Below, one piece after another: positions 1 to 64,000 of a DNA stretch of 64,000 nt (position 1 is the stretch's first letter; every line of letters starts with the position of its first letter). The stretch covers positions 1-64,000 of the forward strand of contig VFZE01000003.1 in assembly GCA_016871315.1 (NCBI GenBank), in the 5' to 3' direction. The stretch is from Acidimicrobiia bacterium. Its GTDB lineage: Bacteria; Acidobacteriota; Terriglobia; Bryobacterales; Bryobacteraceae. The notes beneath the pieces are model-generated. The model saw only the letters and a program-made list of their open reading frames with translations. It searched no databases and was not told the DNA's origin. A program made the position numbers and the translations under genes.

Positions 1-53
1 TTCATCACCCGCTCCATCTCTCTGACAGGCCAAGGGTTGTTTATTGTCTTCAC
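1..53 (-). CDS. Transposase N-terminus (partial, runs off window)
   Basis: A minus-strand frame opens with GTG at 53-51 and continues past base 1. It encodes a short peptide ending in REMERVMK, which resembles the first residues of ISNCY-type transposases (RERVMKVQE...). Only 17 codons are visible. It lies just inside the repeat units at 80-118, as expected for the first gene of an IS. An alternative start is the ATG at 17-15. The identification depends on sequence outside the window. Confidence 0.3.
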   Translation of the reverse strand, partial: MKTINNPWPVREMERVM

Positions 54-119
54 AACCCCTTCTGTCGTCAGTTCGAAGCGGACAATTCACGTGTCAACTC
101 CACCGGACAACTCACATGC
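1..119 (-). mobile_element. End of an insertion sequence (partial)
   Basis: The first 119 bases resemble the terminus of an insertion sequence whose body lies outside the window. Two near-identical units, GGACAATTCACGTG (80-93) and GGACAACTCACATG (105-118), are spaced like multiple transposase-binding repeats at an IS end. A short reading frame with transposase-like start runs leftward off the window from position 53. Family assignment (ISNCY- or IS21-like) is recollection of similar termini, not demonstrated here. Confidence 0.4.
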
Positions 120-182
120 TATTAACATTGCCGGGCGGTCGCTTATGGGTTGAGCAAGGCTGGCTGAATTGCATCCTCGGGG

Positions 183-752
183 TCAAACCAGTGCCAGCCA
201 TGCCGGAGGCGGATTCTTCCGTAGAGCCACGCGGCCGTTCTTCGCCTGCAGAACAAGCTCGGGCGGTCCCCCGACCGCGCTATTGTCGTAAACCCACAGA
301 TTGTCTATCTCTTCGACAGCTCTGCGGAGGTTCCGTATGCTCGCGTCGTGAATTCGACGCAGTGTCGCTTCGGAAGCGCTGTGACCGCCTGTGTCGGCAC
401 GAGCTTTGACTCGCTCCAGGTGCATGCCGAAGTTCTGAAGCGCTAGGTAGCGCATTTCAGCGGTAAACCCAGCTGACTTTGCCAGCCGGAGTTGTTCGAA
501 AGTCACATCGCTTCGCAGAGTTGTCTCGATCGCGAAGCTCTCTCTCCGCTTGATTCGTTCGATTACGAATTCCTCGAATTCACAGTTCACTCGTTCACGA
601 ATGGCTCGAGGAAGTGCGGCGTAAGATCCGGCGTTGAGGTCCGCGGCGCGATCATCTGCATTGAAGTACGCCACACCGAAGGTTGACACAGGAAATGCGG
701 TGGACTTGCCGCCGCCGGGAGGGCCGGCGACTATGATCATCTTGGGCCGCAT
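183..752 (-). CDS. Zeta-toxin-like P-loop kinase
   Basis: A 189-residue single-domain P-loop protein. The Walker A motif GPPGGGKST is at residues 10-18, followed by FNADD (about 30-34) and the AIETTLRS segment (about 74-81); this motif order is typical of zeta-toxin and zeta-like kinases, which phosphorylate UDP-sugars or other small substrates in the cytoplasm. It is shorter than classical zeta toxins (about 280 residues). Its ATG overlaps the stop of the small gene upstream by one base (TAATG), so the two are translationally coupled, the usual arrangement of a toxin-antitoxin pair. Base composition is less GC-rich than the flanking metabolic genes and the gene sits beside an IS end, which suggests acquisition. 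It could instead be a housekeeping zeta-like ATPase. Confidence 0.65.
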   Translation of the reverse strand: MRPKMIIVAGPPGGGKSTAFPVSTFGVAYFNADDRAADLNAGSYAALPRAIRERVNCEFEEFVIERIKRRESFAIETTLRSDVTFEQLRLAKSAGFTAEMRYLALQNFGMHLERVKARADTGGHSASEATLRRIHDASIRNLRRAVEEIDNLWVYDNSAVGGPPELVLQAKNGRVALRKNPPPAWLALV

Positions 753-946
753 TAGCCGCCGAAGTCGCGGTCGGCGTCCTCTTGCATGTCAGCGGGCAGG
801 TCTTGGCGGACCCGCCGACCTTGATCGTCTATGATGCCCTTCCGCTGAAGCTCCTCTGTCGCCACCTTTACACGCCCTACGGCAGCATCATAGTGTAGGT
901 CTTCAGCCAGCGCCTCGCTCTTGGCGGGGATCTTCAAAGGTGCCAT
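752..946 (-). CDS. Small protein upstream of zeta-like kinase, possible antitoxin
   Basis: A 64-residue charged protein (MAPLKIPAKSEALAE at the start) with no recognised domain. It ends in TAA sharing one base with the ATG of the zeta-like kinase, and no other gene lies between. Size, charge and coupling suggest the antitoxin of the pair, but its sequence does not obviously resemble the epsilon antitoxin, so this is inference from position. No strong ribosome-binding site was identified. Confidence 0.45.
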   Translation of the reverse strand: MAPLKIPAKSEALAEDLHYDAAVGRVKVATEELQRKGIIDDQGRRVRQDLPADMQEDADRDFGG

Positions 947-952
947 CTCTAT

Positions 953-1023
953 TCATTCTATACCCCACTGTGTCCTCAAGCTTCGCCGCTCTTCGAACCG
1001 GCACAGCCCATCCCACGTCCGCG
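953..1023 (-). pseudogene. Remnant of a second PQQ-propeller gene 3' end
   Basis: On the minus strand, bases 1020-988 encode RTWDGLCRFEE, matching RTSEGLYRFEE at the C-terminus of the intact PQQ-propeller gene (stop at 1356) in the same orientation. At DNA level the two segments agree at about 32 of 39 aligned positions. The copy has no upstream propeller sequence and reads through past the original stop. It looks like the surviving tail of a paralogue or partial duplication, disrupted when the neighbouring small genes arrived. Confidence 0.4.
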
Positions 1024-1101
1024 GAAAAAGCCTGAGTGATGTTCGGCATCGCCTCTCACGAAATGCCCGCATCACCCGACTAGTAACATGGAACGAACGA
1101 T

Positions 1102-1339
1102 ATGACTCTCCACGAAATGATGGCGGACTCCGCAAATGGCTTTGCAGATCTATCCCTCAATGTCGTGAGCCTGCAGAGCGAACGTATTGTGATGAAGCTC
1201 TTCTGCGATGCGGCCGGACGAGGAAAACTATGCCGAGTTCTACCTCAACATTGATGTTAAGGAATCATCTGTGGAGTTCCATGAAAGGCATGCAGACTAT
1301 CGGCGTTCGGTCGTTCTGTGTTTGGCTAACGTAACATGA
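1102..1339 (+). pseudogene. Frameshifted small gene, function unknown
   Basis: Two overlapping plus-strand frames look coding. The first starts at ATG 1102 (MTLHEMMADSANGFADLSLN...) and runs to TGA at 1252-1254. The second, one frame over, is open through the ATG at 1208 (MRPDEENYAEFYLNIDVKES...) to TGA at 1337-1339. Neither has a recognised domain. Together they would give an approximately 79-residue acidic protein if a one-base shift near 1200-1215 were repaired. Either a degraded gene or two overlapping small genes; a frameshift is preferred because the amino-acid composition is protein-like up to the crossover in one frame and after it in the other. Confidence 0.35.
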
Positions 1340-1355
1340 CCGGGATCTTTGCGGC

Positions 1356-2732
1356 TCACTGCCCCTCCTCGAACCGGTACAGCCCCTCCGACGTGCGCAG
1401 ATAGACCTGCCCTCCGCTGAGCGCGGGTGTTGCGTGAATCGCTTCGTCCAGTTCATTCACCGCCAGCACTTCCCATTCGCGCCCTGCCTTCACCACCGCC
1501 ACTTTCCCGTCCTCATTGGCGAAGTAGATCTTGCCTTCCGCCGCAACCGGCGAGGAGGAGTAGCCGCCCAGCGCGCCCGTGATTCGGCGCTCTTCGATGA
1601 TCCTTCCCGATGCCGCAGCGAGCGTCAGCAGGATTCCGCCGTTGCGCACGACGTAGACGATCCCTTCCAATACGAGCGGCGACGGGATCACGCTGTTCAG
1701 CGCCTTCGGCGTGCGCCACAACTCCCGCGCGCGAAGCTTGCCGCCTTCCATCTCCACCCGAATCGCCATCACTCCGTTGTGTCCGAGAATCCCCTGCTGC
1801 CGCTCGTCCCATTCCTCGCGGTCCACAATCATGTCGCGGTTGCCGTTGTACTTGGCCATCGAGCGCAGAAAGGCATCATCGCCGTACTCCTCCGGCTGGA
1901 GCTTGCCATCTTTGTTCTTATCCAGCCGTTCCAGCCGCGATGAGAAAGGCGGAGGCTCCTCGTTACCGTAGCCGAAGTAGTACAGCGTGCCGTCCACCAG
2001 CACGGGCGAGGCGACAATCGCCGGGCTGATGCCTGAAAGCGTTGCCGCGCGTTCGCCCCTCTTCACGCCATGCGCGCCAAACAGCCCGCGGCTCACCGTA
2101 AGCAAAAGCCCATCTCCGAACAGCAGCGGCGTTGCCCATCCTTCGCCCTCCTCGCGCGGGGTCTTCCACTTCATCTCGCCGTTGCGCGCGGAAAAGCCGG
2201 CGATGAAGGAGTTCTCCAATTGATCGGCCAGCATCACCACCGTGTCCCCAGCCAGCACCGGCGAGCCGCCCAGCCCCATCGACACCGTCCACGGACCCAG
2301 CGGGGCCTTCCACCGCATTTTGCCCGCGCCGTCATAGGAGACCAGCCCGTAATCCTTGAAGAACGCGTAGACGTTCTCCCCGTCTGTGACCGGCGAAAGC
2401 GCCGCCGCGTGATTCAGCCGGTTCCCACGCTCCTGCCGCGGCTGCGTCTCAAACCGCTCCCATAGCAGTTTCCCGCGCGCGCGGTCGAAACACTGCGTGT
2501 AGAGCTTGCCATCGTCCGCTCCGGTAAGGAACACGCGAGTCCTGGTCAGCACCGGCGACGACTTGCCCGGCCGCCCCGCGGCGCGCCATGCCATGTTCTT
2601 GCCCTTCCCGAACACAACCGGGAAGCCCTTGTCCGCGGACACGCCGCTTCCGTTGGGGCCGCGGAAACGGTTCCAGGACTCCGCCTGCGCCGCCACGCAG
2701 GCAAGCAAAACCGCCCAACCGAGCAGCTTCAC
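1356..2732 (-). CDS. Exported PQQ-binding-like beta-propeller protein with EF-hand
   Basis: A 458-residue propeller protein of the PQQ/BamB-like type: repeated blade motifs such as DGLLLTVSRG, DGTLYYFGYG and SGGQVYLRT, and the family opening WNRFRGPNGSGVS. A calcium-binding EF-hand insert (DKNKDGKLQPEE, about residues 271-282) interrupts the blades. The start chosen is GTG at 2732, which gives a signal peptide (KLLGWAVLLACVAAQA) and overlaps the upstream stop as GTGA; the ATG at 2834 would lie deep inside the upstream gene. Such proteins are usual in Acidobacteria and Planctomycetes and are exported; a substrate cannot be named. It is last in an operon with an amidohydrolase and an enolase-superfamily enzyme, so a role in extracytoplasmic sugar or acid oxidation is possible but unproven. 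Confidence 0.8.
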   Translation of the reverse strand: MKLLGWAVLLACVAAQAESWNRFRGPNGSGVSADKGFPVVFGKGKNMAWRAAGRPGKSSPVLTRTRVFLTGADDGKLYTQCFDRARGKLLWERFETQPRQERGNRLNHAAALSPVTDGENVYAFFKDYGLVSYDGAGKMRWKAPLGPWTVSMGLGGSPVLAGDTVVMLADQLENSFIAGFSARNGEMKWKTPREEGEGWATPLLFGDGLLLTVSRGLFGAHGVKRGERAATLSGISPAIVASPVLVDGTLYYFGYGNEEPPPFSSRLERLDKNKDGKLQPEEYGDDAFLRSMAKYNGNRDMIVDREEWDERQQGILGHNGVMAIRVEMEGGKLRARELWRTPKALNSVIPSPLVLEGIVYVVRNGGILLTLAAASGRIIEERRITGALGGYSSSPVAAEGKIYFANEDGKVAVVKAGREWEVLAVNELDEAIHATPALSGGQVYLRTSEGLYRFEEGQ

Positions 2733-3973
2733 TTCCGCCAGGCCTTCTTCTGATAGGGAAACTTCTTCCAGTCCGCCGCCGCACGCCCGTTCCGGTCCCA
2801 GGCCACGCGCCCCTTGCGTAGCGTCAGCTCGCACACGATGTTCTGCGCGCCCGCATAGGAGGCGCCCGCCGAATCGATAAATCCGTAGCTGCCCTTATCG
2901 ACGCGCAGCACCGCGAGGTCGGCTTCCGCGCCCACGCTCAAGTGGCCCAGCTCCGGCCGCTTGATCTGCCGCGCCGGATTCCAAGTCGACATCGCGACCA
3001 CTTCATGCAACGGCGAGCCCAGATTCAGAATCTTCGACATCGTGTTCGCCATGTCCTTCATCCCCGCGTTCATGCTGCCGGTATGCAAATCAGTGGAAAT
3101 CGAATCGGGCATGAAGCCCTGCTTCATCGCGGGTTCCGCGACGTACCAGTAGAAGCTCCCGGCGCCGTGCCCGACATCGAAGAACACGCCGCGCTTGCGC
3201 GCCGCGATCATTGCCGGATTCACCTTGCCGCCTTCGAGCAGCTCCTCACGGTGGCCCGAATAGCAGTGCGTATAGATGTCCCCGGCGCGCAGCTTATCCA
3301 ACAAGAGAGTGGACAGGTTGCGGACCTGGTTGAGATAGCCGAAGTCGATCATCACCGGCATGTCCACGGCTTTGCCCGCCGCCACGGCCTTTTCCACCGA
3401 CTCCCACCCCGGCCCCGCGTAGTGCGCCGACTTGAAGCCGACGATCACGTCGCGGTTCGCCTTGGCCATTGCCGCCGCCGCTTCCGCATCGAGTTGCTTC
3501 GGATCATCCTCCTGCCCGGTCCCCATCCCCGCCGCGACGATGTTCAGCAGCGCCAGCACGCGCGTTTGTGCCTTCTCAATCACCTGCTTGCGGAACGCCG
3601 GGAACGTCTTCACGCCGGAAGTGCCCGCGTCGACAACGGTGGTCACGCCGCTGCGGAAGGAGAAGGCGTCGGCCTGCACGTTGGAGTCGCGGTCCAGCCC
3701 GGGCATCCCGGGCCGCGGATAGACATGCACGTGAATATCGATCAGCCCCGGCGTCACGTACAGCCCGCCCGCCTGCACCAGCTTCTTTGCCTCCGCCGCC
3801 GGAATCGCCGCTGCCACGCGCGCGATCTTACCCTGCGCGATGGCGACATCCATCACCGCGTTGATGTTGTTCTTTGGATCGATGACGTGCCCGCCTTTGA
3901 TCAACAGGTCATACGGCTGGGCGGAGAGCATCGCCGAGGCCACTGCCAAGAGTGCTGTCAAGCGGATCATCAT
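2729..3973 (-). CDS. Exported amidohydrolase/deacetylase family metallohydrolase
   Basis: A 414-residue amidohydrolase-superfamily enzyme with an N-terminal signal peptide (MMIRLTALLAVASAMLSAQ). The metal-binding HxH is at residues 81-83 in GLIDIHVHVYP, and the later STDLHTGSMN segment matches the C-terminal metal site of dihydroorotase-like deacetylases. The strand-turn KGGHVIDP at the start and DLAVLRVDKG near the end form the usual beta-sandwich. Members hydrolyse cyclic amides or N-acetyl groups; the substrate is not evident. It sits 6 bases after the dehydratase-like gene and overlaps the PQQ-propeller gene by 4 bases, indicating one transcript. Confidence 0.82.
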   Translation of the reverse strand: MMIRLTALLAVASAMLSAQPYDLLIKGGHVIDPKNNINAVMDVAIAQGKIARVAAAIPAAEAKKLVQAGGLYVTPGLIDIHVHVYPRPGMPGLDRDSNVQADAFSFRSGVTTVVDAGTSGVKTFPAFRKQVIEKAQTRVLALLNIVAAGMGTGQEDDPKQLDAEAAAAMAKANRDVIVGFKSAHYAGPGWESVEKAVAAGKAVDMPVMIDFGYLNQVRNLSTLLLDKLRAGDIYTHCYSGHREELLEGGKVNPAMIAARKRGVFFDVGHGAGSFYWYVAEPAMKQGFMPDSISTDLHTGSMNAGMKDMANTMSKILNLGSPLHEVVAMSTWNPARQIKRPELGHLSVGAEADLAVLRVDKGSYGFIDSAGASYAGAQNIVCELTLRKGRVAWDRNGRAAADWKKFPYQKKAWRK

Positions 3974-3979
3974 TTCCTC

Positions 3980-5206
3980 CTACCAGTTCGTCACCGACCC
4001 ATCCGGCCGCTTGTACAGCGGGATCGGCTGCGAGTATTGCGTGTACTCGCCCACCATTTTCAGTTTCGAAGTATCCAGCTCGACACCGAGCCCCGGCCGC
4101 GAGTTCGGCCACATCTTGCCGTCCTTGAAGTCGAACGCCTTCGGCAGGTGCGGCAGGTTCCAGCTTCCGTCGCCGCGCACTTCCATCAGCGCAGCGCCGG
4201 AACTGGCGCACAGCACGTGCACCAGCGCCGTCTGCGCGATCGGGCCGGTGAAGTGTGGGGTCAGGCCGACATAGTGCGTCTCGCAAAGCGCCGCGATCTT
4301 CATCATCTCCGTGATGCCTCCGGTATTGGGCAGCGTGACGCGCAGGAAATCCAGCAGGTGCTGCTCGACCAGCTCGTTCAAGTCCCATTTATCGGCGAAA
4401 TGTTCGCCGACGGCCAGCGGCACCTTCACCATCTGGCGGATCGATTTGTAGACCGCCTTGTTCTCGCTGCGCACAATGTCTTCGCAGAACAGCGGCTTCA
4501 AGGGCTCCAGCGCCTGCGACAGCCGGACGGCGTCGGCGAAATCGACGCGCGTGTGATAGTCGATCGCCCAGTCGCCGTCCGGACCGACGCCTTCGCGGAT
4601 CTGCTTGCACTCCTCGACAGTCCGGTCCACCATGCGCCGGTTGTCGAAGACCGCCCCGTTCTGTCCGGCGCCGGCGAGGCCGGTGCGGAAGGCCCGGAAC
4701 CCTGCCTGCATGCAGGCGCGCGCCGTGTCGCGCAGGTTGCCTTTGTTGGGAAAACCGGTGGAATAGCACTCGATGTAGTCGCGCGTGCGGCCGCCCAGCA
4801 GTTCCCACACGGGAACGTCGAGCGCCTTGCCCTTGATGTCCCAAAGCGCCATGTCGATGCCGCCCTGCGCGTGGATCTTCTCGCGTCCGGGCGGGTAAAA
4901 GTAGGCGCGGTACATGTGCTGCCAGAGATGCTCGATGCGGGAGGGGTCCTGGCCGATAATCAGCTCGGCGCACTGCTTCACCGAATCGGCCATGCCGCCC
5001 TCGCCGATACCGGTGATGCCGGCGTCGGTCTCCACCGTGATGACGTGCATGCTTTGGTTGAAGATGGGGCGCGAATCGGGGTTTTCATAGAAACGCACGC
5101 GTGTTATCTTCATCTTCTTCAAGGCGGCGTTGGCCTTGGCGAGCAGGGCGGAGCCGGCGATAGCGGCCTGAAGAGAGGCTTTGAGGAAGGATCTGCGGGA
5201 AAGCAT
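3980..5206 (-). CDS. Tat-exported mandelate racemase/muconate lactonizing family dehydratase
   Basis: An enolase-superfamily protein of 408 residues with a twin-arginine signal (LSRRSFLKASLQAAIAGSAL). Metal ligands and catalytic residues follow the galactonate/mannonate dehydratase pattern: D216 and H218 (IDYHTR), E242 (FCEDIV), E268 and H269 (AVGEHF), and H318 (LTPHFTGP). The family removes water from acid sugars such as galactonate. Export is common for this family in Solibacter-type genomes although the E. coli enzymes are cytoplasmic. It is first gene of a three-gene minus-strand operon and is divergent from the HTH regulator at 5288, which might control it. The exact acid-sugar substrate is not determined. 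Confidence 0.83.
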   Translation of the reverse strand: MLSRRSFLKASLQAAIAGSALLAKANAALKKMKITRVRFYENPDSRPIFNQSMHVITVETDAGITGIGEGGMADSVKQCAELIIGQDPSRIEHLWQHMYRAYFYPPGREKIHAQGGIDMALWDIKGKALDVPVWELLGGRTRDYIECYSTGFPNKGNLRDTARACMQAGFRAFRTGLAGAGQNGAVFDNRRMVDRTVEECKQIREGVGPDGDWAIDYHTRVDFADAVRLSQALEPLKPLFCEDIVRSENKAVYKSIRQMVKVPLAVGEHFADKWDLNELVEQHLLDFLRVTLPNTGGITEMMKIAALCETHYVGLTPHFTGPIAQTALVHVLCASSGAALMEVRGDGSWNLPHLPKAFDFKDGKMWPNSRPGLGVELDTSKLKMVGEYTQYSQPIPLYKRPDGSVTNW

Positions 5207-5249
5207 GGGGTCAAGATATCACTTCGGAGAACCGAATACAAAAACATTC

Positions 5250-5278
5250 TTGACAAATACCACTTTCGGTGGTTCAAT
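5250..5278 (+). promoter_or_regulatory. Sigma70-type promoter of the HTH-SRPBCC operon
   Basis: TTGACA at 5250-5255 and TTCAAT at 5273-5278, separated by 17 bases. The spacer contains a short dyad, ACCAC-TTTCG-GTGGT, placed where a repressor would block RNA polymerase; autoregulation by the downstream HTH protein is plausible. Transcription would start only a few bases before the ATG at 5288 and there is no Shine-Dalgarno sequence, so the transcript may be leaderless. Confidence 0.55.
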
Positions 5279-5287
5279 AGCAATCAG

Positions 5288-5914
5288 ATGCCGGCCACCC
5301 AAGCAGTGGAACTCATCCGCGACCCCGCCAAGGCCGTCGCGATCCTCCAGCCTCCGAGGCTGGAGATTCTCCAGCGCCTAGGGGAAGAGGACTCGGCGTC
5401 GGGCATCGCCCGCCAGATGGAGCTGCCGCGCCAGCAAGTCAACTACCACCTCCGGGAACTGGAAAAGCAGGGCTTCATCGAGTTTGTGGAGGAGCGGCGC
5501 AAGGGGAACTGTGTCGAGCGGGTTGTACGGGCGACGGCCCGCACATACCTCATCAGTCCCGAAGCACTCGGCCGGCTGGGCCACACCGCAGAGCAGCGGC
5601 GCGACCGTGTCTCGGCGGCCTATCTTGTGTCGGCCGCCGCACGCGCCATTCGCGACCTTGCCGTGCTCGGCGTGCGCTCGGCGCGCGCGGGCAAGCGGCT
5701 GGCCACGCTGACGCTGGAAACCGAAGTGCGCTTCGCCACGCCGGAATCCCGCAACGCATTTGCCGAAGAGCTGGCCACAACGCTCGCGCAGCTGGCCGCC
5801 AAATATCACGACGAGAAAGCCCCGGGCAGCCGCGCGTTCCGCTTCCTCATCGGGGGCTATCCGGTTATCACCAAGAAGGAGGAAGACTCGGGCGCCACCG
5901 CCCGTCTCACATAG
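5288..5914 (+). CDS. Winged-helix (ArsR-like) transcriptional regulator
   Basis: A 208-residue cytoplasmic regulator. Residues about 18-75 form a winged helix of the ArsR/HTH_20 type (PPRLEILQRLGEEDSASGIA, then QQVNYHLRELEKQGFIEFV, the recognition helix and wing). The C-terminal half has no recognised ligand motif. The start is the ATG at 5288, directly after the promoter; the frame stays open far upstream but that part is antisense to real genes. The SRPBCC gene follows after three bases. Pairs of ArsR-type repressor and SRPBCC protein are common, and the pair here probably responds to an unknown hydrophobic ligand. Control of the divergent dehydratase operon is possible. Confidence 0.8.
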   Translation: MPATQAVELIRDPAKAVAILQPPRLEILQRLGEEDSASGIARQMELPRQQVNYHLRELEKQGFIEFVEERRKGNCVERVVRATARTYLISPEALGRLGHTAEQRRDRVSAAYLVSAAARAIRDLAVLGVRSARAGKRLATLTLETEVRFATPESRNAFAEELATTLAQLAAKYHDEKAPGSRAFRFLIGGYPVITKKEEDSGATARLT

Positions 5915-5917
5915 ATC

Positions 5918-6688
5918 ATGAGCAGCCGAAAACACGACTTTTCGATCGCAATCGACGCCCCCATCGAGTTGGTCTGGAAGGCAATCAGCGAAGGCGAGGA
6001 GATCACGAAGTGGTTCGCGCCCGATGCGCGCGTCACGCCCGGCGAAGGCGGCTCGCTGTGGCTTAGCTGGGGTCCCGGCATGGAAGGAGAGTCGAAGATC
6101 TCCATCTGGGAACCCGGCCACCGCTTCCAGACATTGGAAGGTCCCGCCGAGTCGCCCAAGACCGTCGACTACATTCTCGAATCCAAGGGCGGCAAGACGA
6201 TCCTGCGCCTGGTCCACTCCGGCTTCGGCGCGGAAGCCAATTTCGACGATGAATATGAGGCCACTTATGGCGGCTGGCTCACCTTCCTCGCCATGCTCAA
6301 ACACGGCCTGGAGAATCACGCCGGCCAGCCGGCGCGCAACGTCACCGCCTTCCAGTTCATCGCCGGAAAGAAAGCGGAAGCCTGGAAGCGGCTCACCGAA
6401 GCCATCGAGCTGCAGCCGCCCGCCGCGGAGCTGACAGAGCAGTCCCGCTACCGCGCAACGCTACAAGGCGAAGTGCTCACCGGCATCGTGGTGCGCTACC
6501 CGAAGCCAGGCTACCTCTGCCTGGAGGTGGAAGGCTCCCGTCCCGGCCTGCTCTCGCTGTTCGTCGAAAACTGTGGCGGACAGTGCGGCGTCACCGTGAC
6601 GCGCGTTGTCTTCGGAGCAAACGCACAGGCGCCAGACATCACCGGCTTCCTGCAGTCGCAATTTCCCGCCGCCGGAGCAAACGCATGA
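5918..6688 (+). CDS. SRPBCC (AHSA1-type) domain protein
   Basis: A 256-residue protein. Residues 1-145 are an AHSA1-type SRPBCC (START-like) domain: FSIAIDAPIELVWKAISEGE, the KWFAPDARVTPGEGG loop and the terminal GWLTFLAMLKHGLE helix. These cavity proteins bind hydrophobic ligands. The remaining ~110 residues look like a degenerate second copy of the fold without clear motifs. It follows the regulator by three bases and its TGA overlaps the next start as ATGA, so the three genes form one operon. Confidence 0.8.
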   Translation: MSSRKHDFSIAIDAPIELVWKAISEGEEITKWFAPDARVTPGEGGSLWLSWGPGMEGESKISIWEPGHRFQTLEGPAESPKTVDYILESKGGKTILRLVHSGFGAEANFDDEYEATYGGWLTFLAMLKHGLENHAGQPARNVTAFQFIAGKKAEAWKRLTEAIELQPPAAELTEQSRYRATLQGEVLTGIVVRYPKPGYLCLEVEGSRPGLLSLFVENCGGQCGVTVTRVVFGANAQAPDITGFLQSQFPAAGANA

Positions 6689-7194
6689 AAAAGCTGGCCA
6701 GATGGATCCTCTACCTTCTCGGCGGCATCGCCGCCCTTGCCGGTCTGATGGTCGTAATCGGCCTGTTCGTCAGCCCCGATGTGGAAGCCGCCGTCAGTAT
6801 CGACATCGCCTCGCCACCGGAGCGAGTCTGGGAAATGGTGGCCGAAATGGAGAATCTGCCGCGCTGGTCCTCCGAGATCTCCTCCGCCGAGCAGATTGGC
6901 GAAAACCCCAAGCGCTACCGCGTCTCAGGCGCAGGCGGCGACGCCGAGTACGAAATCATCTCCGCGGAACCGCCCCGCCGCCTCGTCGCCCGCATGACAT
7001 CCTCCTCCTTCAACGTCACCGGCAACTGGGACCTCGCCATCGAACCGGCCGGGCAGGGAAGCCGCATCCGGGTGCGCATGAAGATGAATATCGGCAATCC
7101 GCTGTTCCGCTTTTTCTCGCTCTTCATGGACGTCGGCGAGCAGGAGCGCAAAACGCTCGAATCGCTGAAAGCCTACCTGGAAAAAGGAACCTAG
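6685..7194 (+). CDS. Membrane-anchored SRPBCC family protein
   Basis: A 169-residue protein with an N-terminal membrane segment (about residues 7-29, ILYLLGGIAALAGLMVVIGL) followed by a polyketide-cyclase/SRPBCC domain (VSIDIASPPERVWEMVAEME, WSSEI, then a C-terminal helix). Ligand-binding rather than catalytic function is usual. The ATG at 6685 overlaps the previous stop by four bases, which fixes the start; longer upstream frames are shadows. Third gene of the regulator-SRPBCC operon. Confidence 0.78.
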   Translation: MKKLARWILYLLGGIAALAGLMVVIGLFVSPDVEAAVSIDIASPPERVWEMVAEMENLPRWSSEISSAEQIGENPKRYRVSGAGGDAEYEIISAEPPRRLVARMTSSSFNVTGNWDLAIEPAGQGSRIRVRMKMNIGNPLFRFFSLFMDVGEQERKTLESLKAYLEKGT

Positions 7195-7197
7195 CAT

Positions 7198-8769
7198 TTA
7201 CATCGCCGGACGCGGCCGGGTCTCGCTGCCCGTCCACATCGGCTGTGTCAGAATCTCCGAGGTTGGCAGCCCCAGCACGCGCGGCCGGATCACCAGCAGC
7301 GCCTGTCCGCTTTCCCGGTTCCGCGTGTTCGACCGCAGCGCCGGCCCGATCACGGGAATCCGCGACAGCCCTGCCAGCCCAGTCACCGTGCGCGCCTCGG
7401 AATTACGCACCAGCCCCGCCAGCACCGCCCACTCCCCGTTTCGGATCCGCGCGGAGGTGTTGAATTTACGGTTGGCGATGATAGGGATCCCGTTCAATGC
7501 CTCTCCGGTCAGCACCTTGAACTCAGCCTCCACCGCCAGCGTCACCTCATCCATCGTGTGCACCTTCGGCGTGATCTTCAGCACTACGCCCAGATCCTCG
7601 AAGTTGAAGGTTGGTGGCGGCGTGAAGACCTCGCCCGGCCCCTGGATGGGACCAAAAAAGCCCGAACTGAGCACCGGGAACTTGTCCCCCACATGAAATG
7701 TAACCGGCGTCCCTTCGCTCGAACGCATCTCGGACTTCATCAGGGTACGCGCCGAAGTATCGGCGAACGTCGCGAACATTTCCGCGCTGGCGATCCCCAG
7801 TCCGAAAAACGACTTCCCCGCGCCGAACGTGGCGAAATTCGCAAAACCCTGCGGAAACGTCGGCGTCGAGTTCCAGATTTTGCTCAGCCACACCAACGGA
7901 AACGAGGTCTGCAGCCGCATCCCGATATCGAGCGCCGAATTCTCCGTCACCTCGATGAACTCCACCTCAATCGACACCTCCGCGCGGTGCGCCAGCAGCT
8001 GCTCAAACAGCGTCAGCGCCTGGCGCAGCTTCGACACGCGGTCCTTCATGAACACCAAACGCCTCTGGCTGTCGATCCCGAACTTCTGCAGCTCCATGAT
8101 CTGCTGCACCGCCCGCGCGAGCTCCTGCACTTCTTGCAGTGAGACCGGGTGCGGCAGTGGAACCGCCACCGCCATCGTCTCTTCAAACTCCTGCCGCTTC
8201 TGAATCGTGTCCCGCGCCGCCAGCGCGATCCGCCCGCTCACCGGAACCAGGAACGACGCCGTCGCCGCCTGCACCGCCAGCAGCGCTTCACCCGGTTCAG
8301 CCTGCTCCAACCGGAAGCGCAGGTTCGTCACAGGCTGGTAATCCTGGTCAAAAATCACCTCGATGCCCAGAGACTTCAGCGTCTTCTCCAGCACGTCGCG
8401 CGAGTCGCCGCTTTCGTTGTAGTCGCGTTTGCCCGGCGCCGGTTTCAGCTCGACCGGCGGATTGGCCCGCCGCGCCTCCGACAGGTCCTTATCGGTGACC
8501 TCGTCGCCCCAGTCATCCGGCCCCACCTCGGGCAGATCGCCGCCCGGCATCACCTTTGCCTCGGTCGCCGCCCTTGTCCGCAGGGCAAGGCTACGCGCCC
8601 ACGCGGCGCGATCCGCGGGATTCAGCGCAGCGGCTTGAGAATAAAGCAGATAAGCCCGAACCACGTCGCCTGACTTCTCCGCCTCCCGCGCATCCTGCTT
8701 CAGAAACGCCGGCTCCACTTGCCCCTGCAAGGCCACCGCAAGCATCAAAACCGGGACACACCACCGCAC
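7198..8769 (-). CDS. Secretin (type II/III secretion or type IV pilus family)
   Basis: An outer-membrane secretin-family protein of 523 residues from the chosen GTG at 8769, which begins at a signal peptide (VRWCVPVLMLAVALQGQ). Order: TPR-like helices (AYLLYSQAAALNPADRAAWA), a short N-domain (LKSLGIEVIFDQDYQPVTNL), then the conserved secretin core with VSIEVEFIEVTENSALDIG, the VTFHVGDKFPV strand and the C-terminal GLAGLSRIPVIGPALRS and QALLVIRPR. The ATG at 8883 would overlap the divergent ATPase gene. No other pilus or type II genes lie in the window, so the system it serves is unknown; it is divergent from the AAA+/radical SAM/ATP-grasp genes 85 bases away and may share regulation with them. 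Confidence 0.8.
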   Translation of the reverse strand: MRWCVPVLMLAVALQGQVEPAFLKQDAREAEKSGDVVRAYLLYSQAAALNPADRAAWARSLALRTRAATEAKVMPGGDLPEVGPDDWGDEVTDKDLSEARRANPPVELKPAPGKRDYNESGDSRDVLEKTLKSLGIEVIFDQDYQPVTNLRFRLEQAEPGEALLAVQAATASFLVPVSGRIALAARDTIQKRQEFEETMAVAVPLPHPVSLQEVQELARAVQQIMELQKFGIDSQRRLVFMKDRVSKLRQALTLFEQLLAHRAEVSIEVEFIEVTENSALDIGMRLQTSFPLVWLSKIWNSTPTFPQGFANFATFGAGKSFFGLGIASAEMFATFADTSARTLMKSEMRSSEGTPVTFHVGDKFPVLSSGFFGPIQGPGEVFTPPPTFNFEDLGVVLKITPKVHTMDEVTLAVEAEFKVLTGEALNGIPIIANRKFNTSARIRNGEWAVLAGLVRNSEARTVTGLAGLSRIPVIGPALRSNTRNRESGQALLVIRPRVLGLPTSEILTQPMWTGSETRPRPAM

Positions 8770-8854
8770 ATAACAATGACGCCAGCCTGCCGCCTGCCGT
8801 GCAGTAAACCTTTCCCCCGCTTCCGCCGATAAAAGGGCGAGGCACTCTGTCCAC

Positions 8855-10126
8855 ATGGCTTTGATCGCTGGCGTCCGCACCAACTTCGCACCACCGGTTC
8901 CCCAGAATTATCAAGAGCTTGGCATCCCTGAATCGCTCGTGCTTGACCTTGTCCTGCGCCGCCTGCTCCTGGAAGGCTTCTCCAGCCTCCAATCGCTATC
9001 CCGGTCCCTGAAGATCTCTATTCCCATCATCGACACCGCTTTCCGCCACCTCCGCGCCCAGCAGCTGGTGGAGGTCAAGGGCATGATCGGCAACGACTAC
9101 ACCTTCATCCTTTCCCAGGCCGGAAAGAACCTCGCCTCGGACCGTTTTCAGATTTCGCAATATGCCGGCGCCGCCCCCGTTTCCCTCAAGGATTACGCCG
9201 CCGCCACGCGCGCCCAAACGGCCAAGATCACGATTGACCGCAAAACCCTGCGCTCGGCCTTCTCCGACCTGGTCGTTACGGACCGTATGCTTGATTCCCT
9301 CGGCCCGGCGCTTATCTCGCAAAGCTCCATCTTCCTGTACGGCCCTTCCGGCAACGGAAAAACCAGCATCGCCGAGCGCATGCTGCGCGTCTACCAGGAC
9401 GCCGTGCTCATTCCGTTCGCCGTGGAAGTCGACAACCAGATCATCAGCTTGTACGACCCCGTTGTGCACCAGAAGCTGGAATTGGAAGACCCGGACATCG
9501 ATCCCCGCTGGATCCTCTGCCGCCGGCCCTGCATCGTCGTCGGCGGCGAGCTGGTTCCCAGCATGCTGGAGCTGCGGCTGGATGACGCCAGCGGCATCTA
9601 CGCGGCCCCCATCCAGATGAAGAGCAACAACGGCATCTTCATCATTGACGACTTCGGCCGCCAGCTGATGTCCCCGCGCGACCTGCTCAACCGCTGGATC
9701 GTGCCGCTGGACCGACGGGTCGACTATCTCACTCTCCGCTACGGCGTCAAATTCCAAATCCCGTTCGAGCTGATGGTGGTCTTTTCCACCAACCTCGACC
9801 CGCGGGACCTTGCTGATGAAGCCTTCCTCCGCCGTATCCATAACAAGATCCTCGTTGAACCGGTCGATCCGCAAACCTTTGACCAAATCTTTCAGCGCGT
9901 CGTCTCGGCCAAGCGCGTCCCGCACGAGCCCGACAGCGCGGAATACCTCCGCCGCCTTTGTCTCAAGGATGGCCGCGACGAGCTGCGCGCTTGTTATCCG
10001 CTGGACATCTGCAACATCCTGGTCTCGATCAGCGAGTATGAACGCCGGCCCGTCGAGATGTCCCGCACCGACCTGGAGCGCGCCGTCGACCTATACTTCG
10101 CCAAGAGCGAAGCGCTGCCGCAATAG
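8855..10126 (+). CDS. AAA+ ATPase with N-terminal winged helix
   Basis: A 423-residue cytoplasmic ATPase. Residues about 25-95 look like a winged helix (VLRRLLLEGFSSLQSLSRSL, HLRAQQLVEVKG). Walker A is GPSGNGKT at 163-170, Walker B IFIIDDFG at 261-268, and RRIHNK is in the sensor/arginine-finger region; the family is a MoxR/YifB-like predicted ATPase seen in several soil phyla. It begins 85 bases from the divergent secretin and is followed after 36 bases by the radical SAM gene, so it is probably first in an operon with the radical SAM and ATP-grasp genes. What it remodels is unknown. Confidence 0.75.
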   Translation: MALIAGVRTNFAPPVPQNYQELGIPESLVLDLVLRRLLLEGFSSLQSLSRSLKISIPIIDTAFRHLRAQQLVEVKGMIGNDYTFILSQAGKNLASDRFQISQYAGAAPVSLKDYAAATRAQTAKITIDRKTLRSAFSDLVVTDRMLDSLGPALISQSSIFLYGPSGNGKTSIAERMLRVYQDAVLIPFAVEVDNQIISLYDPVVHQKLELEDPDIDPRWILCRRPCIVVGGELVPSMLELRLDDASGIYAAPIQMKSNNGIFIIDDFGRQLMSPRDLLNRWIVPLDRRVDYLTLRYGVKFQIPFELMVVFSTNLDPRDLADEAFLRRIHNKILVEPVDPQTFDQIFQRVVSAKRVPHEPDSAEYLRRLCLKDGRDELRACYPLDICNILVSISEYERRPVEMSRTDLERAVDLYFAKSEALPQ

Positions 10127-10162
10127 ATCCGGTTCCTGCCTCACCCTGCGCGATAATGGGAC

Positions 10163-11521
10163 TTGCGGGTCCTTCTGATCTCCACCTATGAGCTTGGCCG
10201 CCAGCCGTTCGGCCTTGCCTCACCGGCTGCCTGCATCGGCAAGGACGGCCACGACGTCCAATGCGTGGACACCTCCCGCACTCCGCTGACAGCGGAACTC
10301 ATCCGCAACGCCCGGCTCATCGCCTTTTACCTGCCCATGCACACGGCCACGCGCCTGGCTGCCCCGCTCATTCAGGCCGCCCGGCGCATCAATCCTGATG
10401 CGCACCTGTGCGGATACGGCCTCTACGCACCTCTCAATGCCGCCTATCTCCGCGGTCTTGGCCTGGAAACCCTCATCGGCGGCGAATTCGAGGAAAGCCT
10501 CCGCCGCCTTGCCTCCGCAAGCCCTGTCCCGGCGGACCTCGTCAGCCTTGACCGTATCCCGTTCTCCGTGCCCGACCGCAGCCATCTGCCCCCGCTTGGC
10601 GGCTACGCCAAACTCATCCACGGCGCCGGCGAACGCGTGACCGGCTACACGGAAGCCAGCCGTGGCTGCAAGCATCTCTGCCGCCACTGCCCCGTCGTGC
10701 CTGTGTATCAGGGCGCCTTCCGCATCGTTCCCGCCGAAATCGTGCTCGCCGACATTGCAAACCAAGCCGCCGCCGGAGCCCGGCACATCACGTTCGGCGA
10801 CCCCGACTTCTTCAACGGCCCCACTCACGCCATCCGCATCGTGGAAGAGCTTCACCGCCAACACCCTCACCTCACCTACGACGTGACCATCAAGGTCGAA
10901 CACCTGCTCCGCCACCGCGACCTGCTCCCCACTCTCCACTCCACCGGCTGCCTGCTGATCACCAGCGCCGCCGAATCGGTCGATGACGACATCCTCCTCC
11001 GCCTCAACAAGGGCCACACGCGCGCCGATTTTCTGGAAGCCGTGCGCCTGTGCCGCAGCGCCGGCCTCGCCCTTTCCCCCACCTTTATCCCCTTCACCCC
11101 TTGGACCACCTGGGATGGTTACCGCGATCTGCTCCACGTGATCGCCGATCACGATCTCATCGAAAACGTCGCTCCCATACAACTCGCCCTGCGCCTGCTC
11201 ATCACCAACGGCTCCCTACTGCTGGAGCTGCCGGAAATCGCCGCTATCGTCGAACCCTTCCAACACGAAGCGCTCCTCCACCGCTGGCGTCATCCCGATC
11301 CCTCCATCGACCAGCTTGCCGAACGCCTCATGCGCCTGGTCGACAACAGCCAGAAACAAGCCGAACCCCGCGCCCGCACCTTCGCGCGCATCTGGGAAGC
11401 GGCTCAGTGCGGGGTGTGGCCGGATATCCCCATCCTCCCCTCCCGCGCCACCATCCCCTATCTCAACGAACCCTGGTATTGTTGAGCCGAACCTTCCCAG
11501 GAGCAGGTTGCTCTTGTCTGA
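10163..11521 (+). CDS. B12-binding-type radical SAM selenoprotein with CUAEP tail
   Basis: A radical SAM enzyme of 452 residues when the in-frame TGA at 11483-11485 is read as selenocysteine (residue 441); 440 residues if it is a stop. It starts with TTG at 10163 (RVLLISTYELGRQPFG), the only start fitting the N-terminal Rossmann-like cobalamin-binding region. The 4Fe-4S motif is C169-x3-C173-x2-C176 (SRGCKHLCRHCP), followed by a TIM-barrel (HITFGDPDFFNGP, VEHLLRH, LLITSAAES). The frame reaches EPWYC, then TGA, then Ala-Glu-Pro-Ser-Gln-Glu and a second TGA at 11519-11521. Cys-TGA-Ala-Glu-Pro is the signature tail of the known CUAEP/CCAEP-tail radical SAM family, in which the second residue is Sec or Cys. 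The reaction is unknown. An AAA+ ATPase precedes it and an ATP-grasp ligase overlaps its tail. Confidence 0.85.
11483..11513 (+). promoter_or_regulatory. Candidate bacterial SECIS hairpin at the UGA codon
   Basis: The DNA from the TGA codon can fold into one hairpin: GAG (11484-11486) with CTC (11511-11513), C11488 with G11510, and AACCT (11490-11494) with AGGTT (11505-11509), leaving two single-base bulges and a 10-base loop (11495-11504). Bacterial SECIS elements are hairpins just 3' of the selenocysteine UGA that recruit SelB. The loop is somewhat closer to the UGA than in the E. coli fdhF element. The loop also contains AGGAG (11499-11503), the ribosome-binding site of the next gene. Confidence 0.55.
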
Positions 11522-12779
11522 TCGCGCCAACAAGCGGCTCCTGCTGGTCGCCTCCACCACCGGCTACCAGACCCGTGTCTTCGCCGATGCCGCCCGCCGC
11601 CTCAAACTAAATCTCACCCTCGCCACCGACCGGTGCCACATCCTCGACGACCCGTGGGGCGACCAGGCCATCCCCATCCGCTTTGAAGAGCCCGAAGCCT
11701 CGGCAAAAAAAATGGCCGCCCATGGCTTGGACGCCATCGCCGCCGTCGGCGACCGTCCCGCCCTCTTAGCCGCCCTTGCCGCCGAGCTGGCCGGAGTCCC
11801 CTTCCATCCCCCCTCCGCCGTCTCCGCCGCCTGCAGCAAGTTCGGCACCCGAACCCGGCTTGCCCAGGCCGGGCTCCCGGCGCCCTCCTTCTACCGCGTC
11901 CCGGTGGAAGAAGATCCCGCCTCCGCCGCCGCCAAGGCCGCCTATCCCTGCGTCCTCAAGCCGCTTGCCCTCTCCGCCAGCCGCGGCGTCATCCGCGCCG
12001 ACAACCCGCAGCAATTCCTTGATGCCTTCGCGCGAATCCGCACCATTCTCGACACCGCCGACATCCGGCGTCTCGCCGACGACGCCGACCGCTGGATCCA
12101 GGTGGAAACCTACATCCCCGGCCGCGAATTCGCCGTCGAAGCCCTCCTCGATCACGGCCGCCTCCAGCTGCTCGCCATCTTCGACAAGCCCGACCCGCTC
12201 GACGGCCCCTTCTTTGAAGAGACGCTCTACATCACTCCCTCCCGCGCCGAACCCGCGGTGCAAACCGCGCTCGTCGATTCCCTCCGCCGCGCCGTTGACG
12301 CTCTCGGCCTCCGCCATGGCCCCGTCCACGCCGAAATGCGCCATAACGAGCAAGGCGTCTGGGTGCTGGAAGCCGCGCCGCGCCCTATCGGCGGCCTCTG
12401 CGCCCGCGCGCTCCGTTTTCTCCCGGACATGCCGCTGGAGGAACTCATTCTCCGCCACGCTATCGGGGAAGATGTTTCCGCCGCCAGGCTCCGCCACGCC
12501 GCCTCCGGCGTCATGATGATTCCCATCCCCAAGCCCGGCGTCTATTCCGGCGTAACAGGTTTGGAAGCCGCGCGCCAGGTCCCCGGCATCGAGGAGGTGC
12601 TCATCACCGCCAAGCAGGGGCAGACTATCCAGCCGCTACCGGAAGCCTCCAGCTACCTCGGCTTCCTGTTTGCATCAGCCGCTGATCCGACGCAAGTGGA
12701 ACAAGCTTTGCGCCAGGCTCACGCCCTGCTCGAGTTCGACATCGCCTTGAAGCTTCCGCTCGCCGCCGCTTTTGAGTAA
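11514..12779 (+). CDS. ATP-grasp ligase (L-amino-acid-ligase-like)
   Basis: A 421-residue ATP-grasp enzyme. Residues 1-115 form the pre-ATP-grasp Rossmann region (KRLLLVASTTGYQTRVFADA), followed by the ATP-binding lysine in YPCVLKPLALSASRGV, the VETYIPGREFAVEAL segment, and the Mg/ATP site HAEMRHNEQGVWVLEAAPRP with the trailing IGG. The last ~100 residues resemble the LAL_C2 domain of L-amino-acid ligases (GVYSGVTGLEAARQVPGIEE). Such enzymes join carboxylates to amines through acyl phosphates. The start is TTG at 11514, 10 bases after AGGAG at 11499-11503; the first eight bases overlap the selenocysteine readthrough tail of the radical SAM gene. Substrates are unknown; joint action with the radical SAM enzyme on a peptide or amino acid is inferred from coupling. 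Confidence 0.82.
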   Translation: MSDRANKRLLLVASTTGYQTRVFADAARRLKLNLTLATDRCHILDDPWGDQAIPIRFEEPEASAKKMAAHGLDAIAAVGDRPALLAALAAELAGVPFHPPSAVSAACSKFGTRTRLAQAGLPAPSFYRVPVEEDPASAAAKAAYPCVLKPLALSASRGVIRADNPQQFLDAFARIRTILDTADIRRLADDADRWIQVETYIPGREFAVEALLDHGRLQLLAIFDKPDPLDGPFFEETLYITPSRAEPAVQTALVDSLRRAVDALGLRHGPVHAEMRHNEQGVWVLEAAPRPIGGLCARALRFLPDMPLEELILRHAIGEDVSAARLRHAASGVMMIPIPKPGVYSGVTGLEAARQVPGIEEVLITAKQGQTIQPLPEASSYLGFLFASAADPTQVEQALRQAHALLEFDIALKLPLAAAFE

Positions 12780-12780
12780 C

Positions 12781-12866
12781 AGCCCGCAAAACGGAGCCTG
12801 GTCGCGGCCAATCCAGCCCGGCTTTGCTTACCTGTGTCGAGGGCCGCGACCGGCCCTTTGCGGGCT
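12781..12866. terminator. Nested inverted repeats between convergent genes
   Basis: Two perfect inverted repeats are nested: AGCCCGCAAA (12781-12790) with TTTGCGGGCT (12857-12866), and GGTCGCGGCC (12800-12809) with GGCCGCGACC (12842-12851). The whole 86-base structure fills the gap between the ATP-grasp stop and the clpS stop, which lies inside the outer arm. It would act in both directions as a transcription barrier; there is no long T run, so it is not a textbook intrinsic terminator. Confidence 0.6.
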
Positions 12867-13191
12867 AGCCCGACGCCGGCTCGATGACCGCACTCATCGA
12901 TCCCTTGCAGCCCGCCATCCGCCAGTCCGCCCCGTAGGCGTGGATCTGGTCGCGTCCGAACTCGGCCTGCTCCAGCTCGCACGTAATTACGATCGTGCGG
13001 CCGGTGGCATCCACCTCCACCGCGTGGCGGTAGGCTTCGCTCTCCGACTTCAGAAACAGCTTGCTCAGCATCTCCATCACGTAGTCGTAGGTGTGATCGT
13101 CGTCATCCAGCAGAACCACGTGAAACAAGGGCGTCAACTCATCCTTCGTGCCTGTATCTTGTATGGTGTCGGGCGCCAGTGTGCCGGGCAT
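12865..13191 (-). CDS. clpS: Clp protease adaptor protein ClpS
   Basis: A 108-residue adaptor that presents N-degron substrates to the ClpAP protease. The conserved core FHVVLLDDDDHTYDYVMEML (about residues 23-42) includes the binding pocket Asp residues and the VMEMLSKLF helix, and EAYRHAVEVDATGRTIV matches the second half. The C-terminal ~25 residues are longer than usual and lack recognised motifs. It begins three bases after the MBL-fold gene and is probably cotranscribed with it. No clpA is in the window. Confidence 0.88.
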   Translation of the reverse strand: MPGTLAPDTIQDTGTKDELTPLFHVVLLDDDDHTYDYVMEMLSKLFLKSESEAYRHAVEVDATGRTIVITCELEQAEFGRDQIHAYGADWRMAGCKGSMSAVIEPASG

Positions 13192-13194
13192 CTT

Positions 13195-14352
13195 CTATGC
13201 GGAACGGTCCAGTGCAGTATATATCTGGGTCACGTTGGTCCGGACGGCCTCGGCCAGCACCTGCACAGCCGCTGGCGCCGGCGGCGCCAGCCGGCGGTAC
13301 TTGATGACCGCTTCCACGCTGGCCGCGCCGAATCCACCGTCCTCGATCGTCCGCAGCGCCGAAGGCGTAATCGACGCCTCCAGTTCCGCCTGCGTCCTGC
13401 CCGCGGCCCGGCCGCGAACCACTGCCTCGGTGACCTCTTCTATATAATTACCCATCTGGTACAGACGCCGCTTGTCCCGCTGCGGAGCTCCGTGCCCGCC
13501 GGCCACCGCGTCGAACTCCATCCCGGAAACCGCCACCAGCGTCCGCGGCCATTCCCGCGGAAATCCATCCCCGATAAACGGGAAAAACCCGTGCAGCAAG
13601 TCTCCCGTCGCGATCGTTTTCTTCTGCGGAATGTGTACCACCAGGTCGCCCGCCGTGTGGCCCCGCCCCCGGAACGCCAAGTGCAGATCATGCGCCTTAT
13701 CGTGCAGAATCAGGTCTCGCTCCAGCGTCATGTTCGGCAGCTCCAGCTGGAAGGTCTTCATCTCCCGCAGATAATCCTCCGTCTCGGTGATCATTTCGCG
13801 CCACTGCGCCCGCTCCTGCTCTGTCCGCGCCTTGCCCTGCCGCTGTTTGTAGTCCTCGATCGACGCCCCCAGCTGGTCAAACGACGCCTTCAGCCGCGGC
13901 AGCGTCTGCTCGCCGATCAGACGCCTGGTTGTCTCGGTCGCAACCAGGTCCGCATTGGGCGCGATCCGCCGGTACGTCCCTAGCCCGTGCGAATGATCCC
14001 AGTGAAAATGTGATGCCACGATGTATTTCAGCGGCTTCGGCGACACATGGTCGCGGATCTGCCGCAGCAAGCTCGCCACCGCCGATGGCTTGGAATGCGT
14101 GTCCACGATCATCAGGTCGCGCTCGTTCTCGATGATCACCGCGTTGGAGTTGATCAGCGTCTGCGCGCGGGCCACGGCCAGGTAGACGCCTTCGGCCACG
14201 CGCTCGATATCAAACAGCGCGGGCAGACGCACGTTCGCCGCCGCCTGCGCACGGGCGCGAACGGCCCGGAACATCGCCTGATCCAGCACCGCACCGCCAA
14301 TCCAGCATGTCCCCAGAGTCCTCCGCAGGAACCCTCTCCTTGTTTGCCGCAT
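13195..14352 (-). CDS. Exported MBL-fold metallo-hydrolase
   Basis: A 385-residue metallo-beta-lactamase-fold hydrolase with a Tat-like N-terminus (RRGFLRRTLGTCWIGGAVLD). The zinc-binding HxHxDH motif is H115-F-H117-W-D119-H120 in ASHFHWDHSHG; the second His is in FRGRGHTAGDLVVHIP and the third metal Asp in TIATGDLLHGF. The C-terminal 130 residues are helical. The family cleaves ester, amide or phosphodiester bonds; no substrate is evident. The start is the ATG at 14352, chosen because it opens the Tat signal; farther upstream the frame is antisense to the isomerase. clpS follows three bases downstream. Confidence 0.8.
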   Translation of the reverse strand: MRQTRRGFLRRTLGTCWIGGAVLDQAMFRAVRARAQAAANVRLPALFDIERVAEGVYLAVARAQTLINSNAVIIENERDLMIVDTHSKPSAVASLLRQIRDHVSPKPLKYIVASHFHWDHSHGLGTYRRIAPNADLVATETTRRLIGEQTLPRLKASFDQLGASIEDYKQRQGKARTEQERAQWREMITETEDYLREMKTFQLELPNMTLERDLILHDKAHDLHLAFRGRGHTAGDLVVHIPQKKTIATGDLLHGFFPFIGDGFPREWPRTLVAVSGMEFDAVAGGHGAPQRDKRRLYQMGNYIEEVTEAVVRGRAAGRTQAELEASITPSALRTIEDGGFGAASVEAVIKYRRLAPPAPAAVQVLAEAVRTNVTQIYTALDRSA

Positions 14353-14394
14353 GTTCCATATCCTAGCAAGCACCGGTGATAGAATAGCCCCTCT

Positions 14395-15240
14395 ATGAAT
14401 CCCGCCCTTAAACCACTCGAGCCTGGCGTCATGTTCTGGGCCGGCCGCGATCCGCTCGATACCGTCCGCGAACAGAAATCGCTCGGCGTGCGCTGCGGAC
14501 AACTCGGCGTGCCCGGCAACGTGCCCATGGACCTGGCCTCCGCGGCGCAATGGCGCGCCGCCCTCGAAGCCGAACAGTTCACCTTGCTCACCGTCTTCGC
14601 CGCCTACAACGGTGAGGACTACGCCGATATTCCCACCGTGCAGCGCACCGTCGGCTGGATTCCTCCCGCCACCCGCGCCGTCCGGCTGCAGCGCACCTTC
14701 CAGCTCTCCGACTTCGCCAAGGCGCTCGGCGCTCCCTCCATCGCCCTCCACGTCGGCTTTGTTCCGGAAGACTCCGCCGACCCCGACTTCATCGCCGTCC
14801 GCGAAATGACGCGCCTGGTCTGCGACTACGCCGCGCAAAACAACCAGACCTTCGCGCTCGAAACCGGACAGGAACCCGCCCACGTCCTGCTCGACTTCTT
14901 CCAGCAGGTCGGGCGCGATAACCTGCGCATCAACTTCGACCCCGCCAACCTCATTCTCTACGGCACGGGCGACCCCATCGAAGCGCTCGGCATCCTCGGC
15001 GCCCACGTCGTCAGCGTTCATGCCAAGGATGGCGACTGGCCGCCGAAAGGCGTCGCCGGCGCGCTAGGCACAGAAAAGCCGCTCGGCCAGGGCTCGGTCG
15101 GCATGGAGCGCTTCATCGCCAAGCTCCGCGAGGTCGGCTACAAGGGGCAACTCCACATCGAACGTGAAGTGCCCGATCACTCCCAGCGCCTCGCTGATAT
15201 CAAGATGGGCGTCGGCCTGCTCGGCAAACTCACCCAATGA
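14395..15240 (+). CDS. Sugar phosphate isomerase/epimerase-type TIM barrel protein
   Basis: A 281-residue cytoplasmic TIM-barrel protein of the xylose-isomerase-like/AP endonuclease 2 superfamily. Metal-ligand candidates are in FALETGQE (Glu), INFDPANL (Asp), SVHAKDG (His and Asp) and LHIEREV (Glu). These enzymes isomerise or epimerise sugars, keto-sugars or inosose intermediates. Its stop overlaps the start of the mandelate-racemase-like gene as ATGA, so the two act in one pathway. No signal peptide. Confidence 0.8.
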   Translation: MNPALKPLEPGVMFWAGRDPLDTVREQKSLGVRCGQLGVPGNVPMDLASAAQWRAALEAEQFTLLTVFAAYNGEDYADIPTVQRTVGWIPPATRAVRLQRTFQLSDFAKALGAPSIALHVGFVPEDSADPDFIAVREMTRLVCDYAAQNNQTFALETGQEPAHVLLDFFQQVGRDNLRINFDPANLILYGTGDPIEALGILGAHVVSVHAKDGDWPPKGVAGALGTEKPLGQGSVGMERFIAKLREVGYKGQLHIEREVPDHSQRLADIKMGVGLLGKLTQ

Positions 15241-16349
15241 AGATCACCAAGGTTGAAACTCTCTACCTCCGCCAGGCGGAGGTCAAGTGGCAATGCGATT
15301 CCGGCCAGGACGCCCTCATCGTCCGCGTCCACACCGACGCCGGCATCACCGGCATCGGCGAAGTCGACTCCAACCCCATGGCCGTGAAAGGCGCGATTGA
15401 CGGGCCTTTCTCGCACACCACCGCCACCGGCCTCGCGCAAGTGGTCATCGGCGAGGATCCCTTTGAAACCGAAAAGCTCTGGCACAAGATGTACCGCGCC
15501 AACATCTATGGCGGACGCCGCGGCGCGGGCTTCCATGCCATCTCCGGCATCGACATCGCGCTGTGGGACATCAAGGCGAAGGCGCTCGGCGTGCCCGTGT
15601 GGAAACTGCTCGGCGGTGGATTCCATCAAAAGATCCGTTGCTACGCCAGTTCGCTCTTCGGACCCACGCCGGAAGCTACCGGCGATCTCGCCCGCCGTTA
15701 CCGCGACCAGGGCTTCACCGCTGTCAAGTTCGGATGGGATCCCATGGGCCAGGATGAGGCAACCGACATTGCACTCGTCAGAGAAGCCCGCCGCGGCCTC
15801 GGCCCCGACGCCGACCTCTGTATCGACGCCGGCCTGGTCTGGGACGCCAAGACCGCCATCCAGCGCGCCCGCGCCTTCGCCGAATACAACCCCTTCTGGC
15901 TCGAGGAGCCACTCCGCCCGGACGACTACGACGGCTACCGCAAGCTTGCTGAAGCCACCCACATCCGCATCGCCGCCGGCGAGGAGGAGTCCGGACGCGC
16001 CATGTTCCTGGACCTCATGGACCGCGGGAAGATCGATGTCGTCCAGGTTGATCTCACCCGCTGCGGCGGCTTCACCGAAGCGATGAAGATCGCCGCCCTC
16101 GCCTGGGATCGAGGCTTACCCGTTGCGAATCATGGATTTACAACTTATGTCAACGTCGCGGCCGCCCTCCACTGGCTCAATTCCATCCCCAACGCGCTTA
16201 TCTGCGAATTCGTCGCCGAAGAGCAAACCAACCTCCGCGAATCGGTCACGCGTCAGAAGCTCCGCGCCCGCGATGGCTTCCTCGAGATCCCTCAGGAGCC
16301 CGGCCTGGGCATCGATCTCGATGAGGAGGCTATCCCGCGATTCCTCTAA
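15237..16349 (+). CDS. Mandelate racemase/muconate lactonizing family enzyme
   Basis: A 370-residue enolase-superfamily enzyme. Candidate catalytic residues: K164 (AVKFGWDP), D197 (LCIDAGL), E223/E224 (WLEEPLRP), E249 (AAGEEES) and H299 (VANHGFTT). The second Lys of the KxK motif of mandelate racemase is Gly here, so acid-sugar dehydratase chemistry is more likely than racemisation. No signal peptide, unlike the paralogue at 3980-5206. It overlaps the preceding isomerase gene by four bases; the pair probably converts an acid sugar or lactone in the cytoplasm. Confidence 0.83.
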   Translation: MKITKVETLYLRQAEVKWQCDSGQDALIVRVHTDAGITGIGEVDSNPMAVKGAIDGPFSHTTATGLAQVVIGEDPFETEKLWHKMYRANIYGGRRGAGFHAISGIDIALWDIKAKALGVPVWKLLGGGFHQKIRCYASSLFGPTPEATGDLARRYRDQGFTAVKFGWDPMGQDEATDIALVREARRGLGPDADLCIDAGLVWDAKTAIQRARAFAEYNPFWLEEPLRPDDYDGYRKLAEATHIRIAAGEEESGRAMFLDLMDRGKIDVVQVDLTRCGGFTEAMKIAALAWDRGLPVANHGFTTYVNVAAALHWLNSIPNALICEFVAEEQTNLRESVTRQKLRARDGFLEIPQEPGLGIDLDEEAIPRFL

Positions 16350-16376
16350 ACCCGCTTTCCTTAGGTCGCTGGTTTG

Positions 16377-16416
16377 AGCGGCTCCGACACCACCAAGTCC
16401 CTGAGCCGCTGGCTTT
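16377..16416 (+). terminator. Possible terminator after the racemase-like gene
   Basis: AGCGGCTC (16377-16384) and GAGCCGCT (16403-16410) are inverted repeats separated by 18 bases and followed by GGCTTTT, a short T run. Position just after the stop at 16349 fits transcription termination. The long loop weakens the call. The remaining bases to 16507 hold no recognised gene. Confidence 0.35.
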
Positions 16417-16507
16417 TAGGCGCCGATTTCCCATGCCATTCTGCCTGAGGAACCGTCGTAAGACCTGCGCCTGCGATCCGCTCTTAGACTATTGATCATG
16501 AAAGAGG

Positions 16508-16536
16508 TTGACAGCCTAAGACATCTCCCTTACAAT
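16508..16536 (+). promoter_or_regulatory. Near-consensus sigma70 promoter of PEP-CTERM gene
   Basis: TTGACA at 16508-16513 and TACAAT at 16531-16536 are separated by exactly 17 bases. Predicted transcription begins near 16543, about 85 bases before the ATG at 16630, where a GGAGGAG ribosome-binding sequence precedes the start. It is the closest match to consensus in this window. Confidence 0.7.
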
Positions 16537-16629
16537 TGTCTATTGTTAGGAGGAGGGTCGTTGCCTTCCCTTTGTAGATCATATCGAGACCTCATTCCAC
16601 CGAGAATGGGACCACGGAGGAGATCGCCG

Positions 16630-17514
16630 ATGACTGTTGTGTGCCGAGTTTCATATTTCAGCGCATTGTTGTTGTCGCTCGCTGGCTTGGCCCAGGCAAG
16701 CCACACACCACCCAATGCCTGTCACGTTACGGATTCAAATATATTCCTGAACAACGGAACCGTTGGCGGCACTCACGGCTGTACCCACATTGACAAGGTC
16801 TTCATTAATTTCTCGACCGCCGGATCTACTAGCAATGGCATCTTGAATTTTTTGCCTGGTGACGGGAACATCGAGTTCATGGGGGTTGGAAGCAGCGCCA
16901 GTGCAAGCACCTTCGCGACTTCCCTGGGGATTCGCTTCTGGACGGCTGGGAACGGTTCCGCGAGTGACTGGGCGGCTTCTACATCCGCTGATGCGAACGG
17001 CCTGTGGTGGGACTCCAGAATACGTTATGACGTTCAAATCGCTGCCGGTGACCCCAACTTGATCTACGGCGCCTACTTAGGGATTGCCAATCTGACGGTG
17101 ACCGGCACATATACTGGTGTTGGCATTACGCCAGTTGCCAACGGCCCCACTTTCCTTCCGGGACTCACGATTCTCAAGGAGATCTGCCCTGGTTCGCTGA
17201 ATGTTGCTTTTGCTGAGAATTGCAGCGGGAAGGTCACCTTGACTTTGAGTTTCACCGCAAGCTCCAACAGCAGCAGTACTTCCGCGTCCTTCAATACTCC
17301 CCAGACTAACCTGTTTGTTCGTGACCGGATTTTCTGGCATGCGGGAAACAGCAACAATACCCGTAGCTTTTCCCTCGATGACGGTAACGCATCCGTGGCC
17401 ACATCCTGGATCGAAAACCGCTACCTTCAAGTGCCGGAACCCTCCAGCTTTCTGCTGGTGGCCCCAGCTTTTATCGGTCTCGGTATTCTCCGCCGCCGCA
17501 AAAAACCAGCCTGA
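16630..17514 (+). CDS. PEP-CTERM sorting domain protein
   Basis: A 294-residue exported protein. The signal peptide is SYFSALLLSLAGLAQA and the C-terminus is a PEP-CTERM signal: the PEP motif in VPEPSSFLLV, a hydrophobic segment (APAFIGLGIL) and the basic end RRRKK. This signal targets proteins to an exosortase (EpsH) that cleaves and attaches them at the cell surface. The middle is Ser/Thr/Asn-rich and beta-like, with no recognised domain. Its start is set by the GGAGGAG site 8 bases before the ATG at 16630; the frame open farther upstream lies in the 5' leader. Codon usage is more relaxed than in neighbouring genes. No exosortase is in the window. Confidence 0.88.
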   Translation: MTVVCRVSYFSALLLSLAGLAQASHTPPNACHVTDSNIFLNNGTVGGTHGCTHIDKVFINFSTAGSTSNGILNFLPGDGNIEFMGVGSSASASTFATSLGIRFWTAGNGSASDWAASTSADANGLWWDSRIRYDVQIAAGDPNLIYGAYLGIANLTVTGTYTGVGITPVANGPTFLPGLTILKEICPGSLNVAFAENCSGKVTLTLSFTASSNSSSTSASFNTPQTNLFVRDRIFWHAGNSNNTRSFSLDDGNASVATSWIENRYLQVPEPSSFLLVAPAFIGLGILRRRKKPA

Positions 17515-17571
17515 GCCTCACGCCCAACGGCTCCCGCACGCGTCCACCACGCTACAATAGGTTGAAACCCT

Positions 17572-17817
17572 ATGAAAGCGCGCGTCTTCGTCTCCCTCAA
17601 GAAAACCGTCCTCGATCCCCAGGGCCAGACCATCCAGTCCGCCCTCGCCGGCCGCGGCTATTCCTCCATCGCTCACGTCCGCCAGGGCAAATTGTTCGAG
17701 ATTGAACTCTCCCCTGAGACAGATCGCGACTCCGCGCACAAAGATCTAGAGGAAATCGCGCGCGAGGTCCTCGCCAATCCTGTCATCGAGGAGTTCCGGG
17801 TCGAGCTGCTCGATTAA
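17572..17817 (+). CDS. purS: Phosphoribosylformylglycinamidine synthase subunit PurS
   Basis: An 81-residue protein of the usual PurS length. [20 protein letters not shown] and the [18 protein letters not shown] segment match the ferredoxin-like fold that bridges PurQ and PurL in the three-subunit FGAM synthase of purine biosynthesis (glutamine + FGAR + ATP to FGAM). purQ and purL are not in the window. glmS follows 11 bases downstream; both proteins use glutamine as amide donor. Confidence 0.9.
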
Positions 17818-17828
17818 CTGTTGTCATC

Positions 17829-19679
17829 ATGTGTGGAATCGTAGGCTACATCGGCAAACGCAGCGCCGCCCCCATCATTCTTGACGGTCTGAAGCGCTTG
17901 GAATACCGCGGCTACGACTCGGCCGGCCTCGCCCTACTTAACGAAGCGGGCCAGCTGGTTGTGCGCCGCGCCTCCGGCAAGCTGCGTAATCTCGAGGAAG
18001 CCGTCCGCGACAACCCCGTCAGCGGCACCTACGGCATCGGCCACACACGCTGGGCGACGCACGGCCGCCCGACGGAGGAGAACGCCCATCCCCACTGCGG
18101 CTCCCGCAACGATGTGGTTGTGGTCCACAACGGCATTGTCGAAAACTACCTCCCTCTGAAACAGCAGCTGGAAGCCGAAGGCCACAAGTTCGTCTCGGAA
18201 ACCGACACGGAGGTGATTGCCCACCTTATCGAAAAATACCTGAACGGCAACCTCGAGGATGCGGTGCGCAAGGCGGTGCGCGAGCTTACGGGGGTCTTCG
18301 CCCTCGGCATTATCTCTAAAACAGATCCCGGCAAAATTGTCGGCGCGCGCTCCGGGCCCCCCGCCGTCATCGGCCTCGGCGAGGACGAATACTTCCTCGC
18401 CTCCGACGTCCCGGCCGTGCTCAGCCACACCCGCGACATGATCTTCCTCGACGACGGCGACCTCGCTGTGATCACCGAGGGTGGCGTCCGGCTCACGGAC
18501 TTTGAAGGCAAGCCGGTCAAGCGCCAGGTCTCGCGCATCCTCTGGGACCCCATCATGGCCGAAAAGGGCGGATACAAGCATTTCATGCTCAAGGAAATCT
18601 TTGAGCAGCCCCGCGCCGTTCGGGATACGATGCTCGGCCGCCTTTCCCAGGAGTCCGGCCACGTCTTCCTCGATGAAGTCAATCTCACCGAAGACGAGTT
18701 CCGCCGGTTTGACTCGGTCCGCCTGGTCGCCTGCGGCACCAGCTGGCACGCCGCCCTCGCCGGCAAGTTCATGATCGAAAAACTTGCCCGCATTCCCGTC
18801 GAAGTCGACTACGGCAGCGAGTTCCGCTACCGCGATCCGATCGTTGACGAGAAGGTCCTCACCGTCGTCATCTCTCAATCCGGGGAAACCGCCGACACGC
18901 TCGCCGCGCAGCGCGAAGCCAAGCAGAAGGGTTCGAAAACTCTCGCCATCTGCAACGTCGTGGGCTCGATGATTACGCGCGAAGCCGTCGGCGCGCTGAT
19001 GACCCATGCCGGCCCGGAGATCGGCGTGGCCTCCACCAAGGCTTTCACCGCGCAGCTCACCGCCATGTTCCTGCTCGCCCTTTACCTCGCCCAGGTGCGC
19101 AAGCCCGATGACGCCCTCCCCGCTATCGCCCAGGAACTGCTCCGCATCCCCGGCAAAATGGAAACCGTGCTCTCGAGCGACGCCTATTATGAGGAGCTCG
19201 GACGCACGCTCTTCCGCGCCACCGACTTTCTCTTCCTCGGCCGCGGCATCCATTACCCCATTGCGCTGGAAGGCGCTCTCAAGCTGAAGGAGATCTCCTA
19301 CATCCACGCCGAAGGCTACCCCGCCGGGGAAATGAAGCACGGCCCCAACGCCCTGATCGATGAGCACCTCCCCGTCGTTGTGTTGGTCACGCGCGACCCG
19401 GATTCGGAAGCCAGCTTCCTCCGCTACGAAAAAACACTATCCAACATTCAGGAGGTCAAAGCACGCGCCGGCATCGTCGTCGCCGTCGCCTGCGAGCCCG
19501 ACGTGGCCGAGGTCCGCAAAGTCGCCGACCACGTCATCTCCATCCCCGCCACCAATGAGCTGCTGCTGCCGCTGCTCGAAATCGTCCCTTTGCAGCTGCT
19601 CGCCTACCACATCGCCGTGCGCCGCGGCTGCGATGTCGACCAGCCCCGCAACCTCGCCAAATCCGTTACCGTCGAATAG
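17829..19679 (+). CDS. glmS: Glutamine--fructose-6-phosphate aminotransferase (isomerizing)
   Basis: A 616-residue enzyme converting fructose 6-phosphate and glutamine to glucosamine 6-phosphate, the entry to peptidoglycan and lipopolysaccharide amino sugars. The N-terminal class II amidotransferase begins [11 protein letters not shown], with Cys2 as the nucleophile, and contains YRGYDSAG and [11 protein letters not shown]. Two SIS sugar-isomerase domains follow ([57 protein letters not shown]). It ends [13 protein letters not shown], the family C-terminus containing the catalytic Lys. Full length. Its stop overlaps the GTG of yjbQ by one base. No glmS ribozyme was seen upstream; purS precedes directly. 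Confidence 0.96.
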
Positions 19680-20098
19680 TGATCCAATCCACGCACCGGC
19701 TCACCGCCAGCACCCGCGGCAAGGGTTTCTACGACGTGACCGCCGAAATCGCCAGCTGGCTTTCCTCCACCGGCATCCGCGAAGGCCTGCTCACCGTCTT
19801 CCTCCAGCACACCTCCGCGTCGCTCCTTATCCAGGAAAACGCCGACCCCGACGTCGTCCATGATCTCGAGCGGTTCTTCTGCAAGATCGCGCCCGAGGAC
19901 AACTCTCTCTACCGCCACACCATCGAAGGCCCCGACGACATGCCTGCCCACATCCGCGCCGCCCTCACCCAAAGCCACCTCTCCATCCCCATCCTCGACG
20001 GCCGCATGGCCCTCGGCACATGGCAAGGCATCTACCTGTTCGAGCACCGGCGCCATCCTCACCGCCGCAACATCATCCTCCACGTCCACGGCGCGTAG
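19679..20098 (+). CDS. yjbQ: YjbQ family (UPF0047) protein, secondary thiamine-phosphate synthase type
   Basis: A 139-residue protein of the YjbQ/UPF0047 family, annotated elsewhere as having secondary thiamine-phosphate synthase activity. Family motifs visible: FLQHTSASLLIQENADPDV and the HLSIPILDGRMALGTWQG segment followed by the His-rich C-terminus HRRHPHRRNIILHVHG. The start is GTG at 19679, overlapping the glmS stop (TAGTG). Physiological role is uncertain. Confidence 0.85.
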   Translation: MIQSTHRLTASTRGKGFYDVTAEIASWLSSTGIREGLLTVFLQHTSASLLIQENADPDVVHDLERFFCKIAPEDNSLYRHTIEGPDDMPAHIRAALTQSHLSIPILDGRMALGTWQGIYLFEHRRHPHRRNIILHVHGA

Positions 20099-20186
20099 CT
20101 TCTTCCGTATCCGCGTTCATCGGCGTTGATCAGCGGCCATTCCTACGTCCACAACTCAACTCCATCTCTACCTGTCTCAGCGCCCT

Positions 20187-20630
20187 CTATGGCGAACTGA
20201 TAAGTTCTTGCATATCATCCGGGGCGATTTCGCGGAAGTGCTTCACGTTGAACGTATACAGCCTTGTGCATCCCGCCTTGCGCGCCGACCGGATATGGAT
20301 CAAGTCGTAGATTCGTCCGCCAACCAGGCCATTCCGGCTGCCCTCGGCCACCACATTCCTGTATTCGCTCGCCGTCAGGCTCACCAGTTCAACCTTCGCC
20401 AGCAGGAGCTCCTCGATCATCCGCCAGCAATCGCCTGGAGTGATCAGTAGTGGCGAAGGGGCGCGCGTCAACACCGCATAAACCTCGGCCAGACCATGCG
20501 CACTCAGAACGGCGGTTTCCTTCCTGCTGAAAGTGCCGTTCAGCAAAGCCGCGGCTGGAGCATGGTGCGGGTGATCCCTCACCAGGCTCGCCACGATCAC
20601 CGACGTATCAAAGAATAGACGCGCCTTCAA
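20187..20630 (-). CDS. vapC: PIN-domain ribonuclease toxin (VapC family)
   Basis: A 147-residue PIN-domain endoribonuclease. The first acidic residue is in RLFFDTSVIV (Asp8), the second in HGLAEVYAVLTR (Glu49), and the C-terminal cluster is in YDLIHIRSA. VapC toxins cleave tRNA or rRNA unless bound by VapB. The ATG at 20630 overlaps the vapB stop by four bases. It ends the operon; 88 bases between it and yjbQ (convergent) hold only a short pyrimidine-rich spacer. Confidence 0.85.
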   Translation of the reverse strand: MKARLFFDTSVIVASLVRDHPHHAPAAALLNGTFSRKETAVLSAHGLAEVYAVLTRAPSPLLITPGDCWRMIEELLLAKVELVSLTASEYRNVVAEGSRNGLVGGRIYDLIHIRSARKAGCTRLYTFNVKHFREIAPDDMQELISSP

Positions 20631-20887
20631 CGCGACCAGATCTCCCGGATCCGGGCGTCACGGTCTTCTTCCACCGCCTTCGTCAAATCGTAGCCCGCCG
20701 GCAGCTTGCCTGTGTGCACGAGAAGATGGCCTTCTCTTGCCAGCGCCGGCTTTCGCTCCTTCCTTCGCAGCAGAATCCCATCCGGTGCTTCGCGAATCTC
20801 CAACTCCGTCCCCGCCTGCCAGCCGTGACGCAAGCGGGTCGGCTTGGGAACCACGATCCGCCCGGCGCTGTCGATTTTGACTTCCAT
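20627..20887 (-). CDS. vapB: AbrB/MazE-type antitoxin (VapB)
   Basis: An 86-residue DNA-binding antitoxin. Its SpoVT/AbrB swapped-hairpin domain is at the start: MEVKIDSAGRIVVPK, LRHGWQAGTELEIRE. The C-terminal half (LPAGYDLTKAVEEDRDARIR) is the toxin-neutralising segment. The ATG at 20887 is chosen so that the domain begins at residue 1 and the palindromic operator at 20905-20924 lies fully upstream; an in-frame ATG at 20911 would put the start inside it. It overlaps vapC by four bases. Confidence 0.85.
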   Translation of the reverse strand: MEVKIDSAGRIVVPKPTRLRHGWQAGTELEIREAPDGILLRRKERKPALAREGHLLVHTGKLPAGYDLTKAVEEDRDARIREIWSR

Positions 20888-20904
20888 ACCATAAGAATTA
20901 CCAT

Positions 20905-20924
20905 TTGCCATCTGTAGATGGCAA
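20905..20924. promoter_or_regulatory. Palindromic operator of vapBC
   Basis: TTGCCATCT (20905-20913) and AGATGGCAA (20916-20924) form a perfect 9-base inverted repeat with a 2-base centre, 18 bases before the chosen vapB ATG. Outer CCATT (20901-20905) and AATGG (20926-20930) extend the symmetry imperfectly. This position and form are typical of the VapBC autoregulatory operator. Confidence 0.65.
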
Positions 20925-21040
20925 CAATGGCTGGTTTCTCCCGCCCGCCGCAGGCCCTCCCCACACCCGGCAACGCCCCTCGATAAGGATTGAAAACGCT
21001 CCGCATATTCCGATTCACCCTTGTGATATCATCGCCCAAA

Positions 21041-22081
21041 ATGAGCAATAATTACCCGAAACTCCACAACGCCATGTGGCCCGGCCTCGTCGGCAAAGGT
21101 CCCGATTCCGAGCCCCCCATCTCGCTCGACACCATGCTCGATCTCACCGCCGCCGCCGAGGTCAACGGCGTCAAGTTCGACGGTGTCGATCTCTTCCTGG
21201 CCGACCCGCACACCTCCATCGACTCCTCGAACGACGACATTAAGAAGCTCGCCGATAAGATCCGCTCCAAGGGTTTCGCCGTCGGCTCTCTCGTCGCTCC
21301 CGTATGGCCACCCACGGGCGGCGGCTCCGCCATGGGCGCCGAAGCCGAGCGCAAGCAGTTCATCGAGCAGGTGCGCAAGTCCTGCCACATCGGGGCAAAG
21401 CTCCGCGAGCTCGGCGTACGCTCCTCCGGCGTGGTGCGCATCGATTCGGCCTGTGGCGTCGGCGGCTGGGCCGAGGATCCCGCCACCGGTACCCGCAAAA
21501 TTGCCGAAACCTTCCGCCAGGCCTGCGACGTCGCAGATAGTTACGGAGAGAAACTGGCCGCCGAAGGCGAAATCTGCTGGGGCGGCATGCATAGCTGGAA
21601 GGCGATGCTCGATCTGCTGGAGGAAACCGCGCGCCCGCAAACTCTCGGCTTTCAGGCCGACATGGCCCACACGCTTCTGTACACCCTCGGCTACAACGCT
21701 CCCGAACACCGCATCGTTCCGGAGAACTTCAACTGGGAGCCTGGAGTGCTCGACCAAAGCCTCAAGAAGCTCACCGCCGCGCTCCGCCCCTGGACCACCG
21801 ATTTCCACGTCGCCCAGAACGACGCCACCGTCAAGGGCATGGGTTCGCACGACAAGACCGGCCGCCACTGCCAGGTGAACGACCCCAACGGCAAGCTCGA
21901 CGTGCCCCGCCACGCCGGCTTCTGGCTCCGCGATGAGAACGGCAACCTCACCAGAAAGATGCGCCACATCTGCTGGGACGGCTGCATGTTCCCCAACGAC
22001 GTCATGATGAACCCGCAAACATGGCGCGACATTCTCGCCGCCATGATCGCGGTCCGCGACGCGCACGGCTGGTCGGAGTAA
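21041..22081 (+). CDS. TIM-barrel sugar isomerase/epimerase family protein
   Basis: A 346-residue cytoplasmic protein of the xylose-isomerase-like TIM-barrel superfamily ([61 protein letters not shown]). The ATG at 21041 is chosen because upstream sequence is noncoding in character. A Gfo/Idh/MocA oxidoreductase follows after 6 bases; isomerase plus Gfo/Idh pairs typically work on oxidised sugars or cyclitols, such as 3-keto sugars or inositols. The specific substrate is not visible. Confidence 0.75.
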
Positions 22082-22087
22082 ACCAAC

Positions 22088-23239
22088 ATGCGAGCCAGAA
22101 AAAAACTCAACATCGGACTTGTGGGCTACGGCTTCATGGGCCGCACCCACTCCAACGCCTTCCGCAAGGTCAACAACTTCTTCGACGTCGCTTTCGAGCC
22201 CGTGCTGAAATGCGTCTGCGCACGCGACGGCGCCAAGGCCGACGCCTTCGCCAAACAGTGGGGCTATGAATCGTCGGAAACCGACTGGCGCAGGCTGATC
22301 GCGCGCAAGGATATCGACCTCATCGATATCGCCAGCCCGAACGACACTCACGCCGACATCGCCATTGCCGCCGCCAAGGCCGGCAAGATGATCCTCTGCG
22401 AGAAGCCGCTTGCTCGCAATGCCTATCAGGCCGAAAAAATGGTCAGCGCCGTCAAGAAGGCCGGCGTCGCCAACATGGTCTGGTACAACTACCGCCGCGT
22501 ACCCGCCGTCACGCTCGCCAGGCAACTCATCGGCGAAGGCCGCCTCGGCCGCATTTTCCATTACCGCGCCAAGTTCCTCCAGGACTGGACCATCTCCAAG
22601 GACCTGCCCCAGGGCGGCGCCGGACTCTGGCGGCTGGACGTCAAGGTGGCCGGCTCCGGCGTCACCGGTGATCTGCTCGCCCACTGCATCGATACCGCGA
22701 TGTGGCTCAACGGCCCCATCGACAAGGTGACGGCGATGACCGAGACCTTCATCAAGCAGCGCAAGCACACCCTCACCGGCAAGGTGCAGAAGGTCGGCAT
22801 CGACGACGCCAGCGCTTTCCTCGCCCGCTTCTCCAACGGCTCATTGGCGACCTTCGAATCGACACGCTACGCCCGCGGCCACAAGGCCCTCTACACTTTC
22901 GAGATCAACGGCGAGCATGCCTCCATCTTCTGGGATCTCCATGATCTGCACCGTCTCCAGTACTTCGATCATCGCGACGAGGGCAAGGTGCGCGGGTGGC
23001 GTTCCCTCCACATCACCGATGGGGATCATCCCTACATGAAGAACTGGTGGGTGCCCGGCCTGCAAATCGGATACGAGCACACATTCATCCACCAGGTTGC
23101 CGACTTTCTGGAGGGGCTCGACACCGGAAAAATGCCCAGGCCGGATTTCCGCGACGGGCTCGCCACGGACTATGTCACCGATGCGGTGCTTGCTTCGGCC
23201 AAGAGCGGCCGCTGGGTGACAGTGAAAAAACCGAAATAG
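22088..23239 (+). CDS. Gfo/Idh/MocA family oxidoreductase
   Basis: A 383-residue NAD(P)-dependent sugar oxidoreductase. Rossmann domain: [19 protein letters not shown] at residues 7-25, then [15 protein letters not shown] and the substrate lysine in [10 protein letters not shown]. The C-terminal alpha/beta domain contains [19 protein letters not shown], with the catalytic His. No signal peptide. It lies 6 bases after the TIM-barrel isomerase gene and 2 bases before the repeat-protein gene, so the three are one transcription unit. Confidence 0.9.
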
Positions 23240-23241
23240 CC

Positions 23242-25485
23242 ATGCGCTTCCTCACCTGCCTGCTCATCACCGCCTCCGCCTACGCCACCATCACCGTTAC
23301 GCCCACGCAGATGACCTTCGTACAGGGTGTCGGCGGGCAGATCCCTCCCGCACAAACTATTTCCGTTACTTCCACCTCCGGCCCCATCAACGCCCCGGTC
23401 GGTGGTGGCGCCGGATGGCTGGGATTCACCTTCTCCAGCCTGCTCACCCCTTCCATCATCACCGTCACGGCCAATCCCGTCGGCCTGAATCCAGGGACCT
23501 ACAACTCCACCATTACCATCAGCTCCAACACCGCCCCCAACAGCCCCATCGTGGTCAGCGTCACCCTCATCGTCAACACCGCCTCCTCTCCAACCGTGAA
23601 TCCCACGGTGCTCACGTTTACCCACACCCAGCTTCAGCCCGCGCCTCCGGCCCAGCTCATCAACGTCAACGCTCCCGTTGGCAGTTTCACTGTCGTCTCC
23701 AGCGAGAGCTGGCTCATTACCTCGGCCCCTACGGCCACCAATCCTTCCCAGATTAGTGTCACCGTGAATGCCGCCGGCTTCGCCACCGGCAATTACAGCG
23801 CGGTCATCACGATTACCTTTTCCACTACCCCAACGGTCTTTCAGCTTGTCGCCGTCACGCTTACCGTCGGACCAGGCGCCTCCCCATGGACCGTTACCGG
23901 AACTCCGCTCACCTTCCCCCACCGCTTCGGGGATCCTGCGCCTATTCCTCAGCGTTTCAACGTCGATTTCACCTCCGTCGTTCCTTTCACCGTTACAGTC
24001 ACCTCCGTTGGCGGCTGGCTCACCGTCGATCCGGAATCGGCCGTCACCCCCGCCGCCATCTTCGCCACCGTCAATCCGCAAGGCCTGCTCGCCGGAACTT
24101 ACACCGGAACCATCACCCTGGCCACCGTCGGCGCAGACCCCTTCGTCCTCACTGTCACCCTCATCATCACCGGAGCACCGGCATTATCCTCCACCGCCAA
24201 CGTTCTCGATTTCACCGCCCCCTCAGGCGGTCAGCCTCCCGCCGCCAGGACCGTCGTCATCTCCAGTACCCCCCTCGTCGGCATCTCCGTCCAGATCCTC
24301 AACGGCCCCTGGCTTACCGTCAGTCCTCTCACCGGAACCACGCCGCAGACGCTCACCTTCACGCCAAGTCCGCTCAACCTCGCCCCCGGTGTCTATCGAG
24401 CCAGTGTCATCATCACCGCCGCCGGCTCCAATACAGGCGGCCAGCTGGTCACCGTCAACTTTACCGTTACGCCCTCGGCCCCTCTTACTGTCTCACCATC
24501 CAGCTTCCGTTTTGAAGGCGCCGCCGGCGGTCCCGCGCCACCCATCCAGACTCTCAACGTCACCTCCAATGCAGGCATCTCCATCGCCATTGCTGCATCC
24601 CCCGGTTGGCTTGTTGTCACTCCCACCACCGCCGTTACGCCCGCCATCTTCAGCGTCTCCGTCATCACCGCCGGACTCGCCCCGGGCATCTACAACGGCC
24701 GGATCACCGTCTCCGCGCCCGGCAGCACGCTCGCTCTGCAGACCATCGAGGTCGTCCTCAACGTCGGCAGCGCGGCCCCCACCATTACCGAACTCTCCAA
24801 CGCCGCCGGCCTCAATCGCGACTTCGCTCCAGGCTCCGTCCTCATCATCTACGGCCGCGATCTCGGCCCCGCCATCCCCCGTTCGGCCACCGCCGTCCCC
24901 GGCGGCATCCTCGCCACAACCCTTGCCGACGTACAGGTCTTGTTGAACGGCATTGCCTCCCCGCTCCTCTACGTCAGCGGCAACCAGATCAACCTCATCA
25001 TTCCCTTTGAGCTTGACGGACAGACCTCGATGCAGATTCGCGTCATCTACCAGGGCGTCCCCTCGCAAACCCTCACCGTCCCGCTCGCTCCCACCGCACC
25101 CGTCATCTTCACCGCCGATGGCTCAGGCCGCAATCAGGCCGCTGTCCTCAATCAGAACAACACCACCAACACGCCCACCACACCCGCTGCACGCGGCTCC
25201 GTCATCGTCGTCTACGCCGCCGGCGGCGGTGTCCACAATCCTGCCCTTGCCACAGGCTCTGTCACCGAACGCGCCGGTCCGCCTCCCCGCGCTGAAGCTA
25301 CCCTCTTCATCGGCGGCCTACAAGCCGTCCTCATCTACGCCGGTCCGGCTCCCGGCTCCGCGGCCGGTATCCTCCAGTTCAACGGCTTTGTTCCGGAACT
25401 GGTCACGCCCGGCCCCAACGTCAGCATCGTTCTCCGCATCGGCGCCGCCTTCAGCCCCACAGGCGCCACCATCGCCGTCCAATAG
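23242..25485 (+). CDS. Exported beta-repeat protein with C-terminal TIGR03437-type domain
   Basis: A 747-residue exported protein. After a signal peptide (RFLTCLLITASAYA) come five ~95-residue beta-sandwich repeats with the shared pattern P...F...GG.PPAQT..V, ..WL.., G.Y...I.I (starting near residues 15, 113, 210, 310 and 409). The last ~235 residues are the TIGR03437-type domain characteristic of Solibacter relatives: NAAGLNRDFAPGSVLIIYGR, VSGNQINLIIPFEL and the final GAAFSPTGATIAVQ. Function unknown; probably surface adhesion or scaffold. It begins 2 bases after the Gfo/Idh stop, although a functional link is not obvious. Confidence 0.82.
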   Translation: MRFLTCLLITASAYATITVTPTQMTFVQGVGGQIPPAQTISVTSTSGPINAPVGGGAGWLGFTFSSLLTPSIITVTANPVGLNPGTYNSTITISSNTAPNSPIVVSVTLIVNTASSPTVNPTVLTFTHTQLQPAPPAQLINVNAPVGSFTVVSSESWLITSAPTATNPSQISVTVNAAGFATGNYSAVITITFSTTPTVFQLVAVTLTVGPGASPWTVTGTPLTFPHRFGDPAPIPQRFNVDFTSVVPFTVTVTSVGGWLTVDPESAVTPAAIFATVNPQGLLAGTYTGTITLATVGADPFVLTVTLIITGAPALSSTANVLDFTAPSGGQPPAARTVVISSTPLVGISVQILNGPWLTVSPLTGTTPQTLTFTPSPLNLAPGVYRASVIITAAGSNTGGQLVTVNFTVTPSAPLTVSPSSFRFEGAAGGPAPPIQTLNVTSNAGISIAIAASPGWLVVTPTTAVTPAIFSVSVITAGLAPGIYNGRITVSAPGSTLALQTIEVVLNVGSAAPTITELSNAAGLNRDFAPGSVLIIYGRDLGPAIPRSATAVPGGILATTLADVQVLLNGIASPLLYVSGNQINLIIPFELDGQTSMQIRVIYQGVPSQTLTVPLAPTAPVIFTADGSGRNQAAVLNQNNTTNTPTTPAARGSVIVVYAAGGGVHNPALATGSVTERAGPPPRAEATLFIGGLQAVLIYAGPAPGSAAGILQFNGFVPELVTPGPNVSIVLRIGAAFSPTGATIAVQ

Positions 25486-25516
25486 CTTCTGCTATAGTGG
25501 CAAAGAAAAGGCGAAC

Positions 25517-26779
25517 ATGCTCGACCTCCAAGCTCAGCTGGACGATCTGCGCCGGCGCATGGCCGACGCTGTCTCGCGCCCCTCTCTCTTCCAGCCTCCT
25601 CCACTCCCCCGCGAGGAATTCCTCGAACAGTGTATCCCCGGCGAAGTCATCGAATCCTCCCTCGGCACGCATTACCAGACCACGCGCTGCTGGGAACACT
25701 GGCGCCGCCACGGCTGCATCACCATCTCAGAACTGAACGAGCTGCCCGTCAACCTTCTCGACGGCATTTCGCAAAACGAACTTCCCTCATCTCCCCCCGA
25801 GTCCTGGGCCTTCCTCGACACCGAAACCACCGGTCTGGCAGGCGGCTCCGGCACCTGCGCTTTCCTGATCGGTATCGGCCGCATCACCGCCCGCGGCTTT
25901 GAAGTCCGGCAGTTCTTCATGCGCGACTATCAGGAAGAGCCCGCCATGCTCCACTCGATCGAGCAACAGCTGGCTGGCGTCGAGCTATTGATCACCTACA
26001 ACGGCAAGAGCTTCGATCTGCCACTGCTCGAAACCCGCTACCGCATGTCCCGCCGCGCGAGCCCCTTCTCCCGTATCCCACACCTCGACCTGTTGCACGG
26101 TGCGCGCCGCCTCTGGCGCCTGCGCTTTTCCAGTTGCAAGCTCACTGATCTGGAAGCCGAAGTGTTGGGCTACCTCCGCGAAGGCGACGTCCCCGGCCAT
26201 CTCATTCCGCTGCTCTACTTCGACTTCCTCCGCACCCGCGCCGCCATGCGCCTGGTCCCCGTCTTTCTTCACAACGCGCTCGATATTCTGACGCTTGCCT
26301 GCCTCACCGCCGTCGTTCCCTGGGCCTTCCGCGACGCTACGCAGCTGCCGATCCGCCATCCCGCCGAAATGGTTTCACTGGGCCGCTGGCTCCGCGCCGC
26401 CGGTCAGCTTGAGCAGGCTCTCGCCCTCTTCCGCCGCGCCGCCGACGGACTCGATCGCGATGATCTGCTCTTCCGCACTCTCTGGGACACCGCACTGCTC
26501 GAAAAGAAACTCGGCCGCCCCCAGCAAGCCATCACCCTGTTCCACGATCTCGCCCTAGTCCCCAACCCCCACCGCCTCTCCGCGCTCGAAGAGCTTGCCA
26601 AGCACTACGAACACCGTGAGCGCAATCCCTCCCTCGCCCTCGAATTCGCCGAGCAGGCCATGCAGCTCGGAGCCGGCGAACCCGCCCTCCGACGCCGCCA
26701 GCGCCTGGCTAAAAAATCAGGCTCGCTTCGGTCTTCCGCTCCAGGAACGCTTCTCCCGCAACAGCTCCTGCCTCGTTAG
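25517..26779 (+). CDS. Ribonuclease H-like (YprB-type) exonuclease domain protein with TPR
   Basis: A 420-residue protein. The middle holds a DnaQ/RNase H-fold 3'-5' exonuclease-like domain of the YprB kind: ESWAFLDTETTGLAGGSGTC (DxE metal pair), LLITYNGKSFDLPLLETRYR and HNALDILTLACL (later Asp). The C-terminal ~110 residues form TPR-like helices (LGRWLRAAGQLEQALALFRR). The ATG at 25517 follows AAAAGGCG. The last ~22 residues (KKSGSLRSSAP...) lie on the strand opposite the next gene: the two convergent coding regions overlap by 71 bases. Substrate unknown. Confidence 0.78.
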   Translation: MLDLQAQLDDLRRRMADAVSRPSLFQPPPLPREEFLEQCIPGEVIESSLGTHYQTTRCWEHWRRHGCITISELNELPVNLLDGISQNELPSSPPESWAFLDTETTGLAGGSGTCAFLIGIGRITARGFEVRQFFMRDYQEEPAMLHSIEQQLAGVELLITYNGKSFDLPLLETRYRMSRRASPFSRIPHLDLLHGARRLWRLRFSSCKLTDLEAEVLGYLREGDVPGHLIPLLYFDFLRTRAAMRLVPVFLHNALDILTLACLTAVVPWAFRDATQLPIRHPAEMVSLGRWLRAAGQLEQALALFRRAADGLDRDDLLFRTLWDTALLEKKLGRPQQAITLFHDLALVPNPHRLSALEELAKHYEHRERNPSLALEFAEQAMQLGAGEPALRRRQRLAKKSGSLRSSAPGTLLPQQLLPR

Positions 26780-27638
26780 CCGCCTGGCACGCCAGCGACA
26801 CGAACCGCCGCACCGCGGCCGCACCATGCCGCCGGTACAGATTCGGCAGCGTCCGCAGCGAGTATCCCGCCGCCCGTATCCCCATCGCCTCGATGATCAG
26901 CCGGAAGTCATCCAGATACGGCGCATGATCGGCCGCCGGCATCTTCCCCATCACACCCGCCAGATCCCCGCACGTCCCCCGCGCGCTCGACACATCCCGC
27001 TCAATCAGCGCCAACGCCAGCTGCATCGCCTCCGGCCACGCCTTCGCCGCCTGCGTCATCTTCCCCACCGCCGGAGGCAGGTGTTCCGCGTCCCGGCTCT
27101 TCTCCATCTCCTCCGCTGGAAACGCCTTCGCGAAGGCCTCCAGCAAATCCAGCCGCCTGCACCGCGCCGCTTGCGCCGCCATCTCCGCCAGCGCTTGAAT
27201 CGCCTCCGCGGTCGTCATCGCATACGCTGCCACAGGCTTCAGGACCGCAGGCTCCGCCGCCATCGCCTCCAGCAGCTTCTTCATCCCCGCATCCCCCAGA
27301 TCCCGCGCCGCTGGAGCCAGCTCCGCGAACCCGTTGAGGAACGTCTCCCGCGCATGCGCCGCAACCGCCTCCACCCACCCGCTGAACTTCGCCAGAATAA
27401 ACTCCACGCACTTGCGGTCCGGATGCGCCTTCTTCAACGCCTCCACCAGCGTCCCAAGCGCATCGGCCGGGGGCAACTGTCTCGGTGCACTCAATTGTTC
27501 AGAGAGGATAAAATCGATAAGTTGCGCCGCCTGCAACCGCTGCGAAGCCTCGTTCAGTGCGGCCAATTGCGAGTACAACGGCGAGCGCGTTGCCCCTAGC
27601 TGGCTCAGGTGAGAGTTCAGGATCTGCTCGTCGTCCAA
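26709..27638 (-). CDS. Alpha-helical protein of unknown function
   Basis: About 309 residues, nearly all helical and alanine-rich, with no recognised domain (for example AQLIDFILSEQLSAPRQLPP, YAMTTAEAIQALAEMAAQAA). The pattern may be a HEAT/TPR-like solenoid. No ATG fits: the start taken is TTG at 27638 (DDEQILNSHLSQLG), with another TTG at 27653. The longer upstream frame is antisense to the small gene at 27666. It is divergent from that gene and overlaps the RNase H-like gene tail-to-tail by 71 bases. Confidence 0.55.
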   Translation of the reverse strand: MDDEQILNSHLSQLGATRSPLYSQLAALNEASQRLQAAQLIDFILSEQLSAPRQLPPADALGTLVEALKKAHPDRKCVEFILAKFSGWVEAVAAHARETFLNGFAELAPAARDLGDAGMKKLLEAMAAEPAVLKPVAAYAMTTAEAIQALAEMAAQAARCRRLDLLEAFAKAFPAEEMEKSRDAEHLPPAVGKMTQAAKAWPEAMQLALALIERDVSSARGTCGDLAGVMGKMPAADHAPYLDDFRLIIEAMGIRAAGYSLRTLPNLYRRHGAAAVRRFVSLACQAANEAGAVAGEAFLERKTEASLIF

Positions 27639-27665
27639 GGGCTCAGTATACAATGCGAGGGAATC

Positions 27666-27956
27666 ATGAAACAGCCGGTTTGGAACTATGAACAGCACCA
27701 GCACGCCATCGATCCGGGCGATGAAACCACCGTCAACTTGCGCGCCTATCTGGACCGCATGCCGGACGAAAAAGTGCAGCAATACCGCCCCGACTGGACC
27801 GACGAGCAAGTCGTCAACTGGTGCGGCGATTTCCGCGACGACGGCGTCCTGTTCCTGATCTGCACTGAGCGCGATGTCGAAGTCCCCGAATTCCGCAAGG
27901 AACTCGAACAATCCATCGCCTACCGCAAGCAGGCGGAGACGGTCACGGAGCGGTAA
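27666..27956 (+). CDS. Small conserved-looking protein, unknown function
   Basis: A 96-residue acidic cytoplasmic protein (MKQPVWNYEQHQHAIDPGDE, PDWTDEQVVNWCGDFRDDGV). GAGGGA lies just before the ATG, and a TACAAT -10-like box about 15 bases upstream. No domain is recognised. Its last 14 bases overlap the 3' end of the thioredoxin-like pseudogene on the other strand. Confidence 0.6.
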   Translation: MKQPVWNYEQHQHAIDPGDETTVNLRAYLDRMPDEKVQQYRPDWTDEQVVNWCGDFRDDGVLFLICTERDVEVPEFRKELEQSIAYRKQAETVTER

Positions 27957-28361
27957 GACCCGCCTTCGCGATATCGGCCCGCAAATCCTTCTCCCCACGC
28001 AGCCCCACAACGTGGGCCACCACTTTCCCTTCCGCATCCAACACAATCTGCACCGGGATCGACTTCACATCATAATGTCCGAATAACTTCTTATCGCGCT
28101 ATTCAGAAACGTGGGAGGTCCTCCCACCTGATCCATCTGAATCTCCGGCAGCGGCGCTTCCGCCGGCAAAAGCTTTCCGGAAGCCTTCACCGCGGTCTGC
28201 CGCATGACGATGACTACATCCTCACCCGGCACTTTCGCGGATAAGAAGGCCTTCACTTCAAAGCCCTGCAACGCCTCATACGCCGCGGCCGTCCGCCGCA
28301 GCAACTCCATCGCATCGTCGCCGGCGAAGAAAAATAGAAACGCAAGCGGCAGCGTAGTCAT
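27943..28361 (-). pseudogene. Collapsed exported thioredoxin-like (TlpA-type) gene
   Basis: The first part (from ATG 28361) encodes a signal peptide (LPLAFLFFFAG) and ~80 residues of an AMELLRRTAAAYEALQG...EVKAFLSAKV domain resembling LolA/DUF2092-type domains that precede TlpA-like thioredoxins. The frame then runs into a stop at 28065. In another frame, bases ~28098-27943 encode LFGHYDVKSIPVQIVLDAEG, then KVVAHVVGLRGEKDLRADIA, an unmistakable C-terminal half of a TlpA/thioredoxin domain ending in TGA. The CxxC region between them (~90 residues) is absent. The gene has therefore suffered an internal deletion plus frameshift; the junction lies close to the palindrome at 28111-28127. It would have been the last gene of the cytochrome operon upstream (30 bases from its stop). 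Confidence 0.65.
28111..28127. repeat. Perfect palindrome at pseudogene junction
   Basis: GTGGGAGG (28111-28118) and CCTCCCAC (28120-28127) form a perfect 8-base inverted repeat around one base. A second pair, GAATA (28081-28085) and TATTC (28100-28104), lies next to it. The elements fall where the thioredoxin-like gene changes frame and has lost its middle. Confidence 0.5.
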
Positions 28362-28391
28362 GCCTCAACGCTACCACTTACTATTTCGGTG

Positions 28392-29198
28392 TCAAGGGTA
28401 CTCGCATATAATCGAGCGAACAGTGTACTTGCGCACTTCCTTCCGCGGCTGCCCCTCAAAATGACAGTCGTTGCAGATCGCGCTTGAGAGTACCCGCCGG
28501 TGCCGCTCGCTTGAACCCGTGTGCACGGAATGGCAGTTGATGCACGTCGTCGTCGAGCCTTTCTGTTCCACGTCCCGCGCGCTCCGGTAGACATGCCTGT
28601 CACCGGGATTCAAATCAGCGTTGTCCGCCTGCGCCCAGTCCACCTGCAGATCGAGAAACAGGTTGTCGCCCGGCACGAAGTTATTCGGGTAGGGAAGCTT
28701 CGTGCTCTTCGACAACGATCCGCGCAGGTGGCAGGACGCGCAGATCGCGTTGATCACCGGATCCTCGTTGCGCCGCTTCTTCGACAACAGCACCAGCGTC
28801 GTGTCCCCGCTATGCTTCAGGTCCACAACCCCGTGGCAGGTATAGCAGTCGAGTCCATAATAGGCGAAGCTCTTCGTCGCAGGATCCACCGCCGTCGTGT
28901 GGCAGCCCGCGCAGCGATCGCCGAACTTCGTCTCGTTCCATCCCGATTCCCAGATCGCGAACTTGTTGTAGCCCGCCTTCTTCAACCTCCGTACGTGATT
29001 GCGCGAGCCCAGCGTGAACTCCTCCGTGCCCGCCTTCTCATTCACCGTGATCCCATGCGCGTTCATCTGCCACGCCGCGCCGATCTCGTTGCGGTGGCAG
29101 AACAGGCACTCCTCCCCATCGGTGAACTGCGGAACCGGCTTGCCGGCATGTGTCGTTCCCCAAGGCTGCTGGAAGAACAGAAGCAGTAGCGGGATCAT
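28392..29198 (-). CDS. Exported hexaheme cytochrome c
   Basis: A 268-residue protein starting at ATG 29198 with a short signal peptide ([13 protein letters not shown]). Six CxxCH heme c motifs: CLFCH, CAGCH, CYTCH, CASCH, CINCH and CNDCH. Further His residues (NAHGITV, LKHSGD, DRHVYRS, SVHTG) could be distal ligands. It resembles cytochrome c-554/NrfB-like multiheme electron carriers of the periplasm. The ATG overlaps the VOC gene stop as ATGA. Electron partner unknown; it belongs to an operon with an amidohydrolase and a copper-monooxygenase-like cytochrome. Confidence 0.85.
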   Translation of the reverse strand: MIPLLLLFFQQPWGTTHAGKPVPQFTDGEECLFCHRNEIGAAWQMNAHGITVNEKAGTEEFTLGSRNHVRRLKKAGYNKFAIWESGWNETKFGDRCAGCHTTAVDPATKSFAYYGLDCYTCHGVVDLKHSGDTTLVLLSKKRRNEDPVINAICASCHLRGSLSKSTKLPYPNNFVPGDNLFLDLQVDWAQADNADLNPGDRHVYRSARDVEQKGSTTTCINCHSVHTGSSERHRRVLSSAICNDCHFEGQPRKEVRKYTVRSIICEYP

Positions 29199-30020
29199 TC
29201 CTTCACGGGGTGGCCTTCCACCAACTCGATGATGATCTTGTCCGGACCCTCGAGAAACGCCGAGCGCACCTTCGTCCCCGGAATCCACTCCGGTTTCGAC
29301 AGCCCCGGATACTTCGACGCCGCATCAGCCAAGCTCTCCACGCTGAAGGCCACGTGATCCACCACCCGCCCCTTCGGCGAAACAAACTCGTTCCGCTCCT
29401 TCCACAAGTCCGGCCACTGCTGCCGCGCATACTCAATCGGGAAGATGATGATGTTTACGTTGTCCATCATCAGCGACGCCGACGGCCCGATCTGAAACCC
29501 GCGCAGGAACCGCGGCTCCCGCGTCGGCGGCCGGCCCGACCGCCACTTTGCCCCGAACTGGTTCACGTACCACTCTCCCGCCGACACCGGATCGGCGGAG
29601 ATCAGGTGCAGGTGGCCGAAGTGCGACCCACCGGCCGTGTTCAGCTCGATGATCGCCTGCTCCGGACCCTCCACATACGCGTAGAAGAACTTCGGAAACA
29701 GCTCCGTCAGCGGCCAGCTGAACTTCGTGCCGCGGTCCAGCTGCTTCTGATACTCCGTGGGCATGTCCACCGCGCCCCAGCCGAAATGCCAGATCGTCGA
29801 CAGCACCTCGTGCGGGGGCGCATGCGCCACCTTGTTAAACAGAAGCCACGACTTCTGCGCCCACACCGCATCCTGCCCGGCGAACTTGCCCTTCTCCGCG
29901 TCGAACTTCGACGTGTAAAAAGCCTGCGCACCGGCCGGATCCGTGGTGTTGAGATGAAGATGATGAAAATGTACCTGCCCGAATAAGGGCAGGCACAGCA
30001 ATATGGCAGGCGCGAGCCTG

Positions 30021-30028
<8 letters not shown>
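29195..30028 (-). CDS. Exported VOC (glyoxalase/dioxygenase fold) protein
   Basis: A 277-residue protein. Signal peptide [16 protein letters not shown], then two VOC half-domains: [19 protein letters not shown], with metal-type ending [13 protein letters not shown], and [20 protein letters not shown], with DHVAFSVES and [14 protein letters not shown]. His and Glu placements fit a metal site. The ATG at 30028 overlaps the amidohydrolase stop by 8 bases, fixing the start. VOC enzymes include glyoxalases, epimerases and extradiol dioxygenases; the exported location is unusual and its substrate unknown. Confidence 0.78.
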
Positions 30029-31526
<1,498 letters not shown>

Positions 31527-31539
31527 AAGTCACCTCATT

Positions 31540-32763
<1,224 letters not shown>

Positions 32764-32780
32764 ACAGCACTCCTTGCGCT

Positions 32781-32796
32781 TGATGCACTTGCATCA
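32781..32796. promoter_or_regulatory. Palindrome upstream of the monooxygenase-cytochrome operon
   Basis: TGATGCA (32781-32787) and TGCATCA (32790-32796) form a perfect 7-base inverted repeat with a 2-base centre, 17 bases upstream of the operon start at 32763. This symmetry and placement suit a dimeric regulator. No regulator gene is adjacent. Confidence 0.45.
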
Positions 32797-32823
32797 TAGT
32801 GGATCAGGCAGAGTCGGGCAAGC

Positions 32824-34158
32824 TCAAGCCGCTGACGCCGCCAGCGCGGCGCGGCTGGCCACGAACGGCTTCAACCCGCTCCACAACAGCAGCGAACTGA
32901 TCACGTGCGCCGCCACCGTCACCGCCAGCAGCGAGTAGCCCACCATGTTGTCGTTCCGGAACACATAATCGGTCACCAGCGCCACAGCCGTCGGTCCCAC
33001 GCCGAGGCCGATCAGGTTGATCACGAACAGATAAATCGCCGACGCCTGCCCGCGCATATTCGCCGGGGCGATCTGCTGTATCGCCGCCGGAGCCACGCCA
33101 AACGGTGCCGAGGTGAAGACCTGCGCCACTGCCAGAATCGCAATCGCCACCCAGGCGTTATCGACAAGATAGATCCCAATGCCGGCTGGGAACCACACCA
33201 CCGACACGATCAGCCCGACCCTCATCGTGGAGTCGCGGTGGCCGCGGTCGGCGAGCCAGTCCGCGAAGCGGCCGCCGGCGACAATGCCGAACGTGCCCAG
33301 CACACCGATGATCGCCCCGTACCAGATGCCGATCTCCGACGCCGACCATCCATGCACGCGCACAAAGAACGTCGGCACCCAGGCCGTGGCCCCGTAGGAG
33401 GAAAACGACAACAGCGCGAAGCCGATGTTGTGGCTCAGGAACGTCCGCTTATGAGCCAGCCAGTAGTTCACCGTCTCGCGCAGCGGCACGGGCTTGGTAT
33501 GCCGCCCGCGGCGCACCGGCTCGCGCACGCTCAACATCAGCGCGGCCAGCAGCACTCCCGGCAGGCCGACCATGAAGAAGATCACCTGCCACGGCCGCGT
33601 CGCGCCCACGATCGGAAGCTGCCACAGCTCCTGCTCGCTCGCAAAAGCGATCACCGTTCCACCAAGCAGGTACGCCATGCCCGTGCCAATGTAAATTCCC
33701 ATCGAGTAGACGCTGATTGCGGTGGCAAGGCGCTTGGGCGGGAAGTAGTCGGTGATGAGCGAATAGGCGGCGGGCGACAGCGCCGCCTCCCCGACTCCGA
33801 CGCCCATGCGCAGCAGCAACATCTGGATATAGTTGCGCGCAACGCCGCAGCCGGCGGTCATCGCGCTCCAGAAGATAAATCCCGCCGCGATCAGCCCTCG
33901 CCGGCTTTTCGAATCAGCGATGCGGCCCATCGGGATGCCGAAGAAGGTGTAGAAGATCGCAAAACTGAAGCCCATCAGCAGGCTCATCTCCGTATCGGAG
34001 ATCTGGAGATCACGGCGGATGGGCCGCACCAGTAAATTCAAAATCTGCCGGTCGATGAAGCTGAAGACGTAGACCAGCGTCAGCACGCCGACGACATACC
34101 AGGCGTAGCGCGGCGATGGATAATCCTGCTCAGGCGGCTTCGAAGAGTCCGGCGGCAC
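32824..34158 (-). CDS. MFS transporter (spinster-like)
   Basis: A 444-residue major facilitator with 12 predicted membrane segments. MFS motif A region is GRIADSKSRRGLIAAGFIFW, and the N-terminus (YVFSFIDRQILNLLVRPIRR) matches the spinster/ACS-like group common near acid-sugar and acyl metabolism genes. The ATG at 34158 overlaps the thiolase 3' end by 29 bases; no later start preserves the first helix. As the third gene after FadB-like and thiolase it may import the acid degraded by them. Confidence 0.85.
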   Translation of the reverse strand: MPPDSSKPPEQDYPSPRYAWYVVGVLTLVYVFSFIDRQILNLLVRPIRRDLQISDTEMSLLMGFSFAIFYTFFGIPMGRIADSKSRRGLIAAGFIFWSAMTAGCGVARNYIQMLLLRMGVGVGEAALSPAAYSLITDYFPPKRLATAISVYSMGIYIGTGMAYLLGGTVIAFASEQELWQLPIVGATRPWQVIFFMVGLPGVLLAALMLSVREPVRRGRHTKPVPLRETVNYWLAHKRTFLSHNIGFALLSFSSYGATAWVPTFFVRVHGWSASEIGIWYGAIIGVLGTFGIVAGGRFADWLADRGHRDSTMRVGLIVSVVWFPAGIGIYLVDNAWVAIAILAVAQVFTSAPFGVAPAAIQQIAPANMRGQASAIYLFVINLIGLGVGPTAVALVTDYVFRNDNMVGYSLLAVTVAAHVISSLLLWSGLKPFVASRAALAASAA

Positions 34159-35306
34159 CCTGGCCTCCCCCGACGCACATGGTCACGATGCCGTACTTCA
34201 CCTTTCTTCGCTGCATCTCGTTGGCAAGCGTGCCAACCAGCCGCGAGCCCGTCATCCCGAACGGATGGCCGATGGAAATCGAACCGCCGTTCACGTTGAG
34301 TTTCTCAGGATCAATGCCCAGCCGGCCGCGGCAATAAACAACCTGCACCGCGAAGGCTTCGTTCAGCTCCCACAGCCCGATGTCATCCACTTTCAGCCCG
34401 TGGCGCTTCAGCAGTTTCGGCACCGCGTAGACCGGACCGATCCCCATTTCATCCGGCTCGCACCCCGCAACGGCGAACCCGCGGAAAACCAGCTTGTACC
34501 CGATGCCCAGCATATCGGCCCTCTCGCGCGACATCAGCAGCGTGGCCGAGGCGCCGTCGGAGAGCTGGCTGGAATTGCCCGCCGTCACCGTGCCCTCGCC
34601 CGAATGCGGATCGAAGTGCGGCTTCAGCCCCAGCAGCCCTTCCAGCGTCGTGTCCGGACGGTTGCACTCATCCTTCTCCAGCACCACTTCCTCTTCGCCC
34701 GCCTTTTCGCCCGTCTTCTTGTCGAGGATGGCGCGCGTGACGTTCATCGGCGCAAGCTCGGCCTGGAAGAAGCAGTCCGTCTGCGCCCGCGCCGTGCGCT
34801 GCTGGCTCGAGAGCGCGTACTCGTCCTGTGCCTGGCGCGTCACCTTGTACCGCTTGGCCACCACCTCCGCCGTCTCGCCCATCACCATGTAGACACCGGG
34901 GAAATTCTGCTCGATCCACGGATTCGGATTGCGGTCCCGCGCCAGCATCGTGATACTTTCCACTCCGCCGCCGATGGCCGCCTCCGCGCCCTCCTGCACG
35001 ATCTGGTGCGCCGCCATCGCGATCGATTGCAGTCCGGAAGAGCAGAAGCGGTTGACCGTCGTGGCGGCAACAGTGGGCGGAAGACCGGCTCGCAGCGCGG
35101 CGATACGCGCGACGTTGCTGCCCGCCGCGCCCGCCGGATAGCCGCAGCCGAAGATCACATCTTCAATCTCCGCCGGATCGAGTTGCGGCGCTGATTCCAG
35201 CACCGCGCGGATGCAGTGCGCCGCCTGGTCATCCGGCCGCGTGAGATTCAGCGAACCGCGGAAGCTCTTGGCCAGCGGCGTGCGCTTGGAGTCGACAATG
35301 ACGGCT

Positions 35307-35314
<8 letters not shown>
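34130..35314 (-). CDS. Thiolase (acetyl-CoA acyltransferase)
   Basis: A 394-residue thiolase catalysing the last step of beta-oxidation, cleavage of 3-ketoacyl-CoA by CoA. Nucleophilic Cys91 in VNRFCSSGLQS; the HP motif NVNGGSISIGHPFGMTGSR; the acid-base Cys in VTMCVGGGQGAAG. The ATG at 35314 overlaps the FadB-like stop by 8 bases, so fadB-like and thiolase genes form a coupled pair equivalent to fadBA. Confidence 0.93.
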
Positions 35315-37406
<2,092 letters not shown>

Positions 37407-37453
37407 GGCTCAAACAGTGTATCGCAGGCCCAGGGCGGGGGGCTTTGTCAGGT

Positions 37454-37469
37454 GCCGCTATATAGCGGC
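37454..37469. promoter_or_regulatory. Perfect 16-base palindrome upstream of the beta-oxidation operon
   Basis: GCCGCTATATAGCGGC is fully self-complementary and lies 48-63 bases before the fadB-like ATG at 37406. Between here and the upstream stop at 37486 there is nothing else of note. A TetR- or FadR-type operator is plausible; the regulator is not in the neighbourhood. Confidence 0.5.
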
Positions 37470-37485
37470 GAGGCGAGAGATCGCC

Positions 37486-38034
37486 CTAATTGTGGCACTG
37501 CTTACACGCAGTTTCCTTGCTCAGGGTAAGCAGCGCCGGCGCGGCTGCCCCGTGCGCGTTATGACATAACTGGCAGTCGGCAAGAACACCCGGTATGTGC
37601 GTATGACTCTTCGGGAAGCTTTCCTTGTTGTGACAAGGGAAGCAAAGCGCCACTTGCGACGGCCGCTGCAGCGACCAGACGCTCCCTTTCACCACATGGC
37701 AAGTCTGGCAGTTGTTCACCGGAGGATGCTCGCGGAACGGCTTCCCGCCTCCTGCCTTCCCTACCGCGAACCGCAATTTCTGCGGCCCCTTTTCGGTGAG
37801 TAAGGTCAACTCGTGCGACCCCGGACCAACCTCAACCAGCGCCGTCACCACGCCGCCGGCCGGCCGCTCTACCTCCACCGGCTTCCCGTCAAGCCGCAAC
37901 TGCTCCCCTCTCGCAATCACCCGCACCGGTCCCTTCTCAAACAGGGAATCCGGTGCGGGAGAAACAATGTCCGGCGCCTGGGCCGGCAGAATCTTCAAAA
38001 GTACGAGCAGCAGGAATACCGCTCTCCGAATCAC
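37486..38034 (-). CDS. Exported tetraheme cytochrome c
   Basis: A 182-residue exported cytochrome. Signal peptide VFLLLVLLKILPAQA; a ~75-residue beta-type domain (DSLFEKGPVRVIARGEQLRL...) and then four CxxCH motifs (CQTCH, CFPCH, CQLCH, CKQCH), with His residues between (EHPPVNN, SHTHIPG) as probable sixth ligands. GTG at 38034 is chosen because it overlaps the upstream stop (GTGA); an ATG at 38052 would overlap by 22 bases. Coupling to the FMN hydroxyacid dehydrogenase suggests it is that enzyme's electron acceptor. Confidence 0.82.
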   Translation of the reverse strand: MIRRAVFLLLVLLKILPAQAPDIVSPAPDSLFEKGPVRVIARGEQLRLDGKPVEVERPAGGVVTALVEVGPGSHELTLLTEKGPQKLRFAVGKAGGGKPFREHPPVNNCQTCHVVKGSVWSLQRPSQVALCFPCHNKESFPKSHTHIPGVLADCQLCHNAHGAAAPALLTLSKETACKQCHN

Positions 38035-39203
38035 CGCGCCTCTCCGCGCCACCGCACCAGGCTACGGTCGATCGCCGCCAGGTTCGGAACCCCGGCCAAA
38101 CCCATGTCCAGCGCCAGCTCCGTGCGCAGCAGCTGCATCACCCGCTCCACCCCGCGCTGCCCGAACGCCGCCAGCCCGTACAGGTATGGCCGCGCCACGC
38201 ACACCGCTTTCGCGCCCAGCGCCAGCCCCTTCAAAACATCGGTGCCGCGCCGGAAGCCGCCATCCACCAGCACCGGAATCCTGCCGTGGACCGCCTTCAC
38301 CACCTCCGGCAGCGCCTCAATCGTCGCGCCCACATGGTCCAGCTGCCGCGCGCCATGGCTCGACACGATCACCGCCGACGCTCCGTGCTTCACGCACCGC
38401 TCTCCGTCCTCCGCCGTGAGAATCCCCTTCACGATCACCGGTAGCTTCGTCGCCGAGCACAGCTCCGAGAGCGTTTCCCAGGTCGGCGTCGGAAACGGCC
38501 GCTCCGGATAGATGCCCACCCTCCACGGGTTCTTCGCCTCCGGCAGCTTGCCCAGCGCGTCGCGCTTCGGCAATCCCGACTCGCACCAGGCGCGTTCCAG
38601 CTTGTTGCGGATGTCGCGCTCGCGATGCGAAACATGCATGATGTCCACCGTGAAGCAAATCCCCGAACAGCCCATCGCCTCCAGCCGCTTCACGAACGGC
38701 CTCATCGTCTGCGCCGTCCGCAGCTGGCCGCCGGTGGTCACCTGCCACCATTGCGGACCCTTGCCCGCCTCCACCATCTCATCGATTCCACCGTTGGTGA
38801 TGTGCAGCGCCTTGGCATTCACCGCCGCGCGCGCCACCGTGTTTTCCCCATCCGGGTGGAAACAGTTCTTGCCGCCCGCCGGGTCGAGAATAATCGGATA
38901 CGCCAGCTTCTGCCCCAGCAGCTCCAGCGACAGATCGATCTTCTGCACATTCACCAGCATCCGCGGACGCAGGATCAGCCGGTTGAACGCCTCCCGGCTG
39001 TCACGCAGCGCCACTTCGTCCTCGCTGCCGCCATCCAGGTAATCCCACGCCAGCGGGTCCAGCTTCTTCCGCGCCGCCTCGGCGAACTCCATCACGTTGA
39101 TGGGCCCGTACAGCGGATCGCTGTAGTCCTGCGCCTCCAGCCACGGCGCCGCCCCGAACATCCCCACCAGCCCCCGTATCGCCTTGCGCCTGGAAATTCT
39201 CAT
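38031..39203 (-). CDS. Tat-exported FMN-dependent alpha-hydroxyacid dehydrogenase
   Basis: A 390-residue protein of the lactate oxidase/flavocytochrome b2 family with a twin-arginine signal (RISRRKAIRGLVGMFG). The FMN site and catalytic residues are recognisable: WDYLDGGSEDE, K259 (PVIVKGIL), H283 and R286 in SSHGARQLD, VDGGFRRGTDVLKGLALGAK and PYLYGLAAFG. Two usual residues differ: the Asn of SNHG is Ser282, and the Tyr of the QLY motif is Thr (PQWWQVTT). It probably oxidises a 2-hydroxy acid in the periplasm and passes electrons to the coupled tetraheme cytochrome; the changed residues suggest an unusual substrate. Confidence 0.85.
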   Translation of the reverse strand: MRISRRKAIRGLVGMFGAAPWLEAQDYSDPLYGPINVMEFAEAARKKLDPLAWDYLDGGSEDEVALRDSREAFNRLILRPRMLVNVQKIDLSLELLGQKLAYPIILDPAGGKNCFHPDGENTVARAAVNAKALHITNGGIDEMVEAGKGPQWWQVTTGGQLRTAQTMRPFVKRLEAMGCSGICFTVDIMHVSHRERDIRNKLERAWCESGLPKRDALGKLPEAKNPWRVGIYPERPFPTPTWETLSELCSATKLPVIVKGILTAEDGERCVKHGASAVIVSSHGARQLDHVGATIEALPEVVKAVHGRIPVLVDGGFRRGTDVLKGLALGAKAVCVARPYLYGLAAFGQRGVERVMQLLRTELALDMGLAGVPNLAAIDRSLVRWRGEAR

Positions 39204-39223
39204 CTGGGCTACCAATACATCAC

Positions 39224-39430
39224 AACCCTGCCCTCTCTGCAAATCGCCCATTCCAGGGTGCCTCCATCACCAGCTCCGGCGATGTCCGCCTCACGGGACA
39301 GACCATCGGCTCCGGAGCCAGCCTCACCGGCGCCGATGAGACCGAGTACATTGCCAGCGTCGATGCCGCCTACAAAGACCGCCTTCTCCTGGCGCTTCTG
39401 GAAAAAGCCTTCGCCGGCAACCATGATGCC
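39224..39430 (+). pseudogene. 5'-truncated coding remnant
   Basis: A plus-strand frame without any ATG, GTG or TTG near its beginning encodes protein-like sequence with G/C-ending codons: GASITSSGDVRLTGQTIGSG and ADETEYIASVDAAYKDRLLL ALLEKAFAG. It lies immediately divergent from the hydroxyacid dehydrogenase start and runs into the ATGATG of the membrane protein gene in a different frame. It appears to be the 3' part of a lost gene. No family is recognised. Confidence 0.35.
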
Positions 39431-39824
39431 TCGCAGGCGCCCGCACCAGATCGTCTTTGCCGCCGCCGGCCTTTACAACATCGCTTGGGGAATTTTGTCC
39501 ATTCTTGATCCGCAATGGTTCTTCCGTTTCGCGGGCATGCCTCCCGCCAATCACCCCGAAATCTTCGCCTGTCTCGGCATGGTGCTTGGCTTGTATGGGC
39601 TCCTTGATTTGGAAGTTGCCCGCCGGCCGGAGCAGGGCTGGCCCATTGCCGCCGTAGGCCTGGCGGGAAAGCTGCTCGGACCCATCGGAGCCGTTGTCTT
39701 GATCTCAACCGGGGCATGGCCCGTCAAGGCCTTCCTGTTATGCGTCACCAACGATCTGATCTGGTGGGTCCCCTTCGCGCTTTATATCCGCGATAGCTGC
39801 TCCGCTACCGCACGGCAACCGTAA
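39423..39824 (+). CDS. Small integral membrane protein, unknown function
   Basis: A 133-residue protein with four membrane segments (IVFAAAGLYNIAWGILSIL, ACLGMVLGLYGLLDLEVA, AAVGLAGKLLGPIGAVVLIS, AFLLCVTNDLIWWVPFAL). The first ATG at 39423 or the next at 39426 may be used. Proteins with this NDLIWWVPF ending are widespread but uncharacterised. Its last 20 bases overlap the 3' end of the BACON-repeat gene on the opposite strand. Confidence 0.65.
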   Translation: MMPRRRPHQIVFAAAGLYNIAWGILSILDPQWFFRFAGMPPANHPEIFACLGMVLGLYGLLDLEVARRPEQGWPIAAVGLAGKLLGPIGAVVLISTGAWPVKAFLLCVTNDLIWWVPFALYIRDSCSATARQP

Positions 39825-41874
39825 CCCCATCCTGGCTGCTCAACTCCCCTACGCCGAACCGCACCGATGCTTCCCCCGCCGCCGTTCCCAACGGAATGCG
39901 CGCGTTGATCTGAATTACGCCAGCCACCAGTCCGGGCGCTGAACCCGCGTACAACACCCCCGCCTCCGCATCCCCAATAAACACCTTCACCGGCAACTTC
40001 GGCCGCGCCAGCGCCGAGCCGGTCAGCCGTCCATCCACGCCCGCCGGCTCCGTCTCTCCTTCGCCGGTCGCGAAGATCATGATGATCGACCCCGCCGCCG
40101 CCGGATTCGCCGCGCTGTTCACCTGGAAGTCCTCGTTCAGAATAGCGCCCGGTCCGCTTCCGGTCGCGCTCCGCGTGAAGATCGCCGGAGCCGCCGCCGC
40201 CATCGCCATCGGCACCGCATTTGACCTCCGTCCCTCGAACTCTACCTGCACCCGCGTGCTCTCCCGTCCCGCGGTTGCGTACGGCACGATTGCGCTCACC
40301 TGTCCCGCCGCGCTGAACACCATCGGCGCAGCCTCATCGTCAAACAGCACCCGCGTGCCGCTCAGTGTTTTCGTCAAAGATTGGCCGTCCGAGGTCAGCT
40401 CCAGCGTCGCCAGATTCGCCGGACCCAGATGCAGCCCGAACAAGGTCACGATCTCTCCGGGAGCCAGCGGCCCCGGCTGAAAACTGGCCGCGTTCACAAT
40501 GCCCGCCGCTGTAATCTGCGGTCCCGCCGCCGCCTGCGTAACGGTAAAGGTCTGCCCCGCCACAAGAATCGTGCCCGTCCGCGGCGCGCTGTCCGGATTC
40601 GGTAACGCCGCATAGCTCACTGTACCGCTCGTTCCGCCGCGCGACACCGCTTGCACGCGGATCCAGTTGGCGTTGCTCGTAGCGTCCCAGTTGCAGTCCG
40701 TCGAAGTGGCCGTCACGCCGATGCTCCCATTGCCGCCGGCGCCGTCGATCGCCGCGCCCAAGGGCGAAATCGTGTAGCTGCACGCCGCGCCTTGCTGCGA
40801 AACCGCAAAACCCCGGCCGCTGACATTGATGTTTCCATTGCGCGCTTGATTGGATGTGTTGGCGGCAACCGTGTAGTTCACCGTCCCATTGCCCGAACCG
40901 GTCCCCCCCGACGTCACCGCGATCCAGGAATCCTGCGTTGTAGTCCTCCATTCGCAGGTTGTCGCTACCGTGAAACTCCCCTGGCCGGCCGCGGCCGCGA
41001 ACGCTGCGTTCGGCGGCGTGAGAATCAGGTTGCACATCGCCCCCGCCTGCGTGATCACCAACTGCACATCGGCAACCGTAATCATGCCAACCCGCGCTTC
41101 GGGCGTCCGATTGGCCGCCACTGTGTAGCTCACCGGGCTCGCTCCCGCCGCGCCCGGGTTGATCGTGATCCACGGCACGTTCGCCGTCGCCGTCCACGCG
41201 CAGCCCAGCGGCGAGGTCACCTCCACCGAGCCCGTCCCGCCTTCCGCGCCGATATTCGCCACCGCCGGCGTAAGCGTGAAACTGCACCCCGCCGCCGACT
41301 GCGTGATCACCAGCGTCTGCCCGCTCACGCTGATGCGCCCGATCCGCTCCGTCGCCGCCGGATTCGCTCCGACCGTGAATGCCAGCGACCCGTTGCCCGT
41401 TCCCGTACGGCTCCCTCCGAAGACAATCCAATCGGCGTCGGTTGTCACCTCCCAGCTGCACGGCGTGTTGATCGTCAGCGTCCCGCCCGCTCCTTCCGAC
41501 GGGAAACGGCTTCGCGAAAGGTTGAATTGGAAATTACACACCGCCGCCGCCTGATTCACCGTGAACGTCCGCGTCGCCACCAGAATCGTTCCCGTGCGCG
41601 GAAATGGAGTCAAGTTCTGCCGTACCGCGTAACCGGCCGACCCGTTCCCCGTCCCCGTCTCCCCGAACGAGATTGTGATCCACTCCGCCTGGCTCGTCAC
41701 GTCTCTCCGGCAGTTGCTCGGTGAAGCCGTGATCCGGATACTGTCCCGGTACGCACCATCCGGACTATTCGCCGCGCGAGCTGGTATGTTCACTCCCGTC
41801 GGCTCGATCGAGTAACTACAATTCGTCTGTGCCTCCGCGGCGCCGATAACAAGAAACAAGAAAACGAAAAACAT
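39805..41874 (-). CDS. Exported BACON-repeat protein with TIGR03437-type domain
   Basis: A 689-residue exported protein (signal FFVFLFLVIGAAEAQ). Five ~88-residue BACON-type repeats, each opening with a Cys-aromatic/aliphatic pattern (NCSYSIEP, VCNFQFNL, GCSFTLTP, MCNLILTP, ACSYTISP) and containing a W-I strand (EWITISF, DWIVFGG, PWITINP, SWIAVTS, NWIRVQA). The regular pairing of Cys in each repeat suggests disulfides. The last ~240 residues are the TIGR03437-type domain (AAGIVNAASFQPGPLAPGEI, IVPYATAG). BACON domains are linked to glycan or mucin binding. Overlaps the membrane-protein gene tail by 20 bases. A surface glycan-binding role is inferred. Confidence 0.82.
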   Translation of the reverse strand: MFFVFLFLVIGAAEAQTNCSYSIEPTGVNIPARAANSPDGAYRDSIRITASPSNCRRDVTSQAEWITISFGETGTGNGSAGYAVRQNLTPFPRTGTILVATRTFTVNQAAAVCNFQFNLSRSRFPSEGAGGTLTINTPCSWEVTTDADWIVFGGSRTGTGNGSLAFTVGANPAATERIGRISVSGQTLVITQSAAGCSFTLTPAVANIGAEGGTGSVEVTSPLGCAWTATANVPWITINPGAAGASPVSYTVAANRTPEARVGMITVADVQLVITQAGAMCNLILTPPNAAFAAAAGQGSFTVATTCEWRTTTQDSWIAVTSGGTGSGNGTVNYTVAANTSNQARNGNINVSGRGFAVSQQGAACSYTISPLGAAIDGAGGNGSIGVTATSTDCNWDATSNANWIRVQAVSRGGTSGTVSYAALPNPDSAPRTGTILVAGQTFTVTQAAAGPQITAAGIVNAASFQPGPLAPGEIVTLFGLHLGPANLATLELTSDGQSLTKTLSGTRVLFDDEAAPMVFSAAGQVSAIVPYATAGRESTRVQVEFEGRRSNAVPMAMAAAAPAIFTRSATGSGPGAILNEDFQVNSAANPAAAGSIIMIFATGEGETEPAGVDGRLTGSALARPKLPVKVFIGDAEAGVLYAGSAPGLVAGVIQINARIPLGTAAGEASVRFGVGELSSQDGVTVAVR

Positions 41875-41879
41875 GCGGC

Positions 41880-42485
41880 CTATTTCACGTCAAGGTGGAA
41901 TCGCAGCCGGAACACCACAGCCGACGGAGTTACTTCAATCGAGGACACATCGAAATTCGACAATTCCGGTTTGTAGCCGGTTCGCGCCCCGCCCTGCTCC
42001 AGCACCCGCCGCGCCTCTGCCGCCAGCGGATACCGCAGGTCTCTCTCCATGCTCCTCGCAATCGTCTGGCGGACCCGCCGCTTGTAGAAACTATCCTTCC
42101 CATACGACTCCACCATCACATTCCTAAACACCGCCGAACCCTCTTTGTAGTGCAGATGAGTGAAGATCGTCAAATCAAAGGAATCTCCCAACCCGACGCA
42201 CTTACCGAACAGATCAATCGCCGAACGCCCGGTGAACCGCGCCCGGATCCGCAACCGCGACTGCTCATGCCCCACCCGCGGCTTCTCCAAATAGGCGAAG
42301 TTGCACTGCTGCTCGGTCTTACCCTTCACGAACTTCCGCCCCTCTTCGGTGAATACCTGACTGGCCAGCATCCGCTCCAGCGCCGTGAAGTGGAGCCGTA
42401 TCTCCACCTGGGCCGCCGCAGGAGCGGCGCCGGCCGCCATCAGGGCACAAACCAGACCTCGGGCGAATAGACTGCGCTCTAGCAA
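41880..42485 (-). CDS. Exported protein of unknown function
   Basis: A 201-residue protein with a signal peptide (GLVCALMAAGAAPAAAQ). The mature part has alternating beta and helix (VEIRLHFTALERMLASQVFT, RLRIRARFTGRSAIDLFGKC, SVFRLRFHLDVK-like end) and resembles lipid- or membrane-associated BPI/LEA-like folds only weakly; no domain can be named. It ends 5 bases upstream of the BACON-repeat gene start and is probably cotranscribed with it. Confidence 0.6.
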   Translation of the reverse strand: MLERSLFARGLVCALMAAGAAPAAAQVEIRLHFTALERMLASQVFTEEGRKFVKGKTEQQCNFAYLEKPRVGHEQSRLRIRARFTGRSAIDLFGKCVGLGDSFDLTIFTHLHYKEGSAVFRNVMVESYGKDSFYKRRVRQTIARSMERDLRYPLAAEARRVLEQGGARTGYKPELSNFDVSSIEVTPSAVVFRLRFHLDVK

Positions 42486-42512
42486 GCCACAGTGTAGCCC
42501 ACACGGCCAGGC

Positions 42513-42974
42513 CTACGATTTGTTCTTCAGTAGCTCCGGATCTTCCACGATCCCGGCGTACTTGATCTCGGCCATAAAGCTCTGCGCCGCCAGCCGCTCG
42601 CCCACGCGAATGATGGAATTCGCCAGCATCCCCGCGTTGAACGACTGCTCGGTCTCCCCGTCCGACACCACGATCATCCGCTCCACCGTTCGCGAAAATG
42701 GGCCAGAGATCCGGTTCTCTTCATCCAGGCTCACCGATACCTTCGGCAGCAGCCCGCGCACGAAATGCAGCACCTTGATCGAGGTCTCATACGTGGCGAA
42801 CGTCAGCGGGTTCAGCCACGGCCACTGAAAGTGCAGTCCGAACGGACCAGTCCAACTCGGATGCTCGAACGTGAAGCCGGTATCGGTCCCGTCCTCCCGG
42901 TATGTCTTGCCCGTCGCCGCGTCAAAGTAGATGCCATGATAATTTGACAATCCACGAATCGATTCTTTGCTCAT
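42513..42974 (-). CDS. Protein of unknown function
   Basis: A 153-residue protein without signal peptide (MSKESIRGLSNYHGIYFDAA, PSWTGPFGLHFQWPWLNPLT). The start is ATG 42974, preceded by AAGGAG. It contains no recognised domain; the DEENRISGPFSRTVERMIVV segment is hydrophilic-beta. A hairpin at 42990-43009 lies in its leader. It is separated by 27 bases from the exported protein at 42485, so one operon to 39805 is possible. Confidence 0.6.
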   Translation of the reverse strand: MSKESIRGLSNYHGIYFDAATGKTYREDGTDTGFTFEHPSWTGPFGLHFQWPWLNPLTFATYETSIKVLHFVRGLLPKVSVSLDEENRISGPFSRTVERMIVVSDGETEQSFNAGMLANSIIRVGERLAAQSFMAEIKYAGIVEDPELLKNKS

Positions 42975-42989
42975 GCTTACTCCTTGCGG

Positions 42990-43009
42990 GGGCTTCTTCT
43001 GAGAAGCCC
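42990..43009. promoter_or_regulatory. Leader hairpin upstream of 42974 gene
   Basis: GGGCTTCT (42990-42997) and AGAAGCCC (43002-43009) form a perfect 8-base stem with a 4-base loop just 5' of the ribosome-binding site on the minus strand. There is no T run after it in that direction, so a regulatory or RNA-stabilising leader is more likely than a terminator. From here to 43127 there is no gene. Confidence 0.4.
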
Positions 43010-43127
43010 TCGCCGGTTTCAACCTAACCGGCCAAGAAGAGAAGCCGCCCTAAACGGTTGACACAAGCCGTTGATTCTCAAGGGTAAGTAAATTTCGAAG
43101 CTTCGTGACCGCCCGCCCGATTCCGCC

Positions 43128-44435
43128 TCAGGCCGCCGAGACCACGCCGTCAAGCTTCCGGGTGGCTGTGGGGAATCTATCGAGCTCCGCGCCCATCACG
43201 TCGTTGGCGAGCGCGAGGTAGAGTTCGCCCATCGTGCCGGTTGTCTTGGTGTGTTGGCTTTTGCGCAGCTTGTTGTGCCCGGCCAGGATCGCCACCAGAC
43301 CATTGTTCTTGTGCGCGTTCGCCTCGGCGTGCTCATGGATGTAGGCGAGGCAGCAATGATCCAGCAGTGTGCCGTCGCCCTCCGGGATCGAAAGGAGCCT
43401 GCCGATGAGGTAAGCGAACTCCTCGGCATGCCACCGGCAGATGTCGCGCAGGATGCGCTGCCCGCGTGGGGAATCGGCGCTGGTATGCGTGTAATCGTGG
43501 TGCCGCAGAGTCGTGTAGCCCAGCCAAGGGAGCCGCACCAGGCTCTGGCACTTGGTCAGCATATAGGTGGCAACTTGCGTCTGGCCGGAGGCCAGCGCGT
43601 GCACCAGCAGCTCCGATTGCAACTTGGCAATCCGCGGATAATCCTTCACGTCGCCGCCCGGATCCGGCACTTGAACGCGGCTGTATTCCGGCGGCAGCGC
43701 GAGAATCGCCTTTTCCAGATCGCGTACAGAGGCGAAATGATCCTCCACCCGCTGCTGGTCCTGTTTGCCCAGCGTGCGCTTCAGCTCCGTGAAGTCCTCG
43801 CGCACGGCGTCCAGCACGCTCTGCTTGCGCTCCCGCCACGCCGGTTGCTTGGATTGAAAAATCCGGTCGAAGAGGTTGTGCGGGATCAACTCCGGCGGCA
43901 GCGCCCGCTCATACCCCGCCCAGCTCATGTTGCGGTGAATACTCTCTCCGTGGGATTCCTGGCACACGCCGATCTGCAAGGAGCGGAACCGCGTGGCCCC
44001 GCCCATGCGCGCGGCGATCATCTGGTCAATCGACGGTCCGCCTGCGCCGCGTCCGGTGAACGAGGTTCCCGACACCAGCCCGCTCATCGAGCGGTGATGA
44101 TCGTTGCCCGGCCCCGGCATGCGAGCGGCGGGATTGTCGAGCCCCGACAATACATGGATCCGGTCGCGAAACGGCGCCAGCGGCGACAGACAGGGCGTCA
44201 GCTTGTAGTCCGGCCCAGTTTCCGAAGGAATCCAGTACCGCTCCGGGATCCCGTTGCCGTTGAACCAAAGCACGAATCGCGAGGGAATCCCGCCAGTGGC
44301 CGCGTAGGCGGTCCCATGGGAGTTGAACATCATTTGCAACGGTGGCAGCGCGACACGCACCACTGCTCCCGCGGCTCCAACCCCGCGCAGGAATCTCCGG
44401 CGTGAATATTGTTTCGCCCCGCTGATCGGCTTCAT
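43128..44435 (-). CDS. Tat-exported DUF1552 protein
   Basis: A 435-residue protein with a twin-arginine signal ([17 protein letters not shown]) followed by a DUF1552 domain ([74 protein letters not shown]). DUF1552 proteins almost always follow DUF1592-type cytochrome proteins in Planctomycetes and Acidobacteria and resemble alkaline-phosphatase-superfamily hydrolases; their substrate is unknown. The start at 44435 overlaps the DUF1592 stop as ATGA. Last gene of the eight-gene operon. Confidence 0.88.
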
Positions 44436-46354
44436 TCCCGTGCCTCGGTTGCTAATTCCCCAGCTAGGAATATCATAAGCTCTTTCAGCCGGTACCGCGA
44501 CTCCCGGAACAGTCTCCGCCCGCGCGCAATCACCGGCTCTTCCTTGGCCGCCTCGTGACGCCCGGCCGCGTACCGGAACAGCTGCCGCACGATGCATTCC
44601 TGACACAGCTCGCTTCGCGCCAGGATTTCGCCTAGCTGCGCCGGCCCGCTGAACTTGGAATCCGCGATGCCGCTCACCTCTCCGGTTGCATCCAGTTCCA
44701 GATCCACCGTGACCGGCTTCTCGTCCCGGCCCTCGCGCGTGGGAAAGAAGGTGATCCGGTCCTTGGCGCGCTGCCGCCCGATGGCGTCATATTGTTCCAG
44801 GCCGAACCCGATGGGGTCCATCAGCCGGTGGCAGCCCGCGCAGGACGGGTTGGTCACATGCTCCTCCAGGCGCTGGCGGATCGTCTGCGGGCGCGAGACC
44901 AGGATGGGCGGCAAATTGCTGTTGGTGCCGGGCGGCGGATCAGGCACGGTCTGGCAGAGGAAATGCTCGCGCACGAAGAACCCGCGCACGGTGGGGGCGG
45001 TCTCGCCCGGTTTGCTGGTCAGCGCCAGGAACAGGGCATGCGCGAGTATGCCGCGGCGGTTCATCGCAACCGGAAACTCCACTCTGGCGAACTCGCCCTC
45101 CAGCGCGGGAAGCCCGTAGAGCGAAGCCAGTTCCGCGTTCAGGAAGCTGTGGCGCGCCGTGAAAATATCCATGAAGTTTCCATCGTTCCAGGTGAGATCG
45201 CTTATCAGCCGCCGCGTCTCCTCCGTCATCGCCACACCCAGTTCCTCGTTGAACTGCGGAAACAGCCTGCGGTCTTTCACCGAATTCAGCACCAGATCAA
45301 AGCGCAGCCACTGCGAGAGAAACTCGTCAAACGCCTCACGCGCCCGCGGGTCGGCCAGCATGCGCCGCGCCGTGCGCTCCACTCCTGCCCGCGATGATAA
45401 CTCCCCGGCCTGGGCGCCGCGGAACAGTTCCTGGTCCGGCATCGTGTCCCACAAGAAGTAGGAAAGCCGCGTGGCGATCTCATAACCCTTCGCCGCGCCG
45501 TCTTCCGGCCGCAGCAGAAACTTCGGTGATTGCAGCATCGCCTCCATGACCAGCCGCGCCCCATCCAGAAACTGCCCAGTCCGGCGCGCTTCCCCGATCA
45601 GCATTCCGAGATAGCGGCTCTGCTCCGAACTGGTCAGCGGCCGCCGGAAGGCGCGCGCTCCAAAGGAACGCACGAAGCTCGCCGCGCATTCCCTGTCCAC
45701 CGCGTTCTTCGGCTGGCATCCAAGCAGCTTGTTCTCATCCCGGTTGCCGGGGAACGCATTCCGCGCCAGCCTTTCGGCCGACTTGTTGTAAGCCTCCGCC
45801 AGCAGCGGCGAGATGTCTTGTGCCGCGCTCTGGTTCTTGAATCCGTGAACAAAGTCCTCCGGGGGAAACCGATCCGCCGGCCGGCTACGGTCGCCAATCA
45901 GGTCGCGAACGGTGTTGTTGTACTGGCTATGCGTGAGCCTGCGGACCTGCGCCAACGGACCCTCTTCCACCGCCTTGGACAAAACCTCCGGCGCTTTCGC
46001 GGCAAGGTGGCGCACCCATTCCAGAAGGAGCCGCGCCTCGGCGCTATCCGGGCGGATCATTTGTCCGCCGGTGTGTTGTTCGCGATTAGTCGGCTTCATC
46101 AGCAGTGGCGACCGCTCCGGCGCACCACGGTCGATCAACGCGCCAAGCCGCGCGCCGAATTCCTCAATCTCCGTCTTGCCTGCATCTGCCGCGGGCATGC
46201 GCAGGCGCGTCGCCGCGGCCAGTCCTCCTTGCGTGTGGCATACCCGGCAGTTGCCGCCTTGAAACACCGGGTACACCTTGGTCGAGAAATGATCGGGACC
46301 AAGCTCGGCCGCCGCGCAACTAAACGCCGCCAACATCAGCGCGCGCCGCCTCAT
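44432..46354 (-). CDS. Exported DUF1592/PSD-type cytochrome-like protein
   Basis: A 640-residue exported protein ([15 protein letters not shown]) with the standard order: a CxxCH motif ([10 protein letters not shown]), DUF1587 ([16 protein letters not shown]), DUF1595 ([20 protein letters not shown]), DUF1592 ([20 protein letters not shown]), DUF1588 ([20 protein letters not shown]) with a second CxxCH ([20 protein letters not shown]), and DUF1585 ([15 protein letters not shown]). This gene type pairs with DUF1552, as here. Function is unknown; a periplasmic redox role is inferred from the heme motifs. It overlaps both neighbours by four bases. Confidence 0.9.
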
Positions 46355-47307
46355 CGGAAACTTACCTCGCACTTAGGGTTCGCACGCCGCAACGTCTCCA
46401 CGCCGGCGCTTGTGATTGCGGTTCCTGCCAGGTCCAGCCGCGTCAATTTCTTCAACTTCGAAAGGACAGCGATCGCAGCATCGTCCACGCGCTTGGAATT
46501 CCACAACACCAGTCGCTCCAGATCGGGAAGCATCTCCAGCACCGCCAACCCACTGCCGGAGACCTCCGTCCGGCTCAAATCCAACTCACGCAGTTTCCGC
46601 AGCCCCCTGAGCTGCACCAGGCCGAGATCGGTCACCCGTAGCCCGCCCAGATTCAAGCTTTCCAGCCCTTTCAGTTGGCCGAGCGTCTCCAAGTCCGGAT
46701 CGGCCAGCGTCACCACCCATGTTCCGGAATTGCGCTTCTGCGCTCCGCTCAGGTTCAACCGCTTCAGCCTCGGCAGCGCCTTCAGCGCATGCAGACCGAC
46801 TCCGGAAATCTTGTTGCCCCCGGCGGAAAACTCCTCCAGTTGCGTCAGCGCGGGCAAAAACTCCAGCCCGTTATTGGTGACCTGCGTGTAGCTGACGTCC
46901 AGGTGGGTCAGGGCAGGGAAGCCGGCCACGTATTCCATGCTCGTGTCGGTGATGTCGGTGCCACGCAGGTTCAGCCGCCGCAGCTGGTTCCACCCGCGGA
47001 TATAGGAGATACCCGTATCGGTGATGTGCTCCACCGAATAAAGACCCAATTCGCGGATGTTGTTCAACGGCTTCAGCCGCTGCATTCCGATGTCGGAGAT
47101 CAGCGTCAGGGAAAGATCCAGCGATTCGAGATCTTTCAGTTCCGCCAGCCGCGCCGCATCACGGTCGCCCACCCAGGCCAGATCCAGCTTCACCCTGCGG
47201 GCGCCTTCCTCTACAACCCCTCCCCGCTCCCGGACCCACTTCGCCACTTCGGCATCGCTCGCCGCCAGCATCGGAACAAACAGCGCCAACGCAACCCAGC
47301 GCCCCAT
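46351..47307 (-). CDS. Exported leucine-rich-repeat protein (short paralogue)
   Basis: A 318-residue protein with a signal peptide (GRWVALALFVPMLAAS), a short N-cap (VAKWVRERGGVVEEGA), then about nine LRRs of the LxxLxxLxLxxTxITDxGL type (LKDLESLDLSLTLISDIGMQ, LRELDLSRTEVSGSGLAVL). It ends with a Cys-containing cap (RRANPKCEVSF). The ATG at 47307 overlaps the longer LRR gene stop by one base. It is a shorter paralogue of that gene. LRR surfaces bind proteins or polymers; target unknown. Confidence 0.85.
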   Translation of the reverse strand: MGRWVALALFVPMLAASDAEVAKWVRERGGVVEEGARRVKLDLAWVGDRDAARLAELKDLESLDLSLTLISDIGMQRLKPLNNIRELGLYSVEHITDTGISYIRGWNQLRRLNLRGTDITDTSMEYVAGFPALTHLDVSYTQVTNNGLEFLPALTQLEEFSAGGNKISGVGLHALKALPRLKRLNLSGAQKRNSGTWVVTLADPDLETLGQLKGLESLNLGGLRVTDLGLVQLRGLRKLRELDLSRTEVSGSGLAVLEMLPDLERLVLWNSKRVDDAAIAVLSKLKKLTRLDLAGTAITSAGVETLRRANPKCEVSFR

Positions 47308-49277
47308 CAGCTGCCCCTCCTTGTCGGTTGCGCCGATTCCCGCTCCCAGACGATCGCGCACTCCGGCAGCGCTTTCCGCAGGATCTCCATCCCCTTTTCC
47401 GTCACCAGCGTGTGGTACAGGTTCAGCTCCTTCAGCTTCGCCAGCTTTGCCAGCAGCAGGGCTCCTTCATCGCTGATCTTCGCGCTGTCCAGATACAAGT
47501 GCGTCAACCCGGGCAGTGCCGTCAACGCCGAAAGCCCCTGATCGGTCACCGCCGTGTAGTCCAGATTCAGCCGCTCCAGTTTCTTCAGCGCCGCCAGCGC
47601 CTGAATGCCCTTGTCGCCGGCCCGCGTGCGGACCAGCTCCAGCCTTGTCAGATTCTCCAGCCCGGCTAACTGCGTAAGTCCCGCATCGGTGAACCGCCCG
47701 TATCCCAGCAGCAGTTCGCGCAATCCCCGCATCGTGCCCAGGCTCGCCAAGCCCTTATCTCCGATATCCACACCTGTCAGATCCAGGTAGGAAAGCTCCT
47801 CCAGCCCGTGCAGCGCCGCGATCCCGGCGTCGGTGATGTCGCTGTGCTGGAGCGTCAGCTTGCGCAGCCTCTTCAGGCTCGCGAGAGATTTCAAGTCCGC
47901 ATTCGTCACCGGAATGCCGGAAAGATCCAGCTCTTCGAGGTGCTCCAAATCGGCCAGGTGCTGCAACCCCGGCCCGTCCATTAGCGTGTGGCCCAGCTTC
48001 AAGATGCGCAACTGTGCGCACCGGGCCACCTGCTTCAGCCCATCGTCGGAAACCGTCGTGCTGCTCAAGTCCAGCTCCCGCAGCCCGCAGCCTGGCTTCA
48101 GCCCGGCCAGCGCCGCGTCGCCTGCCTCGGTCGCCCGCAGATCCAGGCTGCGCAGGCTCGTCAGGGCAAACACGTGGCGCAGGTCCGTATCGCTTGCCGC
48201 CGTCCGGGCCAGCGAGATGGTGTGGAGGACACCGCCTTCCTTCTTCACCTCCCTGCCTGCCTTTCGCACCCAGCTCTCGATAGCCGCAGCATCACCCGAT
48301 TCCAGCCGTGCCGCCTTCGCCCCTTCCACCGTCGTTTCCAGGAACGCCACTTCGCAACGCGGCAACGCCGCCCGCAGATCCTCCGCGCCTCTGCCGGTAA
48401 CGCGCGTGTACCGCAGATCCAGGTCGCGCAGATTTTTCATGGCCCTCAGCTTCTGCAAACCCGCGTTGGTCACTTTGCTGCGGTACAGGCTCAGCGATTC
48501 CAGCTCCGTCATTCCCGCCAGCGCCTCCAGGCCGGCATCGGTTACTTCCGCGCCCTGGAGATTCAACCTGCGCATCGCCGTCAGACTGCGCAGGTGTGCG
48601 ACCCCGGCGTCGGTCACGCGCGTTCCGTACAGATCCAGCTCCGTCAGTTTCCGCAGCCCGCTCAAATGCCGCAACCCTACATCGGTGATCAGCGTGTCGC
48701 GAAGATACAGCTTCGTCAGTTCCGTCATCGACGCCAGATGCTTCATGCCTTCATCGTCAAATCGCGTGTGCTTCACATCCAGCGCCTCGAGCCGCGTGAA
48801 CGGAGCCAGCGTGTGTCCCCGCACCTTCGCCTGCGCCACCCGCAGCTCCCGCAAATCCTTCAGCGGCGCCAGAGCTTGTATCGCGTCGTCCTCCAGCTGA
48901 ACATCGGTCTGCACCGGAAGGCTCAGCACGAACTTCTCCAGTCGGGTCAGCCCCGCGAAATATTCCAGCGTCGTCCGCGCCACCGTCGTCGGCATCGAAT
49001 GCCAGCTTCGTCCGGAAACATAAAGCTCCCGCAACTCGCTTAGTCCGCTGAGCCGCTTCATCTCCGCCGGCGCCACGTTCAGCGGAACCAGGTTCACCGT
49101 CTGCAGCCGGAACTCCGCTGCAGGCAGCCTGTCGATATCCCAGATCCGCTCCCTGCTCCCGTGAACCACCACGCTGCCCCCGATCCGCAGCACCCACTCG
49201 GCCACCGCGCGGTGAGGACTCTCCGCCCAAACCGGCAGGCCCAGGAATCCCAAGGCAAGAATAGATTGGAGGATCAC
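47307..49277 (-). CDS. Exported leucine-rich-repeat protein (long paralogue)
   Basis: A 656-residue protein with a signal peptide (ILQSILALGFLGLPVWA). Two LRR blocks are separated near residues 305-355 by a Cys-containing cap (LPRCEVAFLE) and a fresh N-cap (IESWVRKAGREVKKEGGVLH) like the one that opens the short paralogue, so it looks like a fusion of two LRR proteins. Repeats follow L..L..L.L..T.VTDAGL (LRKLTELDLYGTRVTDAGVA). The final block ends at LPECAIVWER. The start overlaps the esterase stop as ATGA. Confidence 0.87.
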   Translation of the reverse strand: MILQSILALGFLGLPVWAESPHRAVAEWVLRIGGSVVVHGSRERIWDIDRLPAAEFRLQTVNLVPLNVAPAEMKRLSGLSELRELYVSGRSWHSMPTTVARTTLEYFAGLTRLEKFVLSLPVQTDVQLEDDAIQALAPLKDLRELRVAQAKVRGHTLAPFTRLEALDVKHTRFDDEGMKHLASMTELTKLYLRDTLITDVGLRHLSGLRKLTELDLYGTRVTDAGVAHLRSLTAMRRLNLQGAEVTDAGLEALAGMTELESLSLYRSKVTNAGLQKLRAMKNLRDLDLRYTRVTGRGAEDLRAALPRCEVAFLETTVEGAKAARLESGDAAAIESWVRKAGREVKKEGGVLHTISLARTAASDTDLRHVFALTSLRSLDLRATEAGDAALAGLKPGCGLRELDLSSTTVSDDGLKQVARCAQLRILKLGHTLMDGPGLQHLADLEHLEELDLSGIPVTNADLKSLASLKRLRKLTLQHSDITDAGIAALHGLEELSYLDLTGVDIGDKGLASLGTMRGLRELLLGYGRFTDAGLTQLAGLENLTRLELVRTRAGDKGIQALAALKKLERLNLDYTAVTDQGLSALTALPGLTHLYLDSAKISDEGALLLAKLAKLKELNLYHTLVTEKGMEILRKALPECAIVWERESAQPTRRGS

Positions 49278-50212
49278 CTCTTCAGCACCTCATCCATGAA
49301 CGCGAATGCCTTCCGATAAGCGGCCTCCACAAGCTTCGGATCCCCGCCCGGCAGTCCGTGCTCCGCGCCGGGAACCGAAATCAGCTCATGCCGCACGCCG
49401 TGCCGGGCAAACTCGATCGCCATCAAGACGGACTGCTCGTGCGGCACATCAGTGTCTTTGGTCCCGTGGATCATCACCGTCGCCGGGTAGTCACGCGTCA
49501 CATTCTTCACCGGCATGTACGGCGTGAACTTCCCGGCCTCTCGCCGCGGGTCCCAGCCCGACACCGCCTGCGGCCACGTGCCATGCTGCCGGCAATACTG
49601 ATAAAAAGCGCCGCCGTCGCCCTTGCGCTCCCGCGCGTCCGATAGCGGCGGTCCACTCACCTGCCGATAGGCCTCCTCGCGGCTCATCTTGATTCTGTGG
49701 TGTCTCTCGTGCGGGCTGGGAGCGCTGTACCAATCGCCGATCAGATCTCCGTAGCCCCAAAGCGACAGCAGCGCCGCCGGTCTCGGCTTCACCCGATAGC
49801 CCGCCGTCAGCGTCAAGTATCCGCCCGCCGACCCGCCCGCCACCGCAATCTTCTTCGCATCCGCGGCGAACAACCGCGGCCCCTCCCGCCGCACCCAGGC
49901 AAAGGCATCCTCCACATCATGGATCATCTCAGGCAGCGGGGTCTCCGGCGCCAACCGGTAGTCGATGGACACCAGCACGTAGCCCGCCTCCTGCGCCCAC
50001 TTCTTTACCGGCGCGCTGATTCCTTCCCGGTGTCCCATGATCAGCGCGCCGCCGTGGATCCACACCACGACAGGCCGCGCCGACGCGCCGCCGGGCCGAT
50101 AGACGTCCGCCTTGATCTTCACTTCCCCGACAGTCTTGTAGATGTAAGTTGTGCGCTCGTCCGCGCCAAGCGCCAAACCGGGCGCCGCGCAAAGAAAGCT
50201 CCGCCGGTTCAT
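49274..50212 (-). CDS. Exported alpha/beta-hydrolase (esterase/lipase, BD-FAE type)
   Basis: A 312-residue hydrolase starting at ATG 50212 with a Tat-like or Sec signal (NRRSFLCAAPGLALG). Oxyanion-hole HGG at 53-55 (VVWIHGGAL), nucleophile Ser128 (VAGGSAGGYL), Asp in HGTKDTDVPH and His in PGAEHGLPGG form the hormone-sensitive-lipase-like triad. It may deacylate glycans. It lies two bases after the SMP-30 gene and overlaps the LRR gene by four. Confidence 0.85.
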   Translation of the reverse strand: MNRRSFLCAAPGLALGADERTTYIYKTVGEVKIKADVYRPGGASARPVVVWIHGGALIMGHREGISAPVKKWAQEAGYVLVSIDYRLAPETPLPEMIHDVEDAFAWVRREGPRLFAADAKKIAVAGGSAGGYLTLTAGYRVKPRPAALLSLWGYGDLIGDWYSAPSPHERHHRIKMSREEAYRQVSGPPLSDARERKGDGGAFYQYCRQHGTWPQAVSGWDPRREAGKFTPYMPVKNVTRDYPATVMIHGTKDTDVPHEQSVLMAIEFARHGVRHELISVPGAEHGLPGGDPKLVEAAYRKAFAFMDEVLKR

Positions 50213-50214
50213 GC

Positions 50215-51036
50215 TCAGAACGTCCTTGTCCCCGGCACTAATGTCGGCACGTGATACACGGACTTTCTCGCCGTGATATAGAGCCCGCGAAAGCCTTCGC
50301 CGAAACAGCAATTGCTCGGCCCTTCCGGCGTCTTGATGGTTCCCAGATGTTCCCCGCCCGCATCGTACACATAGACGCCGTCCCGCGAAGCCATCCACAC
50401 GTTACCCGCCTCGTCCGTCTTCAGCCCGTCCACGCGCAGCGGCGCGAAGTCCCGGCCGCCGTCCAGGCTTCCATCCGCTTTGATCGCATGCACCTTCACC
50501 ATCGTCGTCTTCACATCGGCGACGTACAGCTGCTGCTGGTTCCCCGACAACGCCACGCCGTTCGGAGCCGGTGTCTCCGCCGCAATGCGAACCTCGCCCT
50601 TCGGTGGTCCGCCGCCCACGCCTCCGCGCGCCGACGTGATCTGATAGACGCGCGACCCGGACAAGTCGGAGAAATAGATGCTCCCGTCAATCGCGTAGAC
50701 CAGATCATTCGGCCCTTGCAGCCCCTCCGACGCCATCACGGTAATTGCGCCATTCTTCTCCGTTCGCGTCACCCGCCCGCCGCCCTCGGCGGCCAGCAGA
50801 CGGCCCTGATGATCAAACGTCAGCCCGTTCGCCCGGTTGCTCTTCTCGCGAAACGCCGTCAGTTGTCCCCGCTCCCACTTCATGATCTTCTCATTCGGAA
50901 TATCGCTGAACAGCAGATACCCGCGCCGGCTGAACACCGGACCTTCCGTGAAGGCGAAGCCCGTCGACACCTGCCGAACCTCCGCATCCCGGTTCACCAG
51001 ATTCCAGAACTTTTCCGACTTTGCTTCCAGGCTCAC
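50215..51036 (-). CDS. SMP-30/gluconolactonase/LRE family protein
   Basis: A 273-residue six-bladed propeller hydrolase. Family motifs: FTEGPVFSRRGYLLFSDIP (metal-binding Glu), RANGLTFDHQGRLLAAEGGG, GPNDLVYAIDGSIYFSD and APNGVALSGNQQQLYVADV. Such enzymes hydrolyse aldonolactones. GTG at 51036 overlaps the upstream stop (GTGA). No signal peptide is present, in contrast to most genes of the operon. Confidence 0.85.
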   Translation of the reverse strand: MSLEAKSEKFWNLVNRDAEVRQVSTGFAFTEGPVFSRRGYLLFSDIPNEKIMKWERGQLTAFREKSNRANGLTFDHQGRLLAAEGGGRVTRTEKNGAITVMASEGLQGPNDLVYAIDGSIYFSDLSGSRVYQITSARGGVGGGPPKGEVRIAAETPAPNGVALSGNQQQLYVADVKTTMVKVHAIKADGSLDGGRDFAPLRVDGLKTDEAGNVWMASRDGVYVYDAGGEHLGTIKTPEGPSNCCFGEGFRGLYITARKSVYHVPTLVPGTRTF

Positions 51037-52220
51037 GATCCCACCCCCGGCGCATACCAGCTCTTCGCGGGAGCCTTGTAGCCGACCTTCAAATGCGGCG
51101 TCTCCAGGGACTTTCCGCGCTGATAGCCGGACTCCATCAGTGCCTCCAGCGCCCCGCTCACCAGCAGCGTGCGCTCCACCCCGTACGGCGGCCTGCCCGT
51201 CTCGATCATCTGCCGGATGCCGTGCACCAGCATCGAAAAGTTGTTCGAGTTCTCAATCGGGATGTAGCAAAGCGTCGCCTCCGCGCCGCGCCCCTTCGGC
51301 TTCACCGCAACCAAGTACTCGTTCACTTCGTTCAGCGCCAGCACCGCCCCGCGGAATCCGTCGTGGTATTCCACCAGCCCCAGTACCGCCTGCATCTCCT
51401 CCGGACGCTTGTCCGATCGCGCCCGCTGCCGCCGCGCGAGCGCAGCATCCAGCAGCTCGCGATTCCACAGCCCTTTCCGTGCCGCTTCCCATACCTCTCC
51501 ACCCTTCAACAGCCGCGCGCTGCGGACACCCTTCTCTCCCCCCTTTCGGCGCTCCACAAAGGCCTGCAGCGTTTCCAGAATATGGAAAATCCCGCCATCG
51601 GCCACCCATCCGCCTCCGACGCTCAGCGCGCTCTCCATCTCCATCCCGAGAGGCGGATCATACTCGGGCCGCCGGAACGTCACCGGAACACTTGACCCCG
51701 CCATCAGCGGAAACTTCAGCTCCCGCGCCCAATCGCACATCTGCTTCGCCTTCCGCCACTCATACGACAGATGCTTGTCCACAAAGACCGGGCATGAGCG
51801 CCCGCTTTCCCGGAACACCCGCACCACCTGCTCGAAAAACTCATAGCGCGGATAGAGATGCTGCTGCTTTTCGTTGTGCGGGTAATTGCCGTGCTCGCAG
51901 ATGAGAATCACCCCGTCCACCGCCAGCTTGCCCGTGCCCAGCGTCAGCGCCTCGGCGATCGTCTTCGTCACGGGCACGCGATAAGCCTGCGCCAGCCGGC
52001 GCCCGATATCGGCCGGGTGGAGCTGATCCATCCACAGCGAAGCCACCTCGAATGGCGGGGCATGGTATTGCTCGTGAATCCAATATCCCTCCAGAAACCG
52101 CGTGATGAAATTGTCGGAGTGCGACCGCACGTGATAAGTCGACGACAGGCACGCGATCCGCTTTCTTCCCCCTTGGGCCGCAGCCACAGCCGGAACCGCC
52201 AGAAAGTCGCGCCGTCTCAT
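51033..52220 (-). CDS. Tat-exported conserved protein, oxidoreductase-like, unknown function
   Basis: A 395-residue protein with a twin-arginine start (RRRDFLAVPAVAAAQGG) and an N-terminal Rossmann-like region (KRIACLSSTYHVRSHSDNFI, DGVILICEHGNYPHNEKQQH, SGRSCPVFVDKHLSYEW) resembling Gfo/Idh-type proteins without a clear nucleotide-binding glycine motif. Related proteins occur in Solibacter and Planctomycetes next to dipeptidase and SMP-30 genes (recollection). Function unknown. It overlaps both neighbours by four bases. Confidence 0.65.
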   Translation of the reverse strand: MRRRDFLAVPAVAAAQGGRKRIACLSSTYHVRSHSDNFITRFLEGYWIHEQYHAPPFEVASLWMDQLHPADIGRRLAQAYRVPVTKTIAEALTLGTGKLAVDGVILICEHGNYPHNEKQQHLYPRYEFFEQVVRVFRESGRSCPVFVDKHLSYEWRKAKQMCDWARELKFPLMAGSSVPVTFRRPEYDPPLGMEMESALSVGGGWVADGGIFHILETLQAFVERRKGGEKGVRSARLLKGGEVWEAARKGLWNRELLDAALARRQRARSDKRPEEMQAVLGLVEYHDGFRGAVLALNEVNEYLVAVKPKGRGAEATLCYIPIENSNNFSMLVHGIRQMIETGRPPYGVERTLLVSGALEALMESGYQRGKSLETPHLKVGYKAPAKSWYAPGVGS

Positions 52221-53404
52221 GGTTGTTTCTCCGCGATTTGCTCGCTGGCCCGCATCACGCGTACCAGGTTCAATCCCATAATCTTGCGGATATCACTATC
52301 CGAGTAGCCCATCTCGATCATTCTCTTAACCAGCAGCGGATACTTCGACACATCCTCCATCCCCGCCGGCGTCATTCCGGAAATCCCGTCGTAGTCGGAA
52401 CCCATCGCCACGTGATCGGCGCCCGCCAGCTTCACCACGTGATCGATGTGCTTCAGCAGCGCTCCCGTCTCCACCTTCGGCATCTTCTCGAAGTACTTCT
52501 TCTGAATCGCGCGCACCGCCTCCCATCGCGCCGGATCATGCGAGCGTAGCGACAGCGCCTCTTTGATCTCGCGGTCCCGCGCCGGGCGGTTCGCGATATA
52601 AACGTCATAGGCCGCCTTATCGAGATACCCCGCGTGGAAGTTGATGCACACCACGCCACCCTTCTTTGCAATCGCGCGGATCACCTCATCCGGCATGTTC
52701 CGCACAATCGGCGCGATGGCCTTCACGGATGAGTGCGACGCGATCACCGGCGCGCGGCTTTCTTCCACCGCGTCCAACACCGCTTGATCCGAGATATGCG
52801 AGACGTCCACCATCATCCCGATGCGGTTCATCTCCCGCACCAGCTCACGCCCTTGACGCGACAGTCCATTGTGAACCTCGGTCCCCGTCATCGAATCGGC
52901 GTAATTGTTCGTCTCAAAATGCGCCAGCGTCAGGTACCGCACCCCCAGCCTGTGAAACAGCCGCAGAATGGCCAGGCTGTCGCCGATGAGATGCCCGCCC
53001 TCCAGGCTTGCCAGCGCCGCCAGCTTCCCCGTCCTGTGCAGGCGCTCCACGTCCGCCGCCGTATAGGCGAGCTCCATCTCCTTCCTGTTCGCCGCCACCT
53101 CCCGATGCAGCGCCTCCAGACACTCCAGCGCCCGCGGCAGCCACTGCGCCGCGGAGTAATCGCTCGGCTGCGCATAAATGCCGAACAGCACCGCGCCCAG
53201 TTTGCCCTTCTTCATCCGCGGAATGTCCAACTCGTAATAGCCGTGCTCGTCCGCCAGCCGGTAGCCCTCATCGACGATATAGCGCGGCGTATCGATATGC
53301 GCGTCAAAAATGAGAATGTCGCGCATCAGACGCTCGAACCTCTCCTGCGCCGCAACCACACTGCATATCAGGAGCATCAAATAAAGCCTGCGCGTCACGC
53401 CCAT
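52217..53404 (-). CDS. Exported membrane dipeptidase (peptidase M19)
   Basis: A 395-residue zinc dipeptidase of family M19. Signal peptide RRLYLMLLICSVVAAQ; first metal site H36-x-D38 (IFDAHIDTP), bridging Glu in ASLEGGHLIGD, then VDVSHISDQ and APVIASHSSVKA (His ligands) and MGSDYDGISG (Asp). M19 enzymes cleave dipeptides, including D-amino-acid-containing ones. It is the first gene of the eight-gene operon ending at 43128. Confidence 0.9.
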   Translation of the reverse strand: MGVTRRLYLMLLICSVVAAQERFERLMRDILIFDAHIDTPRYIVDEGYRLADEHGYYELDIPRMKKGKLGAVLFGIYAQPSDYSAAQWLPRALECLEALHREVAANRKEMELAYTAADVERLHRTGKLAALASLEGGHLIGDSLAILRLFHRLGVRYLTLAHFETNNYADSMTGTEVHNGLSRQGRELVREMNRIGMMVDVSHISDQAVLDAVEESRAPVIASHSSVKAIAPIVRNMPDEVIRAIAKKGGVVCINFHAGYLDKAAYDVYIANRPARDREIKEALSLRSHDPARWEAVRAIQKKYFEKMPKVETGALLKHIDHVVKLAGADHVAMGSDYDGISGMTPAGMEDVSKYPLLVKRMIEMGYSDSDIRKIMGLNLVRVMRASEQIAEKQP

Positions 53405-53436
53405 ATACCGACGCAGTATATAACGCCCGGATCGTC

Positions 53437-53466
53437 TTGCCGGACGCTGCCTGCCGGGAGTATACT
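53437..53466 (+). promoter_or_regulatory. Promoter of the TonB-receptor gene
   Basis: TTGCCG (53437-53442) and TATACT (53461-53466) are spaced by 18 bases. The ATG at 53496 follows a GAGGGGG ribosome-binding sequence. This is a fair sigma70-type match. Confidence 0.5.
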
Positions 53467-53495
53467 AGCGCTGATTTCCGCCGAGGGGGTTTCTC

Positions 53496-56400
53496 ATGAC
53501 GCGGCTAGTCTCGATTCTTCTGTTCGGGGGAATCGCCTTCTCCCAAACCGTCTCCACCCAAATCGTCGGTCTGGTCACGGATGCCACCGGCGCGTCGATA
53601 TCCAGCGCAACCGTCACGGCGCGGCGCGTGGAAACCGGCGATGTCCGCACCACGCAATCCAACGAAACGGGCAATTACATCTTTCCCCTGCTCGATGTCG
53701 GCGAGTATGAGGTAAGCTGCACCGCTCCCGGTTTCAAGACCGAGGTCAGGCGCGGCATCACGCTGCAGCTCCAGCAAAAGGCGCGTCTCGATTTTCAGCT
53801 CCAGGTCGGCCAGCAGGTGGAGAAGATCGAAGTCACCTCGGCCGCGCCGCTGCTGCGCACCGAAGATGCCACGCTCGGCTCCGTAGTCGAACACAGGCGC
53901 ATCATTGAATTGCCGCTGAACGGCAGAAACTTCGCGCAAGCCGCCACGCTCATGCCGGGTGTCGTGTACGGCAGCGCGCGCATGGGCATCGATGGCAACC
54001 AGACCATCGGAACCCGCGCCATGCCTGGCCAGATCGTCGGCCTCTCCGCCAACGGTCAGCGGGACGCCAACCAGAACATCACCCTGGACGGCGTCTCGGC
54101 CACCGACGGCTTCAAGAGCGCCATGCTCTTTGTCCCCTCCATTGAAGCCATCGAGGAGTTCAAGATCCAGTCCGCCGTCTATTCCGCCGAGTTCGGCATG
54201 AACTCCGGCGCGCAGGCCAATGTCGCCATCAAATCCGGCACGAACACCCTTCACGGCACCGCATTCGAATTCCTCCGTAACGACTACCTCGACGCCCGTG
54301 GCTTCTTCCTCCCCGCCAATCAGAAGAAGAACCTGCTGCGCCGGAACCAGTTCGGCGGCGTCCTCAGCGGCCCCGTCGCGCGCGACAAGATGTTCTGGCT
54401 CGCCAACTACGAAGGCCGCCGCGAAAGCCGCGGCACGCCCGCCCGCCAGGCCGTTCCCACGCTTGCCATGCGCAACGGCGATCTCTCGGAATTGCTCGAG
54501 CCGCGCAACCGCTGGTATCCCAACGACACCAACCCCGCCGCCACCCGCGCCATCCGCCGGCCGGGGGACACACTGCCGTTCCCGGGCAACATCATCCCGC
54601 GCAACTTGATCAATCCCGTTTCCCAAAACATAATGACTTTCAAGAAGACAAGTCCCTTCCCCGGCGGCGGGTTCCTTCCCCCGCCGAACTTTGACGACCA
54701 GGCCAAGGCCGCGCGCAGCACCCTCAACCATGTCGGAACCAATGACCAGACGCTGATCAACGATCAGATCCTCGGCCGCTATGACTACAGGGTCAGCGAT
54801 AGTGACCGCCTCTTTGTCCGCTACGTGATTGTGGAGTCCTCCTGGACCAACGATCCGCTCCAGCGGACCAACAAGTTTGTCACTGATTTCCGTGCACAGA
54901 ACGTCGGAGTCGGCTACACCAAGATCCTCAGCCCTACCATGGTGAGCGATTTCCGCGTCGGCTACAACCGCATCCGCGCCAATCAACTCGCCATTCAAAC
55001 CAACACAGACTTCACGCACCGTGACCTCGGTTTCGATCTCCGCGTGATCAGCGACAACAACCGCATCCTCACCCCGCGCGAAGAAGGATTGCCCACCATC
55101 ACCATCGCCGGATTCTCCGGCGTAAGCTCGGGCAACGTTACCTTCAACGTCAACGAAACCTCGGAGGTGGCCGAAAGCATCACCATCAACCGCGGCAAGC
55201 ACAATTTCAAGTTCGGCGGACAGTGGCGAAACAGCCCCGTGGTCAACGAAGCCAGCAATCAGCCGCGGGGCCAGATCGCCTTCACCCCCGACATCGTGGG
55301 AGTCCCCGATGGCTTCGCCGCCTTCCTGCTCGGCATTCCCCTGAATGTGAACTCCGCCGAAGGCGTCCCCACCAACGACATGCATCAGCAAAAGGTCGGC
55401 CTCTATTGGCTGGATGACTGGAAAGCCACTCCCAAACTCACCATCAACTACGGAATGCGCTGGGACTGGTACGGCGTGGTCACCGACGCCGGCGGCCGTA
55501 TCCGCAACCTCTCCTTCGCGGGACGGGATGTTTCCACCATCAATGGCATCGCCCACCCGAAGCTGTTGCCGGCGCCGTTCGAGGTCGCCAAGCTCTACGA
55601 CATCAACTGGAAACAGTTCATGCCGCGCCTCGGCATCGTCTACCGCTTTAGCGACACCATGGTGCTCCGTCTGGGCTCGGGCCATTTTTACAGCCCTCAG
55701 CAGACCAATAACTTCAATATTCTCGGAATCAACCCGCCCCTGTCCGGTTCCACCGTGTTCCAGAATGACCGCAACCGCCCAACGGCAACCTTCCAGAATC
55801 CTTTCGCCGGATCGCCTGTCGGCGCAGGCCCCGCCGCGCTCGTCATGCTCGGCCATCTCCAGACCGATCGCGACAACCGCTCCAACTACCTCAACAACGA
55901 CATCTGGCAGTGGAGCGCCGAACTCGAAAAAAGCCTCGGCCAGAACTTTGTCCTCGGAGCCGCCTACGTCGGCAGCGCCGCCTCCAACATCGACATGTCC
56001 GTGCCGAATTTCAATAACCCCGATCCAGCCCTCGGAGCCGTCCAGGCACGCCGCCCGCTTCAATCCTACGTCGACTCCCGTGATCCCAACCGGCTCCTTC
56101 CCCTCGGCACCGTCCGCCGCCTGGAAAGCTGGACCAGCGCCAACTATAACGCGCTTCAGTTGCGCGCCGAAAAGCGCTATTCCCGCGGCCTCACCTTCAA
56201 CGCTTCTTTCAACTACCAGAAGGCGAACTCCATCGCATACGGCGTGAATGAGAGCGGTCCTTACGGCGCCAACAACACACAGGACCCGCGCAACCGGCTT
56301 GCCGATTACGGCCGCTCGCAAATCGATCAACGCTTCCGTTACGTCTTCAGCCACATCTGGGAGATGCCCTGGTACAGGAATCAACGAGGTTGGAAAAACT

Positions 56401-56897
56401 GGGTTCTTGGCGGCTGGGCCATCAACGGCATCATCCAGCTTTCCTCCGGACTCCCCGTCACCGTAGGCCAGACTGCCGACTCGCAAAACACAGGACCCTC
56501 CAGCAGCCCCCGCCCGCACATCGCGGCCGGCCAGAAGGTGGATCGTGTCCTGTCCGGCCGCACCATCGACCGCTGGTTCAATACCGGCGCCTTCGTCCGC
56601 TCCAAGTGCGACGGCTGCGCCGGCGACGGCATCTTCATCGGCGGCAAAGGCTACGGCAACGCGGGCGTTTCCCTGTTCGACTCCCCGGCTCACAAGACCT
56701 GGGACTTTGCTTGCTTCAAGGAGTTCCGCGTCCGCGAAGGGCACCGGCTGCAATTCCGCTATGAGGCCTTCAACTTCCTGAACACGCCGCAGTTCAACGC
56801 GCCCAGCCGCAACCTCGGCGCCGCCGATTTCGGCCGCATCAGTTCCACCATCATCAACAACCGCGAAATGCAGTTCGGCCTGAAGTATCTGTTCTAA
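53496..56897 (+). CDS. Oar-like TonB-dependent outer-membrane receptor
   Basis: An 1133-residue outer-membrane protein. Signal peptide VSILLFGGIAFSQ; a carboxypeptidase-regulatory-like beta-sandwich at about 20-110 (VGLVTDATGASISSATVTAR, PGFKTEVRRGITLQLQQ); a plug domain (IELPLNGRNFAQAATLMPGV, AIEEFKIQSAVYSAEFG); then a long barrel ending LNTPQFNAPSRNLGAADFGR and MQFGLKYLF with the terminal Phe typical of outer-membrane beta barrels. Acidobacteria carry many such receptors, presumed to import large carbohydrates or peptides; the ligand is not predictable. Convergent with the GH-like gene, stop codons abutting. Confidence 0.9.
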   Translation: MTRLVSILLFGGIAFSQTVSTQIVGLVTDATGASISSATVTARRVETGDVRTTQSNETGNYIFPLLDVGEYEVSCTAPGFKTEVRRGITLQLQQKARLDFQLQVGQQVEKIEVTSAAPLLRTEDATLGSVVEHRRIIELPLNGRNFAQAATLMPGVVYGSARMGIDGNQTIGTRAMPGQIVGLSANGQRDANQNITLDGVSATDGFKSAMLFVPSIEAIEEFKIQSAVYSAEFGMNSGAQANVAIKSGTNTLHGTAFEFLRNDYLDARGFFLPANQKKNLLRRNQFGGVLSGPVARDKMFWLANYEGRRESRGTPARQAVPTLAMRNGDLSELLEPRNRWYPNDTNPAATRAIRRPGDTLPFPGNIIPRNLINPVSQNIMTFKKTSPFPGGGFLPPPNFDDQAKAARSTLNHVGTNDQTLINDQILGRYDYRVSDSDRLFVRYVIVESSWTNDPLQRTNKFVTDFRAQNVGVGYTKILSPTMVSDFRVGYNRIRANQLAIQTNTDFTHRDLGFDLRVISDNNRILTPREEGLPTITIAGFSGVSSGNVTFNVNETSEVAESITINRGKHNFKFGGQWRNSPVVNEASNQPRGQIAFTPDIVGVPDGFAAFLLGIPLNVNSAEGVPTNDMHQQKVGLYWLDDWKATPKLTINYGMRWDWYGVVTDAGGRIRNLSFAGRDVSTINGIAHPKLLPAPFEVAKLYDINWKQFMPRLGIVYRFSDTMVLRLGSGHFYSPQQTNNFNILGINPPLSGSTVFQNDRNRPTATFQNPFAGSPVGAGPAALVMLGHLQTDRDNRSNYLNNDIWQWSAELEKSLGQNFVLGAAYVGSAASNIDMSVPNFNNPDPALGAVQARRPLQSYVDSRDPNRLLPLGTVRRLESWTSANYNALQLRAEKRYSRGLTFNASFNYQKANSIAYGVNESGPYGANNTQDPRNRLADYGRSQIDQRFRYVFSHIWEMPWYRNQRGWKNWVLGGWAINGIIQLSSGLPVTVGQTADSQNTGPSSSPRPHIAAGQKVDRVLSGRTIDRWFNTGAFVRSKCDGCAGDGIFIGGKGYGNAGVSLFDSPAHKTWDFACFKEFRVREGHRLQFRYEAFNFLNTPQFNAPSRNLGAADFGRISSTIINNREMQFGLKYLF

Positions 56898-58979
56898 CTA
56901 CAGGTAAAGCCGCGGCAAATACTCCAGCGCCGCATGGTACGGCTTCGCGCCGCCGCTGGCCACTTCATACATCCGTTCGTGGCTCGCAATCGCTGCCGCG
57001 CTCATCTCCGCATACGGCCGGTTGCAGATGTCCAAGAAACCGATGTTGTAGTTTTCTCCGTCGAACCGGCCCAGGCACGACTGATCGTACAAAGTGAACC
57101 AGTGCGCACCCACGCAGTGCGGATTCGCCGCGGCATCTTCCAGGTAGACGCGGTATCCTTTGGCTCTCTCCGGCTGGTCCTTCAAGTGACCGATTCCGGA
57201 AGCCGGCAACCCGGCGTCGAGCGCGCCGAAATGCCACTCGCCCACCATGACCGGCATCGCCAGCATTCGGTCGATCTTTGCCGACTGGTCCAGCGGCAGC
57301 TTCGGCATATACGCATTCAGGCTGTAAACGTCGAACCACTTCATCCCACGCGCCGCCCAATCCGGCGGCACGCCCGCCCATCGCATCCCCAGGTTCAGGT
57401 GATTCGGATCGGCACGCCGCGCCGCGCGCGACAGCACCTCGAAGTAGCGCTCCACCATCCGCGCGCTGAACTCGCGCAGATCCCCCATCGCCTCCGCCGG
57501 CAACATCCCCTGCCACTTCCCTTTCGCCACCTTCTCCAGGCTCGCCTCCGTCTTCCACGCCGCCGCCAGTGCCTCGCTTGAACCGTACTTGCTCCCCAGG
57601 TACCGCGCCAGTTCCTCCCGCGTCGCGCAAGTCTCGGTGTTGTACAGCATCCCCATCGCCGGCAGCTCGCTTGAGAATCCCCACGTTGGTTCGTTCATCA
57701 GAAAGTAGCCGATCATCGCCGGATCGGCCGCGCTGGCCTGTAGCGGCTCGGCGTAATCAGCCGCGTCTTTCTCGAAATCGGGATGAAAGACGTCGGGGAA
57801 GTCGCGATACAGCAGACCCACACGCTGGGGCCGGAACGACATCGGCCGCACGTAGGGGAACTTCTCGCCGGATGCATACTCCCAATCCGACCAATTCCCG
57901 ACGGTGTTGAACCGAAGCCGTCTCAACTCCGCCAGGGCGATCCGCGCCCACTTGTCGCGCCACGCATCCTTGCCCAGCGCACGGATCAGGTTCCCCGCCA
58001 GATAGTTCACGTACCTGCCCGGTGTACGCGTTCGTTCGCTGCCCCGCAGAATCTCGCCGAATGCGCCGCCGGACTCCGGCAGCCACTTCAACGCCGGCTC
58101 CATCCCGTCGATCCGCGCCTCGCAATCCACGCGCACGCAGTCGAGCCCTGTCGACCAGAAAGCATAGCCGTCGGGATCCACCAGCCACCAGCGTTTTCCA
58201 TCGTGGTGCCGCTTGAAGAAGCCCGGGGCATCCGTGAGCCTCCTCTCCTTCCATCCGCCCCAGCGCGTGAACGCGGCAGGAAACGCCTGTTTCCCTACGC
58301 CCGCAAGTTGGGTCCGGATGCTTCGCTCCATCTCCGCCACGCTCGCTGTCTTGCCTGGCCAGCTCTTCAGCGCGTACTGACCCATCTCGTCCACCAACGG
58401 ACCCTTCGGCAATAGCGGTTTCGCGATCTTCTCCACGGGCGCACTCACCGCTCGCAGCGGCGTCATCACCCACCGCACCGTCTCCGGCCCTTTGCGCTGG
58501 ATGGTCAGGGTGATGAGGTCCACCTTATCGGCATCCACGCGGTCGCCCGAGCAGCGCGGCTTGAGGAAAGCGCCCTCCCGGTCGGCCATCCAGCGGTTCT
58601 GGTTCAACAGCTCCATCGACATCCGCATCCGGAGGGAACACTGGTTTAGCGCCCCGAAGCTGAACCGGAACACGCGCCCCGTTCCCGCCTCGTGCAACGC
58701 CAGGCTGAACGCGGCCAGCGTGTCGCCGTCGAGAAGCATGTCCGCGGTCAGGTAGGCCGCCTTCCGCAACGTCCCTGCCGGGAAGCGGTACTCGATGCCG
58801 TCCCCCAAGCCTTGCCCTTCATACCACGCGCCGCTTTCCAGCAGCGCCTTGCCTTCCGCCTGCCTCAGCTTGCCAACCAACTGTGTTGGCGTCAGGACAT
58901 TCCCTTCTTCGGCCGCCTGGGACTGCGGCAGCGCAGTCACCGCCGCCGCGGCGGTAAACTCTCGCCTACTCCAATTCAT
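56898..58979 (-). CDS. Tat-exported glycoside hydrolase-like protein (clan GH-A, GH50-like)
   Basis: A 693-residue protein with a twin-arginine signal (NWSRREFTAAAAVTALPQ). The N-terminal 240 residues are a beta-sandwich region; then the (beta/alpha)8-type segment has KRWWLVDPDGYAFWSTGLDC, IGYFLMNEPTWGFSSE (possible acid/base Glu) and PVMVGEWHFGALD (possible nucleophile Glu), followed by GAHWFTLYDQSC. This pattern recalls GH50 beta-agarase-like enzymes, but family assignment is recollection. Exported polysaccharide or glycoside hydrolysis is the likely role. The next gene in the operon is a Tat-exported Gfo/Idh enzyme, ending 10 bases upstream. Confidence 0.65.
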   Translation of the reverse strand: MNWSRREFTAAAAVTALPQSQAAEEGNVLTPTQLVGKLRQAEGKALLESGAWYEGQGLGDGIEYRFPAGTLRKAAYLTADMLLDGDTLAAFSLALHEAGTGRVFRFSFGALNQCSLRMRMSMELLNQNRWMADREGAFLKPRCSGDRVDADKVDLITLTIQRKGPETVRWVMTPLRAVSAPVEKIAKPLLPKGPLVDEMGQYALKSWPGKTASVAEMERSIRTQLAGVGKQAFPAAFTRWGGWKERRLTDAPGFFKRHHDGKRWWLVDPDGYAFWSTGLDCVRVDCEARIDGMEPALKWLPESGGAFGEILRGSERTRTPGRYVNYLAGNLIRALGKDAWRDKWARIALAELRRLRFNTVGNWSDWEYASGEKFPYVRPMSFRPQRVGLLYRDFPDVFHPDFEKDAADYAEPLQASAADPAMIGYFLMNEPTWGFSSELPAMGMLYNTETCATREELARYLGSKYGSSEALAAAWKTEASLEKVAKGKWQGMLPAEAMGDLREFSARMVERYFEVLSRAARRADPNHLNLGMRWAGVPPDWAARGMKWFDVYSLNAYMPKLPLDQSAKIDRMLAMPVMVGEWHFGALDAGLPASGIGHLKDQPERAKGYRVYLEDAAANPHCVGAHWFTLYDQSCLGRFDGENYNIGFLDICNRPYAEMSAAAIASHERMYEVASGGAKPYHAALEYLPRLYL

Positions 58980-58989
58980 GAGCTGCTCC

Positions 58990-60186
58990 TTACCAGCGCA
59001 ATTTCAGGTCCTCCCTGTAGCGCTCTTCCGATCGCATCATTTCTTCCCAGCTCACTTCCCGGTGCCCATAAGCGGCCATCCGTCCCAGAATCGCCGTCAG
59101 GTTGCTCTCCACCGCCGTCTCGACGTTGTTCACCGGCTTTCCGCTGCGCACGCTCTCGACAAACGCCTTCACGTTGTTGATCGCGCCGCCGCGGAACGTG
59201 TCATCCTTTTCAGCGCCCATCCACGCGTTCTCCCCCGTGATGCGGACCAACCCGCCATAGTGCGAATCCACAGCTCCGCGGATGCCGAAACACCGTACGC
59301 ACAAATCCGCGAACGACCGCGTCAGCTGGTGCGACGTGAAACTCGCCTCCACTCCCCCCGCGTACCAGAAGGTGATTACGAAATGGTCCCACGCATCGCC
59401 CGCATCGTAGGCGGTTCCTGACCAGTCCGCGCGCCCGCCCGTCCCTTGCGCCTTCACCGGATGGCCCTGCAAAAACCAGTTCGCCACGTCGATCACATGA
59501 ATATTCTGCTCCACGATAATATCGCCGCCCAGCGACTTGTCCATGTAGAAGTTCAGAATCCGCTGCTGCCCGGGGTCCATCCCCGGCTTGCCCTTGTCCG
59601 CCGACGGCCGCCCGGCGTAATAGAACACCTGCGCCATTTCCGGCTTGCCGATATCGCCGCGATGCACCCGCTGCGCCGCCTCTTGAAATACCGGCTGCGC
59701 CCTCGTCTGAAAGTCCACGAGAAAACTCAGATTCTTACCTCGCGCCATCGCCCCGGCGCGCTGTATCTCCTTGCAGCCCGGAACATCCACCGCCACCGGC
59801 TTCGCCAGAAACACGTGCTTGCCCGCCTCCACCGCCGCCAAAGCCTGTTCCGGATGAAAGTACGGCGGCGTCTCGATCACCACCGCGTCCAGTTTCGACC
59901 TGCTCAGCTCGCGATACGCCTCCGGCCCGTAGTAGGCGCGCCCGGCCTCCACTGTCAGCTTGTCCCGCGTGCGCTCCAGGTGCTCGCGGATCACATCGGC
60001 CACGGCCACAACCCGCGCCCCCGCGAACTCGGGAAAAAACGGCGCAATCCAGTTCCCGCGTCCCCCGCACCCGACAATCCCCACCTCCACCGCCGAATTC
60101 GCCGCCGTCCCGAACACCGTCTGCGGCTTCAGCACCAGCAGCCCGCCCGCCAGCATTCCCCTTCTCCCGACCGTGGCTTCCGGCAT
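58990..60186 (-). CDS. Tat-exported Gfo/Idh/MocA family oxidoreductase
   Basis: A 398-residue dinucleotide-dependent sugar oxidoreductase with a Tat-like leader (GRRGMLAGGLLVLKPQTV). Rossmann motif VEVGIVGCGGRGNWIAPFFP at about 34-53; the usual EKP is AKP in VFLAKPVAVDVPG, common in the exported group. His and Asp of the C-terminal domain appear in NIHVIDVANWFL. Exported members of this family carry a tightly bound NAD(P) cofactor. It is cotranscribed with the GH-like gene and both may process a glycoside. Confidence 0.86.
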   Translation of the reverse strand: MPEATVGRRGMLAGGLLVLKPQTVFGTAANSAVEVGIVGCGGRGNWIAPFFPEFAGARVVAVADVIREHLERTRDKLTVEAGRAYYGPEAYRELSRSKLDAVVIETPPYFHPEQALAAVEAGKHVFLAKPVAVDVPGCKEIQRAGAMARGKNLSFLVDFQTRAQPVFQEAAQRVHRGDIGKPEMAQVFYYAGRPSADKGKPGMDPGQQRILNFYMDKSLGGDIIVEQNIHVIDVANWFLQGHPVKAQGTGGRADWSGTAYDAGDAWDHFVITFWYAGGVEASFTSHQLTRSFADLCVRCFGIRGAVDSHYGGLVRITGENAWMGAEKDDTFRGGAINNVKAFVESVRSGKPVNNVETAVESNLTAILGRMAAYGHREVSWEEMMRSEERYREDLKLRW

Positions 60187-60221
60187 GCCGAACCTCCTGC
60201 CCGAGAGCCTATCATGGTCGT

Positions 60222-60671
60222 ATGGAGATCGTTGAAGCCTCTGGCGGCGCGCACATGGATCAACTGCGCTCCTTATTCAAGGAGTACTGGGCCAGCTTCG
60301 GCTTCACGCCCTGCTTCCAGGGCTTCGAAACTGAGCTGGAAAACCTCCCCGCCGGCTACTCAGCCCTGTGGCTCGCCATCGTCGATGGACAAGCCGCCGG
60401 CTGCGTCGCCCTCCGCCGCATCGATGAGGAGCGCGCCGAAGCCAAGCGTCTCTGGGTCCGCCCCGAGTTCCGCGGCAAAGGCATCGGCCGCAAGCTTCTG
60501 GAAACCTCCATCGCCCGCGCGCGGGAAACCGGCTTCAAGCAGCTGGTTGGCGACACCATGCCCGTCATGGCCGATGCTCTCTCCATGTACGAACGCATGG
60601 GCTTCCAGCGGATCGAACCCTATCTTGCCAACCCCACCCCCGGCGCCATCTGCATCGGGTACACGCTGTAG
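60222..60671 (+). CDS. GNAT family N-acetyltransferase
   Basis: A 149-residue acetyl-CoA-dependent acetyltransferase. Motif A: RLWVRPEFRGKGIGRKLLET (the R-G-K-G-I-G CoA pyrophosphate loop); C-terminal ADALSMYERMGFQRIEPY. Substrate unknown. It is divergent from the Gfo/Idh gene 35 bases away and abuts the DUF362-like gene tail-to-tail. Confidence 0.87.
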   Translation: MEIVEASGGAHMDQLRSLFKEYWASFGFTPCFQGFETELENLPAGYSALWLAIVDGQAAGCVALRRIDEERAEAKRLWVRPEFRGKGIGRKLLETSIARARETGFKQLVGDTMPVMADALSMYERMGFQRIEPYLANPTPGAICIGYTL

Positions 60672-61934
60672 CTACGACTTCACCTTGTCGTAATCGAACG
60701 GCTCATTCACCAGGTGATACAGCGGCTCCCCGTCACGCTGCAAGTAATAGGTCACCAGCGGCGTCCGCTCGAAATCGCTCAGCTTCCTCCGCACCGGCTT
60801 CCCGTCCACCCACTCGTACAATTCCACCTCCCACGGATTGAATGTATCGGTCAGCCCGCGCTCCTTCGCGATCCGGAACAGGTTCACGTTGCCCGGCTCA
60901 TGCCCGCCCAAATACATCCCGATCATGTCCAGCCGGAACTTGTCTTTCGAAAACATCACCAGGTTCGTCATGTGGTCGTTCCCCACGCCGAACCCGTCGC
61001 CGTCGCGCCCGTAAATGCCCTCGATGATCGCCAGCCCCGTTGTCACCGCCTGCATGTGATCGCAGGTCTTGTGCGCCCAGATCTCCTGGTTGATCGGCGC
61101 AAGATCCGCCTTCGAGTCGTAACGCGCATAGCCCTTCCGCACATGATCCTCGAAGAACCGGTTCACCACCCGCTCCACATTCTGATGGATATCCGGCTGC
61201 ATGAACTCCGGCGCGCCTGTCACCATCCGCCACCCCGGACAGAACCGCACGAACGGTTTCACCACCAGCCCTTGCAGGTTCTTCACCGATAGCGTCATGC
61301 ACATCCCGTGCGACTTCCACTTCGCGATGTCCAGCAGCCACGTATCCGGCTCGTTCACCGGGGCGTAGTGCGGAATCCGGCTGTAGATCACCGGCTCGGG
61401 CACCTTCGTCCAGTTCATCTCGAACGACTCCTGGAAATTCCTCACCCGCCTCTCCGGCTCATTCATCTCCACGCCGTGCCGCTCGTTGATGTCCACCAGC
61501 CCGCGGAAATTCCACGTGTGAAAGTTGTTCGCCTCCACGAAGTGGAACTTGCGCAGCCCCACTTCCTTCAGCCCCATGATGATGCCTTCATAGAACTGCG
61601 CATCGGTTCCCGTGCCCCAGTTCTCCTCGTGCGGCCGCTGGTTGCGCACGCTGGTGAAGTTCGGCTTCAGAATCACGCGGTGCGAAACCGGCACGCCGCC
61701 ATCGGCCGGCACAAACACATCCCGCGCGAACTCCAACCCCTCGCGCAGTTTTCCCGCCTCATCCTTCTTGTCCCGCACCTTCGTCCGCTTGAGGAACACC
61801 GCCTTCGGATTCGCTTCGATAAACGGGTGCACCGCAAAGTGCGATTTCGGCATCCGCGCCGGCGCCCCCTGCATTCCCGGCAACGCGGCGGCCGGAGCCA
61901 TGCGCAGCAAATCTCGTCTGGTGAGTTTCATCAT
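60672..61934 (-). CDS. Tat-exported DUF362-like protein
   Basis: A 420-residue protein with a twin-arginine signal (LTRRDLLRMAPAAALPG) and a DUF362-type core (VILKPNFTSVRNQRPHEENW, AKWKSHGMCMTLSVKNLQGL, GIYGRDGDGFGVGNDHMTNL). DUF362 proteins are sometimes fused to ferredoxin domains; no Fe-S motif is present here. Function is unknown. Its stop abuts the GNAT gene stop with no spacer. Confidence 0.7.
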   Translation of the reverse strand: MMKLTRRDLLRMAPAAALPGMQGAPARMPKSHFAVHPFIEANPKAVFLKRTKVRDKKDEAGKLREGLEFARDVFVPADGGVPVSHRVILKPNFTSVRNQRPHEENWGTGTDAQFYEGIIMGLKEVGLRKFHFVEANNFHTWNFRGLVDINERHGVEMNEPERRVRNFQESFEMNWTKVPEPVIYSRIPHYAPVNEPDTWLLDIAKWKSHGMCMTLSVKNLQGLVVKPFVRFCPGWRMVTGAPEFMQPDIHQNVERVVNRFFEDHVRKGYARYDSKADLAPINQEIWAHKTCDHMQAVTTGLAIIEGIYGRDGDGFGVGNDHMTNLVMFSKDKFRLDMIGMYLGGHEPGNVNLFRIAKERGLTDTFNPWEVELYEWVDGKPVRRKLSDFERTPLVTYYLQRDGEPLYHLVNEPFDYDKVKS

Positions 61935-62035
61935 CGCTCCCGAGGTGCCTCCATTCTATCGGAAAAAGCAAGCCCTCCACCGTCTAAGGTAAACACCCGA
62001 TAGCCTTCAGCCACTATTCATGCCAGCCTGTGGCC

Positions 62036-62896
62036 ATGAAGCGGCTCCAAACCTGGACGCCCCTCGCCATCATCGTCGTCTGCGCCACTACCATGGCTGC
62101 CGGAGTCCCACAGTGGCTCCACGCCGTTCTGCAACTCAGTGGTCCCGCCGTCGCTGCCAGCCACGCCGTGCTCTCCGAGCATGAACGGGAGGAGATCAAC
62201 ACACTCCCCGAGCAGGAGCAGGCATACCGTCTGCTCAACCGCGCCATCAACGGCTACAAAGGCGCTCTCGAGGAAATCGAATCCCGCGTGCAAAACTGGA
62301 CCGGCAAGATCGAACTCGACGAGAAGCTGAATTCGCTCACCGGCGTTGCCTACTGCTCCCATGACCTGCGCGTCCGCGCCGCCGCCGTCGAAATCTCCCT
62401 CGCCGGCTACGGTCTGGAGAAATCACCCCGTAGCGTCGACGAGCAAATCGAAATCCTCCACACCGGCAGCCCGCAGAAGTTCTACGCGCTTTGGAAGCTC
62501 GGCCTGCTCGGCAACCGCGGCGTCGAACCCCACCGCGCCCGCCAGACCCTGGTCGACTTCCTCCACGATCGCGACATCGTCAACCGCCGCTGGGCCGTCA
62601 ACGGCCTCGGCGTGCTGGCCACCGCCGACATCATCGAGCCGCTGATTGAAGTCTTCCGCACCGATGAATCCCCCGAGATCCGCGAACGCGCCGCTTGCAA
62701 CCTCGCCGACGCTGGTTTGATGACCAAGGAGCAGCGCATGAAGTCCATCCCCTACCTGCTCAGCATGACCGACGACGTCACGCTCGATTCCCAAACCCGC
62801 GGCTGGGTCTTCCAGGCCCTCCGCGAAATCAGCGGACAGCAAATCGGCTCCGAACCCGCTTCCTGGCGCAATTGGTGGGCGAGAGCTGGTCATTAG
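62036..62896 (+). CDS. Exported HEAT-repeat protein
   Basis: A 286-residue protein with an N-terminal signal or anchor (TPLAIIVVCATTMAAGVP). The second half contains HEAT-like helical repeats: RWAVNGLGVLATADIIEPLI, PEIRERAACNLADAGLM and TRGWVFQALREISGQ. The ATG at 62036 is preferred over the GTG two codons upstream. Such repeats bind proteins; partner unknown. The bases 61935-62029 upstream contain no recognised gene. Confidence 0.65.
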   Translation: MKRLQTWTPLAIIVVCATTMAAGVPQWLHAVLQLSGPAVAASHAVLSEHEREEINTLPEQEQAYRLLNRAINGYKGALEEIESRVQNWTGKIELDEKLNSLTGVAYCSHDLRVRAAAVEISLAGYGLEKSPRSVDEQIEILHTGSPQKFYALWKLGLLGNRGVEPHRARQTLVDFLHDRDIVNRRWAVNGLGVLATADIIEPLIEVFRTDESPEIRERAACNLADAGLMTKEQRMKSIPYLLSMTDDVTLDSQTRGWVFQALREISGQQIGSEPASWRNWWARAGH

Positions 62897-62919
62897 GGGA
62901 GTGTCGCCAGCGCAATCTC

Positions 62920-63531
62920 CTACTTGCCGGGGCGGAGGAGGGAGAAGCGGTCCCCAGTACGGGCGTATTCGGCGCCGCCCATGCGGCCGATGGGGCGGAG
63001 CTTGTCGGGGTCGATGCGGAAGTCGTCGACCAAGTCGTCGGCGAGGTGGAAGCGGAGGACTTCACCGAGGACGAGACTGCCGCCGAGGGGCTCCTTGCTG
63101 ACTTCGACGATTTGGAGGAGGCTGCATTCGTAGTGGATGCGGGATTCGGCGACGCGCGGGGGCTTGACAAGGTCACTGGGGATTGGGGTGAGGCCGGACT
63201 TTTCGAACTCATCGACGTCAGGCGGGTATTCGCCGGCGCAGATGTTCATTTGCTGGGCGAACTGTTCCGAGACGATGTTGACGACGAATTCGCGCGTGGC
63301 TTCGATGTTGCGGAGGGTGTCTTTGCGCTGGCCGTCGGAGGAGCGGACCATCGGGGTGAAACAGATGACCGGCGGGTTGGCGCTGATGCCGGTGAAGAAG
63401 CTGAACGGCGCGAGGTTGCGGATGCCGTCGGCGCTGATCGTGGAGACGAACGCAATGGGGCGGGGGAGGATGGAGCCAATGAGGATCTTATAAACGTTGC
63501 GGGGATCTTCAAGCCGCGGGTCGATGACCAT
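62920..63531 (-). CDS. Flavin reductase family protein (FMN-binding split barrel)
   Basis: A 203-residue FMN-binding split-barrel protein: LIGSILPRPIAFVSTISADG, APFSFFTGISANPPVICFTP and the VVNIVSEQFAQQM segment, as in flavin reductase-like enzymes related to HpaC/DIM6. It likely reduces flavin or is a flavoprotein of unknown specificity. The ATG at 63531 overlaps the end of the phenylalanine hydroxylase gene by 23 bases. Codon use (more GTG/CGG triplets on the plus strand, i.e. C-ending on the coding strand) resembles its upstream neighbour. Confidence 0.85.
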   Translation of the reverse strand: MVIDPRLEDPRNVYKILIGSILPRPIAFVSTISADGIRNLAPFSFFTGISANPPVICFTPMVRSSDGQRKDTLRNIEATREFVVNIVSEQFAQQMNICAGEYPPDVDEFEKSGLTPIPSDLVKPPRVAESRIHYECSLLQIVEVSKEPLGGSLVLGEVLRFHLADDLVDDFRIDPDKLRPIGRMGGAEYARTGDRFSLLRPGK

Positions 63532-64000
63532 GATCCAAGGATGGCACAGGGGAAGGCGGGAGGAGGAAGCTGCGGAGGTCGGATTCCTCGATGGAGGGCT
63601 CGCCGGGGGCGACGTTGTCGAGCTTGCCTTCGCGCATCCAGCGTTCCAGCGTGTCGACCATTTCGTAGAGCTGGTCGAAGCTATCGACGATCATGAGCAG
63701 GGGTTGGTAGTGATGGATTTCGAAGGGCTGGTGGATGACGTGTTCGAGGGTGAGCGGGATGCGTTGGACTTGCTCGGAGATGAGGGCGTGATCGAGCTCG
63801 CCGAAGGAGCTGAGGAGGCCACTGCCGCAGGCCTTCAGTTGTGAGCCCGAGCGCATGAGGCCGAATTCGACCGAGAACCAGAAGAAGCGGGCCATGGCGC
63901 GGATGATGTTCTCCAGGCGCCGGAGTTTTTCCTGTTCGTTGGGGAGGCGGGAGACGAGTTCGGCGGCGGTGAGGGCGCAGTCGCCGAAGCGGACCAGGGA
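63509..64000 (-). CDS. Phenylalanine 4-monooxygenase (C-terminal part, runs off window)
   Basis: The visible 163 residues are the C-terminal part of a biopterin-dependent aromatic amino acid hydroxylase, which uses O2 and tetrahydrobiopterin to make tyrosine from phenylalanine. MARFFWFSVEFGLM holds the iron-ligand Glu of the family WFTVEFGL motif, followed by ACGSGLLSSFGELDHAL and FEIHHYQPLLMIVDSFDQLY. The His iron ligands (HDxxGH) lie beyond base 64000. The frame is open to the edge. It overlaps the flavin reductase start by 23 bases. Confidence 0.88.
   Translation of the reverse strand, partial: SLVRFGDCALTAAELVSRLPNEQEKLRRLENIIRAMARFFWFSVEFGLMRSGSQLKACGSGLLSSFGELDHALISEQVQRIPLTLEHVIHQPFEIHHYQPLLMIVDSFDQLYEMVDTLERWMREGKLDNVAPGEPSIEESDLRSFLLPPSPVPSLDHGHRPAA

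Follow-up and report, generated by a model that had tools for sequence, protein, structure and literature searches.

The radical SAM gene at positions 10163-11521 of the stretch analysed here (64,000 nucleotides in full, called the window below) almost certainly carries a UGA codon, at 11483-11485, that is read as selenocysteine (Sec), as judged by comparison with related genes. The enzyme and the ATP-grasp ligase encoded by the gene that overlaps its 3' end quite likely make up a two-gene pathway, and the Sec reading taken together with such a pathway is highly likely. The kind of enzyme is already known, since the protein matches an existing family above its cut-off. As far as the literature searched goes, the new elements are the evidence for the hairpin, the way in which the family has switched between Sec and Cys, and the near-obligate ligase, although the description that accompanies family NF040546 may mention some of them.

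A radical SAM gene of the CUAEP-tail family with an in-frame UGA

The features of the locus are the following.

8855-10126, upstream of the radical SAM gene: MoxR-like ATPase gene (weak PF20030 match, below the cut-off)
10163-11521, plus strand: predicted CUAEP-tail radical SAM selenoprotein gene, TTG start, stop TGA 11519-11521 (NF040546 and PF04055 matches)
11480-11494, plus strand: C-U-A-E-P tail motif, TGT TGA GCC GAA CCT
11483-11485, plus strand: UGA, predicted selenocysteine, codon 441 (from relatives, hairpin, association of the Sec form with selB, and selenocysteine machinery)
11498-11516, plus strand: SECIS-like hairpin CAGGAGCA-GGU-UGCUCUUG (from its fold, conserved pairs and a bias in synonymous codons)
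11499-11503, plus strand: AGGAG, possible ribosome-binding site of the partner gene as judged from the sequence, in the 5' arm of the hairpin
11508-12779, plus strand: ATP-grasp ligase with an L-amino acid ligase C-terminal domain (PF13535, 110.5 bits; PF18603 LAL_C2, 68.8 bits; both over the cut-off)
11519-11521, plus strand: predicted true stop TGA of the radical SAM gene, in frame

The predicted product has 452 amino acids with Sec at residue 441, and the 3' end of the gene reads EPWYC-UGA-AEPSQEQVALV-UGA, the tail codons being TGT (11480-11482), TGA (11483-11485) and GCC GAA CCT (11486-11494). The preliminary description of this DNA had given residue 441, which is correct when counted from the TTG start at 10163, and a second TGA 33 bases beyond the first, which proved exact too. 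It had also recognized in Cys-TGA-Ala-Glu-Pro the signature of the CUAEP/CCAEP-tail family, and the profile search agrees: the full protein with its tail scores 621.3 bits against NF040546 (cut-off 500), residues 3-450 aligning with positions 1-467 of the 468 in the profile, for a query that also carried the second TGA as its last residue. Without the tail the score falls to 600.7 bits, the tail thus contributing 20.6 bits. The match to NF040546, named "CUAEP/CCAEP-tail radical SAM (seleno)protein", covers the whole length and includes the same C-U-A-E-P tail, with no difference in kind; by this measure the gene is a member of a family that NCBIfam already labels as a selenoprotein family. The radical SAM domain itself is matched by PF04055 (48.1 bits), and the CX3CX2C motif corresponds to Cys169, Cys173 and Cys176, which do not vary in an alignment of 39 sequences, from the window and 38 of the 80 related loci described below. 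Neither CUAEP nor NF040546 occurs in the literature searched, a search with subscription papers mostly outside its scope, and neither was found in the accessible part of the text of a 2026 review (PMC13188914). The radical SAM selenoproteins treated in that part, TIGR04167 (GxxU) and TrsS (NF045646), also contain Sec but differ in family and motif.

A MoxR-type gene upstream, as in the window, was found in 5 of the 80 related loci, and in four of these five it lies beside a long match to the window gene at 7198-8883.

Conservation beyond the UGA

From the 528 relatives that a scan of GTDB genomes yielded, we kept the best 80. Because one of the six search patterns held the Cys version of the tail, this sample is not neutral with respect to Sec versus Cys. 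C-[U/C]-AEP is found in every one of these 80, the variable position being encoded by TGA in 64, TGC in 15 and TGT in one. The earlier statement that this position is Sec or Cys is thereby borne out (64 TGA and 16 Cys codons in the best 80 of 528), and homologues that end at the equivalent of EPWYC, which would have spoken for termination there, are absent among the kept relatives, AEP being present in every one. Across the 65 Sec genes (the window included), codons +1 to +3 after the UGA show synonymous variation only and always encode Ala-Glu-Pro. The Ala codon is GCG in 37, GCC in 24, GCT in three and GCA in one, and the Pro codon is CCC in 30, CCG in 16, CCA in 12 and CCT in seven. That AEP stays constant while third codon positions vary indicates that selection at the protein level extends past the UGA in Sec genes.

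A SECIS-like hairpin behind the UGA

The hairpin begins 12 bases past the UGA, with its loop 20 bases past it, and the fold of the window sequence contains all six of the pairs that we counted. Taken alone, the window hairpin is of unremarkable stability (z -0.17 to -0.95 over four folds), and no Rfam family, SECIS included, reaches its gathering score anywhere in the window; the non-significant stability is the reason why we relied on comparison across relatives. In 63 full-length Sec genes a mean of 5.73 of the six pairs can form (six in 47 genes, five in 15 and four in one). When synonymous codons were permuted according to the usage of each gene, the mean was 3.80 pairs (sd 0.08), with none of 1000 runs exceeding 4.06; observed and shuffled sets alike could use either of two registers of the 3' arm. 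The 16 Cys genes have 3.25 pairs against 3.01 after shuffling (sd 0.19), which is near chance; five or six of the six pairs nonetheless persist in four of the 16, so that the hairpin has not been lost in every Cys line.

The excess of pairing arises because rare synonymous codons are chosen within the hairpin. In the Sec genes, GCT accounts for 41 of 53 Ala codons at +9 (8% in gene bodies), CTT for 36 of 44 Leu codons at +10 (9%) and TTG for 26 of 34 Leu codons at +8 (12%). Some pairs have changed on both sides; in the commoner register, for example, the fourth pair is A-T in 40 genes but G-C in three and C-G in two. By its position, its conservation and its weakening in Cys forms, the hairpin is a predicted SECIS element. 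SelB together with Sec-tRNA would bind it at 11498-11516 behind the UGA; the ribosome would then read through, add 11 more codons and halt at the second UGA. The product would be a full-length CUAEP-tail enzyme in which Cys440 and Sec441 stand side by side near the C-terminus.

Selenocysteine machinery and distribution of the family

The preliminary description had reasoned that the organism must possess a selenocysteine system encoded outside the window, and this is what the genome (6.25 Mb in 166 contigs, 98% complete) contains. All four components score above their curated cut-offs: selA 485.4 bits (cut-off 267.9) on contig C36, selB 382.2 bits (242.25) on C21, the tRNA-Sec gene selC 69.5 bits (47) on C86 and selD 353.1 bits (125) on C12. 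The window (C3, positions 1-64000) holds none of these best matches, and ARAGORN also calls selC as tRNA-SeC with anticodon tca. The SelD of this genome (locus L023, on C12) has an in-frame UGA of its own in the context AGUASK, that is, a UxxK motif, which the accessible part of PMC13188914 gives for selenophosphate synthetase; the selenophosphate synthetase is thus itself a predicted selenoprotein.

We then examined 299 genomes of the same class with completeness of at least 90%. The NF040546 family is present over its cut-off in 109 of them, with one TGA in 79, without TGA in 29 and split over contigs in one; the 29 were classed solely by absence of TGA, and genome G293 was counted as Sec, its Sec copy being accompanied by a partial one that lacks TGA. 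selB falls below its cut-off in 3 of the 79 Sec-form genomes, 6 of the 29 non-TGA genomes and 76 of the 190 genomes that lack the family over its cut-off. The corresponding Fisher P values, 7e-11 for Sec form versus no family and 0.011 for Sec form versus non-TGA form, overstate independence since the genomes are mutually related. In the Sec-form genomes the shortfall of selB probably reflects incomplete assembly: selA is over its cut-off in all four Sec genomes with selB below cut-off (the three above and the split-copy genome G220), and tRNA-Sec exceeds 60 bits in three of them, the fourth (G155) scoring 46.6 bits, just under the cut-off of 47. Where selB is below cut-off in non-TGA genomes, six in all, tRNA-Sec exceeds 60 bits only in G184.

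Could the first UGA simply be an ordinary stop, the enzyme ending at Cys440 and AEP being untranslated or occasionally read? The public record of Thermomicrobium roseum described below is annotated in this way, and UGA does serve as an ordinary stop in the window, where 17 of 37 long frames (at least 300 codons, mechanically chosen) end in TGA. Yet 16 of the 80 kept relatives run through into AEP with a Cys codon, the three codons past the UGA vary only synonymously, pairing in the hairpin is conserved where Sec is encoded but on average close to random where Cys is, and Sec forms accompany selB. We rejected termination on the first three of these grounds and regard it as very improbable. Reassignment of UGA throughout the genome as an amino-acid codon would likewise show an in-frame TGA inside a conserved gene, but it has a negligible chance of being correct and was discarded, given the same TGA-terminated frames, the TGA that ends the radical SAM gene too, and the complete selenocysteine system.

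Sec and Cys forms across the family

A quick tree was built from 81 copies, the Thermomicrobium copy and three ArsL-type proteins, with residues after Cys440 excluded. It needs eight changes between Sec and Cys, seven of them within the CUAEP family; well-supported branches alone force seven over the whole tree set. The window gene and its sister locus L026 retain Sec, and the adjoining clade in the tree consists of eight Cys members. The Thermomicrobium copy, basal and 45% identical, reads TGT TGA GCG GAG CCG and has a six-pair stem in the same place. With a basal copy that has Sec, AEP and the hairpin, Sec looks ancestral in the CUAEP family, with repeated change to Cys, as read off the quick tree.

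The Thermomicrobium gene lies on the T. roseum plasmid NC_011961.1 (L106, 7366-7443), where the CUAEP/CCAEP-tail annotation ends at the UGA and GCG-GAG-CCG and the six-pair hairpin lie beyond the annotated end. The warning that a conventional annotation would drop the tail thus holds in one public record, which stopped at the same TGA, and at least one public annotation still cuts such a protein at the UGA. More broadly, with natural Sec and Cys versions and seven changes of state, the family offers a clean test bed for the use of selenocysteine, which also provides a hairpin that Sec forms conserve and that in Cys forms averages close to random expectation, as well as one almost constant partner gene.

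The ATP-grasp partner gene

The likely start of the partner gene is TTG 11508 or TTG 11514, both inside the span of the hairpin; the only other candidate is TTG 11316, far inside the radical SAM gene, to which the open frame extends. At the sister locus L026 the sole TTG for the ligase stands at the corresponding point of the hairpin. In the window, translation of the ligase could be tied to selenocysteine read-through by way of a start within the hairpin. As a general trait of the family this arrangement was rejected. The start region of the ligase could be placed in 33 loci (25 of them Sec, the window included) by a search that reached 60 bases upstream of the UGA, and the nearest start falls at or before base 40 in only three of the 25 Sec loci.

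In 48 of the 80 loci a relative of the ligase follows the enzyme gene on the same strand, some contigs ending too early to show one; its first aligned residue is mostly within 165 bases past the UGA, four lying farther. Across the 299 genomes, the ATP-grasp gene (counted at E 1e-60 or better) occurs in 112, the radical SAM gene in 109 and both in 108. The ligase is found without a radical SAM gene over the cut-off in four genomes (in one of which, G243, the radical SAM gene is split), and the reverse in one. In 84 of the 108 shared genomes the two genes are on the same contig, a few of them far apart. They are on different contigs in the other 24, so that the association reflects more than a shared neighbourhood. 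Among the listed neighbours of the T. roseum member there is no ATP-grasp gene.

No other gene accompanies the enzyme to a comparable extent. When the open frames around the 81 copies were clustered, the ligase appeared in 46 loci, YggX in 21 and all others in 16 or fewer; the 16-locus cluster is an aconitase-like gene, named by eye, as YggX is the one neighbour cluster whose representative was scanned with profiles. Around 20 further ligase loci (19 off the enzyme's contig and one solitary), no neighbour occurs in more than seven of the 20. Those seven lie where YggX was located on the other strand.

YggX (Fe(2+)-trafficking, PF04362) was weighed as a possible addition to the two-gene module. 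It is a close neighbour of the ligase in 50 of 68 ligase loci, convergently in 44 of the 50, and in none of the 33 examined loci without a ligase (101 loci examined, with gaps of up to 4.4 kb). Since it is present in 283 of the 299 genomes and missing from the window genome, we rejected module membership, and its proximity is read as an old gene order around a common gene.

Relationship to ArsL and possible chemistry

The nearest characterised family by sequence is ArsL. Its profile (NF040542) is the second best for the window protein, at 263.7 bits against a cut-off of 450, other families scoring 38.5 bits or less. Homology extends over query residues 1-385 or more, with 31-34% identity to 16 plasmid examples. 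All three ArsL-type proteins compared end in RCCLKC, a tail with no occurrence in the 15 papers examined for it, and its CC is placed against C-U of the window protein across a long gap, a match that rests on the cysteines themselves. Besides scoring below the ArsL cut-off, the window protein differs in having a longer C-terminal part and in lacking the third Cys of the tail.

An AlphaFold model of the enzyme is good overall (mean pLDDT 91.6) and weak at the tail, with block means of 53, 73, 67 and 55 from residue 421 on, so that any placement of the Cys-Sec pair relative to the iron-sulphur site would be of low confidence. The best of the 50 structural matches listed is AprD4 (Z 27.4, 395 residues, 3.5 A), and the list also includes OxsB and MgmA (Z 25.7 each) and TsrM (Z 24.3). 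These four share the fold of the model over 359-410 residues at Z 24-27 with 15-19% identity, a likeness of fold that shows no function. No ArsL structure is among the 50 matches listed, so the structural ranking cannot argue against ArsL.

From the near-obligate ligase partner and the kinship to ArsL, we infer a pathway in which an unusual amino acid is made and then ligated. The Cys-Sec pair would hold or reduce the acceptor of the radical reaction, and the enzyme would transfer to this acceptor a piece of SAM, perhaps 3-amino-3-carboxypropyl as in ArsL. The ATP-grasp ligase would then couple the resulting amino acid to another, the route yielding a small peptide or an unusual amino acid. 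Evidence against this proposal comes from the arsenic-gene search described below, which found no relatives, from the missing third tail Cys and from a fold common to radical SAM enzymes with several chemistries. That the CUAEP enzyme performs ArsL-type chemistry is a tentative proposal, more doubtful than the existence of the pathway. Should the kinship hold for the chemistry as well, small metabolites made by the pair would be indicated for roughly one third of the 299 genomes. The fullest version of the proposal is more speculative again and would, on balance, probably not hold in all its parts: a widespread two-gene route in the class of this genome, not encountered in the literature searched, to a small peptide with a novel type of amino acid, as a selenium version of ArsL chemistry, in which the carboxypropyl group of SAM would be moved to a metalloid or other soft element held on Cys-Sec and the ligase would make a dipeptide, and in which, in the lineage of the window, the hairpin would also bear the ligase start and so tie its translation to Sec supply.

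The strongest competitor accepts the Sec reading and assigns the enzyme a 5'-deoxyadenosyl radical chemistry, for instance that of an AprD4-like dehydratase, in which Cys-Sec gives electrons or a hydrogen atom. It has a somewhat better chance than ArsL-type chemistry and falls just short of an even one. AprD4 as top structural match among the 50 listed, ahead of OxsB, MgmA and TsrM, is in keeping with it, as are the many UxxC and CxxU motifs in the accessible part of a table in PMC13188914, the missing third Cys of RCCLKC and the absence of arsenic genes nearby. The sequence comparison argues the other way, ArsL being far ahead of every other characterised family, and the structural ranking is uninformative for want of an ArsL structure in the list.

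A less likely alternative, to which we give a low probability, is that Cys-Sec binds a toxic metalloid or metal and that the route serves detoxification or makes a metallophore rather than an antibiotic-like peptide. ArsL acts on arsenite, according to the accessible part of PMC8552651, and two of the three ArsL-type plasmid clusters examined carry an ATP-grasp gene. However, eight arsenic genes of the ArsL clusters have no relative in the 81 CUAEP loci or the window (E 1e-5), and the two ATP-grasp proteins of those clusters, which have the ATP-grasp domain with LAL_C2 below its cut-off, are only 22-24% identical to the window ligase. Returning to ArsL-type chemistry, the accessible part of another review (PMC12159101) cites later work for the radical transfer by ArsL.

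The two plasmid clusters with an ATP-grasp gene are those of Priestia megaterium (L107, 1483-2706) and Alicyclobacillus (L108, 436-1668), and both also hold a small carboxymuconolactone decarboxylase-like gene.
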